64,000 nt of DNA, taken from Winogradskyella undariae (GTDB lineage: Bacteria; Bacteroidota; Bacteroidia; Flavobacteriales; Flavobacteriaceae). Shown here one piece after another: positions 1-64,000 of the stretch (position 1 is the first letter of the stretch; every line of letters begins with the position of its first letter). A program made the position numbers and the translations under genes. Under the pieces are notes generated by a model, which saw nothing but the letters and a program-made list of their open reading frames with translations, made no database searches and was not told the origin of the DNA. The DNA lies in the NCBI RefSeq assembly GCF_013285155.1, contig NZ_JABTEL010000001.1, positions 1-64,000 on the forward strand, read 5' to 3'.

Positions 1-64
1 AGAGTAGTTAAGCCCGTTTGCGCCGATGGTACTACTTTACTGTGGAAGAGTAGGTCGCCGCCTT
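1..64 (+). rRNA. rrf: 5S ribosomal RNA, 3' part
   Basis: The first bases match the 3' half of a Bacteroidota 5S rRNA: the AAGCCCGTTTGCGCCGATGG block followed by GAGTAGGTCGCCGCC. The 5' half lies outside the window. A perfect 12-bp terminator hairpin starts seven bases downstream, as expected for the end of an rRNA operon. The exact mature 3' end is uncertain by a few bases. Confidence 0.9.
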
Positions 65-70
65 TTTAAG

Positions 71-102
71 AACCCTTACTAGTTAGCTAGTAAGGGTTTT
101 TT
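71..102 (+). terminator. Terminator of the rRNA operon
   Basis: A perfect 12-bp inverted repeat (71-82 with 87-98, loop TTAG) is followed by a T run. It lies directly after the 5S rRNA and is a typical intrinsic terminator. Confidence 0.9.
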
Positions 103-243
103 GTGTTTTAGAACTTTTGATTTCTAATAAATGTTTAGAAGTAAAGCTAAGCTTATACTAAAGTATTTATTTTATGTTTTAATAACGTTTCATTTATTAT
201 ATTTGAATTGATCTAGATGATCTCAATGTCTTAAAATAGAATA

Positions 244-2028
244 ATGCTAAAACGAATTTTTCTTTTACTTATAATCTGTTGCTGGTATTCTGGTTTTTCA
301 CAAACAAACGAAGACCAGGCTGAAAGTTATTATATAAAAGGAGAATTTAAAAAAGCATTAATTATCTATGAAAATCTAGTTAAAGAAAGTCCTTATCACT
401 ACCAGTACAATTTAAAGCTCATAGATATTTACCAACAGTTAGAGCAGTTTAGTGATGCTAGAGAGATTATTATAAAAATCTTATCACAGCGATACAACCC
501 TATGACAGTTGTTGTTTTAGGTTATAATTATCAATTAGAAGGCAATCAATTAGCTGCGGATAAATATTATGGTCAAACAATTGACTTTATAGATGAAAAT
601 CCTAACTACATTAATTCAGTAGCAAAGAGATTTGAAGATTATTCTCTTTTAGATAAAGCGATAGAAGTCTATGAAAAAGGAAAAAGATTAACACCAGAAA
701 AAAACTATAGTCTTCAATTAGCTAGAATTTATGGTGATCAAGGTGATGTAGAATTAATGTTTTCTAATTATATAGATTTCATTGCTTATTCTCCTGATCA
801 TATCAATAGTATTAAGCGTGCATTTAGCGACTTTGTATCTGAAGATAGTTCTAATGATAATAATATATATTTAAGACGTCAGTTACTAAAAAAAATACAG
901 CAACAGCCAAAAATCTACTGGTACGAAATGTTGAGTTGGTTATACGTACAAGAAAAAGCGTATAAAAAATCTTTTATTCAAGAAAAGGCACTTTATAAAC
1001 GTAGTCAAGAAAGTTTCTATCGTATTATTGAATTAGCTTCTATTGCACATGAGGACAACGACGATGAAACGGCACAGACGATTTATAAGTTTATATTAGA
1101 ATCAACTCAAAATTTGGGAGCACTTTTAAATGCTCATAAATCTCTTTTAGAAATTGAGACTAATAATGCTGATGATAAAATGATATTAGAGATAGATAAA
1201 AAATATCAATCTCTATTTGAAGAATACGGAAAATCTGAAAGAACACTACCATTACAACTTGCTTATGGTAAATTCTTAGCGTTTAACTTAAAAGACACAG
1301 AATCTGCCATTAAATTTTTAAAGAAAAGTTTAAAACTTTCTATATCTAAATTTCAGCAGGCAGAAGTTAAATTACTATTAGCTGATATTTTAGTCCTTCA
1401 AGAAAAGTTTAATGAGGCTTTGATTTATTATTCTCAAATACAAGTCAACTTAAAAAATAGTCCTCTTGCACAAGAAGCACGATTTAAAGTTGCTAAAACC
1501 AGTTATTATAAAGGTGATTTTGATTGGGCAGAATCTCAACTTAATATCTTAAAATCTTCAACTTCACAGCTTATTGCAAATGATGCGTTAGATTTAAAAC
1601 TTTTGATCTCTGATAACAAATATGAGGATAGTACACAAACAGCATTAAAACAATATGCTAAAGCCGATTTGTTTGCCTTTCAGAATAAAACAAAAGAAGC
1701 GATTACGCTTTTATCTCAAATTTTAAAAGAACATAAAGGGGGAAGTATAACTGACCAAACTCTTTTTCAACAAGCCAAACTTTTTGAAAAAACAAAACAA
1801 TTTGATAAAGCTGAATCTAATTATTTAGAAATTATAAAAGATTATGGCGAAGGTATTTTAGCTGATGATGCTCATTACTATTTAGCAGAACTCTATAATA
1901 CACAATTAGCAAATCCTGAAGAAGCCAAAGAACATTACGAGCGCATTTTATTTGATTACCAAGATAGTATTTATTTTATTGAAGCTAGACGACGTTTTAG
2001 AGCGTTACGTGGAGATCTTTTAAATTGA
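244..2028 (+). CDS. Exported tetratricopeptide-repeat protein
   Basis: The 594-residue protein starts with a Lys/Arg plus hydrophobic stretch ending in GFSQ, a likely Sec signal peptide, so it should act in the periplasm or at the envelope. The rest is almost wholly helical with degenerate TPR units: one set near residues 25-120 and a clearer set in the last 250 residues, for example around AQEARFKVAKTSYYKGDFDW and the terminal ADDAHYYLAELYNTQL segment. TPR proteins are scaffolds for protein contacts; the partner cannot be read from the sequence. It stands alone between the rRNA terminator and the DUF4286 gene. A role in envelope assembly is possible but is only inference. Confidence 0.85.
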   Translation: MLKRIFLLLIICCWYSGFSQTNEDQAESYYIKGEFKKALIIYENLVKESPYHYQYNLKLIDIYQQLEQFSDAREIIIKILSQRYNPMTVVVLGYNYQLEGNQLAADKYYGQTIDFIDENPNYINSVAKRFEDYSLLDKAIEVYEKGKRLTPEKNYSLQLARIYGDQGDVELMFSNYIDFIAYSPDHINSIKRAFSDFVSEDSSNDNNIYLRRQLLKKIQQQPKIYWYEMLSWLYVQEKAYKKSFIQEKALYKRSQESFYRIIELASIAHEDNDDETAQTIYKFILESTQNLGALLNAHKSLLEIETNNADDKMILEIDKKYQSLFEEYGKSERTLPLQLAYGKFLAFNLKDTESAIKFLKKSLKLSISKFQQAEVKLLLADILVLQEKFNEALIYYSQIQVNLKNSPLAQEARFKVAKTSYYKGDFDWAESQLNILKSSTSQLIANDALDLKLLISDNKYEDSTQTALKQYAKADLFAFQNKTKEAITLLSQILKEHKGGSITDQTLFQQAKLFEKTKQFDKAESNYLEIIKDYGEGILADDAHYYLAELYNTQLANPEEAKEHYERILFDYQDSIYFIEARRRFRALRGDLLN

Positions 2029-2226
2029 TTTTCAGTATTAAATTATACTTTCAATTGCCAAATATAGATAATTTGTATTCGCTTATAGGTTTTGTTATTA
2101 GTCTATAACTCTTTTTTTAGTTTCTTTCCAAAACTATTTATAGTATTTTAATTTTGTAATAGAGTTTTAAGTCCGTTTTCCTATTTTCGTGTTAAGAACT
2201 ATATTAAACTATCATTTTTTAATTCT

Positions 2227-2234
2227 TATTTTTG
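2227..2234 (+). promoter_or_regulatory. Bacteroidota -7 box upstream of the DUF4286 gene
   Basis: TATTTTTG matches the Bacteroidota -7 consensus TAnnTTTG and lies 23 bases before the ATG at 2258. It falls inside an upstream in-frame extension of that gene and so argues for the shorter start. No clear -33 TTG was seen. Confidence 0.45.
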
Positions 2235-2257
2235 CGTTCAATTTAAATTTTAATAAA

Positions 2258-2575
2258 ATGATTATATATAATGTTACTCTTAACATTGATAAAAGTATTC
2301 ATGACGAATGGTTAATATGGATTAAAGACCATATTGCAGAAGTGTTGGCTACAGGTAAATTTAAAGAAGCTAAGCTTACCAAAGTTTTGGTAGAGGATGA
2401 AGAGACAGATACGTATTCTGTGCAATATAGAGCACACTCTAGAGAAGCATTAGAGGCTTATTACGATAATGATGCCGATAGTTTAAGACAAGTAGGGCTT
2501 AAGCGTTTTGGAGAAAAAGTTTTATCATTTAGAACAGAATTAGAAGTGATAGATGAATATTTTGTGAAAGCATAA
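2258..2575 (+). CDS. DUF4286 family protein
   Basis: A 105-residue cytosolic protein beginning MIIYNVTLNID, the usual start of DUF4286 proteins. These are small ferredoxin-fold-like proteins common in Bacteroidota, with no established function. The reading frame continues 23 codons upstream to 2189, but that extension is a hydrophobic, low-complexity segment that overlaps a TAnnTTTG promoter box. The ATG at 2258 is therefore preferred. It is a single gene with about 230 bases of non-coding DNA on each side. The family call is fairly sure; nothing here indicates the biological role. Confidence 0.8.
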   Translation: MIIYNVTLNIDKSIHDEWLIWIKDHIAEVLATGKFKEAKLTKVLVEDEETDTYSVQYRAHSREALEAYYDNDADSLRQVGLKRFGEKVLSFRTELEVIDEYFVKA

Positions 2576-2775
2576 ATCATCATCCTGTTAAGTATTGAGA
2601 TTTTAATATGATATATCGGTGATTTAATACCAATGTTATTTTCTATTTCTTAGCCAGCCTAAAGGTTTTACTGCCTTACAATTTTATAATCAGATTTTAA
2701 TTGTGTCCAATGTTTCAAGATTCTTTGTTTCCTGAAATAAACTTAGAACTTTTCGCCTCTCAATTAACCATCGCT

Positions 2776-2783
2776 TATCTTTG
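2776..2783 (+). promoter_or_regulatory. Putative -7 box for ksgA
   Basis: TATCTTTG fits TAnnTTTG and lies 32 bases upstream of the GTG start of ksgA. The -33 region is not a clear match, so this is a pattern-based call. Confidence 0.45.
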
Positions 2784-2815
2784 CATCACAACTCATTAAA
2801 AACAGCCTTGTATTC

Positions 2816-3604
2816 GTGGAAAATCAACATCAAGTAAAAGCAAAAAAACATTTAGGACAGCATTTCCTAACAGACGAATCTATAGCGCAAGACATAGCAG
2901 ATAGTTTATCTCTTGAAGGATATAGTGATGTTTTAGAAATTGGTCCGGGAATGGGTGTGCTTACTAAATATCTTCTAAAAAAAGATACCACGACGCATGT
3001 TATTGAAATCGATACAGAGTCTGTTGCTTATTTAAAAAATAATTACCTTCATTTAGCAGATAGAGTTATTGAAAAAGATTTTTTAAGGTACGATTTAAAC
3101 CTTGTTTTTAACGGTAAGCCTTATGCTATTATTGGTAATTTCCCTTATAATATTTCATCTCAAATATTATTTAAAACTTTAGAAATGAGGGATCAAATTC
3201 CTGAGTTTTCAGGGATGTTTCAAAAAGAAGTTGCTCTTAGAATCTGTTCTAAAGAAGGTTCTAAGGTTTATGGTATTTTATCTGTATTAACACAAGCTTT
3301 TTATGATGCCGAATATCTATTTACGGTACCTCCAACTGTTTTTAATCCTCCACCAAGAGTAGATTCGGGTGTTTTACGTCTTAAGCGAAAAGAAAATTTT
3401 ACGTTGCCATGCGATGAGAAATTGTTTTTTAGAGTTGTAAAAACAGGATTTCAACAACGTAGAAAAACATTGCGTAACAGTTTAAAAACATTTGATCTGT
3501 CAGATGATTTAAAAGCAAATACTATATTTGGCCAGCGACCAGAACAATTAAGCGTTTCACAATTTATTGAGTTAACATCGCTAATTGAAAATGATAAAGA
3601 TTAA
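2816..3604 (+). CDS. ksgA: 16S rRNA dimethyladenosine transferase KsgA/RsmA
   Basis: This enzyme dimethylates two adjacent adenines near the 3' end of 16S rRNA using S-adenosylmethionine, a late step in 30S assembly. The 262-residue length is normal for the family. Visible motifs are KKHLGQHFL at the N-terminus, the SAM-binding [10 protein letters not shown] at residues 41-50, and the catalytic NFPY at 108-111 (NLPY in many relatives). The C-terminal part carries [10 protein letters not shown], typical of KsgA. The start codon is GTG at 2816; there is no upstream in-frame ATG that fits better. It is followed after 56 bases by mgtE, which also starts with GTG, and the two may be co-transcribed. 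Confidence 0.95.
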
Positions 3605-3660
3605 CTTTTACATTTAATCATTAAGTCCTATAATAACAACTCTAAATAGCAAACTTAAGA

Positions 3661-5037
3661 GTGGAAGATAATAGTCAAGATAACATCCAATTTCAGCTTA
3701 CCGATAAACTTGTAGAAAAGGTAGAGATCCTTGTCGAAAAACAAAACGACAAAGAAATTAAATCACTTTTAAATGAGTATCACCACGCGGATATTGCCGA
3801 AATTCTTGATGAGTTAAATCTAGATGAAGCTGTATATGTTATAAAGCTTTTGGGTTCTGAAATAACTTCAGAAATCCTAATGGAGCTTGATGAAGATATT
3901 AGAGAAAAGGTCCTTAAAAATCTTTCTAATAAAGAGATTGCTGAAGAGATTGAAGAGTTAGATACGGATGATGCTGCAGATATTATAGCAGAACTTCCCG
4001 AAGACAGGCAAGCCGAAGTTATTTCGCAAATTGAAGATACTGAGCATAGAGAAGAAATTCAAGAACTTTTAGCTTACGATGAAGATACAGCAGGTGGACT
4101 CATGGCAAAAGAGCTCGTTAAAGTTTACGAAACGTGGACTGTTGCAGGCTGTTTACGTCGCATTAGAGGTCAGGCTAGAGATGTAACAAGAGTACATTCT
4201 GTTTATGTAGTAGATAGACAAGGCAAACTTATTGGTCGGTTATCTTTAAAAGATTTAATTGTTTCTAAAAGTGATCAAAAAATCGCAGATATTGTTAAAG
4301 ACAATGTGGCTTGGGTTCATGTCCATGATGATGTAGAAGACGTTGCAAAAATAATGGCTAAATACGATTTAGAAGCTGTTCCTGTAGTTAACGATCACAA
4401 CATTCTTGTTGGTCGCATTACGGTCGATGATATTATAGATGTCATTAGAGAAGAAGCCGACAAAGATTACCAATTAGCAGCAGGTATTTCTCAAGACGTA
4501 GAAGCCGATGATAGTATTCTAAAACTCACAAAAGCACGTTTACCTTGGTTGTTTATTGGTATGTTTGGAGGGCTTGGTGCAGCTAGTATTATAGAGCAGT
4601 TTAATGATAATATGGGCAATTTTGTAGTCCTATTAAGTTTTGTTCCGCTTATCCAGGCAACTGCCGGAAATGTAGGCGTACAATCCTCAGCTATCGTAGT
4701 TCAGGGTATTGCTAATGGCACTATTGATGGTAAAATTTTAAAACGATTATTCAAAGAGTTTTTACTAGGCGTAGTTAATGGTATTGCTATTTCTTTAGTT
4801 GCTATTTTAATCACTCATTTTATTTTCGGAACCCCATATATTGTATCCATAACCATTAGTATTGCTTTAATTGCTGTGATTATTATGGCCGCTCTTATCG
4901 GGACTTTTATTCCTATTTTCTTAGACAAACGTGGTATTGATCCAGCCGTTGCTACAGGTCCTTTTATAACCACTAGCAACGATGTTTTCGGGATTTTAAT
5001 TTATTTCCTTATTGCTAAATTAATTTTAGGTATTTAA
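3661..5037 (+). CDS. mgtE: Magnesium transporter MgtE
   Basis: A homodimeric inner-membrane Mg2+ channel whose cytosolic domains sense Mg2+. The 458 residues show the family order: an acidic helical N domain (about 20-120), a CBS pair (about 135-255), a connecting helix, and a five-helix membrane domain (about 290-458). The membrane part contains the family signature QATAGNVGVQSSAIVVQG, near the pore, and a conserved TSNDVFGI segment near the end. Length and order match characterised MgtE proteins. The start is GTG at 3661. Gating in this family is by Mg2+ binding between the N and CBS domains; nothing in the upstream sequence suggests a Mg2+ riboswitch. Confidence 0.95.
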   Translation: MEDNSQDNIQFQLTDKLVEKVEILVEKQNDKEIKSLLNEYHHADIAEILDELNLDEAVYVIKLLGSEITSEILMELDEDIREKVLKNLSNKEIAEEIEELDTDDAADIIAELPEDRQAEVISQIEDTEHREEIQELLAYDEDTAGGLMAKELVKVYETWTVAGCLRRIRGQARDVTRVHSVYVVDRQGKLIGRLSLKDLIVSKSDQKIADIVKDNVAWVHVHDDVEDVAKIMAKYDLEAVPVVNDHNILVGRITVDDIIDVIREEADKDYQLAAGISQDVEADDSILKLTKARLPWLFIGMFGGLGAASIIEQFNDNMGNFVVLLSFVPLIQATAGNVGVQSSAIVVQGIANGTIDGKILKRLFKEFLLGVVNGIAISLVAILITHFIFGTPYIVSITISIALIAVIIMAALIGTFIPIFLDKRGIDPAVATGPFITTSNDVFGILIYFLIAKLILGI

Positions 5038-5040
5038 TAT

Positions 5041-5133
5041 TTGGGCGTTACCACAAAGGTCAGGCTTTCACTACTCGCTTTTTGCAGAAAAAGCAAAAGA
5101 GCTCAAACAAGCCGTTCAATCCTTAACGCAAAT
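5041..5133. repeat. Flavobacterial extragenic repeat-like element
   Basis: The gap between mgtE and the dehydrogenase gene holds a structured element: GGGCGTTACC at the left edge, a perfect GCTTTTT/AAAAAGC hairpin (5077-5083 with 5088-5094), and TTCAATCCTTAACGC at the right edge. GCGTTA (5045-5050) and TAACGC (5124-5129) form terminal inverted repeats. From memory, the GGGCGTTACC...GGTC-GGCTTTC...TTCAATCC-TAACGC pattern recurs between genes in many Bacteroidota genomes. Only one copy was noticed in this window, so its repeat nature cannot be shown here. Confidence 0.5.
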
Positions 5134-5233
5134 CCTCGTTTTCATTCAAAATAGAACACAAGCCTAGCACAAATCTTTGTAACTTTACTTCATAAAATTT
5201 CTAAATAAGACACCTGCTTTAGAAGGTATTGCT

Positions 5234-6175
5234 ATGAAAATATTACACTTAGACGCCAATCATCCATTATTACTAAATCAACTTAATGATTTAGGATTTA
5301 CCAATCACGAAGACTTTACCTCTTCAAAATCAGAAATTGAAGCTAAAATTGCCGATTACGATGGTCTAATCATCCGAAGTCGCTTTAGTATAGATAAAGC
5401 ATTTTTAGATGCCGCAACACAACTCAAATTTATAGGTCGTGTAGGCGCAGGATTAGAAAACATAGATTGCACATACGCCCAAGAAAAAGGAGTGCATCTT
5501 ATTTCTGCACCAGAAGGTAACCGAAATGCCGTTGGTGAGCATGCTTTAGGAATGTTACTTTCACTTTTTAATAAACTAAATAAAGCCGATAAAGAAGTTA
5601 GAGAAGGTAAATGGTTACGTGAGGAAAACCGAGGATTAGAGTTAGATGGTAAAACAGTTGGACTTATTGGTTACGGAAATATGGGGAATGCTTTTGCTAA
5701 AAAACTACGTGGTTTTGATGTCGATGTTTTATGTTACGATATTAAACCCGACGTAGGTAATGCAAACGCCACACAAGTTACACTTGAAGAATTAAAAACA
5801 AAAGCCGATGTGTTAAGCTTGCATATACCACAAACCGATTTAACACTCAATATGGTAAATTCGGACTTTATAAACGGATTTAAAAAACCATTTTGGCTTA
5901 TTAATACGGCACGTGGAAAAAGTGTAGTTACCAAAGATTTAGTAGAAGCATTAGAATCTGGTAAAATTTTAGGAGCAGGATTAGATGTTTTAGAATACGA
6001 AAAATCATCATTCGAAAATTTATTTTCTTCCGATGCAATGCCTAAAGCTTTTCAATATCTTATAAATTCTGAAAAAGTTCTATTATCACCACATGTCGCT
6101 GGTTGGACTATTGAAAGTAACATAAAACTCTCACAAACCATTGTGGATAAAATTATCGCTTTTTCAAAAAAGTAA
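5234..6175 (+). CDS. D-2-hydroxyacid dehydrogenase (SerA-like)
   Basis: An NAD-dependent oxidoreductase of the D-isomer-specific 2-hydroxyacid dehydrogenase family, most like D-3-phosphoglycerate dehydrogenase, which starts serine synthesis. The 313 residues include the NAD-binding GYGNMG at 146-151 and the catalytic triad candidates Arg227 (in NTARGKS), Glu254 (in LDVLEYE) and His287 (in LSPHVAGW). There is no C-terminal ACT domain, so it would be the short form of SerA if that is its role. No serC or other serine gene is nearby, so substrate is not proven; a glycerate or other 2-keto acid reductase remains possible. Confidence 0.85.
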   Translation: MKILHLDANHPLLLNQLNDLGFTNHEDFTSSKSEIEAKIADYDGLIIRSRFSIDKAFLDAATQLKFIGRVGAGLENIDCTYAQEKGVHLISAPEGNRNAVGEHALGMLLSLFNKLNKADKEVREGKWLREENRGLELDGKTVGLIGYGNMGNAFAKKLRGFDVDVLCYDIKPDVGNANATQVTLEELKTKADVLSLHIPQTDLTLNMVNSDFINGFKKPFWLINTARGKSVVTKDLVEALESGKILGAGLDVLEYEKSSFENLFSSDAMPKAFQYLINSEKVLLSPHVAGWTIESNIKLSQTIVDKIIAFSKK

Positions 6176-6266
6176 TACGTTTTGTTTAAATTCAACATAT
6201 TTCAATCTTAATAGACTAAAATCAGAGTCGTGCTTTTTTTAAGAAAAATAAAAGTACCTTGTAAGT

Positions 6267-7976
6267 ATGTCAACTACTAAAAATAACACTCCGCAAATCA
6301 CTTATGATACCATTATTATTGGTTCTGGAGTTGGTGGTTTATCCGCCGCAATATGTCTTGCTAGAGCAGGTCAAAAAGTATTAGTCTTAGAGCAACATGA
6401 TGTTCCTGGAGGCTGGTGTCATAGTTTTTATCTTAACGGTTATAGATTTACGCCAGGTGTGCATTATGTTGGTTTACTAGACAAAGGTCAATCTACAAGC
6501 GAACTTTACGAAGGTTTAGGTATTGCAAATGATATTGCTTTCTATAAAATGAATCCTAAAGCTTATGAACATTGCCACATTGGAAAAGAACGCTTTGATT
6601 ACCCTTCAAATTTCGAGGATTTAAAAGCGGCCTTAATAGAACTTTTTCCACATGAAAAAAAAGGAATTATTAAGTATCTAACCTTAGTTAAAAATGTTGG
6701 TAGGCAGTTGCAGCTTATTCCAAAAATAAAGGGTTTATGGCAACAAATTACAATTCCCTTTCGTACTAAACATATGGGAAAATATGCACCCTTTAGTTTA
6801 AAACGCGTTGTTAATTGGCATGTAAAAGATCCATTATTACAAAGTATTTTAAATGTGCAATTTGGTGATCATGGTTTGCCGCCATCTAAAGCAAGTTTTG
6901 TTATGCATGCTGCTATTATGGATCATTATTCTGCTGGGGGCTATTATCCAATGGGTGGAGGTGGATCTTTAGTTAAAGCCATGACTAATAAAATAAAAAA
7001 GTATCATGGAGTAGTACAAACTAGTACTTCTGTAAAACAAATTTTATTAGAAGGAAGTCATACAAAAAAAGCTATTGGTGTAGAATTAGAATCTGGAGAG
7101 CAACTTTTTGCCAAACGCATTATCTCTAATGCTGATCCTGGTATTACATATTCTAAACTTATTGGAGAAACGCATTTAAGTAAAAAATTGCTTAAAAAAT
7201 TAAATGGAACAAAATATTCATGTACGTCTATCATGTTGTTTTTAACAGTAGATATGGATGTGAAAAATGCAGGTTTAGATTCCGGAAATATCTGGTTATT
7301 GTCTGACCAAGATTTAGATAAAGTATATAATGATTCACAAAAAATAGACCTTTTAGAAGACGAAGAATTTCCGGGTATGTTTATTAGTTGTACCACATTA
7401 AAAGATCCTGTAAGTTTTGATGGAAAATATCACACAATAGAAGCAATTACATATATAAATTACGATGCTTTTGCAGCTTTTAAAGACGAAACGGAGAAGC
7501 GTTCACCTGCCTATTTAGAATTTAAAGAAGCTATAATTCAGAAGTTTTTAAAAAGTATAGAAAAGGTCGTTCCTGGTATTACTTCAAATATTGTACATCA
7601 AGAATTAGGGACACCAATAACTAATGAATACTATATTAATGCTACAAAAGGAAACGTTTACGGTACAGAAAAAAGCTTAAAGCATATTGGTCCTTTTGCT
7701 TATAAAATGAAAACCGAAATAGAAAATCTCTATATGTGTGGTTCTAGTACATTATCTCATGGTGTTGCTGGAGCTGGATATTCGGGTGTTCAAACTGCAG
7801 CCGTTATTTTAGGATGCAAACAAGACGATTTAATACAGGCTGATTCCTCACAAAATCTACGTGTTTATGATGCAGAAGATAATAGTAATTACCCCAATTG
7901 GATGTTAAAAAAAATTGTGCTTAAAAAATCTAAATTAGCTTCTAAAGATGTTTTTACTAATTTAGAAAACTCATAA
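6267..7976 (+). CDS. FAD-dependent oxidoreductase, phytoene desaturase/carotenoid isomerase-like
   Basis: A 569-residue flavoprotein. Residues 13-45 form the FAD-binding dinucleotide motif (IIIGSGVGGLSAA with the acidic residue in VLEQHD), followed by PGGWCHSF. A second FAD-contact region lies near the C-terminus (YMCGSSTLSHGVAGAGYSG). The arrangement matches the CrtI/CrtISO/retinol-saturase group, which desaturates, isomerises or reduces polyene chains. No phytoene synthase or other carotenoid gene lies next to it, so substrate is unknown. Only 10 bases separate it from the DUF1801 gene, and the two are probably co-transcribed. Confidence 0.8.
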   Translation: MSTTKNNTPQITYDTIIIGSGVGGLSAAICLARAGQKVLVLEQHDVPGGWCHSFYLNGYRFTPGVHYVGLLDKGQSTSELYEGLGIANDIAFYKMNPKAYEHCHIGKERFDYPSNFEDLKAALIELFPHEKKGIIKYLTLVKNVGRQLQLIPKIKGLWQQITIPFRTKHMGKYAPFSLKRVVNWHVKDPLLQSILNVQFGDHGLPPSKASFVMHAAIMDHYSAGGYYPMGGGGSLVKAMTNKIKKYHGVVQTSTSVKQILLEGSHTKKAIGVELESGEQLFAKRIISNADPGITYSKLIGETHLSKKLLKKLNGTKYSCTSIMLFLTVDMDVKNAGLDSGNIWLLSDQDLDKVYNDSQKIDLLEDEEFPGMFISCTTLKDPVSFDGKYHTIEAITYINYDAFAAFKDETEKRSPAYLEFKEAIIQKFLKSIEKVVPGITSNIVHQELGTPITNEYYINATKGNVYGTEKSLKHIGPFAYKMKTEIENLYMCGSSTLSHGVAGAGYSGVQTAAVILGCKQDDLIQADSSQNLRVYDAEDNSNYPNWMLKKIVLKKSKLASKDVFTNLENS

Positions 7977-7986
7977 ACGTATCTCT

Positions 7987-8442
7987 ATGCAATATAAGGC
8001 CACAAGTGCTGAAGATTATATTAAACAAGCTCCAGAAGATTGTCAGCAAATATTACAAAAATTAAGAGATGTTATTAGACTTAACTTACCTAAAGGTTTT
8101 GAAGAAGGCATTCAATATGGAATGATTGGTTATTATGTGCCACATTCTGTATATCCTGATGGTTACCATTGTGATCCTAAAATACCTTTACCTTTTATGA
8201 GTTTTGCTTCTCAAAAGAACTCAATAAATCTATACCATAGCGGTATATATGCCCAACAAGAATTACATGATTGGTTTATTAACGAATATCCTAAGCATTG
8301 CAAACGTAAATTAGATATGGGAAAAAGCTGTATTAGATTTAAAAAAATGGATGAAATTCCTTTTGAATTAATAGGAGAACTCGTTACGAAGTTAACTTAT
8401 GAAGAGTGGATTAAAATTTATGAGCAAACAATAAAAAAGTAA
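7987..8442 (+). CDS. DUF1801 domain protein (YdhG-like)
   Basis: A 151-residue cytosolic protein with the DUF1801 pattern: an N-terminal helix pair containing CQQILQKLRDVI, the EEGIQYGMIGYYVP core, a SFASQKNSINLYHSG strand region, and a C-terminal GKSCIRFKKMDEIP segment. The family is widespread and has no well-established biochemical role; its fold resembles the YdhG/SufE-like group. It follows the oxidoreductase gene by 10 bases, which suggests a shared transcript but not a shared pathway. The ATG at 7987 fits the family start. Confidence 0.85.
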   Translation: MQYKATSAEDYIKQAPEDCQQILQKLRDVIRLNLPKGFEEGIQYGMIGYYVPHSVYPDGYHCDPKIPLPFMSFASQKNSINLYHSGIYAQQELHDWFINEYPKHCKRKLDMGKSCIRFKKMDEIPFELIGELVTKLTYEEWIKIYEQTIKK

Positions 8443-8513
8443 TAATAAAACGCTCTTACGGTTACTTTACATTATCGAAATTTTATTATAAGAGTGTGAA
8501 AATTTAAGACAAA

Positions 8514-8900
8514 ATGAAAAAACGAGTTACAGGTATTGGTGGATTATTTTTTAAAACAAAAGATCCAAAAGCCTCTAAAGATTGGTATAATAAACATCTT
8601 GGTTTTAATACAGATGATTATGGTTCTACGTTTTGGTGGAAAGACAAAGAAGGTAAAGAATGTTCAACACAATGGAGTCCTTTCCCTGATGAGACCAAGT
8701 ATTTTGAGCCTTCCCCAAAAGAATTTATGTTTAACTACCGTGTTGAAGATTTAGAGACGCTTTTAAAAGTCTTAAAAGACGAAGGTGTAACAATTGTAGG
8801 TGATATGGAGACTTATGATTATGGTAAGTTTGCTTGGATTCTAGATAATGAAAATAATAAAATTGAATTATGGGAACCTATTGATTCTGCATTTAAGTAA
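8514..8900 (+). CDS. VOC family protein (glyoxalase/bleomycin-resistance fold)
   Basis: A 128-residue protein with the paired beta-alpha-beta-beta-beta modules of the vicinal oxygen chelate superfamily. The first module holds KDPKASKDWYNKHLGF, and the second ends in ILDNENNKIELWEP with a conserved Glu that is commonly a metal ligand. Members include glyoxalase I, dioxygenases and antibiotic-binding proteins. The sequence alone does not choose between them. It is a single gene with about 70 bases of non-coding DNA on each side. Confidence 0.85.
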   Translation: MKKRVTGIGGLFFKTKDPKASKDWYNKHLGFNTDDYGSTFWWKDKEGKECSTQWSPFPDETKYFEPSPKEFMFNYRVEDLETLLKVLKDEGVTIVGDMETYDYGKFAWILDNENNKIELWEPIDSAFK

Positions 8901-8975
8901 TTATCTGCGTTTTTTCACTAAATTTGACGCTATCAAAAATCTGTAATAATACTAACCATTAAATTAAATAAACAA

Positions 8976-9422
8976 ATGTCAGACGATAATAAAAATTTAG
9001 GTAATGATCTTAACGATATGTTAGATGATGCTAAAGACAATGCAAAAAAAGCAGGTGAAACAATAAGTAAAAAAGTTAATGAAATTACAGACGAAGCTAA
9101 AGAGTCTGCAAAGGAGTTTTCTGATGATGCTAAAGAAACATTTAGTAATGCACCCGGAGACAATAAGAAAATGTTAGCAGGTATATTAGCTATTTTACTT
9201 GGTGCTTTTGGAGTTCATAAATTTATTTTAGGTTACAATAAAGAAGGTGGAATCTTATTAGGTATTACACTATTAGGTATTGTTTTATCTTGTGTAGGCG
9301 TTGGTATTCTTGTTGTTTGGCTTGTGGGTCTAGTTGGTTTAATTGAAGGGATTATTTACCTCACAAAATCAGATGAAGACTTCTATAATACATACCAAGT
9401 AGGAAAAAAATCTTGGTTTTAA
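8976..9422 (+). CDS. TM2 domain membrane protein with charged helical N-terminus
   Basis: The first 60 or so of 148 residues are a charged, Ala/Lys/Glu/Asp-rich helix with repeated DDAKDNAKKA-type units, like LEA or YtxH-type sequences. Residues 67-130 form a TM2 domain: two membrane helices with the typical GVHKFILGYNKEGG turn and a conserved Asp/Lys-rich linker. The last residues (YQVGKKSWF) are cytosolic or periplasmic. TM2 proteins have no single agreed function. A strong hairpin terminator follows the gene. Confidence 0.85.
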   Translation: MSDDNKNLGNDLNDMLDDAKDNAKKAGETISKKVNEITDEAKESAKEFSDDAKETFSNAPGDNKKMLAGILAILLGAFGVHKFILGYNKEGGILLGITLLGIVLSCVGVGILVVWLVGLVGLIEGIIYLTKSDEDFYNTYQVGKKSWF

Positions 9423-9442
9423 GCGATCTTAAAAATATTTAT

Positions 9443-9474
9443 AAAAAAACCAGAACGTGAGTTCTGGTTTTTTT
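9443..9474. terminator. Bidirectional terminator between TM2 gene and acyltransferase gene
   Basis: A perfect 14-bp inverted repeat (9443-9456 with 9461-9474, loop GTGA) is bounded by an A run on the left and a T run on the right. It can end transcription from both converging genes. Confidence 0.9.
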
Positions 9475-9537
9475 ATGAAGTATTATTAAAATCAAAAACA
9501 AGTAACCTTGTTAAGTGTTTGTGATAAATAGACTTGC

Positions 9538-11382
9538 TTATTTATCTTGATTGTCCATAAACTTACGCTCTAACTCAGCCTGAAACTCTTCCATTACAGG
9601 TCTTACAGTACTATCTGGCAAGTCGGCAATTTTTATATACATCAAACCATCAACCGCATTATTAAATAACGGATCTACATTAAATGCTACAAGTTTTGCG
9701 TTTTGTTTAATATATTTTTTAAGCAATACAGGTAAACGTAAAGCACCTGGTTCTACTTCATCTATAATTTTATCGAATTTATTTAAATCGGCTTCTGTTT
9801 CGTCAAAAACAAATTCTTTATCAGCATCTTTTAGTTTTACCTTAAATTCTTTTTTAGGATGTACGTATTGTGCCACATAAGGATCGTAGTAATGAGATTT
9901 CATAAACTCAATCATCAAACTCTTAGAGAAATTAGAAAATTGGTTGCTGATACTTACACCTCCAATTAAGTATTTGTGCTCAGGGAAACGCAATGTAATG
10001 TGTACAATTCCTTTCCAAAGTAAAAATAAAGGCATTGGTTTTTGTTGGTATTCTTTAATGATAAAAGCACGCCCCATTTCAATAGATTGGCTCATCATTT
10101 TATGTAATTCTGGTTCAAAACGAAATAAATCTTGAAGATAAAATCCGTCAATACCAAAACGCTTATAAATTTTAGAACCTAAGCCCATTCGGTAAGCTCC
10201 GGCAATTACGTTTTGCACATTATCCCATAAAAACATATGGTGATAATAAGTGTCAAATTTATCTAAATCAATCGCTTCGTTAGTTCCCTCTCCAACTTCT
10301 CTAAAAGTAATTTCACGCAAACGGCCTATTTCTCTTAGTATATTAGGAATGTCTTTTGGAGATGCTAAAAATACCTCGTAGTTTTTACTTTCTAAAAGTC
10401 TACAATCTCCAAGTCTAAGCTTATCTACCTCGGCAATCATTAATTTTGGTGCAATAGGAGTAACAATACGCTTAGGTAACTTAGCCACTTTTAACTGAGA
10501 TTGAATATTGTTTAAAAGTTTAGGTTTATCTTCAAAAGTTTTAGACAACATATAGGTTTTTCGTCTTAAAAATTCTGAGAATTCAGGAAGCGTTGGATGT
10601 TCTTTTTGATCTTTTAAAGAGATAGGTTTACCTATTCTAACTTTAATTATACGTCTTTTTTGCGTTAACACTTCTGATGGTAATTTTGCAGTTCTTAGTG
10701 TGTCACTTATTTTAGAAAGTCGGTAAAATAATCTACTATTTTTAGCATGAAAATAAATAGGAACTACAGGAACTTCTGCTTTCTGAATTAATTTCATTGC
10801 AGAGGCTTCCCATTCTTTATCCACAACTAATTTTCCATCTTTATATGTGGATACTTGCCCAGCAGGAAAAATACCTAATGGGTGCCCCGCTCTTAAATGT
10901 AAAATTGCATTTTTAAAACCTGAAATACTGCTTGCTGCATCTTTACGACCCTCAAAAGGATTAACAGGCATGATGTATGGTTTTAATGGCTCAATGCGGT
11001 GCAGTAAAAAATTAGCAATGATCTTAAAATCACTACGTTGCTCTATCATTAATTTTAACAGTAAAATACCATCAATACCACCAAGAGGATGATTAGAAAT
11101 TGTGACATAAGGTCCTTCTTTTGGAAGCCTTTTCATGTCTTCTTCTGGGATTTCAAACTTAATTTGAAATTCGTCTAATATAGCATCTAAAAAAGCACCA
11201 TCACTAAGATGCTTATTTCGCAAGTAGAATTTATTTATTGTTGATATTTTTAGGACTTTCATTAATACCCAACCCAAAAAGGTTCCTAAGAACCCATATT
11301 TATCAACATGAATTGCCTTTGCAACTTCCTTTGCGGTGACTAATCCTTTATCTGATGATTTCCCCATAAACAAATGTAACAA
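9538..11382 (-). CDS. Two-domain acyltransferase, OlsF-like (PlsC-type plus GNAT/OlsB-type)
   Basis: This 614-residue protein joins two acyltransferase domains. The N-terminal half is PlsC-like, with NHPLGGIDG (His98, Asp104) and FPAG at 172-175. The C-terminal half, from about residue 340, resembles OlsB-type N-acyltransferases (REITFREVGEGTNEAIDLD, then FYLQDLFRF and EMGRAFI). Known OlsF proteins carry the same two activities in one chain and make ornithine lipids; in Bacteroidota, related enzymes also make glycine lipids and flavolipin-type aminolipids. The amino-acid specificity cannot be read here. An alternative start is the ATG at 11367. It lies 4 bases after the aspartate kinase gene, forming a three-gene operon with it. 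Confidence 0.8.
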   Translation of the reverse strand: MLHLFMGKSSDKGLVTAKEVAKAIHVDKYGFLGTFLGWVLMKVLKISTINKFYLRNKHLSDGAFLDAILDEFQIKFEIPEEDMKRLPKEGPYVTISNHPLGGIDGILLLKLMIEQRSDFKIIANFLLHRIEPLKPYIMPVNPFEGRKDAASSISGFKNAILHLRAGHPLGIFPAGQVSTYKDGKLVVDKEWEASAMKLIQKAEVPVVPIYFHAKNSRLFYRLSKISDTLRTAKLPSEVLTQKRRIIKVRIGKPISLKDQKEHPTLPEFSEFLRRKTYMLSKTFEDKPKLLNNIQSQLKVAKLPKRIVTPIAPKLMIAEVDKLRLGDCRLLESKNYEVFLASPKDIPNILREIGRLREITFREVGEGTNEAIDLDKFDTYYHHMFLWDNVQNVIAGAYRMGLGSKIYKRFGIDGFYLQDLFRFEPELHKMMSQSIEMGRAFIIKEYQQKPMPLFLLWKGIVHITLRFPEHKYLIGGVSISNQFSNFSKSLMIEFMKSHYYDPYVAQYVHPKKEFKVKLKDADKEFVFDETEADLNKFDKIIDEVEPGALRLPVLLKKYIKQNAKLVAFNVDPLFNNAVDGLMYIKIADLPDSTVRPVMEEFQAELERKFMDNQDK

Positions 11383-11386
11383 CTAA

Positions 11387-12637
11387 TTATTTAGTAACTA
11401 TTTGTACTGTTACTTGTGCTAGCTGCTTTAATAACACGATTTTATCTTTTTCAAGCTCTTTTACAACATCTTCATTATAATGTCTAATGGTGTATAAACT
11501 GACATTATTATGGCATGTTACTTTAAATTTAGCTTTTAAATGTTGAAGTAATTTTTCTAAATTATCATATAAATTATCGATACAAACAGAGAAGCTAATT
11601 GCCGAATTCTGAATCATATCTACCTTCATTTTGTATAAATGTAATAAACTAAAAATTTCACTAATATTATCTTCCATAATGTACGAAAAATCTAATGATG
11701 AAAGTGAAATTAAAGTCTGGTTTTTCTTTACAATAAAGCATGGGATTTTAGGTTCTAATGCTTTTCCTTTACTAACACAAGTTCCTGCTCCTTCTGGGTT
11801 TAAAAACGATTTTACAAACAAAGGAATCTCCTTTTGCTGTAAGGGCTGAAGCGTTTTTGGGTGAATTACAGAAGCACCATAAAAAGCCAATTCAATAGCT
11901 TCTCTGTATGATATATGATGTAGTAATTGTGCGTTTTCAAAATGACGAGGATCTGCATTTAAAACTCCAGGAACATCTTTCCAGATGGTTACACTATTAG
12001 CGTTTAGGCAATAAGCAAAAATTGCAGCCGTATAATCACTACCTTCTCTACCTAATGTTGTGGTAAAGTTATTGGCATCACTGCCTAAAAATCCTTGTGT
12101 AATATTTAAAACTTTTGGATCTAAATTAGAAGAAATATTTTGTTGTGTAGCTTCCCAGTTTACGTTAGAATGTCTGTAATAGTTATCTGTTTTTACAAAT
12201 TCTCTAACATCTAACCAATTGTTTTTTAAGCCTATTTCATTAAGGTAATGACTAATAATAGTGGTTGAAATTAATTCTCCATAGCCAATAACCTGATCGT
12301 AAACATAGTTGTAATCTGGTGATTTATTACTTTTAAAAAAAGCATTTAATTCTTCAAAAAGTGTTTTGACATCTACGAATACTTGATGACGATTATTTTC
12401 AAATAAATCAATTAAAATATCGTTATGGCATTTTATAACGTCATAGATGGCACTTTGCAATTCATTTTTGTGCTCAAAATAATTTTTGATAACCAATTCC
12501 ATATGGTTTGTTGTTTTTCCCATTGCAGAAACAACAACCAAAGTATTCTCATACCCTGTAGTTTTTAAAACTTTTGCTAAGTTTTTTACACCATCAGCAT
12601 CTTTTACAGATGCGCCACCAAACTTATAAATTTGCAT
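11387..12637 (-). CDS. lysC: Aspartate kinase (monofunctional)
   Basis: It phosphorylates L-aspartate with ATP, the first step towards lysine, threonine and methionine. The 416 residues begin with KFGGASV (KFGGTS in most relatives), and contain the substrate/ATP-site TLGREGSDYTAA near residue 195 and the VIHPKTLQPL segment near 255. The C-terminal 120 residues fit a pair of ACT domains, although with weak similarity to the classic allosteric type. There is no fused homoserine dehydrogenase. Its ATG overlaps the stop codon of the upstream GNAT gene (TAATG), implying translational coupling. The symbol is given at family level; paralogues elsewhere in the genome are likely. Confidence 0.9.
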   Translation of the reverse strand: MQIYKFGGASVKDADGVKNLAKVLKTTGYENTLVVVSAMGKTTNHMELVIKNYFEHKNELQSAIYDVIKCHNDILIDLFENNRHQVFVDVKTLFEELNAFFKSNKSPDYNYVYDQVIGYGELISTTIISHYLNEIGLKNNWLDVREFVKTDNYYRHSNVNWEATQQNISSNLDPKVLNITQGFLGSDANNFTTTLGREGSDYTAAIFAYCLNANSVTIWKDVPGVLNADPRHFENAQLLHHISYREAIELAFYGASVIHPKTLQPLQQKEIPLFVKSFLNPEGAGTCVSKGKALEPKIPCFIVKKNQTLISLSSLDFSYIMEDNISEIFSLLHLYKMKVDMIQNSAISFSVCIDNLYDNLEKLLQHLKAKFKVTCHNNVSLYTIRHYNEDVVKELEKDKIVLLKQLAQVTVQIVTK

Positions 12638-13113
12638 TATAATTGATTTAAATAATTTTCAATTCCTTTTTCATTTAAATGTGCTACATTCCAATCTCTC
12701 ATAACGTTTGCACCTTTACTTTCGTAGAATTTTATAGCAGGTTCGTTCCAATCTAAAACTTCCCAACTTACACGTTTTACACCAAGTTGTTTAGCATGTT
12801 TAACAACGGCGTCTAAAAGTAGAGTTCCAAGTCCTTTGCCTCTAGAATTTTCACTAACAATAAGATCTTCTAAATGTAAAATTGGGCCTTTCCAAGTAGA
12901 ATATCTCGGGTAAACTAAGGCAATACCTTCAATTTTATTTTCAAGCTCACTAACAAAACAGGTAAACTTTGGGTTGGTACCAAAGCCATCTTTTTCTAAA
13001 TCGGATTGTGTGATTTCTACAGCATCTGTTTCTTTTTCAAAAGTTGCTAATTCTTGAATAAGCTCTATCACTCTTGGCATATCTTGTATGACCGCTAATC
13101 TTGGTTGTTTCAT
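12637..13113 (-). CDS. GNAT family N-acetyltransferase
   Basis: A 158-residue acetyl-CoA-dependent acetyltransferase. The GNAT core is visible: LHLEDLIVSENSRGKGLGTLLL holds the acetyl-CoA pyrophosphate loop (RGKGLG), and VLDWNEPAIKFYESKGA is the usual C-terminal strand-helix. It is most like the small diamine/amine acetyltransferase-type GNATs, but the substrate cannot be assigned. Its stop codon overlaps the start of the aspartate kinase gene by one base, so it is the first gene of a three-gene operon. Confidence 0.9.
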   Translation of the reverse strand: MKQPRLAVIQDMPRVIELIQELATFEKETDAVEITQSDLEKDGFGTNPKFTCFVSELENKIEGIALVYPRYSTWKGPILHLEDLIVSENSRGKGLGTLLLDAVVKHAKQLGVKRVSWEVLDWNEPAIKFYESKGANVMRDWNVAHLNEKGIENYLNQL

Positions 13114-13239
13114 TATTACGAATAAAAAACATCAAAGGTAATCTAAACTCGCTTCATAAAACAATTTTTAGAAAGCGAAAACGTTGTAGTTCTTTAAAAA
13201 AATACGATATTTGTGAGCATATAATCAATAACATATTTC

Positions 13240-14256
13240 ATGTCTAAACCAAATCAAACCCTAGGGGAATTTATAATAGAAAATCAAACGTCTTTTAAAT
13301 ATACCTCTGGTGAACTTTCTCGTCTTTTAAATTCTATTCGTTTAGCAGCTAAGGTTGTTAACCATGAAGTAAATAAAGCGGGGTTGGTAGATATTATTGG
13401 TACAGCTGGTGATGTTAATATTCAAGGTGAAGATCAGCAGAAATTAGATGTGTATGCTAATGATAAATTTATTCAAACTTTAACCAAACGAAATATTGTT
13501 TGTGGAATAGCGAGTGAAGAAGAAGATAACTTTATTGCCATTAATAGTCAAGATGAAAATAATCAGAACAAATATGTTGTTTTAATTGATCCGTTAGATG
13601 GATCTTCTAATATCGATGTTAATGTTTCTGTAGGAACTATTTTTTCAATTTACAGACGTATTACTCCCATAGGAACACCTGTTAAAATTGAAGATTTTTT
13701 ACAAAAAGGAAGTGCACAAGTTGCAGCTGGTTATGTGGTATATGGAACTTCTACGATGTTAGTTTATACAACAGGACATGGTGTTAATGGTTTTACGCTT
13801 AACCCAGCAATAGGATCTTATTATTTGTCTCACCCTGATATGAAATTTCCAGAAGATGGAAATATCTATTCTGTAAATGAAGGTAATTATTCACATTTCC
13901 CTATTGGTATCAAAAAATATATAAAATATTGCCAGGAAGAAGAAGGAGATCGTCCTTATACAAGTCGTTATATAGGTTCTTTGGTTTCTGATTTTCATAG
14001 AAACATGATTAAAGGAGGGATTTATATGTATCCTCAAAGTTCTAAAAACCCTAATGGAAAACTACGTTTGTTATATGAATGTAATCCTATGGCATTTTTA
14101 GCTGAGCAAGCTAATGGAAAAGCGAGTGACGGATATACCCGTATTATGGATTTAGATCCAAAAGAATTACACGAGCGTGCACCTTTTATTTGTGGTAGTA
14201 AAAATATGGTAGAAAAAGTAGAAGAATTTATGCGTAACGCAGAAAAAGAGTTTTAA
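13240..14256 (+). CDS. fbp: Fructose-1,6-bisphosphatase, class 1
   Basis: This gluconeogenic enzyme removes the 1-phosphate from fructose 1,6-bisphosphate with Mg2+. The 338-residue length is normal for class 1. The metal-binding motif DPLDGSSN is at residues 117-124, and the upstream ASEEED acidic cluster at 91-96 supplies further metal ligands. The [20 protein letters not shown] segment near 275-290 is the typical substrate-binding and phosphate region. It is a single gene, divergent from the GNAT operon, and ends at a strong hairpin shared with the converging TerB-like gene. Confidence 0.96.
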
Positions 14257-14276
14257 ACTAAGTCATAAACAACAAC

Positions 14277-14309
14277 AAAAAAGCAACCTAATTATTTAGG
14301 TTGCTTTTT
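14277..14309. terminator. Bidirectional terminator between fbp and the TerB-like gene
   Basis: AAAAAGCAACCTAA (14278-14291) pairs perfectly with TTAGGTTGCTTTTT (14296-14309) across a TTAT loop. The A and T runs on either side suit both converging genes. Confidence 0.9.
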
Positions 14310-14334
14310 ACTTTTACAGAACTTAAGTCAACGA

Positions 14335-14766
14335 CTATTTGTTCATGTTTTTCATTTCTGTAATAAAAGTATCAGCATCTACTTTATCATGCGCTAGAGC
14401 TAAAGCTTTATCAGCAATATATCTTACATTTTGAGCATGAAACCCTAAGCCAACACATAATTTTTCTAATAACCAATGTTGATTAGGTCCTTCGATATCA
14501 TCAATCCAAACCATACGTGCTAAATCGTATAAACGCTCTAAACGTAGATCGTATGAAGATGGAGGATTAATAGGATGACTTTTATAATCTTTTAGTATTT
14601 CTTCGTAATCTTCTGCAGAAATATCTAAGCGTGTTGCTAGACGATCTAGGAAAGCTTTTTCTTTATCAGTAATAATCCCATCACTTTGTGCAACCCTTAC
14701 AATGGCTGCAAAATGGTCTTCGTTGCGCTTTTTAAATCCGCTATCGAATAAATCTGAAAATGACAT
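14335..14766 (-). CDS. TerB-like helical protein
   Basis: A 143-residue all-helical protein of the TerB/DjlA-N group. The signature is AAIVRVAQSDGIITDKEKAFLDRLA near residues 20-45, which in this fold forms a metal-binding helical repeat, followed by a second half with LARMVWIDDIEGPNQHWLLEKL. Tellurite resistance is the historical name of the group; no other ter gene is nearby, so that function is not implied here. It is a single gene convergent with fbp and divergent from mfd. Confidence 0.75.
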   Translation of the reverse strand: MSFSDLFDSGFKKRNEDHFAAIVRVAQSDGIITDKEKAFLDRLATRLDISAEDYEEILKDYKSHPINPPSSYDLRLERLYDLARMVWIDDIEGPNQHWLLEKLCVGLGFHAQNVRYIADKALALAHDKVDADTFITEMKNMNK

Positions 14767-14849
14767 ATTTTAATGTTTAAATATTAGTAATTTGAGGACA
14801 AATATAATTCTATTCACATAATTATCAGTATTGGGCATTTCAAATATTT

Positions 14850-14857
14850 TATATTTG
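14850..14857 (+). promoter_or_regulatory. Putative mfd promoter
   Basis: TATATTTG fits the TAnnTTTG -7 consensus and is 22 bases before the TTG start of mfd. A TTG at 14831-14833 lies at a plausible -33 distance. Confidence 0.45.
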
Positions 14858-14879
14858 CAGGACTATCAAACAAAGAAAC

Positions 14880-17800
14880 TTGAGTAAAGTGACTATTACC
14901 CAAACACTCGCACAGACTTTGCAACTGCAAAATCTACAAACTACTATTGCCCAAAGCGAAGCAAAAACACATTTAAAAGGTCTAGTAGGATCTTCTTTTT
15001 CAATTACGGTTGCGGAAGCTTTTAAAACAGCAGAAAAACCGTTTTTACTTGTTTTTAATGATAAAGAAGAAGCGGCATACTACCTTAATGATTTAGAGCA
15101 ACTTATTAGTGCTAAAGATGTTCTTTTTTATCCGGGTAGTTATCGTAGACCTTATCAAATTGAAGAAACAAATAATGCTAATGTTCTGTTACGTGCCGAG
15201 GTTTTAAACCGTATTAATTCGCGTAAAAAACCGTGTATTATAGTTACGTATCCAGATGCACTTTTTGAAAAAGTAGTGACTAAAAAGGAACTTGAAAAGA
15301 ATACGTTAAAGATCGCTGTTGGTAATGACCTTAGTATTGATTTTGTAAACGAAGTTTTATTTGAATACAAGTTTAAACGTGTCGATTTTGTTACAGAACC
15401 AGGTGATTTTTCTGTCAGAGGTGGAATTGTAGATGTGTTTTCATTTTCTAATGATGAGCCTTATCGTATAGAGTTTTTTGGAGATGAAGTAGATAGTATA
15501 AGAACCTTTGATGTAGAAACACAACTTTCTACAGAGCGTATTAAAAAGGTGAGTATTATACCTAATGTGGCTAATAAACTTATAGCCGAACAGCGTGAAA
15601 GTTTTTTAAAATACGTTGCCAATAACACGGTTATATTTATTAAAAATGCCGCTTTTATATTTTCTAAAATTGATGATTTTTATGGAAAGGCAGAAGAGGC
15701 TTTTAAAAATCTGTCGAGTGATATAAAACATGCTTCACCTGAACAGTTATTCTGTACTTCGGGATTATTAAAGCGTCAATTTTTAGAGTATTCTTTGGTT
15801 GAATTTGGAACAGAAGCACTATTCGCAAAGCAACTTATTGCATTCTATACCACGCCACAACCTACGTTTAATAAGCAATTCAATTTATTAATAGAAAATT
15901 TAAATGAAAACCACGCTAACGGTATTACCAATTATATTTCTTGTGTAAGCGAGCAGCAAGCCAAACGGTTTCATGATATTTTTGATGATGCAGAGCAAGA
16001 AGTTCATTATCAGACTATAGTCCTTTCATTGTATCAAGGTTTTGTAGATACAGAGCATCAAATTGCGGTTTATACTGATCATCAAATTTTTGATCGTTAT
16101 CATAAATTCCATCTTAAAAATGGATATGCTAAAAAGCAAGCTATAACTTTAAAGGAACTTACAAATCTAGAAATTGGTGATTATGTAACTCATATTGATC
16201 ACGGTATTGGGAAATTTGGAGGACTTCAAAAAATAGATGTAGAAGGCAAAAAGCAAGAAGCTATAAAGTTAGTCTATGGGGAGCGAGATATTTTGTATCT
16301 CAGTATTCATTCCTTACATAAAATTACCAAGTTTAATGGTAAAGATGGAAAACCACCGACAGTTTACAAATTAGGAAGTAAAGCTTGGACAACTTTAAAA
16401 CAAAAAACAAAGTCTAGAGTAAAAGAAATTGCTTTCAATCTTATAAAATTATATGCGAAAAGAAAACTTAAAAAAGGTTTTCAGTACGCACCAGATAGTC
16501 ATATGCAATTAGAGCTTGAAGCCTCTTTTGTTTATGAAGATACGCCAGATCAAATGTCTTCTACTGCAGCTATAAAAGAAGATATGGAAAGCGAGCGTCC
16601 AATGGATCGTTTAATTTGTGGTGATGTTGGTTTCGGAAAAACAGAGGTTGCAATTAGAGCAGCATTTAAAGCTGTAGATAATGGAAAGCAAGTTGCCGTT
16701 TTGGTACCAACAACAATATTAGCGTATCAGCATGCGCGAACATTTAAGGAGCGTTTAAAAGATTTTCCGGTAACGGTAGATTATGTTAATCGTTTTAGAA
16801 CTGCTAAAGAAAAACGAGAAACATTAGAGGGCTTAGAAAATGGAAATATCGATATTATTATAGGGACACACCAATTGGCTAGTAAAAACGTAAAATTTAA
16901 AGATTTAGGTTTACTAATTGTAGATGAAGAGCAAAAATTTGGTGTTGCCGTAAAAGAAAAATTAAAAACGATTAAGGAAAATGTAGATGTATTAACATTG
17001 ACAGCAACTCCAATACCTAGAACACTTCAGTTTAGTTTAATGGCAGCAAGAGATTTATCGGTTATTAATACCGCACCGCCAAATAGATACCCAATTGAAA
17101 GTCATGTTGTCCGTTTTGGAGAAGAAACCATTAGAGATGCTGTGAGTTATGAAATTGAGCGTGGCGGACAAGTGTTCTTTATTCATAATCGTATTGAAAA
17201 TATCAAGGAAGTTGCAGGGATGATTCAACGTTTGGTACCTGATGCTAAAATAGGGATTGGTCACGGACAGCTTGATGGAAAAAAACTAGAAGGTCTTATG
17301 TTGGCTTTTATGAATGGTGAATTTGATGTTTTAGTCAGTACTACTATTATTGAAAGTGGTTTAGATGTACCAAATGCCAATACTATTTTTATAAATAACG
17401 CCAATAATTTTGGGTTGAGTGATTTGCACCAAATGCGTGGACGTGTAGGTCGAAGTAATAAAAAAGCATTCTGTTATTTTATTACACCAGAACATTCTGC
17501 AATGACATCAGATGCTAGAAAACGTATCTCGGCTTTAGAGCAATTTACAGAATTAGGTAGCGGATTTAATATTGCTATGAAAGATTTAGAAATTCGTGGC
17601 GCAGGAGATTTATTAGGAGGAGAGCAAAGTGGATTTATTACCGATATCGGTTTTGATACTTACCAGAAAATTTTAAATGAAGCGATAGAAGAATTAAAAG
17701 AAACAGAATTTTCAGATTTATATAAAGATGATGGTAAGCCTAAAAATTACGTTAAGGATATGACCATTGATACGGATTTTGAATTATTGTTTCCAGATGA

Positions 17801-18209
17801 TTATATAAATAATATTACCGAGCGTCTTAATCTTTATACCAAGTTAAACGCTATTAAAACCGAAGAAGAACTTGCTAAGTTTGAAGCTGATATTATTGAC
17901 CGTTTTGGAGAGTTACCTACACAAGTTGCCGACTTGTTAGATAGTGTTCGTTTAAAGTGGATTGCTACTAAAATGGGGATTGAAAAGCTTATTATGAAGC
18001 AGGGTAAGATGATTGGTTACTTTATAAACGATCAGCAAAGTAGTTTTTATCAAAGCGCAGATTTTTTAAGAGTGATGCAATTTGTTCAAACTAATGCGAG
18101 AAAATGTACCATAAAAGAAAAACAAACCCGAAAAGGATTACGTCTGCTTATTACATTTGATAAAATTAAAAATACCAAGCAGGCTCTCCTGGCTTTAAAG
18201 GATATATAA
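14880..18209 (+). CDS. mfd: Transcription-repair coupling factor Mfd
   Basis: Mfd is a DNA translocase that removes stalled RNA polymerase at lesions and recruits UvrA. The 1109 residues show the usual order: a UvrB-like N-terminal part (about 1-330), the RNA-polymerase-interacting CarD-like domain (about 430-500, with GDYVTHIDHGIGKF and ERDILYLSIHSLHKI), then two helicase lobes. The Walker A is CGDVGFGKTEVA, the Walker B is LIVDEEQKFG, and motif VI is QMRGRVGRS. A C-terminal TRCF domain follows. The start is TTG at 14880, giving an MSKVTITQTL N-terminus; no ATG fits. The last base overlaps the ATG of the next gene (TAATG), so the two are coupled. Confidence 0.96.
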   Translation: MSKVTITQTLAQTLQLQNLQTTIAQSEAKTHLKGLVGSSFSITVAEAFKTAEKPFLLVFNDKEEAAYYLNDLEQLISAKDVLFYPGSYRRPYQIEETNNANVLLRAEVLNRINSRKKPCIIVTYPDALFEKVVTKKELEKNTLKIAVGNDLSIDFVNEVLFEYKFKRVDFVTEPGDFSVRGGIVDVFSFSNDEPYRIEFFGDEVDSIRTFDVETQLSTERIKKVSIIPNVANKLIAEQRESFLKYVANNTVIFIKNAAFIFSKIDDFYGKAEEAFKNLSSDIKHASPEQLFCTSGLLKRQFLEYSLVEFGTEALFAKQLIAFYTTPQPTFNKQFNLLIENLNENHANGITNYISCVSEQQAKRFHDIFDDAEQEVHYQTIVLSLYQGFVDTEHQIAVYTDHQIFDRYHKFHLKNGYAKKQAITLKELTNLEIGDYVTHIDHGIGKFGGLQKIDVEGKKQEAIKLVYGERDILYLSIHSLHKITKFNGKDGKPPTVYKLGSKAWTTLKQKTKSRVKEIAFNLIKLYAKRKLKKGFQYAPDSHMQLELEASFVYEDTPDQMSSTAAIKEDMESERPMDRLICGDVGFGKTEVAIRAAFKAVDNGKQVAVLVPTTILAYQHARTFKERLKDFPVTVDYVNRFRTAKEKRETLEGLENGNIDIIIGTHQLASKNVKFKDLGLLIVDEEQKFGVAVKEKLKTIKENVDVLTLTATPIPRTLQFSLMAARDLSVINTAPPNRYPIESHVVRFGEETIRDAVSYEIERGGQVFFIHNRIENIKEVAGMIQRLVPDAKIGIGHGQLDGKKLEGLMLAFMNGEFDVLVSTTIIESGLDVPNANTIFINNANNFGLSDLHQMRGRVGRSNKKAFCYFITPEHSAMTSDARKRISALEQFTELGSGFNIAMKDLEIRGAGDLLGGEQSGFITDIGFDTYQKILNEAIEELKETEFSDLYKDDGKPKNYVKDMTIDTDFELLFPDDYINNITERLNLYTKLNAIKTEEELAKFEADIIDRFGELPTQVADLLDSVRLKWIATKMGIEKLIMKQGKMIGYFINDQQSSFYQSADFLRVMQFVQTNARKCTIKEKQTRKGLRLLITFDKIKNTKQALLALKDI

Positions 18210-19072
18210 TGAATGAAAAAAATCATTTAAATAACCTATTGTTGCTAACTCTGGCAACATTATTTATGAGTACTTCTGGTCCTTTGGGTAGATTTATAGA
18301 TATGCCTACTCCAGTAATTATTTGGTGGCGTTGTATTTTATCTGTATTTATTTTACTAGCATTTTGTTTATACAAAGGCATTAATCTAAAAATAAAAAAT
18401 CATAAAGACCGTAGAACTTTTATTGTTGCAGCCTTATTTATGGGAGGACATTGGATTTTTTACTTCTATGCTTTAAAACTCTCTAATGTTGCTATAGGCA
18501 TGCTTTCTCTATTTACATTTCCTGTTTTAATAGCACTTTTAGAGCCTTTTTTTACTAAGGTTAAATTAGATTCAATGCATATTGTTTTAGGTCTTATGGT
18601 GCTTTTAGGTATTTATATTTTGGCTCCAGAATTCGATTTAGAAAGTAGCCATTTGCAAGGTGTTCTCTCGGGCTTATTGTCCGCTTTATTTTATGCGCTT
18701 AGAATTTTAATGTTAAAAAATCATGTAAAGACTTATAACAGTATAATGCTTATGTTTTATCAAGTACTTATACTTTCCTTTGTATTAGCGCCTACTCTAT
18801 ATTTTATGGGGACCTCTACAATTACAACGCAATATCCATATGTTTTACTATTAGCATTTGTAACGACTGCCTTAGGACATACAATGTTTGTAAATAGTTT
18901 AAATCATTTTAAAGCAAGTACAGCAAGTATTATAGGAAGTACACAACCTGTTTTCGGAATTATAATAGCGTATTTCTTTTTAAACGAAACACCAACAATC
19001 CATACATTTATAGGGGGGAGTTTAATATTAGCAACCGTTATTATTGAAAGTGTGAGGTCTAAAAAGGGATAA
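18209..19072 (+). CDS. DMT superfamily transporter (EamA family)
   Basis: A 287-residue inner-membrane protein with about ten hydrophobic segments arranged as two EamA repeats (about 10-140 and 150-285). The first carries MSTSGPLGRFIDMPTPVIIWWR, of which the WWR turn is common in the family. The second repeats the layout, with an ASIIGSTQPVFGIIIAYFFL signature. Family members export or import amino acids, nucleosides and other metabolites; the substrate is unknown. It overlaps mfd by one base, an arrangement that suggests co-expression but not shared function. Confidence 0.85.
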   Translation: MNEKNHLNNLLLLTLATLFMSTSGPLGRFIDMPTPVIIWWRCILSVFILLAFCLYKGINLKIKNHKDRRTFIVAALFMGGHWIFYFYALKLSNVAIGMLSLFTFPVLIALLEPFFTKVKLDSMHIVLGLMVLLGIYILAPEFDLESSHLQGVLSGLLSALFYALRILMLKNHVKTYNSIMLMFYQVLILSFVLAPTLYFMGTSTITTQYPYVLLLAFVTTALGHTMFVNSLNHFKASTASIIGSTQPVFGIIIAYFFLNETPTIHTFIGGSLILATVIIESVRSKKG

Positions 19073-19189
19073 AAACAGAATTATAATGGTACAATTATTG
19101 AAGTTGTTAAACCGTTATTATAGCATACGAATAAGTATTAAGTTTACATCATAATTTATAAGCTTACAAGACCTCTTTTTAGAGGTATA

Positions 19190-20509
19190 ATGAAAACAAT
19201 TTATAAGATGAAAAAATTATTAATTCTACTTTTGGTTTTACCATTACTGTTACAAGCGCAAAGTGTAAAAGGAACATTTTCGCCTGTAGAAGATTTTAGC
19301 TATGCTTTTTTATACGAAGCAACACCAGAGAGTGCTAGTTATGTTAATAGAGGTCAAATAGATGAGAAGGGTAATTTTGAAATTCAATTAGATTCTACAT
19401 TAACACCTGGGATTTATAAAATTGTATATGCAACACCTCCAGAAGAGAATAATTTTGATTTTATCTACGACGGAAAAGAAGATGTTGCTTTTAATTTTAG
19501 TCATGCTAATGGTTTAGTCTTTACAGCTTCTGAAGAAAATAAACTTTGGAGTTCTTATTTAAAAAGTATTGATATGGTTAACCAAACCATAAGTAATTAT
19601 TTTGGTAAATCGAATTCAGATAAAAAAGGGTTTAAAGCTATTTTTAAGACTTTAAAAGACACGCAAACTGCCTATGAAGAATTAGCTGAAGGTAAGTTGG
19701 TTTCTCGTTTTATTATTGCTAATCGTCCTTATATACCTGAAAAATATGAAACGATAAGTGTTTACTCAGAACATCTTAAAGCGCATTATTTAAGTCAGGT
19801 AGATTTTAGTGATTACCTTTTACAGAGTTCTTCGTATTTAACAGATCGTGTAACAGCATATGTTTTTAATATGGTTTCAAATCCAAATAATGAAACTTAC
19901 GAAGCACATATAGATGATGTTGCTAAGGCTATTGGAGATAATGATTCTGCTATTAAAATAAGTCTTTTACAAATGCTTTGGCAAAATTTTGTAAGCATAG
20001 AAAATAATGAAGTAGCCAATTACATTACAGATCACTATTTGTTAGAGTTAGCTAAGGAAACAAATAATATGGTTTTAGAAGATATGCTTATTTCTTTTAA
20101 AAATACTTCAATCGGTGTTGTTGCATCCGATTTTGAAATTACATCTGATGATAAAAAAACAAGTTTACATCAATTAGAAGGTGCTGATAATTATTTGCTT
20201 ATTTTTTGGAGTAGTGCTTGTGGTCATTGTTTAAATGAATTGCCTAAAGTAAAAAAAATGGTAGCTAATAAGCCAAATTTGCAAGTTGTTGCTTTTGGTT
20301 TAGAGAATAACGATACTAATTGGAAAAGAGAAATTAAAAAATACCCTGAGTTTATACATCAAATTGGTTTGGGAAAATGGGATAATCCATTAGTAAAAAA
20401 CTATGGAGTGTCTTCTACACCAACGTATTTTTTATTAGATGCTTCTAAAGTAATTATAGCAAAACCGAATAGTCTAGAAGATTTAGAGGTTGTTTTAAAA
20501 GGCTTATAA
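19190..20509 (+). CDS. Exported thioredoxin-like protein (TlpA/ResA type)
   Basis: A 439-residue protein with an N-terminal signal peptide. Residues from about 25 to 110 resemble DUF4369, a beta-rich region common in front of Bacteroidota thioredoxin-like proteins. The C-terminal 130 residues form a thioredoxin fold with the redox motif CGHC in FWSSACGHCLNELPKV and the cis-Pro region SSTPTYFLLD. It probably reduces disulfides in periplasmic or outer-membrane proteins. Two in-frame ATGs (19190 and 19208) are possible; the second places Lys-Lys directly before the hydrophobic core, while an AGAGG lies upstream of the first. Confidence 0.85.
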   Translation: MKTIYKMKKLLILLLVLPLLLQAQSVKGTFSPVEDFSYAFLYEATPESASYVNRGQIDEKGNFEIQLDSTLTPGIYKIVYATPPEENNFDFIYDGKEDVAFNFSHANGLVFTASEENKLWSSYLKSIDMVNQTISNYFGKSNSDKKGFKAIFKTLKDTQTAYEELAEGKLVSRFIIANRPYIPEKYETISVYSEHLKAHYLSQVDFSDYLLQSSSYLTDRVTAYVFNMVSNPNNETYEAHIDDVAKAIGDNDSAIKISLLQMLWQNFVSIENNEVANYITDHYLLELAKETNNMVLEDMLISFKNTSIGVVASDFEITSDDKKTSLHQLEGADNYLLIFWSSACGHCLNELPKVKKMVANKPNLQVVAFGLENNDTNWKREIKKYPEFIHQIGLGKWDNPLVKNYGVSSTPTYFLLDASKVIIAKPNSLEDLEVVLKGL

Positions 20510-21067
20510 ATTTTTCATATTAATAAAACTTATACCTAAAACATAGGTAATCAGAATTTAATAATCTGGACTTAATATAAATTATGCCTTAATTGGTTAT
20601 ATTTATCATTATTTTTGACATTTATTATAACTACTTAATGATTTATTCTACAGCAGATTTTGGTAAAACAATTCTGTATTCTCTAAAAATATGTATTACC
20701 GCAAAGCTAATTTCTTGTGGTAATTATGTGTGTAGTAGAATTCTTATTCATTATAAAAGTAATTGCTTACGTTTTCGTAAGTATTCAATAAGTATCACTT
20801 CCTTTTTTACTTTTTATGTAAAACGGGCTGATGAAAAAACTACGACACAACTTTATAAGCCTGTTATTATTAGTTAATACATTAAGATTATTACATGCGC
20901 CCTAAATATATAAGTGAAAGTTAGATTACAATTTCATTGTCTAAGTTTTATAATTTTATAAAACTTATTTTTCCTTTTTCACGTATATATAATACAACAC
21001 AAAAATTAACCCCCTAATTAAGTAAGATAGTTTCCCCTTTTTAAAACTGTTTTACAACAAAAACTCA
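20510..21067. other. Long non-coding gap with one small dyad
   Basis: No convincing gene is visible in these 558 bases. A 94-codon open frame exists but has no coding character. A perfect CTTACG/CGTAAG dyad with a TTTT spacer lies at 20766-20781 and could be an operator or short hairpin. The rest is AT-rich and probably holds the promoter of the large hybrid kinase gene at 21068. Confidence 0.5.
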
Positions 21068-24000
21068 ATGAAAAAGAACGACCCTAAGTTCTACGTTGTA
21101 GGTATTGGTGCCTCTGCAGGAGGTTTAGATGCAATTCAAAACCTCTTTGATCATCTGCCAAGCGATACTGGAATGGCTTTTATTATTATTCAGCATCTGT
21201 CTCCAGATTTTAAAAGTCTTATGCCAGAATTGCTTAGTAAGCATACTAAAATGCCTATTTATACAGCGGAAGATAAGCAAACAATAAAACCCAATTGTAT
21301 TTACTTAAATCAGAGAAGTAAAAACCTGCATGTTAAAGGTTCTGAACTTTATCTTTTAGATAAAGGACCTAAACACAATTTAAACCTTCCTATAGATATC
21401 TTTTTTCACACTTTAGGTGAAGAATATAAAGAACGTTCTATTGGTGTTATACTTTCCGGGACTGGTTCTGATGGTTCAAGAGGAATTAAAACGATAAAAG
21501 AAGGTGGAGGGACAATTATTGTACAAGACCCTTCTACGGCTCAGTTTGATGGAATGCCAAATTCAGCCATTTCAACTAATACAGTAGATTACATTTTAAG
21601 TCCGCCTAAGATTGCAGAAATATTACATAAAAATCCTATTAGCAGACCATTACTTCAAGAAGATTTTAACAAGCATCCTTCAAATGAAACTTTAATAAAC
21701 GATATACTTACCATCGTTTATAAATACTCTGGAGTAGATTTTAGGGAGTACAAAAAAAATACGCTTTTAAGAAGAATTGAGAAGCGTATGAATATCAATA
21801 ACATAGATCATGTTTTTGATTATGCGACTTATTTGTCTAGTAATGTAAGTGAACAACAATCCCTAAAAGAAGATTTTTTAATTGGAGTTACTCGTTTCTT
21901 TAGAGATACAGAAGCTTTTGAAAGATTAAAAAACACAGTAATCCCCGAGATTTGTAAAAACAGAAATAGTGAAAGTACTATCCGTGTTTGGATTGCAGGA
22001 TGTTCTACTGGTGAAGAAGTTTATTCTTTAGCGATTCTAATAGATAATTATCTAAGAACACATCAATTAAATCTCGATTTTAAGATATTTGCAACCGATA
22101 TAGATCCAAGAGCACTTGTTATAGCTGGGGTAGGTGTATATCACGTAAATATTATAAATGAAATTGAAAAGCCATATTTAGACCAGTACTTTATTAAAAA
22201 TGGTGATAGAATTCAGATCATTAAACGCATTAGAGAGAAGATTGTATTTTCTAATCACAACCTAATTAAAGATCCTCCATTTATAAGAATGGATCTTATT
22301 TCTTGTAGAAATTTACTTATCTATTTTGATACTAATATTCAAAAAAAGGTAATGTTTAATTTTCAGTTTGCTTTAAATCAATTTTCTTATTTGTTTTTAG
22401 GTAATAGTGAGTCTTTAGGTGAAGTTGCTAAGTTGTTTAAAACGATTGATGTTAAATGGAAAATATTTCAAAATATTTCTCCTCCAAAACAAATCCCTTC
22501 GCACAGTTCTAATTTAGATAGAATAACAACACTTGCGTATAAATATCCTGAAACACCCAGAAGTACTCCTGTTTTAAATATAAAAGAAAGCCCTGAACTG
22601 GTGTTTCATAAATATTTAAGTCAAAAATTTAGTCCAGATTCTATATTTATAGATCATGATTTTAATATTCTATTTATTAATGGAGATGCAGGGAAACGTC
22701 TTTCGCACAGTTCTGGAATTTTTCAGAATAACCTCTTAAAAATGGTGAATCCAGATATTGCTGTTATTATTAGAAGCGGTATTAGAAGAGCAGAAGCTAC
22801 AAAGCACGACGTTATCATTGAGGGTGTTATTAATGAAACCCTTGGGAAATCTTATTCTTTTGATTTAAAATTTCATAAAGCACAGGATTATGATAATCTA
22901 AATAATTGCTATTTAATTGAGTTTACAAACGATATACCTTTAGCAAATGCAACTCCTTTAGTTTTAGGAAATATTGATTTAGATGAGGTATCTAATCAAA
23001 GATTAGAAGATTTAGAAACAGCCTTAAAAATAGCTAAAACAGAATTACAAAATGCTATTGAAGAATTAGAAACGAGTAACGAAGAGTTACAATCGTCTAA
23101 TGAAGAGTTAATGGCATCTAATGAAGAGTTGCAAAGTACAAATGAAGAATTACAATCTGTAAATGAAGAACTGTATACTGTAAATACAGAAATGCAGGAA
23201 AAAAATAAGGAACTTACAAACCTTAATAATGATATTACTAATCTTTTAGATAATACGGAAATTGCAACTTTATTCTTAGATACTGATTTAAGAATAAGAA
23301 AATTTACACCAGCATTAAAAGAGGTCTTTAATTTAGATGAGGTAGATCTTGGCAGAACATTATCTAGCTTTACGTCTAATTTTAAAGAAGATACTAGGAA
23401 CTCAATTATTCAAGATTCTAAATTTGTGTTAGACAAATTAAAAATTGTTGAAAAACAAGTCAAAGATCAGGATGATAACCACTATTTATTACGAATAAGT
23501 CCATTTATTACATCTAATAAAATTATTAATGGAGTAGTAATTACTTTAAATAACATTAACAAGCTTATAGAAACAGAACTCGAGCTTCTAGATACCGGTG
23601 TAAAATATCATAAATTGTTTGAGAACCTTAATGAAGGTTTTATGCATGCAAAAATTATAACCAATAAAGATGGTGAGCCCGTAGATTGGGAATATATTGA
23701 TGTAAACCCTGCTTTTGAAGAGATATTGAATCTTACAACAGATGAAATTATTGGAAAAAGGATTTTAGAAATAATTCCAGGGATAGAGCATGACCCTAAT
23801 GACTGGATTTCAAAATATGGAAAAACAGCATTGTCTGGAGAAAATCAAACTTTTGAGACCTACATTGCAAATTCAAAAAAACATTATTTTATAAATATAT
23901 TTTCACCTAAAAAAGGTGAATTTGCAGGTACTATTGCAGATTTTACAGAGCTAAAAAATAAAGAAGAAGCACTTAGTAAAAGTGAAAAAGAACTTAATAG

Positions 24001-25504
24001 AGTTCAAGAATTAACTCACGTTGGCGGATGGTATTTAGATATAAAAACCGATAAAGTAACTTGGACTGGACAATTATTTAAAATCTATGGATTAGATCCT
24101 AATTCTCAACCCCCAGACTATAAGGAACAAGAAAACCTTTTTACAAAAGAGAGTTGGGCTAAATTATCTAAAGCCATAGAAAAAACCAAAAAATATGGTA
24201 CTCCATATGAGTTAGAATTAAATCTTTACAGGTCTGATGGAAATAAAATTTGGATTAAAGCACAAGGAGAAATTGTTGAAGATAAAGATGGGAATAAAAT
24301 AGCTTTAAGAGGTGCTGCTCAGGACGTTACTAGTCAAAAACTATCTGAGGTAGAACTTATAAATGCAAAAAAAATAGCAGAAGAAGCTAACCTTCATAAA
24401 AACTATTTTCTTGCTAATATGAGTCATGAAATAAGAACCCCAATGAATGGTGTTTTAGGTTTTTCTGAATTATTAAAAAATGATAGTTTAACTAAAGAAG
24501 AACGTTTTAAGTATCTTGAAATAATAGATGGAAATTCTAAACAACTTTTAAACTTAATCGATGATATTATTGATATTGCTAAAATAGAATCTAATGAGTT
24601 AAAAGTATCTTTTAAAGAATGTGATATTTCAAGTTTAATCTCAAACTTAGAGATTACTTATAACCAACTAAAAATAGCAAAGCATAAAAAAGATATTGTT
24701 TTTAAAACACATATTCCCGTTAAACCATTATATATCATTACCGATGAGCATCGCCTGCAACAAGTTGTTTCTAACCTTTTAAACAATGCTTTAAAGTTTT
24801 CTGAAAAAGGAGAAATTTCATTCGGGTTCAATGTGAATGATAATACTATTAAGTTCTTTGTTCAAGATAACGGAATGGGGATTAAAAAAAGTAAACAAAT
24901 AGAAATATTTGAGCGCTTTAAACAACTTAATTACGAAAGTAATGCCAAATATGGAGGCACAGGATTAGGTCTTACTATTTGTAAAGGTATATTAACTTTA
25001 TTGGGTGGAGATATTACTGTAAGTTCAGAGGAAAACAAAGGAACCTTATTTGAGTTTACAATCCCTATTAAATATGCAAAAGAAGACTTGGTAAGGAAAA
25101 AAGTAGCTCTACCTAAAAGAAAGGACTTCTTAAAGAACAAAACCATTTTAATAGCAGAAGATGATTCTTTAATAAGATTACTCTTTAAAATAGTCCTCAA
25201 AGATACTGGAGCAAATGTTTTATTTGCTAAAACAGGTGTCGAGGCTGTAGAAATCTATAGTAATACAGAGGCTATTGATATTGTGTTACTAGATATTAGA
25301 ATGCCTGCCATGAATGGAATTGAAGCAATGGGAGAAATTTTAAAAATAAATCCTATGGCTAAAATTATTATGCAAACGGCATATTCAATGCCAGATGAAA
25401 AAGAAAGATGTTACAAAAAAGGATGTTTAGGTTTTCTTTCTAAACCAATCATTAAGGATGAGTTATATTCTACTTTAAATAAGTGGGTTAATGTCAAAGA
25501 ATAG
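21068..25504 (+). CDS. CheB-CheR-PAS hybrid histidine kinase with receiver domain
   Basis: A 1478-residue cytosolic fusion. Order: CheB methylesterase (about 5-190; Ser16 in GASAGG, His43, Asp135 as triad), CheR methyltransferase (about 215-470; SAM motif AGCSTGEE, then SCRNLLIYFD), a PAS-like segment (about 515-625), a Glu/Asn-rich coiled coil with repeated SNEEL/TNEEL units (about 640-715), PAS domains (about 725-830, 845-955 and 975-1085), HisKA (H-box NMSHEIRTP, His1120), HATPase (NNALKF, DNGMGI, GGTGLGL) and a receiver (Asp1409 in LDIRMP). No membrane segment and no chemoreceptor gene are present. It likely links reversible methylation to phosphotransfer; target and signal are unknown. 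Confidence 0.93.
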   Translation: MKKNDPKFYVVGIGASAGGLDAIQNLFDHLPSDTGMAFIIIQHLSPDFKSLMPELLSKHTKMPIYTAEDKQTIKPNCIYLNQRSKNLHVKGSELYLLDKGPKHNLNLPIDIFFHTLGEEYKERSIGVILSGTGSDGSRGIKTIKEGGGTIIVQDPSTAQFDGMPNSAISTNTVDYILSPPKIAEILHKNPISRPLLQEDFNKHPSNETLINDILTIVYKYSGVDFREYKKNTLLRRIEKRMNINNIDHVFDYATYLSSNVSEQQSLKEDFLIGVTRFFRDTEAFERLKNTVIPEICKNRNSESTIRVWIAGCSTGEEVYSLAILIDNYLRTHQLNLDFKIFATDIDPRALVIAGVGVYHVNIINEIEKPYLDQYFIKNGDRIQIIKRIREKIVFSNHNLIKDPPFIRMDLISCRNLLIYFDTNIQKKVMFNFQFALNQFSYLFLGNSESLGEVAKLFKTIDVKWKIFQNISPPKQIPSHSSNLDRITTLAYKYPETPRSTPVLNIKESPELVFHKYLSQKFSPDSIFIDHDFNILFINGDAGKRLSHSSGIFQNNLLKMVNPDIAVIIRSGIRRAEATKHDVIIEGVINETLGKSYSFDLKFHKAQDYDNLNNCYLIEFTNDIPLANATPLVLGNIDLDEVSNQRLEDLETALKIAKTELQNAIEELETSNEELQSSNEELMASNEELQSTNEELQSVNEELYTVNTEMQEKNKELTNLNNDITNLLDNTEIATLFLDTDLRIRKFTPALKEVFNLDEVDLGRTLSSFTSNFKEDTRNSIIQDSKFVLDKLKIVEKQVKDQDDNHYLLRISPFITSNKIINGVVITLNNINKLIETELELLDTGVKYHKLFENLNEGFMHAKIITNKDGEPVDWEYIDVNPAFEEILNLTTDEIIGKRILEIIPGIEHDPNDWISKYGKTALSGENQTFETYIANSKKHYFINIFSPKKGEFAGTIADFTELKNKEEALSKSEKELNRVQELTHVGGWYLDIKTDKVTWTGQLFKIYGLDPNSQPPDYKEQENLFTKESWAKLSKAIEKTKKYGTPYELELNLYRSDGNKIWIKAQGEIVEDKDGNKIALRGAAQDVTSQKLSEVELINAKKIAEEANLHKNYFLANMSHEIRTPMNGVLGFSELLKNDSLTKEERFKYLEIIDGNSKQLLNLIDDIIDIAKIESNELKVSFKECDISSLISNLEITYNQLKIAKHKKDIVFKTHIPVKPLYIITDEHRLQQVVSNLLNNALKFSEKGEISFGFNVNDNTIKFFVQDNGMGIKKSKQIEIFERFKQLNYESNAKYGGTGLGLTICKGILTLLGGDITVSSEENKGTLFEFTIPIKYAKEDLVRKKVALPKRKDFLKNKTILIAEDDSLIRLLFKIVLKDTGANVLFAKTGVEAVEIYSNTEAIDIVLLDIRMPAMNGIEAMGEILKINPMAKIIMQTAYSMPDEKERCYKKGCLGFLSKPIIKDELYSTLNKWVNVKE

Positions 25505-25558
25505 CGTGCTTAGTGCTGAAAAACAACTATTATTTAGTAATAATTATTAAAAAAAAAG

Positions 25559-25600
25559 AAAACGCTCAGTTAAAACTATATGTTTTACTGAGCGTTTTTG
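25559..25600. terminator. Bidirectional terminator after the hybrid kinase gene
   Basis: An inverted repeat around AACGCTCAGT and ACTGAGCGTT, extended by AAAAC/GTTTT with one bulged T, is bounded by A and T runs. It lies between the hybrid kinase stop and the converging lipoprotein gene. Confidence 0.88.
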
Positions 25601-25621
25601 AAGCTAAATAACCAACCAAAT

Positions 25622-26563
25622 TTAGCTTCTTTCACTATGTCTTGTATTCTCTACTTTTTTAGTTTTCTGCTTACGCATTTTACCACTTTCAATTTTTGTA
25701 GTGGATTTATTTTTAGAATTCTCACTTCTGTAATAAGCAATGTATCCTCGTCCTTTAAATTCGTAAACTGTACCAGAACTTGAATGTAACAACTCTATCG
25801 TACTGTCATCTATAACGGTGAGTTTGAAGAATTCATTATAAAAGAAATCATAATCTAATGTTAATCTTTTTGAGTACATATTTCCAGAAATATCACCGAC
25901 GTTATAGTTTCCTGTAAAATCCCAATAAATATTATTAGTGTTATAGATATTTTGATCTTGAGAACTTCTAAAAGTATCGTCATTTCCACCAGCTAAAAAT
26001 TGTAAATAATTTTCGTTATCAAAGTCGTTTAAAGCACCAAAATTGCTTGTGTATGTTTTCTCCCAAGCTTCATATTCTTGTAAGAAATAATGAATGTTAT
26101 CATAGAAAACAAAATCATAATCGAAGTTAGATCTTTGGTAACCATCTAAAAAATAAGACGTGTCATTATAAGGGTTGTACAATTCAATGGTATTATTATC
26201 TATTTGGTATACATCAAAGCTATCATAACCATCAATAATATGGTCTATATCTATAATCATATCATAAGCACTATAGGTTCCTATTTGTACACCATAACCA
26301 TTACCTTGGCTTCCTATACCAACTAAATTATTATTAGCGTATAGTCGACCATTATTAAATGAAATAGTAAATGCCATTTGTAAAAATGAGGTTTCATTAT
26401 AACCTTGTGTTGCATTAATATCGACATACCATAAATCGTAAGAATTTAATAATTGGTTTAATGATATTGCTGGCTCGTCATTTATATAAACCTCTTCAGT
26501 ATAACATGAGGTAAATAATGTTGCTATAAAAGCAAATCCTAAGAGTAGTTTTGTCGTTTTCAT
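25622..26563 (-). CDS. Lipoprotein of unknown function
   Basis: The 313-residue product has a lipoprotein signal: a hydrophobic stretch ending FTSC, giving a lipidated Cys20 followed by YTEEV. The mature part is rich in Asn, Asp and Tyr, with a beta-like composition in which an early region (DLWYVDINATQGYNETSFLQ) and a later one (YLQFLAGGNDDTFRSS) may be two similar domains, each followed by an aromatic NIYWDFTGNY-type strand. The last 40 residues are very basic (KNKSTTKIESGKMRKQKTKK). Small relatives are common in Flavobacteriaceae without known function. It is a single gene. Confidence 0.8.
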   Translation of the reverse strand: MKTTKLLLGFAFIATLFTSCYTEEVYINDEPAISLNQLLNSYDLWYVDINATQGYNETSFLQMAFTISFNNGRLYANNNLVGIGSQGNGYGVQIGTYSAYDMIIDIDHIIDGYDSFDVYQIDNNTIELYNPYNDTSYFLDGYQRSNFDYDFVFYDNIHYFLQEYEAWEKTYTSNFGALNDFDNENYLQFLAGGNDDTFRSSQDQNIYNTNNIYWDFTGNYNVGDISGNMYSKRLTLDYDFFYNEFFKLTVIDDSTIELLHSSSGTVYEFKGRGYIAYYRSENSKNKSTTKIESGKMRKQKTKKVENTRHSERS

Positions 26564-26765
26564 AATTTAACGGTTTATAGTTACTACTTAGTTTAGTTTC
26601 AAAACATATGCCAAAAATATTTTTTATGGTTTATAATTATGAAATATATTCATAAAGAACATTATCTTATATATACACAATAAGTGTTTTTTTAGGTTAT
26701 ATAAATTGATGCTAATTGTATGGTTTCTACTCAGTGTTAACAAGAGTTTTTCTATAATTTTTATG

Positions 26766-26773
26766 TACTTTTG
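26766..26773 (+). promoter_or_regulatory. Putative -7 box for gpsA
   Basis: TACTTTTG fits TAnnTTTG and is 25 bases upstream of the gpsA ATG. A -33 element is not clear. Confidence 0.45.
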
Positions 26774-26798
26774 ATATATTAAAATTGATTAAAACCTT

Positions 26799-27800
26799 AT
26801 GAGTGACACTACAAAATACGCTGTATTTGGCGCTGGAAGTTGGGCAACTGCAATTGTAAAAATGCTTTGCGAAAACTTAGAAGAAGTCGGTTGGTATATG
26901 AGAAGTTCTTATGTTAAAGAACATCTCTTAAAAGAACAACACAACCCTAGTTATTTAAGTTCGGTAGAATTCCATACAGATCAATTAAAAATAAGTAATG
27001 ATATTAATGAAATAGCAGATTGGGCAGATGTGCTTGTTTTTGTTATTCCTTCTGCTTTTATTCATTCTGAACTCGAAAAACTTACAGTAGATATTAGTAA
27101 TAAAACAATAGTTTCTGCTGTAAAAGGCATTATGCCCGAAACCGGAAAATTAGTCGGTGAGCATTTTCATGATATCTATAATATTCCTTTTAATAACATT
27201 GCTGTCATTGCAGGTCCTTGCCATGCAGAAGAAGTAGCTTTAGAGCGTTTATCTTATTTAACCATTGCTTGTGACGATACTGAAAAAGCACAATCTATTG
27301 CAGATAATTTATCTAGCGATTACATTAAAACTAAAACGAGTGATGATGTAATTGGTATAGAATATGCCGTAATGCTTAAAAATATTTATGCTATCGCTGC
27401 CGGAATTGCACATGGTTTGGGGTATGGCGATAATTTTCAAAGTGTGTTGATGAGTAATGCTATTCGAGAAATGAAGCGCTTTATTAAAAAGACACACAAA
27501 ATGAAGCGAAACATTAATAATTCAGCCTATTTAGGTGATTTATTAGTTACGGGTTATTCTGTGTTTTCTCGTAATAGAATGTTTGGAAGTATGGTAGGTA
27601 AAGGTTACACTGTTAAATCTGCACAAATGGAAATGAGCATGGTTGCAGAAGGTTATTACGCTACTAAAAGCGCTTACGATTTAAATAAAAAGAATAAGAG
27701 TAAAGCGCAATTGCCAATTATTAAAGCTGTTTACGAGATTTTATATGAAAATAAAAACCCTAAAAAAGTCTTTGAGAAATTAGTAGATAAATTAGATTAA
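26799..27800 (+). CDS. gpsA: NAD(P)H-dependent glycerol-3-phosphate dehydrogenase
   Basis: It reduces dihydroxyacetone phosphate to sn-glycerol 3-phosphate for phospholipid synthesis. The 333 residues are normal in length. The Rossmann motif FGAGSWATA is at residues 10-18, the VIAGPCHAEEVA segment corresponds to the family's GPS/GPSFA-E-A signature near 137, and the catalytic lysine region is EYAVMLKNIYAIAAGIAHGL near 190. The gene stands alone and ends at a small hairpin. Confidence 0.93.
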   Translation: MSDTTKYAVFGAGSWATAIVKMLCENLEEVGWYMRSSYVKEHLLKEQHNPSYLSSVEFHTDQLKISNDINEIADWADVLVFVIPSAFIHSELEKLTVDISNKTIVSAVKGIMPETGKLVGEHFHDIYNIPFNNIAVIAGPCHAEEVALERLSYLTIACDDTEKAQSIADNLSSDYIKTKTSDDVIGIEYAVMLKNIYAIAAGIAHGLGYGDNFQSVLMSNAIREMKRFIKKTHKMKRNINNSAYLGDLLVTGYSVFSRNRMFGSMVGKGYTVKSAQMEMSMVAEGYYATKSAYDLNKKNKSKAQLPIIKAVYEILYENKNPKKVFEKLVDKLD

Positions 27801-27823
27801 ACTTTTATAAAACATATAGTGAG

Positions 27824-27847
27824 ATTCCTGCTTTTTACAGGAATTTT
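27824..27847. terminator. Terminator after gpsA
   Basis: ATTCCTG (27824-27830) pairs with CAGGAAT (27838-27844) and is followed by T-rich sequence that runs into the end of the converging gene. Confidence 0.65.
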
Positions 27848-28241
27848 ATTTTACAAGAATACCTTTCATTTGCATTAAAGGTACCGTTTGTAAGGCCTTT
27901 TCATTAATGGTGTTTTTTCTAAATAAATAGCTTTTATCATACATTTTGTTGCCTTCAAAAAAGGTGACTTTAAATTCGTTATTTAGTTCTATAACCTTTT
28001 CTTGTAAAAATTCAATTTTAGCATAACTTCTTGCTGGCAGTTTTGCTATGGTATGTCGCATTACAGGTGTTAATTTAGTGTCGCTATACCCTCTAGAAAC
28101 AATAAGTACGGTGTCTAGATCTTTATCGCTATTGTTAATGATATAAGCATTCCAATCTAAAGTTTTATACTCTAAATGTTTTTCTTGCACAACAGTAACG
28201 TAAACATCTTGTACTTTTGGAAATTCAATATCTTTTTTCAT
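27846..28241 (-). CDS. Conserved hypothetical protein
   Basis: A 131-residue soluble protein beginning MKKDIEFPKVQDVYV, with alternating strands (EYKTLDWNAYIINNSD, TVLIVSRGYSDTKLTP, SYAKIEFLQEKVIEL) that suggest a small beta-sandwich. Proteins with this pattern are frequent in Flavobacteriaceae. I recognise the family by sequence but know no tested function. It has no signal peptide or membrane segment. It converges on gpsA. Confidence 0.8.
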   Translation of the reverse strand: MKKDIEFPKVQDVYVTVVQEKHLEYKTLDWNAYIINNSDKDLDTVLIVSRGYSDTKLTPVMRHTIAKLPARSYAKIEFLQEKVIELNNEFKVTFFEGNKMYDKSYLFRKNTINEKALQTVPLMQMKGILVK

Positions 28242-28445
28242 AAAATGGTATTTAAAATCTAAGGCGTATTATCTTTCAGTTTTCAAAAATAGAAAATCCA
28301 ACACATTTTAGTTGTGTTAATTTGTGATATTCGTAGCTAAATTATTTGAAATAACTAAATAATCGTGCTAAACATACCATTTGTAATTTTACATAGCATT
28401 TTAAAACTATAAACAGGTAGAATAAATCTTACCTTTAAGTCCATT

Positions 28446-29090
28446 ATGAAGCGAATATTAAGTTATATCTATCCCGTTACTAAAACCATAACGTCAAAAT
28501 ATAGTGGTGAATTAGAAATTACTTGGTATAACGGGAGAAAGCATCTTAATTCAGAAAATGCTAATTACAGTTATGGATCTTTACAGCGTATTTTAAAATT
28601 TGGACTTCAGAAAATAAACCTTAACAGTGTTAATTCTGTTTTAGTTTTAGGCATGGGTGGAGGAAGTGTTATTGAAACGCTTAGAAGTGATTTTAGCTAT
28701 ACTAAATTTATAGAAGCAGTAGAACTAGATCCTGTTGTTATTGATATTGCTAAAACGGAATTTGGTATTACTGAAAGTAGTCAATTAAAAATCAATTGTG
28801 CAGATGCTTTTCAGTTTATAAAGACAAATACAAAACCTTTTGACTTAATTATTGTTGACCTTTATATAGATCTTACCGTACCCGATAAATTTTTGAGTCA
28901 AGAATTTTGGACTTCCGTTTTAAACTCAAAATCATCAAAAGGTTTTATTCTCTTTAATGCTTCGGTAAAGGCTTCTAATGAGAGTAAAATTGATAGTTTG
29001 GTGAATTATTTTAAATCAAAAGTATTTAAAGTTGATATCTATAAAAAAGTAAATAATACCAATACTGTAATCATTGCTAGTGGTTTATAA
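28446..29090 (+). CDS. Spermidine synthase-like methyltransferase-fold protein
   Basis: A 214-residue Rossmann-fold protein. SVLVLGMGGGSVIETL near residue 65-80 is the glycine-rich nucleotide loop, EAVELDPVVIDIAK the acidic residue that binds the ribose, and DLIIVDLYIDLTVP the active-site strand, in the position of the spermidine synthase D-x-x-D region. It is shorter than the classic enzyme (about 280 residues) and lacks part of the N-terminal beta domain, so aminopropyl transfer is not assured. A zinc-ribbon gene follows after 41 bases. Confidence 0.75.
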   Translation: MKRILSYIYPVTKTITSKYSGELEITWYNGRKHLNSENANYSYGSLQRILKFGLQKINLNSVNSVLVLGMGGGSVIETLRSDFSYTKFIEAVELDPVVIDIAKTEFGITESSQLKINCADAFQFIKTNTKPFDLIIVDLYIDLTVPDKFLSQEFWTSVLNSKSSKGFILFNASVKASNESKIDSLVNYFKSKVFKVDIYKKVNNTNTVIIASGL

Positions 29091-29131
29091 TGATTTTTAA
29101 TTAGTATATTGTAAGAACTTAATTTTACAAT

Positions 29132-29482
29132 ATGCGAAAAAAATGTCCAGAATGTGGTGATTTAATTATCGGTAGAGTTGATAAGAAATACTGTAGTGAT
29201 GGTTGCAGAAACGCACAAAATAACCGTCTCAATAAGGATTCTAAGAACCTAATTAGAAATACCAATAACCGATTAAGAAAAAATTATAGAATTTTAGAAG
29301 CACTTAATCCTAATAAAAAGATGAAGTGCTCTAGAGCTAAGCTTATAGAAAAAGGTTTTGATTTTAACTATTTTACAAGTACTTATACCACTAAAGCTGG
29401 TACGATTTATTACTTTGTTTACGACCAAGGTTATTTGCCACTAGAAGGTGAGTATTATGCTTTAGTAAAACGTGATGATTAG
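29132..29482 (+). CDS. Small zinc-ribbon protein (DUF2116-like)
   Basis: The 116-residue protein begins with a four-cysteine ribbon, CPECG at residues 4-8 and YCSDGCR at 20-26, as in DUF2116 and similar zinc-ribbon families. A basic Asn/Arg-rich segment follows (AQNNRLNKDSKNLIRNTNNR), which could contact nucleic acid. The C-terminal half is hydrophilic with a FTSTYTTKAGTIYYFVYDQGY strand region. The function is unknown. Its stop codon overlaps the stop of the converging CBS gene. Confidence 0.75.
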   Translation: MRKKCPECGDLIIGRVDKKYCSDGCRNAQNNRLNKDSKNLIRNTNNRLRKNYRILEALNPNKKMKCSRAKLIEKGFDFNYFTSTYTTKAGTIYYFVYDQGYLPLEGEYYALVKRDD

Positions 29483-29961
29483 CTTCCTTTTGTAGTACTA
29501 TTCCAATTTTCAGATTTAAGCTCTAGAGCCGCAATTAAAATATCTTTTTGACTAATTTGTCCAATTAATTTACCGTTTTCAACAATAGGGAAACGCCTTC
29601 GCTTAGAATTTAAAAACTTATTTGTAGCATCAAAAATATTCATATTTCCATCAATGGTTTCAACACTAATAGCCATTCGTTTATCTACAGTATCATGTTT
29701 TAATGGCATATTGTAATATCTACTTTCGCTTAATTGCTTTAAACAATCTCCTTCAGAAATAATTCCAATTAATTCTTGTTTGTCATTTACCACAGGACCA
29801 CCAGAAATCTTATTCTTTATTAAAGTTTCTACAACTTCTTGTATAGGTTGATTGGGTTTAAATGTTATAAGATTTGTAGACATATAGTCTCTGACTCTTA
29901 ACATTTTTGTTTCGGTTATATTTTGTTGTTTACGTGCGCCTTGAAAATTTTTAATAGCCAT
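29479..29961 (-). CDS. CBS-domain protein
   Basis: A 160-residue protein made of one CBS pair (Bateman module): CBS1 at about 24-80 (VRDYMSTNLITFKPNQPIQE, with SGGPVVNDKQELIGIISEGD) and CBS2 at about 92-148 (RRFPIVENGKLIGQISQKDI). Such modules bind adenosine nucleotides or S-adenosylmethionine and regulate partner proteins. There is no attached catalytic domain, so the partner is unknown. It converges with the zinc-ribbon gene with a 4-base overlap. Confidence 0.88.
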   Translation of the reverse strand: MAIKNFQGARKQQNITETKMLRVRDYMSTNLITFKPNQPIQEVVETLIKNKISGGPVVNDKQELIGIISEGDCLKQLSESRYYNMPLKHDTVDKRMAISVETIDGNMNIFDATNKFLNSKRRRFPIVENGKLIGQISQKDILIAALELKSENWNSTTKGS

Positions 29962-30073
29962 AAGATTGTTGTTTATAAATTAGAGATTGTCTTAAAGTTA
30001 CTGAAAATTAATGACTTAATAAAATGGAGCTGTAAAGGCATAAATATTCATTATCTTTAAACACGTAAATTAT

Positions 30074-30892
30074 TTGATTGTATTGAAAGGACAAATTAGT
30101 ATTATAGGTTGTGGTTGGTTAGGGTTTTCTTTGGCTACTAAACTGGTAGAGTTAGGGTTTAAAGTTCAAGGTTCTACAACCTCTAGAGATAAATTAGAGG
30201 TATTAAAATTACATGGTATAGCGCCCTTTTTAGTAAGCTTAACTGAATCTGGAGTTTCAGAAGAATGTGCTCAATTTTTAACAGGAAGTGATACTGTAAT
30301 TATTAATATTCCACCAGGATTAAGGAGAAACCCGAATAAAAATCATGTTGTAGAAATAGAACATTTAATCCATCAAATTGAAAAACAGAGCATAAAACAC
30401 GTTTTGTATATCAGTTCTACTTCGGTATATGAAGATGAAGTTCCTTTTCCTGTTATAACAGCGAAAACACTTCCTAATGCAAGTGCGGATAATGGTAAGC
30501 AACTTATAGAAATAGAAAAAATGCTCCAATCTAATCCTTATTTTAAAACCACCATTTTACGCTTTGGAGGTTTGATAGGAGATGAGCGTCATCCTGCAAA
30601 ATTCTTATCAGGGAGAAAAGGTATTTCTAATCCGGAAGCTCCAATAAATTTAATTCATAGAACAGATTGCATTTCAATTATTGCTCATATACTTGATAAT
30701 GATCTTTGGGGTACAACACTCAATGCTGTTTATCCAAGCCATATTTGTAAAAAAGACTATTATACAAATTACTGTGCTGCCAAAAATTTACCCTTACCAG
30801 AATTTAGTACTGCAGAAGAAAGTAAAGGGAAAATTGTAGAAAGTAAAATATTGGTACAACTTTTGAATTATACTTTTAAAGTGGTGCCTTAG
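30074..30892 (+). CDS. NAD-dependent epimerase/dehydratase-like (SDR, YeeZ-type)
   Basis: A 272-residue extended SDR-like protein. The N-terminal IGCGWLGFSLA is a GxGxxG-type nucleotide loop and VLYISSTSVYEDE holds the Ser/Tyr strand typical of the family. The middle (TTILRFGGLIGDERHPAKFL) and the NLIHRTDCISII segment resemble E. coli YeeZ. The usual YxxxK motif is not intact. No ATG is available at the N-terminus; TTG at 30074 or TTG at 30083 must be used. An SDR role in sugar-nucleotide metabolism is uncertain. Confidence 0.75.
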   Translation: MIVLKGQISIIGCGWLGFSLATKLVELGFKVQGSTTSRDKLEVLKLHGIAPFLVSLTESGVSEECAQFLTGSDTVIINIPPGLRRNPNKNHVVEIEHLIHQIEKQSIKHVLYISSTSVYEDEVPFPVITAKTLPNASADNGKQLIEIEKMLQSNPYFKTTILRFGGLIGDERHPAKFLSGRKGISNPEAPINLIHRTDCISIIAHILDNDLWGTTLNAVYPSHICKKDYYTNYCAAKNLPLPEFSTAEESKGKIVESKILVQLLNYTFKVVP

Positions 30893-30985
30893 AAATTAAT
30901 AGATTTTTAAGACCTTTTCTTATTAATTTTTATAGATTTAACCTCATATTTTCAATAAATTAAAGAACAATAAACTTAAGGACAG

Positions 30986-31699
30986 ATGAAGACTATTACA
31001 ATTGCAATTCTTATGTTATTTTCGGTAAGTATTTTTGCGCAAAGCAATACAGAACTGAAAAATCATTTTGAAGACTATTACAAACAAATGAAAAAACAAG
31101 GAGATACTCAAGGCGTTATTAATGCTATGACACATCTCGAAGTTATAGAGCCTTCTGTGGCGCGTAAAGATACTTTAGCATACATATACCTTTCTGATGG
31201 ACAATATATGCAAGCTTTAAATACTATTGGAGTTGAAAAAAATGCAACAGATTCTGATATGAATGTTGAGGTAAAAGCATTAGCGTTAAAAAACTTAAAT
31301 CAACCAAAAATGGCACTTGATCATTTTGAAGTGCTTTATAAGCGTGATCCTAATGTTTACTTGGCTTATGAATTAGCAGATATGAAAATTCAAACTAAAG
31401 ATTTAGCAGGAGCGAAATTAAATATAGAATATGGTTTAGCTAATGTAAAAGACGATATGAAACGTGCTTTTTATGAGCGCCAACAACCTTACGAAACTTC
31501 TATGAAAGCTAGTTTGTTGTATTTAAAAGGCCTTTTGTCATTCACAGAAAACAATACTGAAAATATAGATTCTGCATTAAAATTTATGAATGATGCTTTA
31601 GCTATTGACCCTAATTTTAACTTAGCTAAAATAAGTAGAGAAGCATTAGAGGCTCAAAAAGCACAACGTGCACAACAAGCAGCAGGTAAAAAGAATTAA
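30986..31699 (+). CDS. Exported TPR-like protein
   Basis: The 237-residue product starts with a Sec signal peptide (hydrophobic core, then IFAQS). The mature part consists of helical hairpins that fit degenerate TPR units, for example DTLAYIYLSDGQYMQALNTI and VYLAYELADMKIQTKDLAGA, and a last repeat ending DALAIDPNFNLAKIS. A Gln/Ala-rich tail closes the protein. It is likely periplasmic and a protein-interaction scaffold. The gene is followed by a clear terminator. Confidence 0.85.
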   Translation: MKTITIAILMLFSVSIFAQSNTELKNHFEDYYKQMKKQGDTQGVINAMTHLEVIEPSVARKDTLAYIYLSDGQYMQALNTIGVEKNATDSDMNVEVKALALKNLNQPKMALDHFEVLYKRDPNVYLAYELADMKIQTKDLAGAKLNIEYGLANVKDDMKRAFYERQQPYETSMKASLLYLKGLLSFTENNTENIDSALKFMNDALAIDPNFNLAKISREALEAQKAQRAQQAAGKKN

Positions 31700-31716
31700 T
31701 ATTTTTTACATATCAT

Positions 31717-31746
31717 AAAAAAAGCAGCTCATTGAGCTGCTTTTTT
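31717..31746. terminator. Bidirectional terminator after the TPR gene
   Basis: GCAGCTC (31724-31730) pairs with GAGCTGC (31734-31740) and the stem extends through the flanking A and T runs. It serves the TPR gene and the converging peptidase gene. Confidence 0.9.
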
Positions 31747-31769
31747 GTTTTATATCTAGATTGATTTAT

Positions 31770-33836
31770 TTACCAGATTCTTACACGCTTTTCAGGTGCT
31801 AAATACATTGAGTCTCCTTCTTTAATATTAAAAGCCTCATAGAAAGCGTCTATATTTTTTAAAGGTTGTGTCGCTCTATAAATTCCAGGAGAGTGTGGGT
31901 CAGATTTAATTTGTGATCTTAATCCCTCTTCTCTTGTTAATGTTCTCCATACAGTAGCCCAAGACATAAAGAAGCGTTGTTCTGGTGTAAAACCATCAAT
32001 GTTTTCTGGTCTTCCATGTTCTTCAAAATAAAGTTGTAAACCATCATAAGCACCTAGTACACCACCAAGATCTCCAATGTTTTCTCCTAGAGTATAAGCT
32101 CCGTTAATGTAAACGCTATCTAAAACTTTAATAGCAGAATATTGATCCGCTAAAGCTTTTCCTCTTTTTTCAAATTCTACTAAATCTTCTGGTGTCCACC
32201 AGTTATTTACATTTCCATCTCCGTCAAAACGTGCACCAGAATCATCAAAAGCATGAGAAATTTCATGACCAATTACAGCACCAATTCCACCATAATTTAC
32301 AGCTTCATCAGCTGTGTAGTTGTAGAAAGGAGGTTGTAAAATAGCCGCAGGAAAAACAATTTCATTGTTCATTGGGTTAAAATAAGCATTAACGGTTTGT
32401 GGCGCCATTCCCCATTTAGATTTATCAACAGGTTCGTTAATGTCTTCTAAGTTTTTCTTTTGAGCCCAAGCACCAACAGCCATCATGTTTTCTGCATACG
32501 TGTTACCTTCTTCTATTTGCATAGTTGAGTAATCTTCCCATTCATCTGGGTAAGCAATCTTAACGGTGAATTTATCAAGCTTAACAATGGCTTTCTTCTT
32601 TGTTTCTTCGCTCATCCAGTCTAGCTTATTAATTCTGTTTTGAAAAGCCTTAATAACGTTTGCAATCATTTTTTCAGCTTTCACTTTTGCTTCTGGTGGA
32701 AATTTAGCTTGTACATATAATTGTCCTATTGCTTCACCTACGCTACCATCTACAGTTCCTAAAGCACGTTCGTCTGCTGGGCGCATCGCTTTAGATCCAT
32801 TAAGTGTTTTTCCGAAAAATTCCCAATTAGCTTTCTCCATTTCGGTTGTAAGCATACTTGCTGAATTATCTAGCGTATTCCAAACCATCATTGTTTTTAG
32901 GTCTTCTATTGGAGTCGCTTTTAAAAATGCATCCATCGCTTTCATGTAAGCAGGTTGCATTACAGTAAGTGTGTCTACTTTTTTGTCAACACCCATATCA
33001 TCCATTAATTTTTGCCAATTAATAGAAGGTGCCATTTTTTGTAAATCTGTAAGTGCCGTTGGATTATTAAAATTTCTAATATCTCTACTTGCTACTTTAT
33101 CTAAACGTGGCTTTGCTAATTCTGTTTCTAAAGCTAAAATCTTTTCTGCTGCAGTGCGTGCATCTGCTTCTGAGTAATTAATGTATTGAAGCATTCTTGT
33201 GATATGATCTACATATTTACCTCTGATTTCTACAGTTTTTTCATCTTCATCTATATAATAATCGCGTTGTAAGCCTAAACCACCTGGAAATACCCAAGCC
33301 GTATTCATACTACTATCATTAAGATCTGCATTAGCTCCAATACCTGCAAATGGTGCTGCAACTCCTAACGTAGAAGCAAAAACGGTTTGCATATCGCTAA
33401 GATTTTTAATGCTATTTATTTTATCTAATAAAGGTTGTAGTGGTGTAATACCAGCTTCATTACGTGCAATAGTATCTAATTCAGATTCGTAAATTAATAA
33501 CGCTTTTCTTTGGTCAGATCCTTCAGTGTAAGTTCCTAATTCTTTTGATGTTTTTAAAATATCTAAAACATCATGCCTTGTAGACTTACGTAAAACTCCA
33601 AATCCACCCCAGCTAGATTCGTCATCCGGAATGGTATTGCTCTTGGCCCAATTACCATTGACGTAATTATAAAAATCATCTTTTGGATTTACAGTTGTAT
33701 CCATGTTTTCTAAAACAATTCCTGGCGTTTTTACTTCTGCCATGACTTTCTCTTTTTTAGCTTCTTCTTTACAAGATACTATTGTAAAAAATGCTAAACC
33801 TGATATCGCTACTATGCGACTAAAATTGGTTTTCAT
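31770..33836 (-). CDS. M13 family metallopeptidase, lipoprotein (PepO/neprilysin-like)
   Basis: A zinc endopeptidase of the neprilysin family that cleaves peptides. The 688-residue length is typical. The lipobox IVSC in the first 25 residues predicts a lipidated protein at the cell envelope. The zinc motif HEISH is at residues 524-528, the third ligand motif GENIGDLGG lies about 55 residues later, and the substrate-binding NAYFNP is present before it. The C-terminus ends in RVRIW, like the CxVW ending of the family. It is a single gene, convergent with the TPR gene. Confidence 0.95.
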   Translation of the reverse strand: MKTNFSRIVAISGLAFFTIVSCKEEAKKEKVMAEVKTPGIVLENMDTTVNPKDDFYNYVNGNWAKSNTIPDDESSWGGFGVLRKSTRHDVLDILKTSKELGTYTEGSDQRKALLIYESELDTIARNEAGITPLQPLLDKINSIKNLSDMQTVFASTLGVAAPFAGIGANADLNDSSMNTAWVFPGGLGLQRDYYIDEDEKTVEIRGKYVDHITRMLQYINYSEADARTAAEKILALETELAKPRLDKVASRDIRNFNNPTALTDLQKMAPSINWQKLMDDMGVDKKVDTLTVMQPAYMKAMDAFLKATPIEDLKTMMVWNTLDNSASMLTTEMEKANWEFFGKTLNGSKAMRPADERALGTVDGSVGEAIGQLYVQAKFPPEAKVKAEKMIANVIKAFQNRINKLDWMSEETKKKAIVKLDKFTVKIAYPDEWEDYSTMQIEEGNTYAENMMAVGAWAQKKNLEDINEPVDKSKWGMAPQTVNAYFNPMNNEIVFPAAILQPPFYNYTADEAVNYGGIGAVIGHEISHAFDDSGARFDGDGNVNNWWTPEDLVEFEKRGKALADQYSAIKVLDSVYINGAYTLGENIGDLGGVLGAYDGLQLYFEEHGRPENIDGFTPEQRFFMSWATVWRTLTREEGLRSQIKSDPHSPGIYRATQPLKNIDAFYEAFNIKEGDSMYLAPEKRVRIW

Positions 33837-33930
33837 AATTCTATTATTGTTTAATTTTAATTGAGAATAATTAGCTATAAGTCTATTAGTGTTTTAAAAT
33901 GTTACAACTTGCTATAGTTTATATATTTAA

Positions 33931-34458
33931 TTATTCGGGTACTATTTTACTGTATATATCGCGTTCTAATTTTTTATTCATCATATCATTTAAATTAGAA
34001 AATGCGATAAAAAGGCCTTTTATGTTCTCTATTTTTTCGCTTCGTTCAATGTTGTCTAAAGTGAGGCTTTCATTAAGTTTTAATAGTTCTGTTTCTATAA
34101 TTGTATTTCTAGATAGGATAGGATTGGTGCTAAATACTTCTGGAATTTGAGCATCGTACTCTTTTATAAACTTTTTTAATACTTCTATATCACCATTAAA
34201 AAACGAAAAATCTCCTCTTTTTAAATAGCTAAGTTGTGTTGCTAATTCATGATATTTTTCCCAAGTTCTGATAGCATCCTCAGTCTCTCGACTTAGTGCA
34301 AAGTCTTTATATTGGATACTTTCAATTGTTTTTGCAGTGATTTTTGCATGATGATCGGTAGTTGGGGTTGTTTCAACTTCTGTATTGTTTTTTGTGTCAT
34401 CGTCGCAATTAGTTACAAGAATAAAACTCAAAAATAAAATGACAAATCTAATTTTCAT
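33931..34458 (-). CDS. Small lipoprotein of unknown function
   Basis: The 175-residue product has a lipoprotein signal ending VTNC, followed by an Asp-rich stretch (DDDTKNN). The mature part is helical and charged, with segments such as YHELATQLSYLKRGDFSFF and EYDAQIPEVF and a C-terminal helix rich in Asn/Lys. It is similar in outline to many flavobacterial lipoproteins of unknown role. It lies 94 bases upstream of the M13 peptidase gene in the same direction and may share its transcript. Confidence 0.75.
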   Translation of the reverse strand: MKIRFVILFLSFILVTNCDDDTKNNTEVETTPTTDHHAKITAKTIESIQYKDFALSRETEDAIRTWEKYHELATQLSYLKRGDFSFFNGDIEVLKKFIKEYDAQIPEVFSTNPILSRNTIIETELLKLNESLTLDNIERSEKIENIKGLFIAFSNLNDMMNKKLERDIYSKIVPE

Positions 34459-34601
34459 AAGTAGCTATTAATTTGACTGTAAATATACTAAACTATCTTT
34501 TTTTTATTTTAATATATGTGTATCATACGAAGTTGAGGAATTCATGAAAATAAACCTTTCAATTTTTGAAAAATTTAATATTTCAACGCGTTAATTCTTA
34601 T

Positions 34602-34609
34602 TACTTTTG
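34602..34609 (+). promoter_or_regulatory. Putative -7 box for the Tdh-like gene
   Basis: TACTTTTG fits TAnnTTTG and is 22 bases upstream of the ATG at 34632. Confidence 0.5.
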
Positions 34610-34631
34610 GCGAAAATTATCAATAAAATAA

Positions 34632-35585
34632 ATGTCTTCAAAAATATTAATCATCGGTGCCTGTGGGCAAATAGGAACAGAGTTAACCACTAGGTTAAGA
34701 GAAATCCATGGTGTAGATAATGTCGTTGCGAGCGATATTAATACACGTAATTTAGATCTAGTTAATGCTGGTCCTTTTGTTATTTTAGATGCTAAAAATT
34801 TTAATGCTTTAAAAGATTGTTGCATTAATCATAATATAGATACCATTTATCTAATGGCTGCTTTATTAAGTGCTACGGGAGAAAAATACCCAATGGAAGC
34901 TTGGGATTTAAATATGAATTCGCTTTTTCATGTTCTTAACTTAGCGAAAGCTAAACAAATTAAAAAAGTATTTTGGCCAAGTAGTATTGCTGTTTTTGGA
35001 CCTACAACTCCAAGTGAAAACACACCTCAACATACCATTTGTGAACCTACAACGGTTTATGGAATTACAAAACAAGTTGGTGAGCGTTGGTGTGAATACT
35101 ACCATGATAAATATGATGTAGATGTAAGAAGTATCCGTTACCCAGGTATTATTAGTCATAAGGCTATGCCAGGTGGAGGAACAACAGATTATGCCGTAGA
35201 AATATATCACGAAGCTATAAAAAATGGTAAGTATGAAAGTTTTTTATCTGAAAACACTAATTTACCCATGATGTTTATGGATGATGCCATTAAAGCGACT
35301 ACAGATATTATGGCTGCTGCACCTGAAGATTTATCGATAAGATCATCTTATAATTTATCTGCGATTAGTTTTACACCACAAGAAATAGCTGAAAGTATTA
35401 AAGCAGAAATGCCAGATTTTGAAATTACGTATCAACCCGATTTTAGACAAGCTATTGCTGATAGTTGGCCTTCTTCTATTGATGACAGTGTTGCACGTAA
35501 AGATTGGAATTGGTCTCACAACTTTAATCTTGAGAAAATGACTTCTGTAATGTTAAGTGAATTAAAGAAGAAGTATGATGCTTAA
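34632..35585 (+). CDS. NAD-dependent L-threonine 3-dehydrogenase, SDR type
   Basis: A 317-residue extended SDR like the epimerase-type L-threonine dehydrogenases described from Flavobacterium and relatives, which oxidise threonine to 2-amino-3-oxobutyrate. The nucleotide loop GACGQIG is at residues 9-15. The catalytic Tyr143 and Lys147 lie in TTVYGITKQVGERW, and the Ser is in WPSSIAVFG. The middle SIRYPGIISHKAMPGGGTTDYAVEI is the characteristic substrate region. No 2-amino-3-ketobutyrate CoA ligase (kbl) is adjacent. Confidence 0.85.
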   Translation: MSSKILIIGACGQIGTELTTRLREIHGVDNVVASDINTRNLDLVNAGPFVILDAKNFNALKDCCINHNIDTIYLMAALLSATGEKYPMEAWDLNMNSLFHVLNLAKAKQIKKVFWPSSIAVFGPTTPSENTPQHTICEPTTVYGITKQVGERWCEYYHDKYDVDVRSIRYPGIISHKAMPGGGTTDYAVEIYHEAIKNGKYESFLSENTNLPMMFMDDAIKATTDIMAAAPEDLSIRSSYNLSAISFTPQEIAESIKAEMPDFEITYQPDFRQAIADSWPSSIDDSVARKDWNWSHNFNLEKMTSVMLSELKKKYDA

Positions 35586-35609
35586 AAATTAAGCAGACGT
35601 GATAAAATA

Positions 35610-35639
35610 AAAAAAGCCTAAACTTTGTTTAGGCTTTTT
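35610..35639 (+). terminator. Terminator after the Tdh-like gene
   Basis: A perfect 13-bp stem (35611-35623 with 35627-35639, 3-base loop) ends in a T run. Confidence 0.92.
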
Positions 35640-35859
35640 GCTAGCTAAATAAATGTGCTATTAATCATTAATTTATATAATATGATTCAATTATCTTGGC
35701 TAGATGTTGTTAACTCACTTAACTATTTTAAGTTTAGATATAAATACTTTTAAATCTAAAACAGCAAAGTACTGAAAATAATATGTTTAAAACGAAGAAC
35801 TGTTAATATATCCGTTGAAATACATTTAATTTTAACATTTGCACTTTTGTAGCGTTATA

Positions 35860-37134
35860 TTATTCTGAAATAATATCAAAACCAGTATAAGGAATTAATG
35901 CTTCAGGAATTTTAATACCATCTTCTGTTTGGTAATTCTCTAAGATTCCGGCTAATACTCTTGGTAAGGCTAAAGAACTCCCATTTAATGTGTGGCATAA
36001 TTCGTTTTTACCTTCACTATTTTTAAATCGTAATTTTAAACGATTAGCTTGAAAAGTTTCAAAATTAGAGATTGAAGAAATTTCTAACCAACGGTCTTGC
36101 GCTGTTGAGAATACTTCAAAATCATAAGTTAATGCAGATGTAAATCCTAAATCACCACCACATAATCTTAGAATTCTGTATGGTAATTTTAAATCTTGTA
36201 GAATTCCTTTTACATGTTCTACCATGCTTTCTAAGGCTTTGTAAGAATTGTCAGGATGTTCAACACGAAGTATTTCAACTTTATCAAATTGGTGTAACCT
36301 ATTAAGTCCTCTTACATGAGCACCATAACTACCGGCTTCACGTCTAAAACAAGGTGTATAACCTGTGATACTTATAGGTAGATCATTTTCATTTAAAAGT
36401 GTGTCTCTAAAAATGTTAGTAGCAGGGACTTCAGCAGTTGGTATTAAGTATAAATTATCTGCTGTAACATGGTACATTTGTCCTTCTTTATCTGGTAATT
36501 GACCTGTTCCAAAACCAGAAGCTTCATTCACTAAATGTGGTACTTGATATTCTGTATAACCTGCTTCTGTGTTTTTATCTAAAAAATAAGCGATTAATGC
36601 ACGTTGTAACCTTGCACCTTTACCAATATAAACAGGGAAACCGGCTCCGGTAATTTTGTTACCTAATTCGAAATCTATAATGTTGTATTTTTTTGCTAAT
36701 TCCCAATGTGGTAAAGCACCTTCATGTAATTTAGGAATATCTCCTTCTCTAAAGGTTTCTTCATTGTCTTCATCTGTATTACCAGCTGGTACAATAGGGT
36801 TTGGTACATTAGGAATTCTGTACAATAACTGAGAAAGTGCATAGACTTTATCTCCAAGATGCTGTTCTAATTCCTTAGTTGTTTCTTTTAATTGTGTTGT
36901 TTTTTCTTTTAAAATATTGGCTTTTTGTACTTCGCCAGATTTAAAAAGATTTCCTATTTCTTTGGATAATGTGTTAGATTCTGCTTTTGTATTGTCTAAT
37001 TTAGTCTGTATCGCTTTGCGATCTTCGTCTAAAGCAATCGCTTCATTAATCATTTCTGTAGCATCAATATTTCGTTTTGCTAAACGTGCAATGATGTCTT
37101 CTTTATTCTCTTGTATAAAAGCAACTTGTAACAT
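35860..37134 (-). CDS. serS: Seryl-tRNA synthetase
   Basis: It charges tRNA-Ser with serine. The 424 residues are a normal size. The N-terminal 110 residues are the antiparallel coiled-coil arm that grips the long variable arm of tRNA-Ser (two charged helices, residues 30-100). The class II catalytic core follows, with motif 2 in the FRREAGSYGAHVRGLNRLHQF segment and motif 3 in LNGSSLALPRVLAGILENYQ. It has its own probable promoter box at 37184-37191. Downstream is a 35.6-kb terminator facing the opposite gene. Confidence 0.96.
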   Translation of the reverse strand: MLQVAFIQENKEDIIARLAKRNIDATEMINEAIALDEDRKAIQTKLDNTKAESNTLSKEIGNLFKSGEVQKANILKEKTTQLKETTKELEQHLGDKVYALSQLLYRIPNVPNPIVPAGNTDEDNEETFREGDIPKLHEGALPHWELAKKYNIIDFELGNKITGAGFPVYIGKGARLQRALIAYFLDKNTEAGYTEYQVPHLVNEASGFGTGQLPDKEGQMYHVTADNLYLIPTAEVPATNIFRDTLLNENDLPISITGYTPCFRREAGSYGAHVRGLNRLHQFDKVEILRVEHPDNSYKALESMVEHVKGILQDLKLPYRILRLCGGDLGFTSALTYDFEVFSTAQDRWLEISSISNFETFQANRLKLRFKNSEGKNELCHTLNGSSLALPRVLAGILENYQTEDGIKIPEALIPYTGFDIISE

Positions 37135-37183
37135 ATCTTTATTTTAGGTATTTAACCAATTGTATTCAGTATACAACAAGCTA

Positions 37184-37191
37184 CAAAAGTA
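37184..37191 (-). promoter_or_regulatory. Putative -7 box for serS
   Basis: Read on the minus strand, TACTTTTG fits TAnnTTTG. It lies about 50 bases upstream of the serS ATG. Confidence 0.45.
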
Positions 37192-37309
37192 AAAAGAAAA
37201 TGAGCAAGAAAAAATATAAATTAGTCTATTTTAATTGAAGTATTCATTTAACTAATAGCTGCTATTTTTAATGCTGCTTTTTAACGCGAAATTTTAATTT
37301 TGAGTCATG

Positions 37310-38623
37310 TTAATCTAATTTTGAAGGCAGAATCCAATCTTCATGTTTAAAAGGATGCCATTCTTCATTTGCAATATCTACTTCTGGGTCTATAAATCGT
37401 TGCGAAGGTCTGCCATTAACTCCTACAAATGAATTTACATAAACCTTTACCGGAATCCCCTTTTTAGCAAAATCTTGTTTAATATACTTAGAAAATTGCC
37501 ATATTACATCGGGTTTTGTACTGGCTCCCCGTTGTTGTTTTTTAGTCAAAAAATAATTTATATTAAAAGGGATCATTTTATTTGTATTGGCATCAATTAC
37601 TTTGTAGGTTATTCTAGCTTGTTTGCTGCGTAACATCATTCTCCAGGATAGTCTATGGCCTTCTTCTGTCCATAAAACATCATCTTTAAAAAAGTGATTT
37701 CTTAACGGTAATCCTATTTGAAAACAAAAATAAATTAAAAAGAAAGAAACCAATACTTTACTGTATTTAGGGATAATAACCTCGTTAGTATCGTAGTAAT
37801 CTTTTTGTTTTAAGAATATGTTTCTAACAATTTTAGGTTCAAAAAAGAATAAACAAAAAGCTAAAGACATATATGGAAATATACCGACTTGAAAAACGAT
37901 TGAATTAAATAAATGAAAGAAAATTGAACCGTAAAACGCATATTTACGAGTGGGCTTAAATAATAACAGAGGAATGATTAATCCGTCAAATAAAATTCCT
38001 CCATAAGCCAAAAAGAGATGAGTGGTTTTCTCTTGTAAAAGATCGCCAATAAGAATATAGTTTTCTTTTCTTTTCATAAATATTTCCATCACAGTGCCGT
38101 CTAACCAATCTGGGTAGATTTTTGCTTTTGAAGCATAGGTGTAAAGAATAAGAAGCTGAACTATAAAAAGCCACTTACACCAATTTGGCATCGAAATACT
38201 TTTTAGAGAAGGGTTTAGTTTAACATCTATTGAGGCATAGCGATTTGCTGGTAATAAAGCCATTAAAAAGCTCAATAACATTAGTAAATAATAATGATTG
38301 TTATAAGAGGTTTTTTGCATTAGGTACGTGGCTGTCCACATTAAAGCAAATACCAGTATGCTGGTTCTGTATTTATAGCCTAACATAATAAAAATTGCAA
38401 AAATACCCATCATAGCGTAGTAAACATACATCCAATTCCCTGGAAGTGGTTGTAACCATTCGAACCCAATAAAAGAAAATGTAAATTTAGGATCTATTAA
38501 ATTGCGTTTTACCCAACCTGTAAAAATAGCACCAAAGGCCTCTAGGAAGCATAGAAACCCAAATATTATTCTAAAAACAATTAATCCGGAATTGTCTATG
38601 TGCTTAAAGAGGAACTTATTCAT
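37310..38623 (-). CDS. HTTM / vitamin K-dependent gamma-carboxylase-like membrane protein
   Basis: A 437-residue inner-membrane protein. The first 300 or so residues have about seven hydrophobic segments and match the HTTM domain shared with eukaryotic gamma-glutamyl carboxylase. Two motifs of that enzyme are kept: NNHYYL near residue 108 (human NNHSYL, containing His160) and YASKAKIYPDWLDG, where Lys168 aligns with the catalytic Lys218 of human GGCX. The last 130 residues are a soluble tail with KVYVNSFVGVNGRPSQRFIDP. Bacterial members have no proven substrate. The ATG overlaps the ribF stop by 4 bases, so the gene is translationally coupled to ribF. Confidence 0.82.
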   Translation of the reverse strand: MNKFLFKHIDNSGLIVFRIIFGFLCFLEAFGAIFTGWVKRNLIDPKFTFSFIGFEWLQPLPGNWMYVYYAMMGIFAIFIMLGYKYRTSILVFALMWTATYLMQKTSYNNHYYLLMLLSFLMALLPANRYASIDVKLNPSLKSISMPNWCKWLFIVQLLILYTYASKAKIYPDWLDGTVMEIFMKRKENYILIGDLLQEKTTHLFLAYGGILFDGLIIPLLLFKPTRKYAFYGSIFFHLFNSIVFQVGIFPYMSLAFCLFFFEPKIVRNIFLKQKDYYDTNEVIIPKYSKVLVSFFLIYFCFQIGLPLRNHFFKDDVLWTEEGHRLSWRMMLRSKQARITYKVIDANTNKMIPFNINYFLTKKQQRGASTKPDVIWQFSKYIKQDFAKKGIPVKVYVNSFVGVNGRPSQRFIDPEVDIANEEWHPFKHEDWILPSKLD

Positions 38624-39525
38624 ATTAAATTATTTATGAAATTGTGGGCATTAACCATATCGTTTTTAAGTTGAATTTTTAATGCTTCAAGGTTCTCGAA
38701 TTTTTGTTCGCTACGTAAACGTTTTAAAAATTCAATTCTTATTTCTATATCGTAAAGATCTTTATTAAAATCGAAAAAATGAACTTCTATAGAGCGTGTT
38801 TTGCCATCCACAGTGGGGTTAGTACCTATATTCATCATTCCGTAAACAGTTTCATTGTCGATCATAGATTTTACAATGTAAACACCGTCATTTGGTATTA
38901 ATTTATAAGTTGCAGTTACATCAATATTTGCTGTAGGGAACTCTATAGTTCTACCAAGTTCTTTTCCTTTTATAACAGTTCCTGTAATAAAGAAATTATA
39001 CCCTAAATACGAATTTGCTAAATCTACTTTTCCTTGGTTTAAAGCGGCTCTGATTTTTGTAGAACTTATGGTAACGTCTTCTATGTCTTGAGCCGTTATT
39101 TCTTCGACTTTAAAATCTAATTGATTAGCAAATGCTCTAAGGTCTTTAATATTAGCACTTCTGTTTTTGCCAAAATGATGATCGTAACCAATAACAATTT
39201 GCTTGGTGTTTAATTCATCTACTAAAATTTTTTGTACGTAATCTTCAGCAGATAAATTAGCGAATTCTTTGGTGAATTCTTTTACAATAACCTCCTTGAT
39301 TCCTAATGTTTTTAATAGTTTAACACGTTCTTCTATGGTGTTTAAAAGTCTAATAGAATTGTCTTTTTGAAGCACCATTCTTGGATGCGGAAAAAGTGTT
39401 AATACCACAGGGGTATAACCTTGCTTTTCTGCAAGTTTTACGACCCGTTTTAGTATTTTTTGATGCCCGATGTGTACACCATCAAAGGTGCCTATTGTTG
39501 TGACTTTTGGCGAATTATTCGTCAA
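38620..39525 (-). CDS. ribF: Bifunctional riboflavin kinase/FAD synthetase
   Basis: It phosphorylates riboflavin to FMN and adenylates FMN to FAD. The 301-residue length is typical. The nucleotidyltransferase domain is N-terminal, with TFDGVHIGHQ at residues 13-22 and the ISSTKIR motif near 150. The riboflavin kinase domain is C-terminal, with GRTIEFPTANI near 190 and NDGVYIV after it. It is transcribed with the HTTM gene, which begins inside its stop codon region. Confidence 0.95.
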   Translation of the reverse strand: MTNNSPKVTTIGTFDGVHIGHQKILKRVVKLAEKQGYTPVVLTLFPHPRMVLQKDNSIRLLNTIEERVKLLKTLGIKEVIVKEFTKEFANLSAEDYVQKILVDELNTKQIVIGYDHHFGKNRSANIKDLRAFANQLDFKVEEITAQDIEDVTISSTKIRAALNQGKVDLANSYLGYNFFITGTVIKGKELGRTIEFPTANIDVTATYKLIPNDGVYIVKSMIDNETVYGMMNIGTNPTVDGKTRSIEVHFFDFNKDLYDIEIRIEFLKRLRSEQKFENLEALKIQLKNDMVNAHNFINNLI

Positions 39526-39619
39526 GTTTTGCGTTTTATGAGTTATTGATGTTAAATTTAAATGTATATCTGTAAAAAAACATAAATTCGGAGAATTATA
39601 ATTTTTTACTCAAACACTT

Positions 39620-42600
39620 ATGAAAACAAAACTACATTTTGTTTTGTCATTATCCTTCTTTTTAACTGTATTTTCGGTAATGGCTCAGCAGAGTTACTGG
39701 CAAAAAACAGAAAAAAATCAATTAAGGATTAATGGTAATACAACGACTCTTAATTCAAAATTTTATCAAACATATCAATTAGATATTGATAGTTTTAAAG
39801 CGAAACTTGTTAATGCACCATTAAGATCTGCATCAACTTCTGCATCTAATATTACAATATACCTTCCTAATGTAAAAGGAGAATTAGAACCTTTTTCAGT
39901 TGTTGAAACAAGGCTTTTGTCTAAAGAATTAACGGAATTACATCCAAATATTAAAACGTATTTAGGGTTTAGTAAAAAGACGCCAGGTGTAAGAGCTCGT
40001 TTTAGTGTAACACCACAAGGCTTGCAAAGTATGGTGACTTACCCTGGGGATGATATGAATTTCTTAGTACCTCAAAGCAAAACAGATTCAACGTCTTATA
40101 TTGTTTATAGTAGAGCAGCACGAGAAGAGGGATATAAAGATTTTGAATGTTTAACGGAAGATTTCGCTGTAAAAAAGAAAGGTACAACGAACAGCAATAG
40201 AGATGCAAATGATCAATTGCTAAGGACGTTTAGAATAGCCATATCTACAACTGCAGAATATACTAATTTTTGGGATGACGGTAATGCTGCTAATGGAAAT
40301 GCTCAAGAAGATGCTTTAGCTCAGGTAGTTTCAACTTTAAATAGACTTAATGAAGTATTTGAGGTTGATATGGCAGTGTCTTTCACTTTAGTTACAGGTG
40401 AAGAGATTATATATGTAGATGAAGACGACGATCCTTATACAGGAAGTTATAATTCAGAATTACAGTCAACATTAACAAGTGTAATCGGCGAAGAAAACTA
40501 TGATATTGGGCATTTATTTGCTTATGATAATAATAACGGTAATGCAGGTTGTATTGGTTGCGTTTGTGTAGATGGTTCTAAAGGAAGTGGTTTTTCAGCA
40601 CATGAGTTTACGGATAATAACGGAGGTCCTTATATGACTGATTTTTTTGATATTGATTATGTACCACATGAAATGGGTCACCAAATGGGAGCAAATCATA
40701 CATTTTCTAATTCTTCTGAAGGAACAGGTGTAAATGCAGAACCAGGTAGTGGTACAACTATAATGGGGTATGCTGGAATTACTGGTAGTAATGATGTACA
40801 GGATCATTCGGATCCTTATTTTCATTATTATAGTATTACACAAATTTTAAATAATTTAGAAAGTAGAACTTGCTGGCTTGGTACTGCTATTGTTAACAAT
40901 GCGCCAATAGCAGATGCGGGTTCAGATTATACTATCCCTATGGGAACTGCTTTTGTGCTTAAAGGTGATGCAACAGACACTGACACAGATGATGTGCTAA
41001 CCTATACTTGGGAGCAAATAGATGATGGTGTATCGTCATTTTCAAATTTTGGTCCAGATAAGACTTCAGGAGCTGTTTGGAGATCACGACCTCCAAGTAC
41101 CTCAAAGGATCGTTATATGCCGATAATTGAACGTGTAGTTTCTGGTGAATTAACAGAATCTAACCCTGTTGAAACAACTGATAACACTTCTTGGGAGACT
41201 GTGTCTAATGTTGCAAGATCTTTAAATTTTGCACTAACAGTTAGAGATAGAAGTGAGGGTAATGGCATTGGTTTAACACCTCAAAGCGATTTTGATACTA
41301 TGCTTGTAAATGTAGATGCAACAGTAGGTCCGTTTGTTGTAACATCTCAATCTGCCAATGAAACTTGGGATGCTGAATCTAGCCAGGTCGTTACTTGGGA
41401 TGTTGCAGGTACAGATACAGGTAACGTAAATACATCAACAGTTAATATTTTGCTATCTACTGATGGTGGATATACGTATCCTTACCTTTTGGTTTCTGCT
41501 GTTCCTAATGATGGAGAACAGATCATAACAGTGCCTATCATTAATGGAGGTTCTTCTACTGTTAGGGTAAAAGTTGAAGCGAATGATAATATTTTTTATG
41601 CTATAAATTCAACAAATTTTAGTATTCAAGAAGCTGAATTTGTATTGAATTATGAAGAAAATAGGGTTGCGGTTTGTTCTCCTGATGATGCCGTGTTTAA
41701 TTTTACTTATAATACCGTCTCAGGGTTTTCTGCAACAACGACATTTAGTGCTCAAGGGTTGCCAACAGGAGCCTCGGTATTATTTTCGCCTTCAGTTGCT
41801 AGTGTGGATGATACAATGGTAATGGTAAATGTAAGTGGAATAGAAAATTTAGCTGCAGGTAATTATCCTTTTACAATAGAAGCAACATCGGGATCAATAA
41901 TAAAGACGATCGATTTAGATTTTGATGTATTTACTTCTAATTTTTCTCCATTAAATTTATTAACTCCTACTAATGGATCTGCAGGTGTTTTAGTAGGTTC
42001 AGTTGTTTTTACTTGGGAAGAAGATGTTAACGCAACATCTTATGAGATTGATATTGCTACAGATTCTGAATTTACAGATGTTATAGAGACTTCTGTTATT
42101 AACAGTCCAACTTATACAATATCTACTTTAAGTTTAATGACTTCTTATTTTTGGAGAGTTAGAGGTATAAATGATTGTGCATTGGGTGGTTTTTCGGTAA
42201 ATAATTTTACGACATCAAGTGTAGATTGTGATTTTTATAGTTCTTTAGATACTCCAATTAATATTTCTGCAGCAGGAAACGTAACTTATACGTCTATATT
42301 AAATATTGTAGAAGAAGGAGTTATTACAGATGTCGCTGTTTTAATAAATATTAGTCATACTTATACTAGTGATTTAGATATCTCTTTAACAAGTCCAAGT
42401 GGAACAACAATAGAATTATCAACAGATAATGGAGGGAATGAAAATAATTATACCGAAACAATATTTGATTCAGAGGCTTCTGCATCTATTGTTAATGCTT
42501 CTGCTCCATTTACGGGTAGCTTTTTGCCTGAAGGAGATTTGTCATTATTATATGGTGAGCCTTCTGCAGGAAATTGGGTTTTAACAGTGGTAGATGATAC

Positions 42601-42931
42601 GGCACTAGATGGTGGTTCAATTGAAGAATTTACATTAGATTTATGTTTAGAGCCAACCTTATCGGTTGATGAAGTAGCTTTAGATTCTGATTTAACTATT
42701 TATCCTAATCCTAATAATGGTTCTTTTAATATTTTAATCGGTAACCCACAATCTACTAAAATAAAAATTGCTGTTTACGATATTAATGGAAGAAGAATCT
42801 TTGAAGAGCAATTTAATGCCAATCAAAGCTTTGATGAAAAAATAGATTTAAACCAAGTACAGTCTGGTGTCTATTTAATTAAAATTACAGATGGTCTTTT
42901 TGAAAGTATTAAGAAGATTGTAGTTAACTAA
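39620..42931 (+). CDS. Secreted reprolysin-like metalloprotease with P domain and T9SS sorting domain
   Basis: A 1103-residue secreted protease. A Sec signal peptide is followed by a propeptide-like region. The catalytic domain has the complete metzincin motif HEMGHQMGANH at residues 350-360. Beta-sandwich regions follow, including a fibronectin type III-like one near 775-865. A proprotein-convertase P domain covers about 870-1000 (LDISLTSPSGTTIEL). The last 75 residues (LTIYPNPNNGSFNILI ... SGVYLIKIT) are a type A T9SS sorting domain. The protein is exported by T9SS and either surface-anchored or released, and likely digests external protein. Confidence 0.95.
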   Translation: MKTKLHFVLSLSFFLTVFSVMAQQSYWQKTEKNQLRINGNTTTLNSKFYQTYQLDIDSFKAKLVNAPLRSASTSASNITIYLPNVKGELEPFSVVETRLLSKELTELHPNIKTYLGFSKKTPGVRARFSVTPQGLQSMVTYPGDDMNFLVPQSKTDSTSYIVYSRAAREEGYKDFECLTEDFAVKKKGTTNSNRDANDQLLRTFRIAISTTAEYTNFWDDGNAANGNAQEDALAQVVSTLNRLNEVFEVDMAVSFTLVTGEEIIYVDEDDDPYTGSYNSELQSTLTSVIGEENYDIGHLFAYDNNNGNAGCIGCVCVDGSKGSGFSAHEFTDNNGGPYMTDFFDIDYVPHEMGHQMGANHTFSNSSEGTGVNAEPGSGTTIMGYAGITGSNDVQDHSDPYFHYYSITQILNNLESRTCWLGTAIVNNAPIADAGSDYTIPMGTAFVLKGDATDTDTDDVLTYTWEQIDDGVSSFSNFGPDKTSGAVWRSRPPSTSKDRYMPIIERVVSGELTESNPVETTDNTSWETVSNVARSLNFALTVRDRSEGNGIGLTPQSDFDTMLVNVDATVGPFVVTSQSANETWDAESSQVVTWDVAGTDTGNVNTSTVNILLSTDGGYTYPYLLVSAVPNDGEQIITVPIINGGSSTVRVKVEANDNIFYAINSTNFSIQEAEFVLNYEENRVAVCSPDDAVFNFTYNTVSGFSATTTFSAQGLPTGASVLFSPSVASVDDTMVMVNVSGIENLAAGNYPFTIEATSGSIIKTIDLDFDVFTSNFSPLNLLTPTNGSAGVLVGSVVFTWEEDVNATSYEIDIATDSEFTDVIETSVINSPTYTISTLSLMTSYFWRVRGINDCALGGFSVNNFTTSSVDCDFYSSLDTPINISAAGNVTYTSILNIVEEGVITDVAVLINISHTYTSDLDISLTSPSGTTIELSTDNGGNENNYTETIFDSEASASIVNASAPFTGSFLPEGDLSLLYGEPSAGNWVLTVVDDTALDGGSIEEFTLDLCLEPTLSVDEVALDSDLTIYPNPNNGSFNILIGNPQSTKIKIAVYDINGRRIFEEQFNANQSFDEKIDLNQVQSGVYLIKITDGLFESIKKIVVN

Positions 42932-42950
42932 TATTAAAATATTTTAACTT

Positions 42951-42988
42951 AAAAAGCGGTCTAAATTAAATTTTTAGACCGCTTTTTT
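42951..42988. terminator. Bidirectional terminator between the metalloprotease gene and pth
   Basis: AAAAAGCGGTCTAAA (42951-42965) pairs perfectly with TTTAGACCGCTTTTT (42973-42987). Confidence 0.92.
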
Positions 42989-43620
42989 TATTTTCCATTA
43001 AATTGATTCATAGTTGTGTTAACTCCGGCTAAAGCAAAAGATTTTACAAGTTCTGCCGAAATTTTTAAGCGCTCCTTAAGTTGTGTGTTTTCTTCATCGG
43101 TCCATTCGCCTAAAACATAATCAATTTGTCGGCCTGTGCTAAATGCATCACTAATACCAAATCTAAAACGGTTATAGCTTCCAGTTTGTAATTTATCTTG
43201 TGTGTCCTTTAGGCCGTTATGGCCTCCGGCACTACCTTTGGTTTTTAGTCTAAGCGATCCAAAAGGAAGATTTAAATCATCGGTTATAACGAGTAGATTT
43301 TCTAAAGGTATTTTTTCTTTCTCTAGCCAATATTTTATAGCCTTTCCACTAAGGTTCATAAATGTACTAGGCTTTAAAAGGATTAAAGTTCTTCCCTTTA
43401 TTTTTAATGTAGCAACATCACCAAGTTTTACTGTTTCAAAGAGAATGTCATTTGTTTCGGCTAAATAATCAAGAATTTTAAAGCCAATGTTGTGTCTGGT
43501 GTTTGCATATTTTTCGCCTATGTTTCCTAAGCCTACGATTAAGAATTTTTTCATTTTATCTTCTTCTGTGCGTTCTGTTTTGTTACTAAAACCAAACCAT
43601 GTTTTTATAAAACTATACAT
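42988..43620 (-). CDS. pth: Peptidyl-tRNA hydrolase
   Basis: It frees tRNA from peptidyl-tRNA released early by ribosomes. Family motifs are FLIVGLGNIGEKYANTRHNIGF, with the catalytic His in RHNIGF, then KPSTFMNLSGKAI, DDLNLPFG and SAGGHNGLKD. The 210-residue form has 22 residues before MKKFLIVGLGN. Flavobacterial relatives often have a similar short basic extension, so the upstream ATG at 43620 is kept, although an internal start at Met23 is possible. Confidence 0.95.
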   Translation of the reverse strand: MYSFIKTWFGFSNKTERTEEDKMKKFLIVGLGNIGEKYANTRHNIGFKILDYLAETNDILFETVKLGDVATLKIKGRTLILLKPSTFMNLSGKAIKYWLEKEKIPLENLLVITDDLNLPFGSLRLKTKGSAGGHNGLKDTQDKLQTGSYNRFRFGISDAFSTGRQIDYVLGEWTDEENTQLKERLKISAELVKSFALAGVNTTMNQFNGK

Positions 43621-43729
43621 ACTGTATTTCTAGTTTGTACAAAAATAAAAAGAAGTTGACTAAAAACTAATTATATCGTTATGGTCTTTGGTTTGTGGAT
43701 TTAGTTTTTGAAGCTGTTTATATACAGAC

Positions 43730-46435
43730 TTACAATTTGTAGCTCACTTTAAACATCAGAATACGAGGTAGAATAAATGTTCTACTATCACTAATTACAA
43801 AAGCGTTGAACGAATTCTGTTGTTTAAAACGTGTATCAAAAAGGTTAGTAGCATTTATCTCAAATCCCCAAGGACTATCTTCAATTTGGTAGAATAACGA
43901 TGCATTTGCCGTGTCAAAAGTGGTTTTGGTATCGAGACTTTTGTTGTTGTAATTATCAAAGGTATAATCTGCTTTAAAGATAAAATCCTTTAAAAAATCG
44001 TATTCTAAGATGACTTCTAATTGGTCATTTTCAAAATTAGAGACGTTATTTAAGGCTTTATAGTTATTAAAATCTTTGGTGTAATTAATCTCTACGTTGG
44101 GATAATTTTTAAAAGATGTTTCTATGCCAATGGTGGAAGCGATAGATTTTGAAATATTAAGATTGGTTTCGTCATTTAAAATTTGATAAAAATCATTATA
44201 ACTAAAACGATTACTCAGGTTATAGCTAATTTTATTTATTTTTTTTGAAATGCGCCCACTAAGCACCCAGTTATGTTCTGGCTGATCAAACATAGTGGTT
44301 GTGTTAAAGGATTCTATACCATTAAGTTCAGAAACTGTTTTTATAGTTTTTAAGCGTTTATTAAAACTGGTGTTTAAGTTAAAGTTAAGACCTCTAAACA
44401 AACTAAATTTATAATAACTCAATGTTGCAGAATGATACAACTGATTTTCTAGTTGATTATTGCCTCTATAAACACTATTAAAATTTGAGAGTACAAAATT
44501 ATTAGCTAATTGGTTAATACCAGGAAAGCGAGCATTCAGTTTGTATTTAAAATTGAGTTTTTCGCTATTATTAAATTCTACTTTTGTTGTGAATTGTGGC
44601 AAAACTAGATTTTTAGAAAACGTTTCTGAGTCTTCAAACTGTTGCGTTCGCCATAAATACCCATGATAAAACACAGCGGGTTTAAACGTGGCAATGCCAA
44701 TTTGAAATTTATATTCTAATCCCAAATAGGTGTCTATAAAACTATAGCCAAAATCATTGCCAAAACCAGCAGAGCTAAAATTATTAATACTACCATCATT
44801 AAGTAATTGTACATCTTCATTGTAGAAATCGTTAAAAGATGTATTAACGCCTAAACTTGTATAGAGGTGGTTAAAGTTATTAATTACCCAATAGTCTTTT
44901 ATAATGGCGTTAAAATTATGCGACGTTGATCTTTTAGTCTGTAGAATATTGTAAACAGCATCATCTTCCAAAGGAATTAAGCCTTGTAAAATCTGCTGAT
45001 TAGTTAGCCACTCGGTAATCGGTTTATCATTCTGAAAATTATAAGTCGCTTCTAAGGTTGCTGTGTGCGCTTTAGATAATTTGCGACTGTAAGTAATGTT
45101 TTGTTTTAGATTAAGTGCCGTAACATCTGTTAAAGTCGTAATGCTATTGTTTTGGTCTGGGTTCATTGTATTTACAAAACCATGACTATCATTATTGGTC
45201 ACCTTAACAAAAGCGTTATAAGCAAAATCTTCTTTATAACTTGGGTCGTAATCTATGGTTACTTTACCAATGGTAAAAAAGTTGTTGAGATTATTGGCAA
45301 CTGTTCTATCTTCAGTAAAAGGGTCTGCAATATTTTGGTAAGAATTTAGCGTATTGCTAGCTGTTTGGGTCTTAGAGTTAGATGTAATTAAATAACCACT
45401 AATATCTGTATGTTTAGAAACGGATTGCCTAATATTTAAAGCTCCAAATTGGTTAGTATTATCTGTAAAATCTTGGTTATTGAGGTATTGCGCAAAATCG
45501 CTATTAAATAAACTAAAATAATTACCAGCATCATCTAGTAGTTTACCAAAACCACCTTCAAATTCTAAATAATCTCTAAAACTAAAACTTTTTATTCCTT
45601 GGTTGTTTAAGTCGCCTATAAAATTAACATTGGTTTTTGGGCTGTAATAAAACAAATTAGGATGCAACAAATATCGCTCTTCAATGCCAGCACCAGCTTC
45701 TATATCACCAAACACAAATTTCTTTTTGTCTTCTTTTAATAAGATATTCATTGCCATATCCTCAGAGTCTTGCAAGCCTTTTAGCATAGCCACCTCATTG
45801 TAATTATCTAAAACTTCTATTTTTTCTACGGCATCTGCTGGTATATTATTTACAGCCAATTTACTATTGCCTGTAAAAAAGGTTTTGTTTTCTACTAAGA
45901 CTTTGGTTACTTTTTTGCCATTTACCATCACATTACCTGCTCTATCTACTTCTACGCCTGGTAATTTTTTTAAAGCATCTCTTAGTTTGCGTTCTTCTCC
46001 AGTTACAAATTTAGAAACATCGTAAGTGATGGTGTCTTTTTTTACGGTTATTGGTGGTGTGTATTTTATGTTAACCTCGTCTAGTTGGTCTGGGTTTTCT
46101 TTGAGGATGAAGTTTTTAGAGAGGTTTTGGTCTGTGGTAGTTATAATAATCGTTTGTGGTTTGTAGCCCAAATAACTTACCGTGAGTTCGTAGGTTTGGT
46201 TTTTTGCTAAGCCAAGTTTGTAGCTGCCATCGTTTTCGGTGATGGCGAATTTAACGTCTTGGTCGTCTGCTTTGGGGATGGCTAGGATGTTGGAGTAGCT
46301 TAGAGGGTTTTGTAAGGTGTCTGATACTTTACCTGAGACTTTGATTTGTTGGGCATTAATAAAAGAAGAAAATCCTGCCAAAAATATCAGGATTACAACA
46401 ATATATTTTGATGAAAATTTTAACAAAGCTTTCAA
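43730..46435 (-). CDS. Outer-membrane beta-barrel protein with carboxypeptidase-like regulatory domain
   Basis: A 901-residue exported protein. After the signal peptide (ending FINAQQ), residues 31-112 form a CarboxypepD_reg-like beta-sandwich (VSGKVSDTLQNPLSYSNI). A plug-like region follows with LRDALKKLPGVEVDRAGNVM and KVLVENKTFFTG. The remaining 650 residues are barrel strands; the C-terminus ends in an aromatic MFKVSYKL strand. It resembles the TonB-receptor-like 'outer membrane beta-barrel' family rather than classical SusC. It is last in a five-gene minus-strand cluster, and overlaps the GLPGLI gene upstream by 4 bases, so the two are coupled. Confidence 0.85.
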   Translation of the reverse strand: MKALLKFSSKYIVVILIFLAGFSSFINAQQIKVSGKVSDTLQNPLSYSNILAIPKADDQDVKFAITENDGSYKLGLAKNQTYELTVSYLGYKPQTIIITTTDQNLSKNFILKENPDQLDEVNIKYTPPITVKKDTITYDVSKFVTGEERKLRDALKKLPGVEVDRAGNVMVNGKKVTKVLVENKTFFTGNSKLAVNNIPADAVEKIEVLDNYNEVAMLKGLQDSEDMAMNILLKEDKKKFVFGDIEAGAGIEERYLLHPNLFYYSPKTNVNFIGDLNNQGIKSFSFRDYLEFEGGFGKLLDDAGNYFSLFNSDFAQYLNNQDFTDNTNQFGALNIRQSVSKHTDISGYLITSNSKTQTASNTLNSYQNIADPFTEDRTVANNLNNFFTIGKVTIDYDPSYKEDFAYNAFVKVTNNDSHGFVNTMNPDQNNSITTLTDVTALNLKQNITYSRKLSKAHTATLEATYNFQNDKPITEWLTNQQILQGLIPLEDDAVYNILQTKRSTSHNFNAIIKDYWVINNFNHLYTSLGVNTSFNDFYNEDVQLLNDGSINNFSSAGFGNDFGYSFIDTYLGLEYKFQIGIATFKPAVFYHGYLWRTQQFEDSETFSKNLVLPQFTTKVEFNNSEKLNFKYKLNARFPGINQLANNFVLSNFNSVYRGNNQLENQLYHSATLSYYKFSLFRGLNFNLNTSFNKRLKTIKTVSELNGIESFNTTTMFDQPEHNWVLSGRISKKINKISYNLSNRFSYNDFYQILNDETNLNISKSIASTIGIETSFKNYPNVEINYTKDFNNYKALNNVSNFENDQLEVILEYDFLKDFIFKADYTFDNYNNKSLDTKTTFDTANASLFYQIEDSPWGFEINATNLFDTRFKQQNSFNAFVISDSRTFILPRILMFKVSYKL

Positions 46436-47160
46436 TATTTATTTTTTCTGTTTGCATATTGTTTAGCAACTATACTGCTAAATTCATCTTCAGAAACTTT
46501 TTCGCCTTTTGTAGGCAATTCTATATCGATTGTTTTATCCTTTTTAAAGAATTCTATTTTTTTCAAAGACGTTATGATGCCATTATTATTAAGCTGTAGA
46601 ATTAAACCTGGCAATCCCCCATAACCATCTGGCCCATAAGGTATTGGAATTTCTGGCGCATACCAAGCTATAACTTCTAATTCGTGTTTGCCTTTAAGGT
46701 TGTTTATAATAATAGTGGTTTTTGCTTTATAACACAGGTAATTATCAATTTGTAATGTGTCTTTAGTTAAAATCCAGTCTATTTTATTTTTTTTTATAAG
46801 GTAATTCACACCAGCGAATTCTAGTTCGTGTAAAACTATTTCAGAACTACTATCAAAGAATATAGTGCCTTTGAAATTAGCAACCCCTTCTGTCATTGCT
46901 TTGACAATAGGATTTACATTACTGTTTAACGATTTATTTTTTTTGTAAAAAGCTTCTCTATCATTAAATACTAATTGATATTCGTGCGTTTCAAGATTTT
47001 CTAATATTTTTTTAATAGATTGATCTATATCATCTGAAGTGCCTGATTTATTAATACTTAACGATTCTAATTGTTTACCATAAACCGCATTACCTATTTG
47101 GCAAAACATTGATATAGAAAAAAAGTAAAATATTAAGAATGAAATATATTTTTTAGCCAT
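46432..47160 (-). CDS. GLPGLI family protein (A)
   Basis: A 242-residue exported protein with the name-giving motif in YGPDGYGGLPGLILQL near residue 185. A signal peptide (ending MFCQIG) places it in the periplasm. The central strands (KAKTTIIINNLKGKHELEVIAWYAPEIP, in two parts) are typical. The family is found only in Bacteroidota, often next to TonB-type barrels, and has no proven role. Here it lies directly upstream of the barrel gene (ATGA overlap) and downstream of a small exported peptide gene. Confidence 0.9.
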   Translation of the reverse strand: MAKKYISFLIFYFFSISMFCQIGNAVYGKQLESLSINKSGTSDDIDQSIKKILENLETHEYQLVFNDREAFYKKNKSLNSNVNPIVKAMTEGVANFKGTIFFDSSSEIVLHELEFAGVNYLIKKNKIDWILTKDTLQIDNYLCYKAKTTIIINNLKGKHELEVIAWYAPEIPIPYGPDGYGGLPGLILQLNNNGIITSLKKIEFFKKDKTIDIELPTKGEKVSEDEFSSIVAKQYANRKNKY

Positions 47161-47233
47161 AAGCGCATATTTGTAAAAGACAGTTAAAATTTCACCTTTA
47201 ACTGTCTGGATAATTTATTGATTCCAATCCTCT

Positions 47234-47476
47234 TTATTGCCCTCCAGCTTCGTTACAAGCATCATATGCTGCTGCAAACACATTATATGCTGCCATATCT
47301 GATGGAATGATTTGAAGTCTATTGGCCATATCGTTCATGAAATTTTGTTCAGCAGAAGCAGCTACATCAAAACAAGTTCCACTATCTAAATCCTCGTTTT
47401 GTGTATTCGCATTTACCATTAATGAACTACTCATAAACATTACCACAGCCATAAGGCTAAAAATTCTTTTCTTCAT
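47234..47476 (-). CDS. Small exported two-cysteine peptide (A)
   Basis: An 80-residue product. The first 23 residues are a signal peptide whose core FSLMAVVMFM is shared with the peptide encoded at 48338-48580. The mature part has two Cys, 39 residues apart (TCFDVAAS ... DACNEAGGQ), in a mostly helical, acidic sequence, which suggests a disulfide-closed helical hairpin. I do not recognise a family. It lies 73 bases upstream of a GLPGLI gene. Start and signal are supported by the paralogue and by a conserved 5' region. Confidence 0.75.
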   Translation of the reverse strand: MKKRIFSLMAVVMFMSSSLMVNANTQNEDLDSGTCFDVAASAEQNFMNDMANRLQIIPSDMAAYNVFAAAYDACNEAGGQ

Positions 47477-47533
47477 AATTTAAGATTTAAACCTATCATA
47501 TTTTTAACGAAAGGTTGATTAGTAAATAATTTT

Positions 47534-47551
47534 CCCTAGTTAACTATAGGG
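47534..47551. promoter_or_regulatory. CCCTA/TAGGG dyad upstream of peptide A
   Basis: CCCTA (47534-47538) and TAGGG (47547-47551) form an inverted pair 58 bases upstream of the peptide A start. The same pair, with a different spacer, stands 60 bases upstream of peptide B. The sequence from here to the ATG is also conserved between the two genes, so this is probably an operator or part of a conserved promoter/leader. Confidence 0.5.
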
Positions 47552-47615
47552 ATAATAGTTTTTGAAAAACAAGTTGCTTTTAACTCGTCAAACATATTGC
47601 TCAGAAACAAATATT

Positions 47616-48329
47616 TTAATTTTTAAAATATTCTTCAGCTTTTTTGTTCATTTCATCTATAAGCTTATCAGCCTGTTTTTCAGTAATTAATTGATCTTGA
47701 TTTGGTACTTCAATTTTTATATCTTTATCGGTATATTCAATTTTTTTTACATAAAGGGAATAATTTTTTTCTTTTATTTCAAATATTAAACCTGGTAAGC
47801 CATCGTAAACTACTGGGCCATATGACAATGAGATTTTTGGTGCATACCAAGCTTCAACGATTTCACCTTTATTTTTTCCATATTCTATTTCTCCGATTGC
47901 TTTTAAACAAATATAATTTCCGATTTTTTTCTTCTCATTAACTAAATTCCAACTTACTCTTTTTTCGACATCAACTTTTAAGTTTTTGTCTAAAATATTG
48001 TAATCATGAATTAATTTATTTTTACTCTTTATATAAATTCCTTCGATGTTAAGAATTTGATTAATTGTTAATAAGTCCAATTTTGATATCGATGGATCAT
48101 TATATTCGTCTTTTTTGAAAATAGATAAACCTTTAGTTTCATTAACCATTAAAATGTAATTTATTAAATTAGATTTGCTTAATGAACTTTTTAAGATTTT
48201 TTTAAAATTTTCAGGTCCTTTGAGTGTGTCAAAATCAATCGAAATGTTTGATTCGTAGTGAATTTCAATATTTGATTGTGAAAATGAACATATAGGAATA
48301 ATTAGAAATATGAAGTACAATTTTTTCAT
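47616..48329 (-). CDS. GLPGLI family protein (B)
   Basis: A 237-residue exported protein of the same family as the one at 46432-47160, with the motif in YGPVVYDGLPGLIFEI and the preceding EAWYAPKISLSYGP. The signal peptide ends CSFSQS. Overall similarity to copy A is modest outside the motif region, so the two are old paralogues or separately recruited. It lies 8 bases after the peptide B gene and upstream of the peptide A gene. Function is unknown. Confidence 0.9.
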   Translation of the reverse strand: MKKLYFIFLIIPICSFSQSNIEIHYESNISIDFDTLKGPENFKKILKSSLSKSNLINYILMVNETKGLSIFKKDEYNDPSISKLDLLTINQILNIEGIYIKSKNKLIHDYNILDKNLKVDVEKRVSWNLVNEKKKIGNYICLKAIGEIEYGKNKGEIVEAWYAPKISLSYGPVVYDGLPGLIFEIKEKNYSLYVKKIEYTDKDIKIEVPNQDQLITEKQADKLIDEMNKKAEEYFKN

Positions 48330-48337
48330 AAGTATGT

Positions 48338-48580
48338 TTAAGCTTGTTGATTAAATCTGTTTGCTTTTTCTTGTTCGCACAACTCAGCGTATAATAATGT
48401 CATTTGCACTCTTTGAATCGCGGTCGCACCTGTTACAGAACCCCACCATTGAGCATAATAATGCCCTTGCTCAAAACAGGAGGTGGCTTCGAGTTCATAG
48501 CTTTTATTATCCATTTTAGAAGCATTCATGCTTCCCATAAACATTACCACAGCCATAAGGCTAAATACTTTTTTCTTCAT
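48338..48580 (-). CDS. Small exported two-cysteine peptide (B)
   Basis: An 80-residue product, and first gene of the cluster. The signal peptide core FSLMAVVMFM equals that of peptide A, and 30 bases of the coding DNA (48536-48565 and 47433-47462) are identical between them. The mature part differs almost completely (SCFEQGHYYAQWWGSV ... AELCEQEKANRF), but again has two Cys, 33 residues apart, with a Phe following the first. No family is recognised. The gene ends 8 bases before GLPGLI B, so the pair is surely co-transcribed. Confidence 0.78.
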   Translation of the reverse strand: MKKKVFSLMAVVMFMGSMNASKMDNKSYELEATSCFEQGHYYAQWWGSVTGATAIQRVQMTLLYAELCEQEKANRFNQQA

Positions 48581-48639
48581 AATTTAAGACTTTAAACCCA
48601 TCACATTTTTTAAGATAGGTTGGTTAATAACTAATGTCT

Positions 48640-48654
48640 CCCTAAAATTTAGGG
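48640..48654. promoter_or_regulatory. CCCTA/TAGGG dyad upstream of peptide B
   Basis: CCCTA (48640-48644) and TAGGG (48650-48654) flank five A/T bases, 60 bases upstream of the peptide B start, matching the position of the dyad at 47534-47551. Confidence 0.5.
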
Positions 48655-48656
48655 AA

Positions 48657-48718
48657 TAGAAGTCTTTTAAATTTAGAAGTCATTTGTTCTCTCATTAAGA
48701 AAATGAGAAGTAGAAGTC
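48657..48718. repeat. Three direct repeats of TAGAAGTC
   Basis: TAGAAGTC occurs at 48657-48664, 48674-48681 and 48711-48718, just upstream of the dyad in front of the peptide B gene. A partial copy (TAGAAGT) follows at about 48866. The spacing is 17 and 37 bases. It may be a regulator binding array. Confidence 0.4.
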
Positions 48719-48911
48719 ATTTTTTTTGCTATTGTATTCTTTAACAAAATAAAAAGCTTGCGCAAGTTATATGTTTAAACATTTTTTTGTTGGTTGAAAC
48801 ATAAAGAGTGATTTCTAAATTGCTCTAAATGTGGTTTCCAACGCTGTAAATCTAAAAATAAAAAATAGAAGTAGCCAAGGGAATTATGAGAATTTTCTAT
48901 CAATTTTAAGT

Positions 48912-48950
48912 TTACGGTTTTTCCGTAATTACGCTGTGGAAAAACCGTAA
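48912..48950. repeat. Double CCGTAA dyad / 13-bp inverted repeat
   Basis: TTACGG-TTTTT-CCGTAA (48912-48928) is a perfect dyad. TTACGGTTTTTCC (48912-48924) also pairs perfectly with GGAAAAACCGTAA (48938-48950). The two CCGTAATTA blocks lie 22 bases apart, about two helical turns. It looks like an operator for a dimeric regulator, or a hairpin. Confidence 0.5.
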
Positions 48951-49527
48951 TTAAAATCGTGAGATAATTAAAAATTTAACAGTTTTGAGTTTGAGTTTTG
49001 ACGTTAAATTTTTGTGGGTGAATATGTTGTTGCGGTTTTTAAAATAGAATCAATCTTTAAAATTAGGGATTTCAAATAATCATTCACAATAGAGTCTATA
49101 AATCTTTATATCATAACACACTTACTATTAGGGGTTTGGGTAAATATATCTTCTAAAGGGCCACATCCTCTAGATAAATTGAAATCATTTTGGTAGTTAT
49201 TGTCAAGGTTTTTCATTTCAAAATTAATAGATGTTGCTTTTTTATTTTTAAGTTGAAAACAATTAATAGATCATTTAAAATAAATCCAAAAGAGTATAGA
49301 GGCAAGGAATTGAAACTGTTTTGGTCTAGAAAAAAAATCACTTTTATTCCATCATAACAAAGTATTCAGAATAAATATGCATTTTTGTACTTTCAAATTT
49401 GTTAATTCCTAGTGATTTTGAGTGCAATCTAAAGGTTTTAATACTCAAATATTTTAAATAGAGATTATTTTTAATCCTGGTAAGAACATTAATTAGTAAA
49501 CAATAAAATTCAAATAAAAACTTAAAG

Positions 49528-50004
49528 ATGAATCAAAACAAATTACCTGCAGATCCATTAGCACTTATTTTAGGAATATTAGCATTAGTTATGGGTATTG
49601 CTGGTTGTTGCTGTTATGGTATTACGGCAATTATTCCATTAGCAATGTCTATTATTGGTCTGGTGATGGCAAATAAAAGTTTAAGAGAGTTTGGCGAAAA
49701 CCCAGAGGCTTTCAATCCACAGTCTAGAAGTAATGTAAATACCGCAAGGATTATAAATATTATTGCCATTGTACTTAATGGTTTAGTAGTTCTTTTTGCA
49801 CTTGCTGCACTTGCTTTTTATGGTACTTTAGTTTCATCTGCCGTTTTAGATGGTATCCAAAATGGAAATTTTGAAGAAGATGATTATTATTATGAGTCTG
49901 AATACGAAACAACTATAGAGCCAGAGAGTTCTGAAAATTGGGATGATGATGCATATATTATAGAAGAAGAAGAGGTAGATTCAGTTCAGGTTGAAGAATT
50001 ATAA
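49528..50004 (+). CDS. CCC-motif small membrane protein (DUF4190-like)
   Basis: A 158-residue membrane protein with two hydrophobic regions. The first holds GIAGCCCYGITAIIPLAMSIIGLVMA, in two parts, with the triple Cys that names the CCC-motif group of Flavobacteriia. The second lies near residues 75-105. The last 45 residues are strongly acidic (EEDDYYYESEYE ... DAYIIEEEEVDS). The layout resembles DUF4190 proteins. No function is known. A strong terminator follows. Confidence 0.82.
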   Translation: MNQNKLPADPLALILGILALVMGIAGCCCYGITAIIPLAMSIIGLVMANKSLREFGENPEAFNPQSRSNVNTARIINIIAIVLNGLVVLFALAALAFYGTLVSSAVLDGIQNGNFEEDDYYYESEYETTIEPESSENWDDDAYIIEEEEVDSVQVEEL

Positions 50005-50029
50005 AAAAGAAGAGAGACTTTAAAATACA

Positions 50030-50067
50030 AAAACGCGTTTAACTTTTTAAAGTTAGACGCGTTTTTT
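50030..50067 (+). terminator. Terminator after the CCC-motif gene
   Basis: AAAACGCGTTTAACTT (50030-50045) pairs with AAGTTAGACGCGTTTT (50050-50065) with one G-T pair, followed by T bases. The 260 bases from here to 50327 contain no gene; a TATATTTA box near 50222 may be a promoter for the next operon. Confidence 0.85.
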
Positions 50068-50327
50068 GTTTAAATAAAACTTGATTTTCATTCGCTTAAC
50101 GCCAACTAAGCTGTTAGGTGATGTTTTAGAAAAGAAATATATGATTGCCTTGTTATTATTACATTTGGAACGGTAATTGTATTTGTGATGCTTGTAACAT
50201 AAAAAATGCGTCACATTAATTATATTTACAAACTAGAGGTTATGAGTCGAGTAATTTAAGAATAAATTATATCGGAGAGGTAATTAATAGCGAGCGTATG
50301 TGACCGTAAATAACTAGATATAAGAAC

Positions 50328-51110
50328 ATGAAACATTTATTTACTATCATATTATTTTTTGTGGGATTCCAAGCGCCTAATGGTGAGAAGCAATCTGCTT
50401 TTCAAGGTGGCGAATGGTTTAAGTTTGAAATGAGTTATAGTGGTTTTCTAAAAGCAGGTAACGCAACACTATCGGTTAATGAAACAAATTTAAAAGGAAA
50501 ACCTGTTTACCATGTTGTCGGAAAAGGTTGGACCACCGGTGCTATAAAATGGTTTTTTAAAGTAAAAGACCGCTATGAAAGTTATTTTGATAGAGAAACA
50601 GGTGTACCGTATAAATTTATTAGAAAAATAGATGAAGGCGGTCATACCAAAGACATTGAAATTAATTTTGATCATGATTCTAGGTTAGCACAAGTAAAGA
50701 ATCTTAAGAAAAATGAAATAAGTACAGTTTCTACTGAGAAAGATGTTCAAGATATGGTATCCATGTATTATCATCTTAGAAACAAAATTGATATTCCATC
50801 TTTAAAAGTAGGAGATGAAATAAAGACGAATATGTTTTTTGATGAAGAGAATTATGGCTTCAAAATAAAATATTTAGGGAAAGAAATTATTAAGACTGAA
50901 TTTGGTAAAGTTAAAGCGCTTAAGTTTAGACCTTACGTTATGGCAGGTCGTGTATTTAAAGAAGAAGAAAGCTTAACGTTATGGGTAAGCGAGGATAAAA
51001 ATAAAATTCCATTAAAAATAAAAGCAGATTTAGCGGTAGGTTCTTTAAGAGCAGAGTTAGTTGCTTTTAAAGGTTTAAAACATCCGTTTGAAATCATTTA
51101 CAAAGAATAA
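50328..51110 (+). CDS. DUF3108 domain protein
   Basis: A 260-residue exported protein. After a short hydrophobic signal (ending GFQAPNG), the body is a DUF3108 beta-rich fold: GEWFKFEMSYSGFLKAGNA, YHVVGKGWTTGAIKWFFKVKD in two parts, and the C-terminal TLWVSEDKNKIPLKIKADLAVG. The family is widespread in Gram-negative bacteria, probably periplasmic and of beta-barrel or lipocalin-like shape, with no proven function. It is the first gene of a tight operon with the tryptophan dioxygenase-like, M23 and pgi genes (spacings 7, 13 and 8 bases). Confidence 0.88.
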   Translation: MKHLFTIILFFVGFQAPNGEKQSAFQGGEWFKFEMSYSGFLKAGNATLSVNETNLKGKPVYHVVGKGWTTGAIKWFFKVKDRYESYFDRETGVPYKFIRKIDEGGHTKDIEINFDHDSRLAQVKNLKKNEISTVSTEKDVQDMVSMYYHLRNKIDIPSLKVGDEIKTNMFFDEENYGFKIKYLGKEIIKTEFGKVKALKFRPYVMAGRVFKEEESLTLWVSEDKNKIPLKIKADLAVGSLRAELVAFKGLKHPFEIIYKE

Positions 51111-51117
51111 TTTAAAT

Positions 51118-52050
51118 ATGTCAGAGCAAAAAAATTACGATGATATTGTAAAAGCGCTTGAAGAAAAGTACGCAAAAATAGATCAAGATACAGACGACCA
51201 TTTATATGGTCTTCTTTACAGTAAACCCATAACCTATTGGGACTATATACAAACTGATGCTTTGTTGAATCTGCAAATTCAACGTACCACACTTCCAGAT
51301 GAAATGGTATTTATTGGCTATCATCAAATTAACGAATTACTTTTTAAAATGATTCTTTGGGAAATTGCCCAAGTCGCAGAAAAAGAAGATTTAGACGTTA
51401 CATTTTTCGAAACCAAACTTATGCGTATCAGTCGTTATTTCGATATGTTGTCAACCTCTTTCAATATTATGAGGGAAGGAATGGATGTGGAGCAATATAT
51501 GAAATTTAGATACACGCTTACACCAGCCAGTGGTTTTCAAAGTGCACAATATAGGCTTATAGAATTTGCTTCTACTGAATTAATTAATTTAATAGATTAT
51601 AGATTTAGAAAAGATATTGACAGGGAAACTCCTTTTAATCATGCTTTTGAACATTTATATTGGCAAGCCGCAGGAAAAGACCATAAAACCGGTAAAAAAT
51701 CCGTGCTTTTAGTTAATTTTGAAAAACGTTATAAAGATGAGTTTTTAAGGTTTATGGAAACCTATAATACTAAGAATCTTTGGACGCGTTTTAAGGAGTT
51801 ACCAGAGAAAGATCAGAAAAGCAAAACGCTTATAAAAGCAATGCGTCATTACGATTATACGGTTAATGTTTCTTGGGTAATGGCACATTACAATGCAGCA
51901 AAACATTACATAGATAGTGGTATTGGAGATGGTGAAGCTACAGGAGGAAGTAATTGGAAAAAATATATGCATCCAAAATATCAGAAGCGTATTTTCTTTC
52001 CGGAACTCTGGAGTAAAGAAGAAGTAGAAAATTGGGGAAATAATTTATAA
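51118..52050 (+). CDS. Tryptophan 2,3-dioxygenase family protein
   Basis: A haem protein of the TDO family, which opens the indole ring of tryptophan to N-formylkynurenine. The 310 residues contain the family segments TYWDYIQTDALLNLQ, FIGYHQINELLFKMILWEI, TPASGFQSAQYRLIEF, and the haem/substrate region MAHYNAAKHYI followed by EATGGSNW (GTGGS in known TDO). The first His of AHYNAAKH is the likely axial haem ligand by alignment. The frame is open to 51088, overlapping the DUF3108 gene, but ATG 51118, 7 bases after that stop, gives the normal MSEQKNY start. No other kynurenine gene is present, so the reaction is not certain. Confidence 0.85.
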   Translation: MSEQKNYDDIVKALEEKYAKIDQDTDDHLYGLLYSKPITYWDYIQTDALLNLQIQRTTLPDEMVFIGYHQINELLFKMILWEIAQVAEKEDLDVTFFETKLMRISRYFDMLSTSFNIMREGMDVEQYMKFRYTLTPASGFQSAQYRLIEFASTELINLIDYRFRKDIDRETPFNHAFEHLYWQAAGKDHKTGKKSVLLVNFEKRYKDEFLRFMETYNTKNLWTRFKELPEKDQKSKTLIKAMRHYDYTVNVSWVMAHYNAAKHYIDSGIGDGEATGGSNWKKYMHPKYQKRIFFPELWSKEEVENWGNNL

Positions 52051-52063
52051 GCGATTAATATTA

Positions 52064-53371
52064 ATGCAATTAAAAAAAAGTTTAGCAATATTCATTATTG
52101 CAATTAGTTTATGGTCATGTAAAGATGATGATTCTGCAAAGTCTGCCTACGAAAAAGAACAAGCAGAAATTGCTGAAGAAGAAAAAATTCTAGAATTTGG
52201 TTTCGATATCAATAATTACATTGTAAAACGAGACACCATTAAATCTGGTGATAGTTTTGGTGAAATTATGCAACGAAACAATATTGGGTATCCTAATATT
52301 TTTCAAATTGCAGAAACGACCAAAGATACTTTTGATATTAGGAACTTGCGTGCTGGTAGACCTTACACATTATTATATTCAAAAGGATCAGAAAAAGATA
52401 GTCTCCCAAGTCCAAGTACATTTATCTATCAACCAAATCAAATAGATTATGTTGTTATTGGGTTAAAAGATTCTATTCATGCTTATAAGAGCAGAAAGAA
52501 AATAACTTATGTTGAAAAAACAGCAACCGGAGTTATAGAAAGTAGTATTTCTGCAACATTAGAAGAAAAAGGATTGAGCCAAAGATTAGCTTATAAAATG
52601 GCCGATGAAATTTATGCATGGACTATAGATTTTAGACGTTTACAAAAAGGGGATCGCTTTAAGGTTATCTACACTGATAAATATATTGATGATACTATTT
52701 ATGCCGGAATTAAAGATGTGAAAGCTGCTTATTTTGAGCATAACGGAGATTCATTATATGCGTTTCAATTTGAAACCGATTCAATAAAAGGTATTAGAGA
52801 TTATTTTAATGAAGATGCTAAAAATTTACGTCGTGCCTTCTTAAAAGCACCTGTTCAATTTAGCCGTATTTCTTCGCGCTATAATTTAACAAGACGTATA
52901 GCTGTTTATGGTTACAAAGTACGTCCACACAAAGGAACTGATTTTGCAGCACCAATTGGTACGCCTATTATGGCAACAGCTAATGGAACCGTTATAGAGT
53001 CTACAAGACGTGGTGGTAATGGTAAATTTGTAAAAATTAGACACAACGCTACTTACAGCACACAATATTTACATATGAGAAATCAAAATGTAAAAAAAGG
53101 TGAATATGTTAAACAAGGTGATATTATTGGTTACGTAGGAATGACAGGGAATACTGGAGGACCACACGTATGTTATCGTTTCTGGAAAAACGGAAAACAA
53201 GTAGATCCTTTTAAAGAAGAATTACCTGATGCAGAACCAATCTCTGATAGTTTAAAGGTGAAATACTTAGAGTATATTAAACCAATAAGAAAACAACTCG
53301 ATAATATCTTTTTCTTAGAAGCAGAACCTAAGGAAACTGAAAATACAATAACTGAAGATCCAATTTTATAA
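52064..53371 (+). CDS. M23 family peptidoglycan peptidase, lipoprotein, with HxC motif
   Basis: A 435-residue envelope protein. A lipobox (LWSC at about residue 19) predicts lipidation. Residues 45-260 include a LysM/OapA-like or helical stalk. The C-terminal LytM domain has the zinc motif HKGTD (His289, Asp293), YLHM with His337, and GGPHVCYRF with His368 and Cys370. In typical M23 enzymes the last motif is HxH and its second His binds zinc; here that residue is Cys. It may cut peptide cross-links or act as a regulator. It is the third gene of the DUF3108-TDO-M23-pgi operon. Confidence 0.9.
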   Translation: MQLKKSLAIFIIAISLWSCKDDDSAKSAYEKEQAEIAEEEKILEFGFDINNYIVKRDTIKSGDSFGEIMQRNNIGYPNIFQIAETTKDTFDIRNLRAGRPYTLLYSKGSEKDSLPSPSTFIYQPNQIDYVVIGLKDSIHAYKSRKKITYVEKTATGVIESSISATLEEKGLSQRLAYKMADEIYAWTIDFRRLQKGDRFKVIYTDKYIDDTIYAGIKDVKAAYFEHNGDSLYAFQFETDSIKGIRDYFNEDAKNLRRAFLKAPVQFSRISSRYNLTRRIAVYGYKVRPHKGTDFAAPIGTPIMATANGTVIESTRRGGNGKFVKIRHNATYSTQYLHMRNQNVKKGEYVKQGDIIGYVGMTGNTGGPHVCYRFWKNGKQVDPFKEELPDAEPISDSLKVKYLEYIKPIRKQLDNIFFLEAEPKETENTITEDPIL

Positions 53372-53379
53372 TTAAAATT

Positions 53380-55026
53380 ATGGCATTAAAAGCAACCAAT
53401 CCGACCACAACAAAAGCTTGGGGAAAATTACAAGCACATTTTGAAGATATTAAATCTAAACATTTAAAAGATTTATTTAGTTCTGATGCTGAAAGGGCAA
53501 ACGATCTAACGGTTAAGTGGGATGATTTTTATGCTGATTTTTCTAAAAATAGAATTACAAAAGAAACAGTAAGTTTACTTGTTGAGCTAGCAAATGAACT
53601 AGATTTAAAAGATGCTATTTCTAAGTATTTTGATGGAGATATAATTAATGCAACAGAAGGTAGAGCAGTTTTACACACCGCTTTGAGAGCACCAGAAGAT
53701 GCTGAGGTTTTAGTGGATGGCGAAAATGTTATTCCTGAAATTCATGAGGTAAAACGAAAAATTGAAGCGTTTACAAATTCTGTTGTTAATGGTGATCATA
53801 AAGGTTTTACTGGCAAAGCAATCACTGATGTTGTAAATATTGGTATTGGAGGTTCAGATCTTGGGCCAGCAATGGTAGTAGATTCACTACAATATTATAA
53901 AAACCAATTAGAAACACATTTTGTTAGTAATGTAGATGGTGATCATTACCAAGAAATTATAAAAAAATTAAATCCAGAGACCACACTTTTTGTAATTGTT
54001 TCTAAAACATTTACAACACAAGAAACACTTTCTAATGCTAATTCTATTAGAGCTTGGTTTTTAGAATCTTTACCAAAAGAAGCCGTTTCTAAGCATTTTG
54101 TTGCTGTTTCTACAAATATTGAAAGTGTAAAAGCTTTTGGTATTGATGAAGAAAATATTTTCCCGATGAAGGATTGGGTAGGCGGACGATTCTCACTTTG
54201 GAGTGCTGTTGGTCTTTCTATAAGTTTAGCTTTAGGTTACAAGCATTTTGAAAGTTTACTAGAAGGAGCGCATAAAATGGATATACATTTTAAAACGGCC
54301 GACTTTGATCAAAACATTCCTGTAATTTCAGCATTATTAACCGTTTGGTATAATAACTTCTTTCAATCAGAAAGCGAGGCAATTATTCCTTATACACAAT
54401 ATTTAAACCAGTTTGCAACTTACCTTCAACAAGGTATTATGGAAAGTAATGGTAAAAGTGTAGACAGAGATGGTAACAAAGTAAATTACCAAACAGGTAC
54501 TTTAATTTGGGGAGAACCAGGAACAAATTCTCAACATGCCTTTTTTCAATTAATTCACCAAGGAACAAAACTTATTCCTACAGATTTTATTGGTTTTGTA
54601 AATTCATTATATGGTAATAAGGATCATCATGATAAATTGATGTCTAATTACTTTGCGCAAACAGAAGCTTTAATGAATGGTAAAACAGAAGCAGAAGTTT
54701 TAGCTGAATTTGAAGGTAAATCTATGTCTAAAGAAGCAATTTCTACATTGGCACCATTCAAAATATTTGAAGGTAATAAACCAACAACTTCTTTATTAAT
54801 TCAGAAGCTAACACCAGAGAGTTTAGGGAAATTAATTGCTATGTATGAGCATAAAATATTTGTTCAAGGCATCGTTTGGAACATTTATAGTTACGATCAA
54901 TTCGGTGTTGAGTTAGGTAAACAACTCGCAAAATCTATACTAGATGAGCTTAATAAAGCCAGTAAAGACGCCAGTCATGATGCGTCTACGCAAAATTTAT
55001 TGGCTTTTTATATGAGTAATTGTTAA
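53380..55026 (+). CDS. pgi: Glucose-6-phosphate isomerase
   Basis: It interconverts glucose 6-phosphate and fructose 6-phosphate. The 548 residues are typical for the long bacterial form. Family motifs include NIGIGGSDLGPAMV, VSKTFTTQETLSNA, the DWVGGRFSLWSAVGLS signature, and near the C-terminus QLIHQGTKLIPTDFIGF and [11 protein letters not shown]. It is the last gene of the operon. The region from about codon 400 to the stop was duplicated; a decayed copy lies at 57951-58419. Confidence 0.96.
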   Translation: MALKATNPTTTKAWGKLQAHFEDIKSKHLKDLFSSDAERANDLTVKWDDFYADFSKNRITKETVSLLVELANELDLKDAISKYFDGDIINATEGRAVLHTALRAPEDAEVLVDGENVIPEIHEVKRKIEAFTNSVVNGDHKGFTGKAITDVVNIGIGGSDLGPAMVVDSLQYYKNQLETHFVSNVDGDHYQEIIKKLNPETTLFVIVSKTFTTQETLSNANSIRAWFLESLPKEAVSKHFVAVSTNIESVKAFGIDEENIFPMKDWVGGRFSLWSAVGLSISLALGYKHFESLLEGAHKMDIHFKTADFDQNIPVISALLTVWYNNFFQSESEAIIPYTQYLNQFATYLQQGIMESNGKSVDRDGNKVNYQTGTLIWGEPGTNSQHAFFQLIHQGTKLIPTDFIGFVNSLYGNKDHHDKLMSNYFAQTEALMNGKTEAEVLAEFEGKSMSKEAISTLAPFKIFEGNKPTTSLLIQKLTPESLGKLIAMYEHKIFVQGIVWNIYSYDQFGVELGKQLAKSILDELNKASKDASHDASTQNLLAFYMSNC

Positions 55027-55135
55027 AAATTGTAATTATTTTAAATATTAATTGTTAAGATTTGTTAATTCTATATTTATTTTTCTATGTGAGTAATTAA
55101 TAACATTTAATTATTAGTAGGACTATTGTATTATG

Positions 55136-55143
55136 TAATTTTG
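55136..55143 (+). promoter_or_regulatory. Probable -7 box for TonB receptor 1
   Basis: TAATTTTG fits TAnnTTTG and is 33 bases before the ATG. The same box, with similar surroundings, precedes receptor 2. Confidence 0.55.
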
Positions 55144-55176
55144 CCTCTGTAAAAACAATTAACTGATAATTTTATA

Positions 55177-57837
55177 ATGAAAAATTTTAATCAATTTTTA
55201 CTCTTAGCTGTAATTACGTTGTTTACTACAGTAACATTTGCTCAAAGTACTATTACCGGGAAAATAATAGATGCTGAGACAAATTCAGCACTTCCAGGGG
55301 CTAATATTATAGAGTATTATACAGAAAATGGGGTTGATACAGATTTCACAGGAGAATTCACATTATTAACAAAGGAAAAGTCGGGTGAAATTGTAATTTC
55401 TTACGTTGGGTTTGAAAGTAAAACGTTGAAATTTAATGGTAATACCGACTTTGGTACTATCTTTTTAAGCCTAGATAGTTCTTTGGATGAAGTTGTACTT
55501 GTTGGTACGAGGGTAATTGATTTAGCAAATAGTAGAGAAACACCTGTTGCAGTTTCTACTATTAGTGGAAGAGATATTCGATTAAAGTCATCTGGTAACG
55601 TTGAATTTGGAGAATCTATGAAGAATACTCCTTCTGTGTACGTTTCAAACCAAGCTGGGGGATTTGGTGATAGCCAGATTTTCTTAAGAGGTTTTGATCA
55701 AACAAACACAGCTTATTTATTAAATGGTCAACCAATTAATGGTATGGAAGACGGAGCAATGTATTGGTCTAACTGGTCAGGTATGTCAGATGTTGCTAAT
55801 GTAGTACAGGTTCAAAGAGGGTTAGGATCTTCAAAATTAGCTATTTCTTCTGTTGGAGGTACAGTAAACATTGTGTCTAAGACAACAGATAAACAAAAAG
55901 GTGGATTTGTAAGATTTTTAGGAGGTAATGATAGTTATGTTAAAAGTTCAATTGGTTACGATTCTGGTTTAAGTGAAAAAGGATGGGCGTTTTCTGTGTT
56001 ATTAGATCATTGGCAAGCACATAGAAAATATTCAATTGGTACTGCAGGTCAAGGACAAAACTATATGTTTTCAGTTGGTTATAAGCCAAACGAAAAAAAC
56101 ACATTCAACTTCTTGTTAACAGGAGCTCCGCAATGGCACGATCAAAATTTTTCTCAAGATCTTGAGTTTTATCAAGACTATGGTGATAAAGCAAACAGTA
56201 ATACAGGTTTTTACGAAGGTGAACGCTATACAGAACGTCGTAACTTTTACCACAAACCAGTTGCTAACTTAAACTGGGATTTAAGTATTAACGAGAAATT
56301 AGATTTATCTACTGTTTTATATGCATCATGGGGTCGTGGTGGAGGAACCGGTAATGTTGGTAGTGGTAGAGTTAGAGTTGGCGGAGATGGTTTAAATGCT
56401 GAAGAAATTGATTTTGATCAAATAGAATTGAATAACATTGCAACCGCAACAACCATTAATGGAGGTCAGTATGGTACATCTGATGACTCTTATTTAAGAC
56501 GTTCTTCAATAAATAATCATAATTGGTACGGTCTATTATCTAGTTTAGAGTATGAGGCTAATGAAAATTGGTCAATGAATTTCGGTGTAGATGCTAGAAC
56601 TTATAATGGTATGCACTTTAGACAATTAGAAAACACATTAGGTTTAGATGGTTACAATGATAATTCAAGCACAAGTCGTCCTAGTGATTATGTAATAACT
56701 GAAACTTTTGATGCCGATCCGTGGTCTTCATTATTTAACTCTGCAGATAATGATCAAAGATATGATTATAACTATGAAGAAGTAATTCAATATATAGGAG
56801 GGTTTGGTCAAGCAGAATATTCTAATGATAATTTTTCTGCATTTGTTCAAGGGGCTGTATCAACACAATCTTACCAAAGAGAAGGGTTTTTTATAGGAAC
56901 AGGAAACGGTTTAGGGAAGTCTGACAAAATAAGTAAAGAAGGATATAATATTAAAGGAGGTTTGGCTTATAAAATTAATACCAAGCATTCTGTTTTTGCT
57001 AATGCAGGTTTTTACTCACGTCAACCTTTCTTAGATAATATTTTTAGTAATGTGAGGTATGATAATGCACTTTCAGAGCCAGATGTAGATAATGAAGAGA
57101 TTACGGGTTTTGAAGGAGGTTACCGTTTTAAAAATAGAACTTTGAGAATAAACATTGATGTTTATAGTACAGAATGGGGTAATAGATTTCTTTCTACAGA
57201 TGGACCAGTTCAGCCAGGTGCTGATGGTATTATAGATGGTGAGGGTGGCTTAAGTTCTAGTGATGACGAGTTAAGTACTTATAGATTAACGGATGTTGCT
57301 CAAACACATAAAGGAGTAGAGTTTGATATGGAATACCGTCCTCTAAATGGGGCATGGTCATTTAGAGTATTTGGTTCTTTAGGAGATTGGAAATATGATG
57401 GAGAAACACCATACACTTTGCAAAATGATGATACGGGAGATTTTATTACTACAGATGGAAATATAGATTTAACAGATGTTAAAATTGGTAATGCACCACA
57501 AACATCTTTTGGTTTTGGTGTTAAAGCTGAGATATTTAATGGGCTTTCTATAGATTTAGATTATAACATTTATAACGGTTTATATGAATTTGTAGATCCT
57601 GCAGATGTTGCTGATGCGGCTTTATCTGGTAATGTTTATGATTCTATTAAATTACCATCTTATTCTTTATTAGATGCAGGTTTAACATATAGATTTACTT
57701 TAGGTGATAATCCTTTAACTTTCAGAGCTAATATTTATAATCTACTTGATGAGTCTTATATTAATCAAAAAGATGCTTTTGGGTATTATTTAGGAATAGG
57801 AAGAACATTTAACGCAAGTTTACGTTATAATTTCTAA
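55177..57837 (+). CDS. TonB-dependent receptor 1
   Basis: An 886-residue outer-membrane receptor for active import. After the signal peptide (ending FAQS), residues 24-105 form a carboxypeptidase-like regulatory domain (ITGKIIDAETNSALPGANI). The plug follows (SVYVSNQAGGFGDSQIFLRG, QRGLGSSKLAISSVGGTV), then the barrel, ending with the aromatic NASLRYNF strand. The plug is nearly the same as in receptor 2; the barrel differs in loops. The substrate is unknown; an iron-siderophore or peptide type is possible. No SusD gene is next to it. A terminator follows. Confidence 0.93.
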   Translation: MKNFNQFLLLAVITLFTTVTFAQSTITGKIIDAETNSALPGANIIEYYTENGVDTDFTGEFTLLTKEKSGEIVISYVGFESKTLKFNGNTDFGTIFLSLDSSLDEVVLVGTRVIDLANSRETPVAVSTISGRDIRLKSSGNVEFGESMKNTPSVYVSNQAGGFGDSQIFLRGFDQTNTAYLLNGQPINGMEDGAMYWSNWSGMSDVANVVQVQRGLGSSKLAISSVGGTVNIVSKTTDKQKGGFVRFLGGNDSYVKSSIGYDSGLSEKGWAFSVLLDHWQAHRKYSIGTAGQGQNYMFSVGYKPNEKNTFNFLLTGAPQWHDQNFSQDLEFYQDYGDKANSNTGFYEGERYTERRNFYHKPVANLNWDLSINEKLDLSTVLYASWGRGGGTGNVGSGRVRVGGDGLNAEEIDFDQIELNNIATATTINGGQYGTSDDSYLRRSSINNHNWYGLLSSLEYEANENWSMNFGVDARTYNGMHFRQLENTLGLDGYNDNSSTSRPSDYVITETFDADPWSSLFNSADNDQRYDYNYEEVIQYIGGFGQAEYSNDNFSAFVQGAVSTQSYQREGFFIGTGNGLGKSDKISKEGYNIKGGLAYKINTKHSVFANAGFYSRQPFLDNIFSNVRYDNALSEPDVDNEEITGFEGGYRFKNRTLRINIDVYSTEWGNRFLSTDGPVQPGADGIIDGEGGLSSSDDELSTYRLTDVAQTHKGVEFDMEYRPLNGAWSFRVFGSLGDWKYDGETPYTLQNDDTGDFITTDGNIDLTDVKIGNAPQTSFGFGVKAEIFNGLSIDLDYNIYNGLYEFVDPADVADAALSGNVYDSIKLPSYSLLDAGLTYRFTLGDNPLTFRANIYNLLDESYINQKDAFGYYLGIGRTFNASLRYNF

Positions 57838-57858
57838 CCTATTTACTACAACATATTA

Positions 57859-57891
57859 AAAAAAGGTAGCCACATGGCTACCTTTTTTTTT
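57859..57891 (+). terminator. Terminator after TonB receptor 1
   Basis: GGTAGCCA and TGGCTACC (57865-57882) form an 8-bp stem with a 2-base loop. The stem extends through flanking A and T runs and ends in nine T bases. Confidence 0.9.
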
Positions 57892-57950
57892 GTAAAAAGT
57901 TTTTAAATGAAATAATTATTCTTTCGCTAAATATTTTTTATACTCATATA

Positions 57951-58419
<469 letters not shown>

Positions 58420-58539
58420 TAATTGTTAAAAAGTTTTCGTAAAATTGATTGAGTTTCTATAATTTTTGTTGATTCTATAATTTATCTTCACAATACTCAA
58501 TTGTTAACATTAAGTTAATGTTATAGCTGTTGTATTGCG

Positions 58540-58547
58540 TAATTTTG
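58540..58547 (+). promoter_or_regulatory. Probable -7 box for TonB receptor 2
   Basis: TAATTTTG fits TAnnTTTG and is 34 bases before the ATG, matching the position and context (TTGTATT.CGTAATTTTGC) of the box before receptor 1. Confidence 0.55.
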
Positions 58548-58581
58548 CGCTAATTAAAAACCAATTAACTTAAATTTTAAG

Positions 58582-61179
58582 ATGAAAAAATTTAATCAAT
58601 TTTTATTTATTGCTGTTTTTGCCCTCGTGTCATCAGCAATGTATGCTCAAACCACTATCACTGGTAAAATAGTGGATAGTGAAATGAATTCACCGCTCCC
58701 AGGAGCTAATGCTGTTGTAAAAGGAACAACAGATGGTGCAACAACTGATTTTGATGGTAAATTTTCTATATCAACATCATCTTCAACTGGAGAAGTTGTA
58801 ATTTCTTATGTAGGTTTTACTTCTCAAACATTTGCTTTTAGTGGTAATATTGATTTAGGAACTATTGTATTAAGTCCAGATAGCAGCTTAGATGAAGTTG
58901 TTGTTGTTGGTACAGGTATTATTGATTTAGCTGACGGTAGAGATACACCCGTTGCTGTGTCTACAATTAAGGCATCTGAAATTCAGCAAAAAATTGGTGC
59001 TGGAGATGTAACTACAACTTTAGTGAATACACCATCTGTTTATGTTGCAGGAGGAGAAAGTGGTTTTGGTGATTCTAACATACGTGTTCGTGGTTTTGAC
59101 CAAGATAATACAGCGTTCTTATTAAATGGACAACCAATTAATGGTATGGAAGATGGTAAAATGTATTGGTCTAACTGGTCTGGTATTTCAGATATTGCTA
59201 GTGCAGTACAAATTCAAAGGGGTTTAGGATCTTCTAAATTAGCAATTTCTTCTGTTGGTGGTACTGTAAACTTTGTTACTAAAGCTACAGATAAAAGAGA
59301 AGGTGGTTTTGCTGCTGTAACTACAGGTTACAATAATTACCTTAAAACTTCTTTAGGTTATAGTACAGGACTTAATGAAAAAGGATTTGGTGCAACGGTT
59401 ATGTTGTCTCATTGGCAAGGTGATGGGTATAACTTAGGTACTCAAGGTGAAGGACAAACTTATTTTATTTCATTTGGTTATAAAATAAATGAAAAGCATA
59501 ACTTAAACTTTTTAGTTACAGGTGCGCCTCAACAACATGATCAAAACTATAGAAAATCTATTTCTCAGTATTTACAATATGGTAAAAAATATAACTATAA
59601 CTATGGTTACCGTAATGGTGAATACCTTAGTTTAAGAACTAACTTTTACCACAAACCAGTGACTAACTTAAACTGGGATTGGAATATCAGTGAAAAATCT
59701 AGTTTATCTACTGTACTTTATGCTTCATGGGGACGTGGAGGTGGAACCGGAGGTTACGGAGCTTACACGGCATCTACTGATGACGGTCATGTTGATTGGG
59801 ATGCTACAATAGCAGCTAATCAATCTGTAGCTGGTGGTATTGGTAACGGAAGTGGTCCTTACGTAGGTACAGCAATACGTGCTTCTATGAATAACCATGC
59901 TTGGTATGGTTTAGTGACTAATTACGAAACTGAACTTACAGATAATATTAGCATGAATTTAGGTGCTGATTTACGTACATATAAAGGTACTCACTTTAGA
60001 CAACTAGTAGATTTATTAGGTCTTAATGGTATTGAAGAGGGACCAACTAGCGCACAGTATCCAGATAGTTATATAGTTAGTTCAACTAATAGTATTGACC
60101 CTTGGTCTACAGTATTTAATTTTGCAGACGAAGATCAAAGAATTGATTATGATTATGATGAGCGTATAAACTATGGTGGTGTATTTGGTCAATTAGAGTA
60201 TGCTACAGATAATTTTTCTACATTTTTTCAAGGAGCAGTTTCTAATCAAAGTCACGTAAGATGGGATAGATTTAACTATGACGAGGCTAATGAGGAATCT
60301 GAAACAATTAACAATACAGGTTTCAATGTTAAAGCTGGTGGTAGTTATGCTATTGGTAATAATAGTAAAATATATGTAAATGGAGGTTATTACTCACGTC
60401 AACCTTACCATGATAATATTTACTTAAACTTTACTAATGAGGTTAACCCATTAACTGAAAATGAAAAAATACTTGGTTTAGAAGTTGGGTACACATACAC
60501 ATCATCTGCATTCTCTGTCGCTTTAGATTTATACAGAACAAACTGGAAAGATCGTGTTGAGTCTTCTTCTTATACGGATGAAGATACTAATGAATTACTT
60601 TACAGAACTAACGAAGGTGTTGAGCAATTACACTCAGGAGCTGAACTTCAATTAAGCTACAAGCCTTTTGATGCTCTTAGAATTAAAGGTTTTGCTTCAG
60701 TTGGTCAGTGGGAATACGTAGGTGATTCTCAAACAACTATCAGAAATGAAGCTCTTGAAACGTTATCAGTTGAACTTGAAGATGTTGATGGTGGTGAAGT
60801 AGGAGGTGCTGCTCAAACAACTTTTGGTTTAGGAGCTGATTATACAATTGTTAAAGGATTGTCTATTGATGCAGATTACAGATATTATGACAAATTATAT
60901 GCTGATGTTGGAGCTATTAAAGAAAATTTAGAGCTACCTAACTTTGGTGTTATGGATTTAGGTCTTTCTTATAAAATGTTAGTAGGAAAAGATAAAACTA
61001 ATTCTGTAAACTTCAGATTTAACGTAAATAACTTATTAAACGAAGAGTATATCTCTCAGTCTAGTACAGCTAACAAAGTTGAAGCTGGAGATGAAACTTA
61101 TTTAGGAATTAATCAAACTAACCAAGTGTATTTTGGAAACTTAAGAACTTGGAACTTTGGAATCAGATTTGTATTCTAA
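58582..61179 (+). CDS. TonB-dependent receptor 2
   Basis: An 865-residue paralogue of receptor 1, in the same order: signal peptide (ending MYAQT), regulatory domain (ITGKIVDSEMNSPLPGANA), plug with LNGQPINGMEDGKMYWSNWS, and barrel. Differences gather in the barrel, where loops are inserted or lost, for example near the HVDWDATIAANQSVAGGIG segment. The C-terminus is a TWNFGIRFVF strand. Preserved frame and plug show that it is functional. It may take a different ligand from receptor 1. No SusD gene is near. A terminator follows at 61207. Confidence 0.93.
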   Translation: MKKFNQFLFIAVFALVSSAMYAQTTITGKIVDSEMNSPLPGANAVVKGTTDGATTDFDGKFSISTSSSTGEVVISYVGFTSQTFAFSGNIDLGTIVLSPDSSLDEVVVVGTGIIDLADGRDTPVAVSTIKASEIQQKIGAGDVTTTLVNTPSVYVAGGESGFGDSNIRVRGFDQDNTAFLLNGQPINGMEDGKMYWSNWSGISDIASAVQIQRGLGSSKLAISSVGGTVNFVTKATDKREGGFAAVTTGYNNYLKTSLGYSTGLNEKGFGATVMLSHWQGDGYNLGTQGEGQTYFISFGYKINEKHNLNFLVTGAPQQHDQNYRKSISQYLQYGKKYNYNYGYRNGEYLSLRTNFYHKPVTNLNWDWNISEKSSLSTVLYASWGRGGGTGGYGAYTASTDDGHVDWDATIAANQSVAGGIGNGSGPYVGTAIRASMNNHAWYGLVTNYETELTDNISMNLGADLRTYKGTHFRQLVDLLGLNGIEEGPTSAQYPDSYIVSSTNSIDPWSTVFNFADEDQRIDYDYDERINYGGVFGQLEYATDNFSTFFQGAVSNQSHVRWDRFNYDEANEESETINNTGFNVKAGGSYAIGNNSKIYVNGGYYSRQPYHDNIYLNFTNEVNPLTENEKILGLEVGYTYTSSAFSVALDLYRTNWKDRVESSSYTDEDTNELLYRTNEGVEQLHSGAELQLSYKPFDALRIKGFASVGQWEYVGDSQTTIRNEALETLSVELEDVDGGEVGGAAQTTFGLGADYTIVKGLSIDADYRYYDKLYADVGAIKENLELPNFGVMDLGLSYKMLVGKDKTNSVNFRFNVNNLLNEEYISQSSTANKVEAGDETYLGINQTNQVYFGNLRTWNFGIRFVF

Positions 61180-61206
61180 ATCTAAGATCATTTAAATTAT
61201 ATATAA

Positions 61207-61235
61207 AAGGCTGTCTGAAAAGACAGTCTTTTTTT
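61207..61235 (+). terminator. Terminator after TonB receptor 2
   Basis: AAGGCTGTCT (61207-61216) pairs with AGACAGTCTT (61221-61230), with one G-T pair and a GAAA loop, followed by a T run. The 283 bases from here to the gldD stop hold no gene that I can see. Confidence 0.88.
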
Positions 61236-61518
61236 ATGAAATATATTTAACACTCATTTTACTATATAGTGCGGATGCTATATTCTTAATTTAAGGACTC
61301 AGTAGGTCTTATATAAAGTTTAATGAGTATGCTTAGCTCGTACAGTATAAGTGAAGTAAGAAGTTTTGTAAGTAAGCTCTTGTTAGATTACTGATTAAGA
61401 AAACCGCGTAAAGAAAGGCTGTTTTTGTCTTTTGGGATAATTCACAGCAATCTAGTCTCCTATAATAGTTACAAGAAATAAGTGGAGTAAAAAGAAAAAG
61501 ATGTTATTTGTATGATGT

Positions 61519-62085
61519 TTATTCCTTCCAGCGTACTGTTTCCATAATACGCTTAATATCTTTCTTTAAGTATTCTGCAGCAGGATAAATAGAGTCGTAA
61601 TTAGGTTTGGCATAGAAATAAAGTGAGCCACTTAAAAAGTGTTTTGTACTGTCTGTAACATAAAATTGAGATTGAGATGCAGCGTTACCTCCTATTTCAT
61701 ATAGCATTCCGTAAACATTGTGCTCTTTAACTACAAAAGGCCTTTGAGAGATTTCATCTGCTTTAATCGTGTGCTTTTGCGTGAGGTTTTGTGCGTCTCT
61801 TAGTAAACTATCTATGTTACCATTTACATCTTTATAGGTAAGGTAAATAGTTGCTTTTAAGCTGGAGTAATTGATATCAATACCATTTGTGGTCTTTGTC
61901 GATTTTACCGTTTTAATAGGATCTGAAAGTTTATTTTTTTCAAAAGTAAAAGGTAAGGGTACAATAGTTTCTTCATAAATAGCTTTTGGATATTCTAGTC
62001 TTAAGTAACCTTTTGGTTTTGGTAAAGTGTCATTACCGCAACCTAGTAAAAATAGGCTTAGAATTGGTATAGCTATTCGTTTCAT
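61519..62085 (-). CDS. gldD: Gliding motility lipoprotein GldD
   Basis: GldD is a lipoprotein needed for gliding and type IX secretion in Flavobacterium. The 188-residue form starts MKRIAIP and has the lipobox LLGC (lipidated Cys16). It is followed by PKPKGYLRLEYP, a signature of the family; the later YEIGGNAASQSQFYVTDSTKHFLSGSLYF region, in two parts, and the terminal IKRIMETVRWK are also typical. An in-frame ATG at 62121 would add 12 residues before the signal peptide and is disfavoured. It lies 100 bases downstream of gldE, as in other Flavobacteriia. Confidence 0.92.
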   Translation of the reverse strand: MKRIAIPILSLFLLGCGNDTLPKPKGYLRLEYPKAIYEETIVPLPFTFEKNKLSDPIKTVKSTKTTNGIDINYSSLKATIYLTYKDVNGNIDSLLRDAQNLTQKHTIKADEISQRPFVVKEHNVYGMLYEIGGNAASQSQFYVTDSTKHFLSGSLYFYAKPNYDSIYPAAEYLKKDIKRIMETVRWKE

Positions 62086-62185
62086 GTGTTTTATGTATTG
62101 TTTTGGCAAACTTACTATCAATCTAAAGTGATGTGGTTTGCTGTTAATTATTCTTCTAAGTGATATTCACTTTTAGGATGTTTAC

Positions 62186-63505
62186 TTATGCTTGTCTATC
62201 TAATAAAGTCAGCTTAATTTGCTTTATACGTTTACGCTCTAAGGCTTCAATGGTAAAAACATAATTTTCAAAATTTATTTTACTTCCTATTCTTGGAAAC
62301 CCACCTGAGATTTCTAAAACAAAACCAGCTAGTGTTTCAGCTTCACCTTTTTGCGTTTCAAAAAGTTCGGAATCATTTCCAATATTAACAATTTTATAGA
62401 CATCTTTTAGAGGTGTTTTTCCTTCAAAACTATAATTATTGTTGTTTAGTTTGGTATAAACTAAATCATCATCGTCATATTCATCACTAATATCACCAAC
62501 AATTTCTTCAATAATATCTTCAAGTGAAACCAATCCAGAGGTTCCTCCATATTCATCTACTACAACAGCTAAATGAACTTTTTTGGTTTGAAATTCCACC
62601 ATTAAATCATCTAATTTTTTATTTTCAGGAACAAAGAAAGGTTCTTTTAAAATAGTCGTCCAGTCAAAGGTCTTTTTGTTCAAGTGTGGTAATAAATCCT
62701 TAGCGTAAAGTACGCCTATTATAGTATCTATGCTTTCTTCGTAAACAGGGATTCTAGAATATCCATTTTCAATGATTTCTTTTATAATAGTTTCGTAAGG
62801 TGTATCTATTTTTAAGGCAAATAAATCGATTCTTGGTCGCATTACTTGTTTTGTATCTGTATTACCAAAAGATACAATACCCTGTAGTAGCTTTTGTTCT
62901 TCTTGTGTGGTATCTTGGTTATTTGTTAATTTTAATGCTTGAGATAACTGATCGACACTAAGATTAGAACGTTGTTTGCCAAATTTCTTATGAATTTGGA
63001 TTGTAACAAAGCGCATTGGTAAGCTTAAAGGAGAGAAAATAACATCTAGAACGAGTAATGGTCGCGCCATAAAAGATGAAAACTTTACACTATTTCTGTT
63101 GGCATAGATTTTAGGGATTATTTCTCCAAATAATAAGATTAAAAATGTAGCAGAGACAACCTCTAAAAGAAATCTAATAAGGTTGTTTGTGATATTTAAA
63201 AATAGAGTTTCTCCTATATAAGAGAATAATAAAACGACAGCTATATTTATAAAGTTGTTAGCAACTAAAATAGTCGCCAATAGTTTTTTTGGACGCTCTA
63301 ATAGTGATGCGATAATTTGCATTGCCGGAGATTTATTTTCTAAACCCTCATCTAAATCAGATTTGGTTAGGGAAAATACAGCAACTTCTGCTCCTGATAT
63401 TAAAGCAGAACACGTTAGTAAAACGATTAGTATAAGTATACTAGTAATAAAAGAAGTGTCAGTTATGAGTAAAGTTGAAAATAAAACCGTGGGTTCTGCG
63501 TCCAA
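62186..63505 (-). CDS. gldE: Gliding motility-associated protein GldE (CorC/CNNM type)
   Basis: A 439-residue inner-membrane protein of the HlyC/CorC family. The N-terminal DUF21 domain has about four membrane helices (to about residue 190). A CBS pair follows (MRPRIDLFALKIDTPYET, YSRIPVYEESIDTIIGVLYAKDL and VDEYGGTSGLVSLEDIIEEIVGDI, all shown in part). The C-terminal CorC_HlyC domain ends at 439. In F. johnsoniae GldE supports GldD, and the order ssb-gldE-gldD seen here is the usual one. Its paralogues transport Mg2+ or Co2+; transport by GldE is not proven. Confidence 0.9.
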   Translation of the reverse strand: MDAEPTVLFSTLLITDTSFITSILILIVLLTCSALISGAEVAVFSLTKSDLDEGLENKSPAMQIIASLLERPKKLLATILVANNFINIAVVLLFSYIGETLFLNITNNLIRFLLEVVSATFLILLFGEIIPKIYANRNSVKFSSFMARPLLVLDVIFSPLSLPMRFVTIQIHKKFGKQRSNLSVDQLSQALKLTNNQDTTQEEQKLLQGIVSFGNTDTKQVMRPRIDLFALKIDTPYETIIKEIIENGYSRIPVYEESIDTIIGVLYAKDLLPHLNKKTFDWTTILKEPFFVPENKKLDDLMVEFQTKKVHLAVVVDEYGGTSGLVSLEDIIEEIVGDISDEYDDDDLVYTKLNNNNYSFEGKTPLKDVYKIVNIGNDSELFETQKGEAETLAGFVLEISGGFPRIGSKINFENYVFTIEALERKRIKQIKLTLLDRQA

Positions 63506-63525
63506 TATGATGTTATATTTAGTGA

Positions 63526-63969
63526 TTAGAATGGCAAATCGTCAGCATCAGGTTCTACACTTTTAGTTGTAGAGGCTTGAGGTTGAGGTTTTGCATTTGG
63601 TGTCGAGGGATTTTTAGGCTGCTGTTGCTCTCCTTTTGGTGTTAAAAAAGTAAAGTCGTCACATTGAATCTCGACAGAATAGCGCTCCATACCTTTATCA
63701 TCTGTCCATTTTCTAGTTTTAATACGGCCTTCAATATAGATCTTGTCACCTTTAGAAAGATATTTTTCACAAATTTCTGCAGCTTTATTCCTAACAACGA
63801 TATTGTGCCATTCAGTATTTGTAATACGTTCGTTTGTTTGCTTACTTGTGTAGCTTTCGCTGGTAGCAATAGGAAAACGACCTACGCAATTTTTATCATC
63901 AAAATAGTGCATTTTAACTTCGTCTCCTAAGTTTCCAATCAGCATCACTTTATTTAAGGTTCCAGACAT
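63526..63969 (-). CDS. ssb: Single-stranded DNA-binding protein
   Basis: A 147-residue SSB. The OB fold covers about residues 1-105 (NKVMLIGNLGDEVKMHYF, TNTEWHNIVVRNKAAEICEKYL in part, KGDKIYIEGRIKTRKW). It is followed by a Gln/Pro-rich linker and the acidic tip DADDLPF, which binds partner proteins. It protects single-stranded DNA in replication and repair. It is the first complete gene of the ssb-gldE-gldD series; in other Flavobacteriia mutY lies just upstream, outside this window. Confidence 0.95.
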   Translation of the reverse strand: MSGTLNKVMLIGNLGDEVKMHYFDDKNCVGRFPIATSESYTSKQTNERITNTEWHNIVVRNKAAEICEKYLSKGDKIYIEGRIKTRKWTDDKGMERYSVEIQCDDFTFLTPKGEQQQPKNPSTPNAKPQPQASTTKSVEPDADDLPF

Positions 63970-64000
63970 AATAATTCGTTTTTTAAATAATCTACAAAGT

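Follow-up and report, generated by a model that had tools for sequence, protein, structure and literature searches.

Polymorphic toxin-immunity arrays and bacteriocin-immunity pairs combine a constant core with variable matched pairs, and class II microcins are defined by a double-glycine leader and a dedicated ABC exporter. TonB-dependent barrels carrying an N-terminal extension (NTE) and a plug usually import their substrates. According to the excerpt consulted of PMC6434023, Oar of Myxococcus is a TonB-dependent transporter needed for protein secretion. GLPGLI proteins form a common family in Bacteroidota, and the literature searched, part of it as excerpts, yielded no function for its stand-alone members. 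Here we describe a locus of Winogradskyella undariae in which GLPGLI genes alternate with genes for small exported peptides upstream of an outer-membrane barrel, and which is one allele of a recurrent, repeatedly reshuffled system found in many related bacteria. The locus lies in the first 64,000 nucleotides of contig NZ_JABTEL010000001.1, hereafter the window.

A sequence-only reading had proposed two modules, each of an exported two-Cys peptide and a GLPGLI protein, followed by a barrel gene coupled to the last GLPGLI gene, and all five genes were found among the window ORFs on the minus strand. Peptide 1 (48338..48580) and peptide 2 (47234..47476) are both 80 aa long; they precede GLPGLI-1 (47616..48329, 237 aa) and GLPGLI-2 (46432..47160, 242 aa), respectively, and the barrel gene (43730..46435, 901 aa) starts with a TTG codon that overlaps the stop codon of GLPGLI-2. 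The extent originally assigned to the cluster, 43730..48656, proved too short, as a conserved promoter and RNA leader region reaches approximately position 48952.

Each peptide combines a Sec-type leader, judged by eye, with two Cys residues; the mature portion of peptide 2 is predicted to form two helices, and the two peptides resemble each other only over approximately residues 1 to 39 (44% to 45% identity). Across cassettes, the mature parts are hypervariable. The small ORFs appear to behave like real genes, because the mature-part pN/pS ratios in most allele pairs are low, with values of 0.22 to 0.30 in three pairs and 0.48 to 0.79 in four pairs that are further apart; a very close pair, separated by 8 changes, gave 1.9, and the leader of peptide 1, compared between the window and genome G339, approximately 1.1. 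The peptides had no above-cut-off match in Pfam, NCBIfam or PADLOC and no significant structural match in a fold search, and profile searches recovered neither a toxin domain nor any known family of bacteriocins; the anti-phage defense profiles of PADLOC matched none of the five window proteins (0 families). Classical cationic antimicrobial peptides were considered and are disfavored, because the mature parts are acidic.

Both GLPGLI proteins contain the GLPGLI motif and pass the curated TIGR01200 cut-off of 50 bits (111.3 bits for GLPGLI-1 and 141 bits for GLPGLI-2). The structure model of GLPGLI-2 (pLDDT 89.7) is a predicted bowl or half-barrel that most resembles the N-terminal bowl of PNGase F-II, sharing its fold over most of the domain, and then half-barrels of the VioE/LolA/RseB type; identity to the LolA/LolB/RseB/MucB half-barrel group (with VioE and EPDR1) is 4% to 15% in the alignments. 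In other proteins, folds like the predicted one bind lipids or segments of peptides. A contig search with GLPGLI-1 returned a single locus (L015), where the match lay in the leader of an unrelated protein, and was discarded.

The absence of the peptide–GLPGLI pairing from relatives had been named as grounds for giving up the proposal, and this is not what we found, because the pairing recurs both within the genus and outside it. An exported two-Cys small ORF stands just upstream of GLPGLI at 23 of 33 places in the genus loci, compared with 2 of 188 neighboring genes, a figure that is partly biased because loci L032–L039 were retrieved via a dyad near the peptides and only the remaining ones via the barrel. 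Outside the genus, in a set chosen by the barrel except for L016, the same arrangement was seen in 16 of 36 cases versus 2 of 103 neighboring genes. Moreover, the partners vary together: identities of mature peptides and of GLPGLI proteins are correlated over 25 cassettes (Mantel r 0.66) and also after removal of three near-duplicate cassettes (r 0.37), with 0 of 5,000 permutations as high in either case, and 52 of 55 intact peptides adjoin an intact GLPGLI gene, as in matched pairs of the toxin-immunity type. Of the three exceptions, one peptide (L040) sits beside a broken GLPGLI gene, one (L042) immediately precedes the barrel, and the third (L056) is an ORF of a different type and probably not a peptide of this kind.

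The co-variation and the bowl fold speak for the earlier suggestion that GLPGLI acts on or carries its peptide, the binding itself being a prediction. Together with the 52 of 55 adjoining pairs and the N-terminal layout of the barrel, which resembles that of Oar as far as the excerpt describes it, they are also what would be expected if GLPGLI were solely a periplasmic chaperone delivering the peptide to the barrel, with the peptide acting in a non-antagonistic way as a signal, an adhesin or a scavenging factor. We consider this carrier-export reading possible but doubtful, since as many as 28 of 69 intact GLPGLI genes lack an intact peptide upstream (an upper bound, as the filter missed visible peptides at L096 and L098), and one such copy, with no peptide directly upstream, has a dN/dS of 0.11 between G311 and G337, indicating apparent purifying selection. 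Furthermore, several different cassettes can be stacked in one genome, and such stacking is more typical of antagonism.

The barrel shows the combination of a CarboxypepD_reg extension and a plug that characterizes TonB-dependent transporters of the Oar/SusC type, although the Plug match itself is sub-threshold (17.2 bits, under its cut-off of 23.9); the N-terminal domains CarbopepD_reg_2 (PF13715, 46.6 bits) and CarboxypepD_reg (PF13620, 42 bits) are above cut-off, and the barrel profile matches the NTE and plug of a SusC homologue, over residues 5–209 of the latter (E 2.5e-9). It is present in 19 of the 68 genomes of the genus, including that of the window, and has relatives in other genera. 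Plasmid records all cover less than 80% of the barrel, and the 10 of 30 that were listed are TonB receptors or similar proteins, at most 31.6% identical. Within the genus, the mature barrel is nearly constant, being mostly approximately 85% identical among cassettes with unrelated peptide types. Receptors of ligand uptake systems usually vary together with their ligands. This near-constancy, with the variation sitting in GLPGLI, makes it unlikely that the secreted peptide binds an outside ligand and that the barrel imports the complex via TonB for GLPGLI to accept in the periplasm, even though the barrel has the NTE and plug of importing barrels and the predicted GLPGLI bowl could accept a cargo.

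The modules are swappable cassettes, varying in number and type by genome, upstream of a nearly constant barrel. Seven 5' remnants of the barrel gene stand between cassettes in six islands (two in G311 and one each in G352, G345, G337, G339 and G049) and point to recombination. A further such remnant was noticed by eye in L085. L016 and L094 have ABC-like ORFs in the vicinity of the locus; an unsystematic look recognized none beside the window genes. A peptide that regulates or inhibits the GLPGLI–barrel unit, for example as an envelope-stress modulator, and whose variability is due to drift or driven by phages, would not readily account for the stacked cassettes, the co-variation of cognate partners or the remnants of the barrel gene. 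We regard this role as quite improbable, although GLPGLI–barrel units without a two-Cys peptide adjoin a sensor kinase and a response regulator (L018 and L120–L122), and five GLPGLI genes of Riemerella are listed as direct PhoP targets in the excerpt consulted of PMC9603813.

Upstream of peptide 1, also on the minus strand, the window contains an operator-like inverted repeat (TTACGGTTTTTCC / GGAAAAACCGTAA, 48912..48952), read directly and also present in relatives, and a promoter-like site (48847..48866) composed of a T-rich tract, interrupted here, and TAGATTTA, a −7 box of the TAnnTTTG type, which corresponds to that of Flavobacterium sigma-A in the portion consulted of PMC9723704. These are followed by a hairpin RNA region of approximately 105 nt (48748..48854) with the loop TAGAAATC (48810–48817) and a weak terminator-like hairpin (48756–48767), obtained by direct folding and not found by the leader script; then by three GACTTCT repeats (48658..48718; at 48712–48718, 48675–48681 and 48658–48664) whose complementarity to the loop has one mismatch; and, just before peptide 1, by an AACC...GGTT dyad (48591..48627), of which a diverged copy precedes peptide 2. 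The window copy of the leader is imperfect; the RNA model R1 matches it with 96 bits (E 1.6e-17), the window leader having been part of the training set.

In relatives, the leader is a hairpin of approximately 100 nt whose loop is complementary to 3 to 5 repeats ahead of the peptide start, and loop and repeats have changed together across six seed classes of 6 to 8 nt (GACTTCT, CTCGTTA, TAGACTG, CGGCTT, GACTTTG and CTTGTA). Covariation is part of the evidence for the leader RNA, although one of the five measures, further pair types, was not clearly above shuffled controls (42 of 500 shuffles). The leader was found in the genus and nearer relatives and often, not always, heads the array. Promoter and terminator could be placed in 30 of 39 upstream regions examined (24 by script and 6 by hand); nine regions beside more distant barrels lacked a leader of this kind, L103 having just a simple tandem repeat there (L096 left out). 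A search of 199 genomes with R1 alone pointed to five other genomes, two of which (G134 and G014) carry a small Cys-containing ORF with GLPGLI and a barrel only 22% to 23% identical, a count obtained with strict filters and a lower bound, because leaders seen directly in G071, G168, G069, G091, G040 and the 735-kb island of G141 were missed. As listed, the small ORF of G014 begins inside its leader. Elsewhere (G112 left out), R1 matched a leader heading a 428-aa protein in G141 and one without a recognizable peptide in G063. Rfam gave six weak matches in window positions 43000–50500, the best with an E of 0.012; none of them reached the gathering score or fell on the leader, and seven related loci gave no match. 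The dyad pattern is not significantly enriched (10 sites in 9 of 60 genomes versus 9 in 8 genomes when the pattern was reversed as a control), and all ten real sites lie within a peptide island or its remnant (G304). Similarly, 12 of 68 genomes contain the GACTTCT triple (26 overlapping sites) versus 16 genomes for the control (24 sites); the real sites, the only ones whose positions were inspected, are at peptide leaders, except in G330 (L083), whose leader precedes a different exported ORF.

We tentatively explain the locus, at somewhat short of an even chance, as a modular cell-envelope peptide system in which GLPGLI is the cognate periplasmic holder and immunity protein, the barrel exports the peptide and the leader limits expression. 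The peptide would leave the cytoplasm via Sec and then form its disulfide; its own GLPGLI, with a LolA/RseB-like bowl, would bind it in the periplasm, keeping it harmless, and hand it to the barrel, which would pass it over the outer membrane in the way that Oar passes PopC. The peptide would most likely target neighbors without the matching GLPGLI, which would therefore double as immunity; as the cognate periplasmic partner, GLPGLI is probably the holder and probably also the immunity protein. Most transcripts would end at the internal terminator, and the loop of the resulting short hairpin RNA would pair with the repeats in the read-through mRNA. That the locus represents a new class of polymorphic, disulfide-stapled helical-hairpin peptides acting between related Flavobacteriaceae, with their own LolA-fold GLPGLI as immunity protein and carrier, one shared TonB-type channel and a new loop-code control, with at least six codes, by a promoter-proximal terminated hairpin RNA, is a bolder proposal, conceivable rather than expected.

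For the GLPGLI family, the matched variable pairs offer a function that is concrete and can be tested. Antagonistic peptides would constitute an unrecognized class of weapons with a narrow range or of recognition factors; should the peptides not be antagonistic, the locus would still encode an undescribed peptide carrier or secretion system. To our knowledge, RNA regulation is little known in Bacteroidota, and a leader RNA with a co-changing loop code and a repeat array allows a direct test of RNA–RNA specificity. We consider the system and its RNA leader provisionally new as a category, provisionally because the novelty rests on finding no counterpart in the databases and literature searched, and not on function.

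Like polymorphic toxin-immunity arrays and bacteriocin-immunity pairs, the locus has a constant core and matched pairs that vary, with truncated remnants of the core lying between cassettes and with partner genes lacking a peptide; unlike them, it shows neither toxin domain nor known bacteriocin family. Class II microcins differ in their leader, as the aligned peptides here are of the Sec type with no double glycine before the mature part, judged by eye. With Oar, as far as the excerpt of PMC6434023 extends, the barrel shares the CarboxypepD_reg extension and plug, which favors the earlier proposal that it moves the peptide over the outer membrane, transport itself being a candidate function predicted from sequence; PopC has no signal peptide, whereas the partner here is a Sec-type two-Cys peptide with its GLPGLI protein. 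Finally, the GLPGLI family (TIGR01200/PF09697 Porph_ging), with the fold of the N-terminal domain of PNGase F-II (4r4x, 4r4z and 7zgn), appears here as the variable partner of a small peptide.

Open reading frames and profile scans confirmed the 5 genes listed in the sequence-only reading: peptide 1, GLPGLI-1, peptide 2, GLPGLI-2 and an outer-membrane barrel follow one another on the minus strand of the window (43730-48580), separated by gaps of 8, 139 and 73 nt, with the TTG start of the 901-residue barrel overlapping the GLPGLI-2 stop. Similarity between the 2 peptides is confined to about the first 39 residues. The cluster adjoins a gene (39620-42931) for a 1103-residue reprolysin-like metallopeptidase with a T9SS sorting tail, relatives of which also border the equivalent island (a stack of cassettes, each an exported two-Cys peptide gene plus a GLPGLI gene, followed by the barrel) in genomes G318 and G339.

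A barrel search over 68 genomes of the genus (E ≤ 1e-150) yielded matches in 21. An island-type barrel (at least 64% identity) is present in 19 of these, the genome of origin included, and is split or incomplete in G318, G336 and G348; the other 2 carry a more distant barrel only. Upstream of the barrel, the fetched genus loci contain a varying stack of peptide-GLPGLI pairs, with a single pair each in G301 and G357, and 6 GLPGLI genes, 3 intact peptides and a fourth with a doubtful start in G311. Many peptides have in common the leader (signal region) MKKkiFSLMAVVMF, the mature part not being shared. Across 15 barrel sequences compared in 30-residue blocks, identity is 0.23 in the first approximately 30 residues (the signal peptide) and 0.68-0.96, mostly about 0.85, in later blocks. 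Barrel fragments falling within residues 4-99 lie downstream of internal GLPGLI genes in G311 (2 fragments), G352, G345, G337, G339 and G049, which suggests that the arrays expanded through recombination in the 5' end of the barrel gene. In several genomes, the island is located between pth on one side and HGD-CCC-HPPD genes on the other, HGD and HPPD being presumed homogentisate- and hydroxyphenylpyruvate-dioxygenase-like genes. Such dioxygenase-like genes border the island in several relatives; they are not among the window ORFs at 48600-50330, which run from the peptide leader through a CCC-motif gene to the next gene. Just outside the first cassette, several relatives encode a conserved exported protein of 124-140 residues (MKLRITLVFVLALGSFC...; L034 6327-6746, L035 6869-7288, L036 10623-11045, L040 6071-6493 and L041 11663-12037), which was not seen in the window.

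The expected pairing of a small exported ORF with GLPGLI was borne out in relatives. Outside the genus, 21 loci were compared, 20 retrieved by barrel similarity plus L016, originally detected with peptide 2. There, 16 of 36 GLPGLI genes are immediately preceded by a 45-110-residue exported two-Cys ORF, as against 2 of 103 for other genes (Fisher's test, p 2e-9). Within the genus, where 8 loci had been pre-selected by a peptide-adjacent DNA motif, the counts are 23 of 33 versus 2 of 188 (p 3e-21), 1 of the 2 exceptions being an extra two-Cys peptide between GLPGLI and the barrel, directly before the latter, in L042 (1227-1514; G314). The cassette-barrel plan recurs in another genus, g128, at 5 loci (L115-L119), clearly in 4 and doubtfully in L116; the leader MKKLVFTALAVVAFSG is common to L117 and L118. 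Intact peptides rarely stand apart from an intact GLPGLI gene (3 of 55), and at most 28 of 69 intact GLPGLI genes (an upper bound) lack an intact peptide upstream. Peptides are absent from L099, L101 and L104, the last of which, in G002, carries a tandem of 5 GLPGLI genes upstream of the barrel, and from 3 class-level relatives (L120-L122) with a kinase/regulator-linked GLPGLI-barrel unit; L097 and L102 are truncated at contig ends.

The 4.2-Mb genome of origin, assigned to Flavobacteriaceae, encodes 7 GLPGLI proteins, 2 in the window, 2 in L018 and 1 each in L019, L020 and L021. A related barrel follows in all 4 additional loci, full-length in L018 and L019, split into 2 ORFs in L021 and shortened in L020. 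In L018 (1106-8462; C11, 428-435 kb), genes for a response regulator and a kinase are oriented divergently from those for a 130-residue exported protein, 2 GLPGLI proteins and the barrel; similar units occur in L120-L122. The small Cys-containing ORFs upstream of GLPGLI in L019 (5546-5770) and L021 (5655-5945), whose leaders appear by eye to be out of frame, are probably decayed or wrongly assembled.

Peptide and GLPGLI vary together. Over the 300 pairs formed by 25 cassettes, leaders average 47% identity, GLPGLI proteins 33% and mature peptides 22%; mature-peptide identity correlates with GLPGLI identity (r 0.66; 0 of 5000 permutations), also after removal of 3 near-duplicate cassettes (r 0.37; 0 of 5000). 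The N-terminal half of GLPGLI is more variable than the C-terminal half (20% versus 40% identity) and follows the peptide no less closely (r 0.64 versus 0.55). The dN/dS values are 0.06-0.08 for the barrel, 0.11-0.35 for GLPGLI (dS above 1 in 3 of 7 comparisons), 0.11 for a GLPGLI gene that no peptide immediately precedes (G311 versus G337), and 0.12-0.67 for mature peptides in 6 pairs, with 1.96 on 8 changes in one close pair and saturation in another. In a receptor-ligand uptake system, variation would be expected in the outer-membrane protein; that it lies instead in the periplasmic partner argues against such a system and for GLPGLI as a holder or immunity protein. The sequences show cassettes, cognate pairing, a nearly constant barrel and an RNA leader, from which we infer that the peptide would be exported by Sec, acquire its disulfide, be bound by its own GLPGLI, pass through the barrel and act on a target in neighbours, with GLPGLI providing protection. 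Since peptide-free GLPGLI-barrel units reveal other roles for GLPGLI, the immunity part of the holder/immunity reading is less secure than the holder part.

Upstream of many peptide genes, a T-run, a TAnnTTTG-type box, an approximately 100-nt hairpin, a terminator and repeats follow in this order. The T-run, mostly of 8-14 T and up to 19, varies in length among orthologues and is interrupted in the window (48847-48866), where, as in orthologous leaders, it directly precedes the -7 box; its position and variable length mark it as a candidate phase-variable promoter. Runs of at least 10 T or A are uncommon across these loci (8 in 197.5 kb, leaders included). In a first set of 28 upstream regions, 17 contain a 7-8-mer that occurs 3 or more times and whose reverse complement lies farther from the gene. 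The arrangement is much rarer in Markov shuffles (16 of 2800) and upstream of other genes (4 of 169 regions, each with an AT-rich word). Promoter and terminator could be placed in 30 leaders (out of 39 regions), and in 28 of these the loop region shows complementarity to 3 or more repeat copies within its own array, compared with 32 of 630 combinations across seed classes and 1 of 90 non-loop stretches; the observed mean was attained in 0 of 20000 permutations. Loop and repeats are altered together in 6 seed classes. The window copy has one loop mismatch to the repeats and a weak terminator stem, and the element was not seen in 9 regions beside more distant barrels.

In a MAFFT alignment of 15 leaders, 93% of cells pair, changes on both sides affect 7 of 22 pairs (reached by 4 of 500 shuffles), and the covariation score of 0.223 exceeds both the shuffled value of 0.147 (score reached in 0 of 500 shuffles) and the maximum of 0.092 obtained by sliding. 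Although the repeats might serve as DNA sites, the position of the terminator, which separates the loop from the repeats, and the compensatory changes in the stem make an element acting as RNA the likelier option; the loop RNA would then pair with the repeats and silence the peptide. The RNA model alone, run on 199 genomes, matched in 5 besides the genome of origin, 2 of which have a small Cys ORF, GLPGLI and a barrel only 22-23% identical to that of the window. A match near 633.7 kb of G141 (L111) lies upstream of a 428-residue exported lipoprotein-like gene, with no GLPGLI in the 10 kb fetched. In L083 of G330 (8580-8684, minus strand), the leader RNA, together with GACTTCT repeats, precedes a different exported ORF of 268 residues, whose leader region contains an early stop, instead of a GLPGLI pair; the leader RNA module may be reused.

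Of the open-access journal articles searched, 3 name GLPGLI and none mentions Porph_ging, PF09697 or TIGR01200; the same set contained no matching title on bacteriocins in these bacteria or on leader RNAs of this plan. One article includes 5 GLPGLI genes among the targets of PhoP (PMC9603813), and the Flavobacterium psychrophilum transcriptome study reports the TAnnTTTG box as well as sRNAs different from this leader (PMC9723704).
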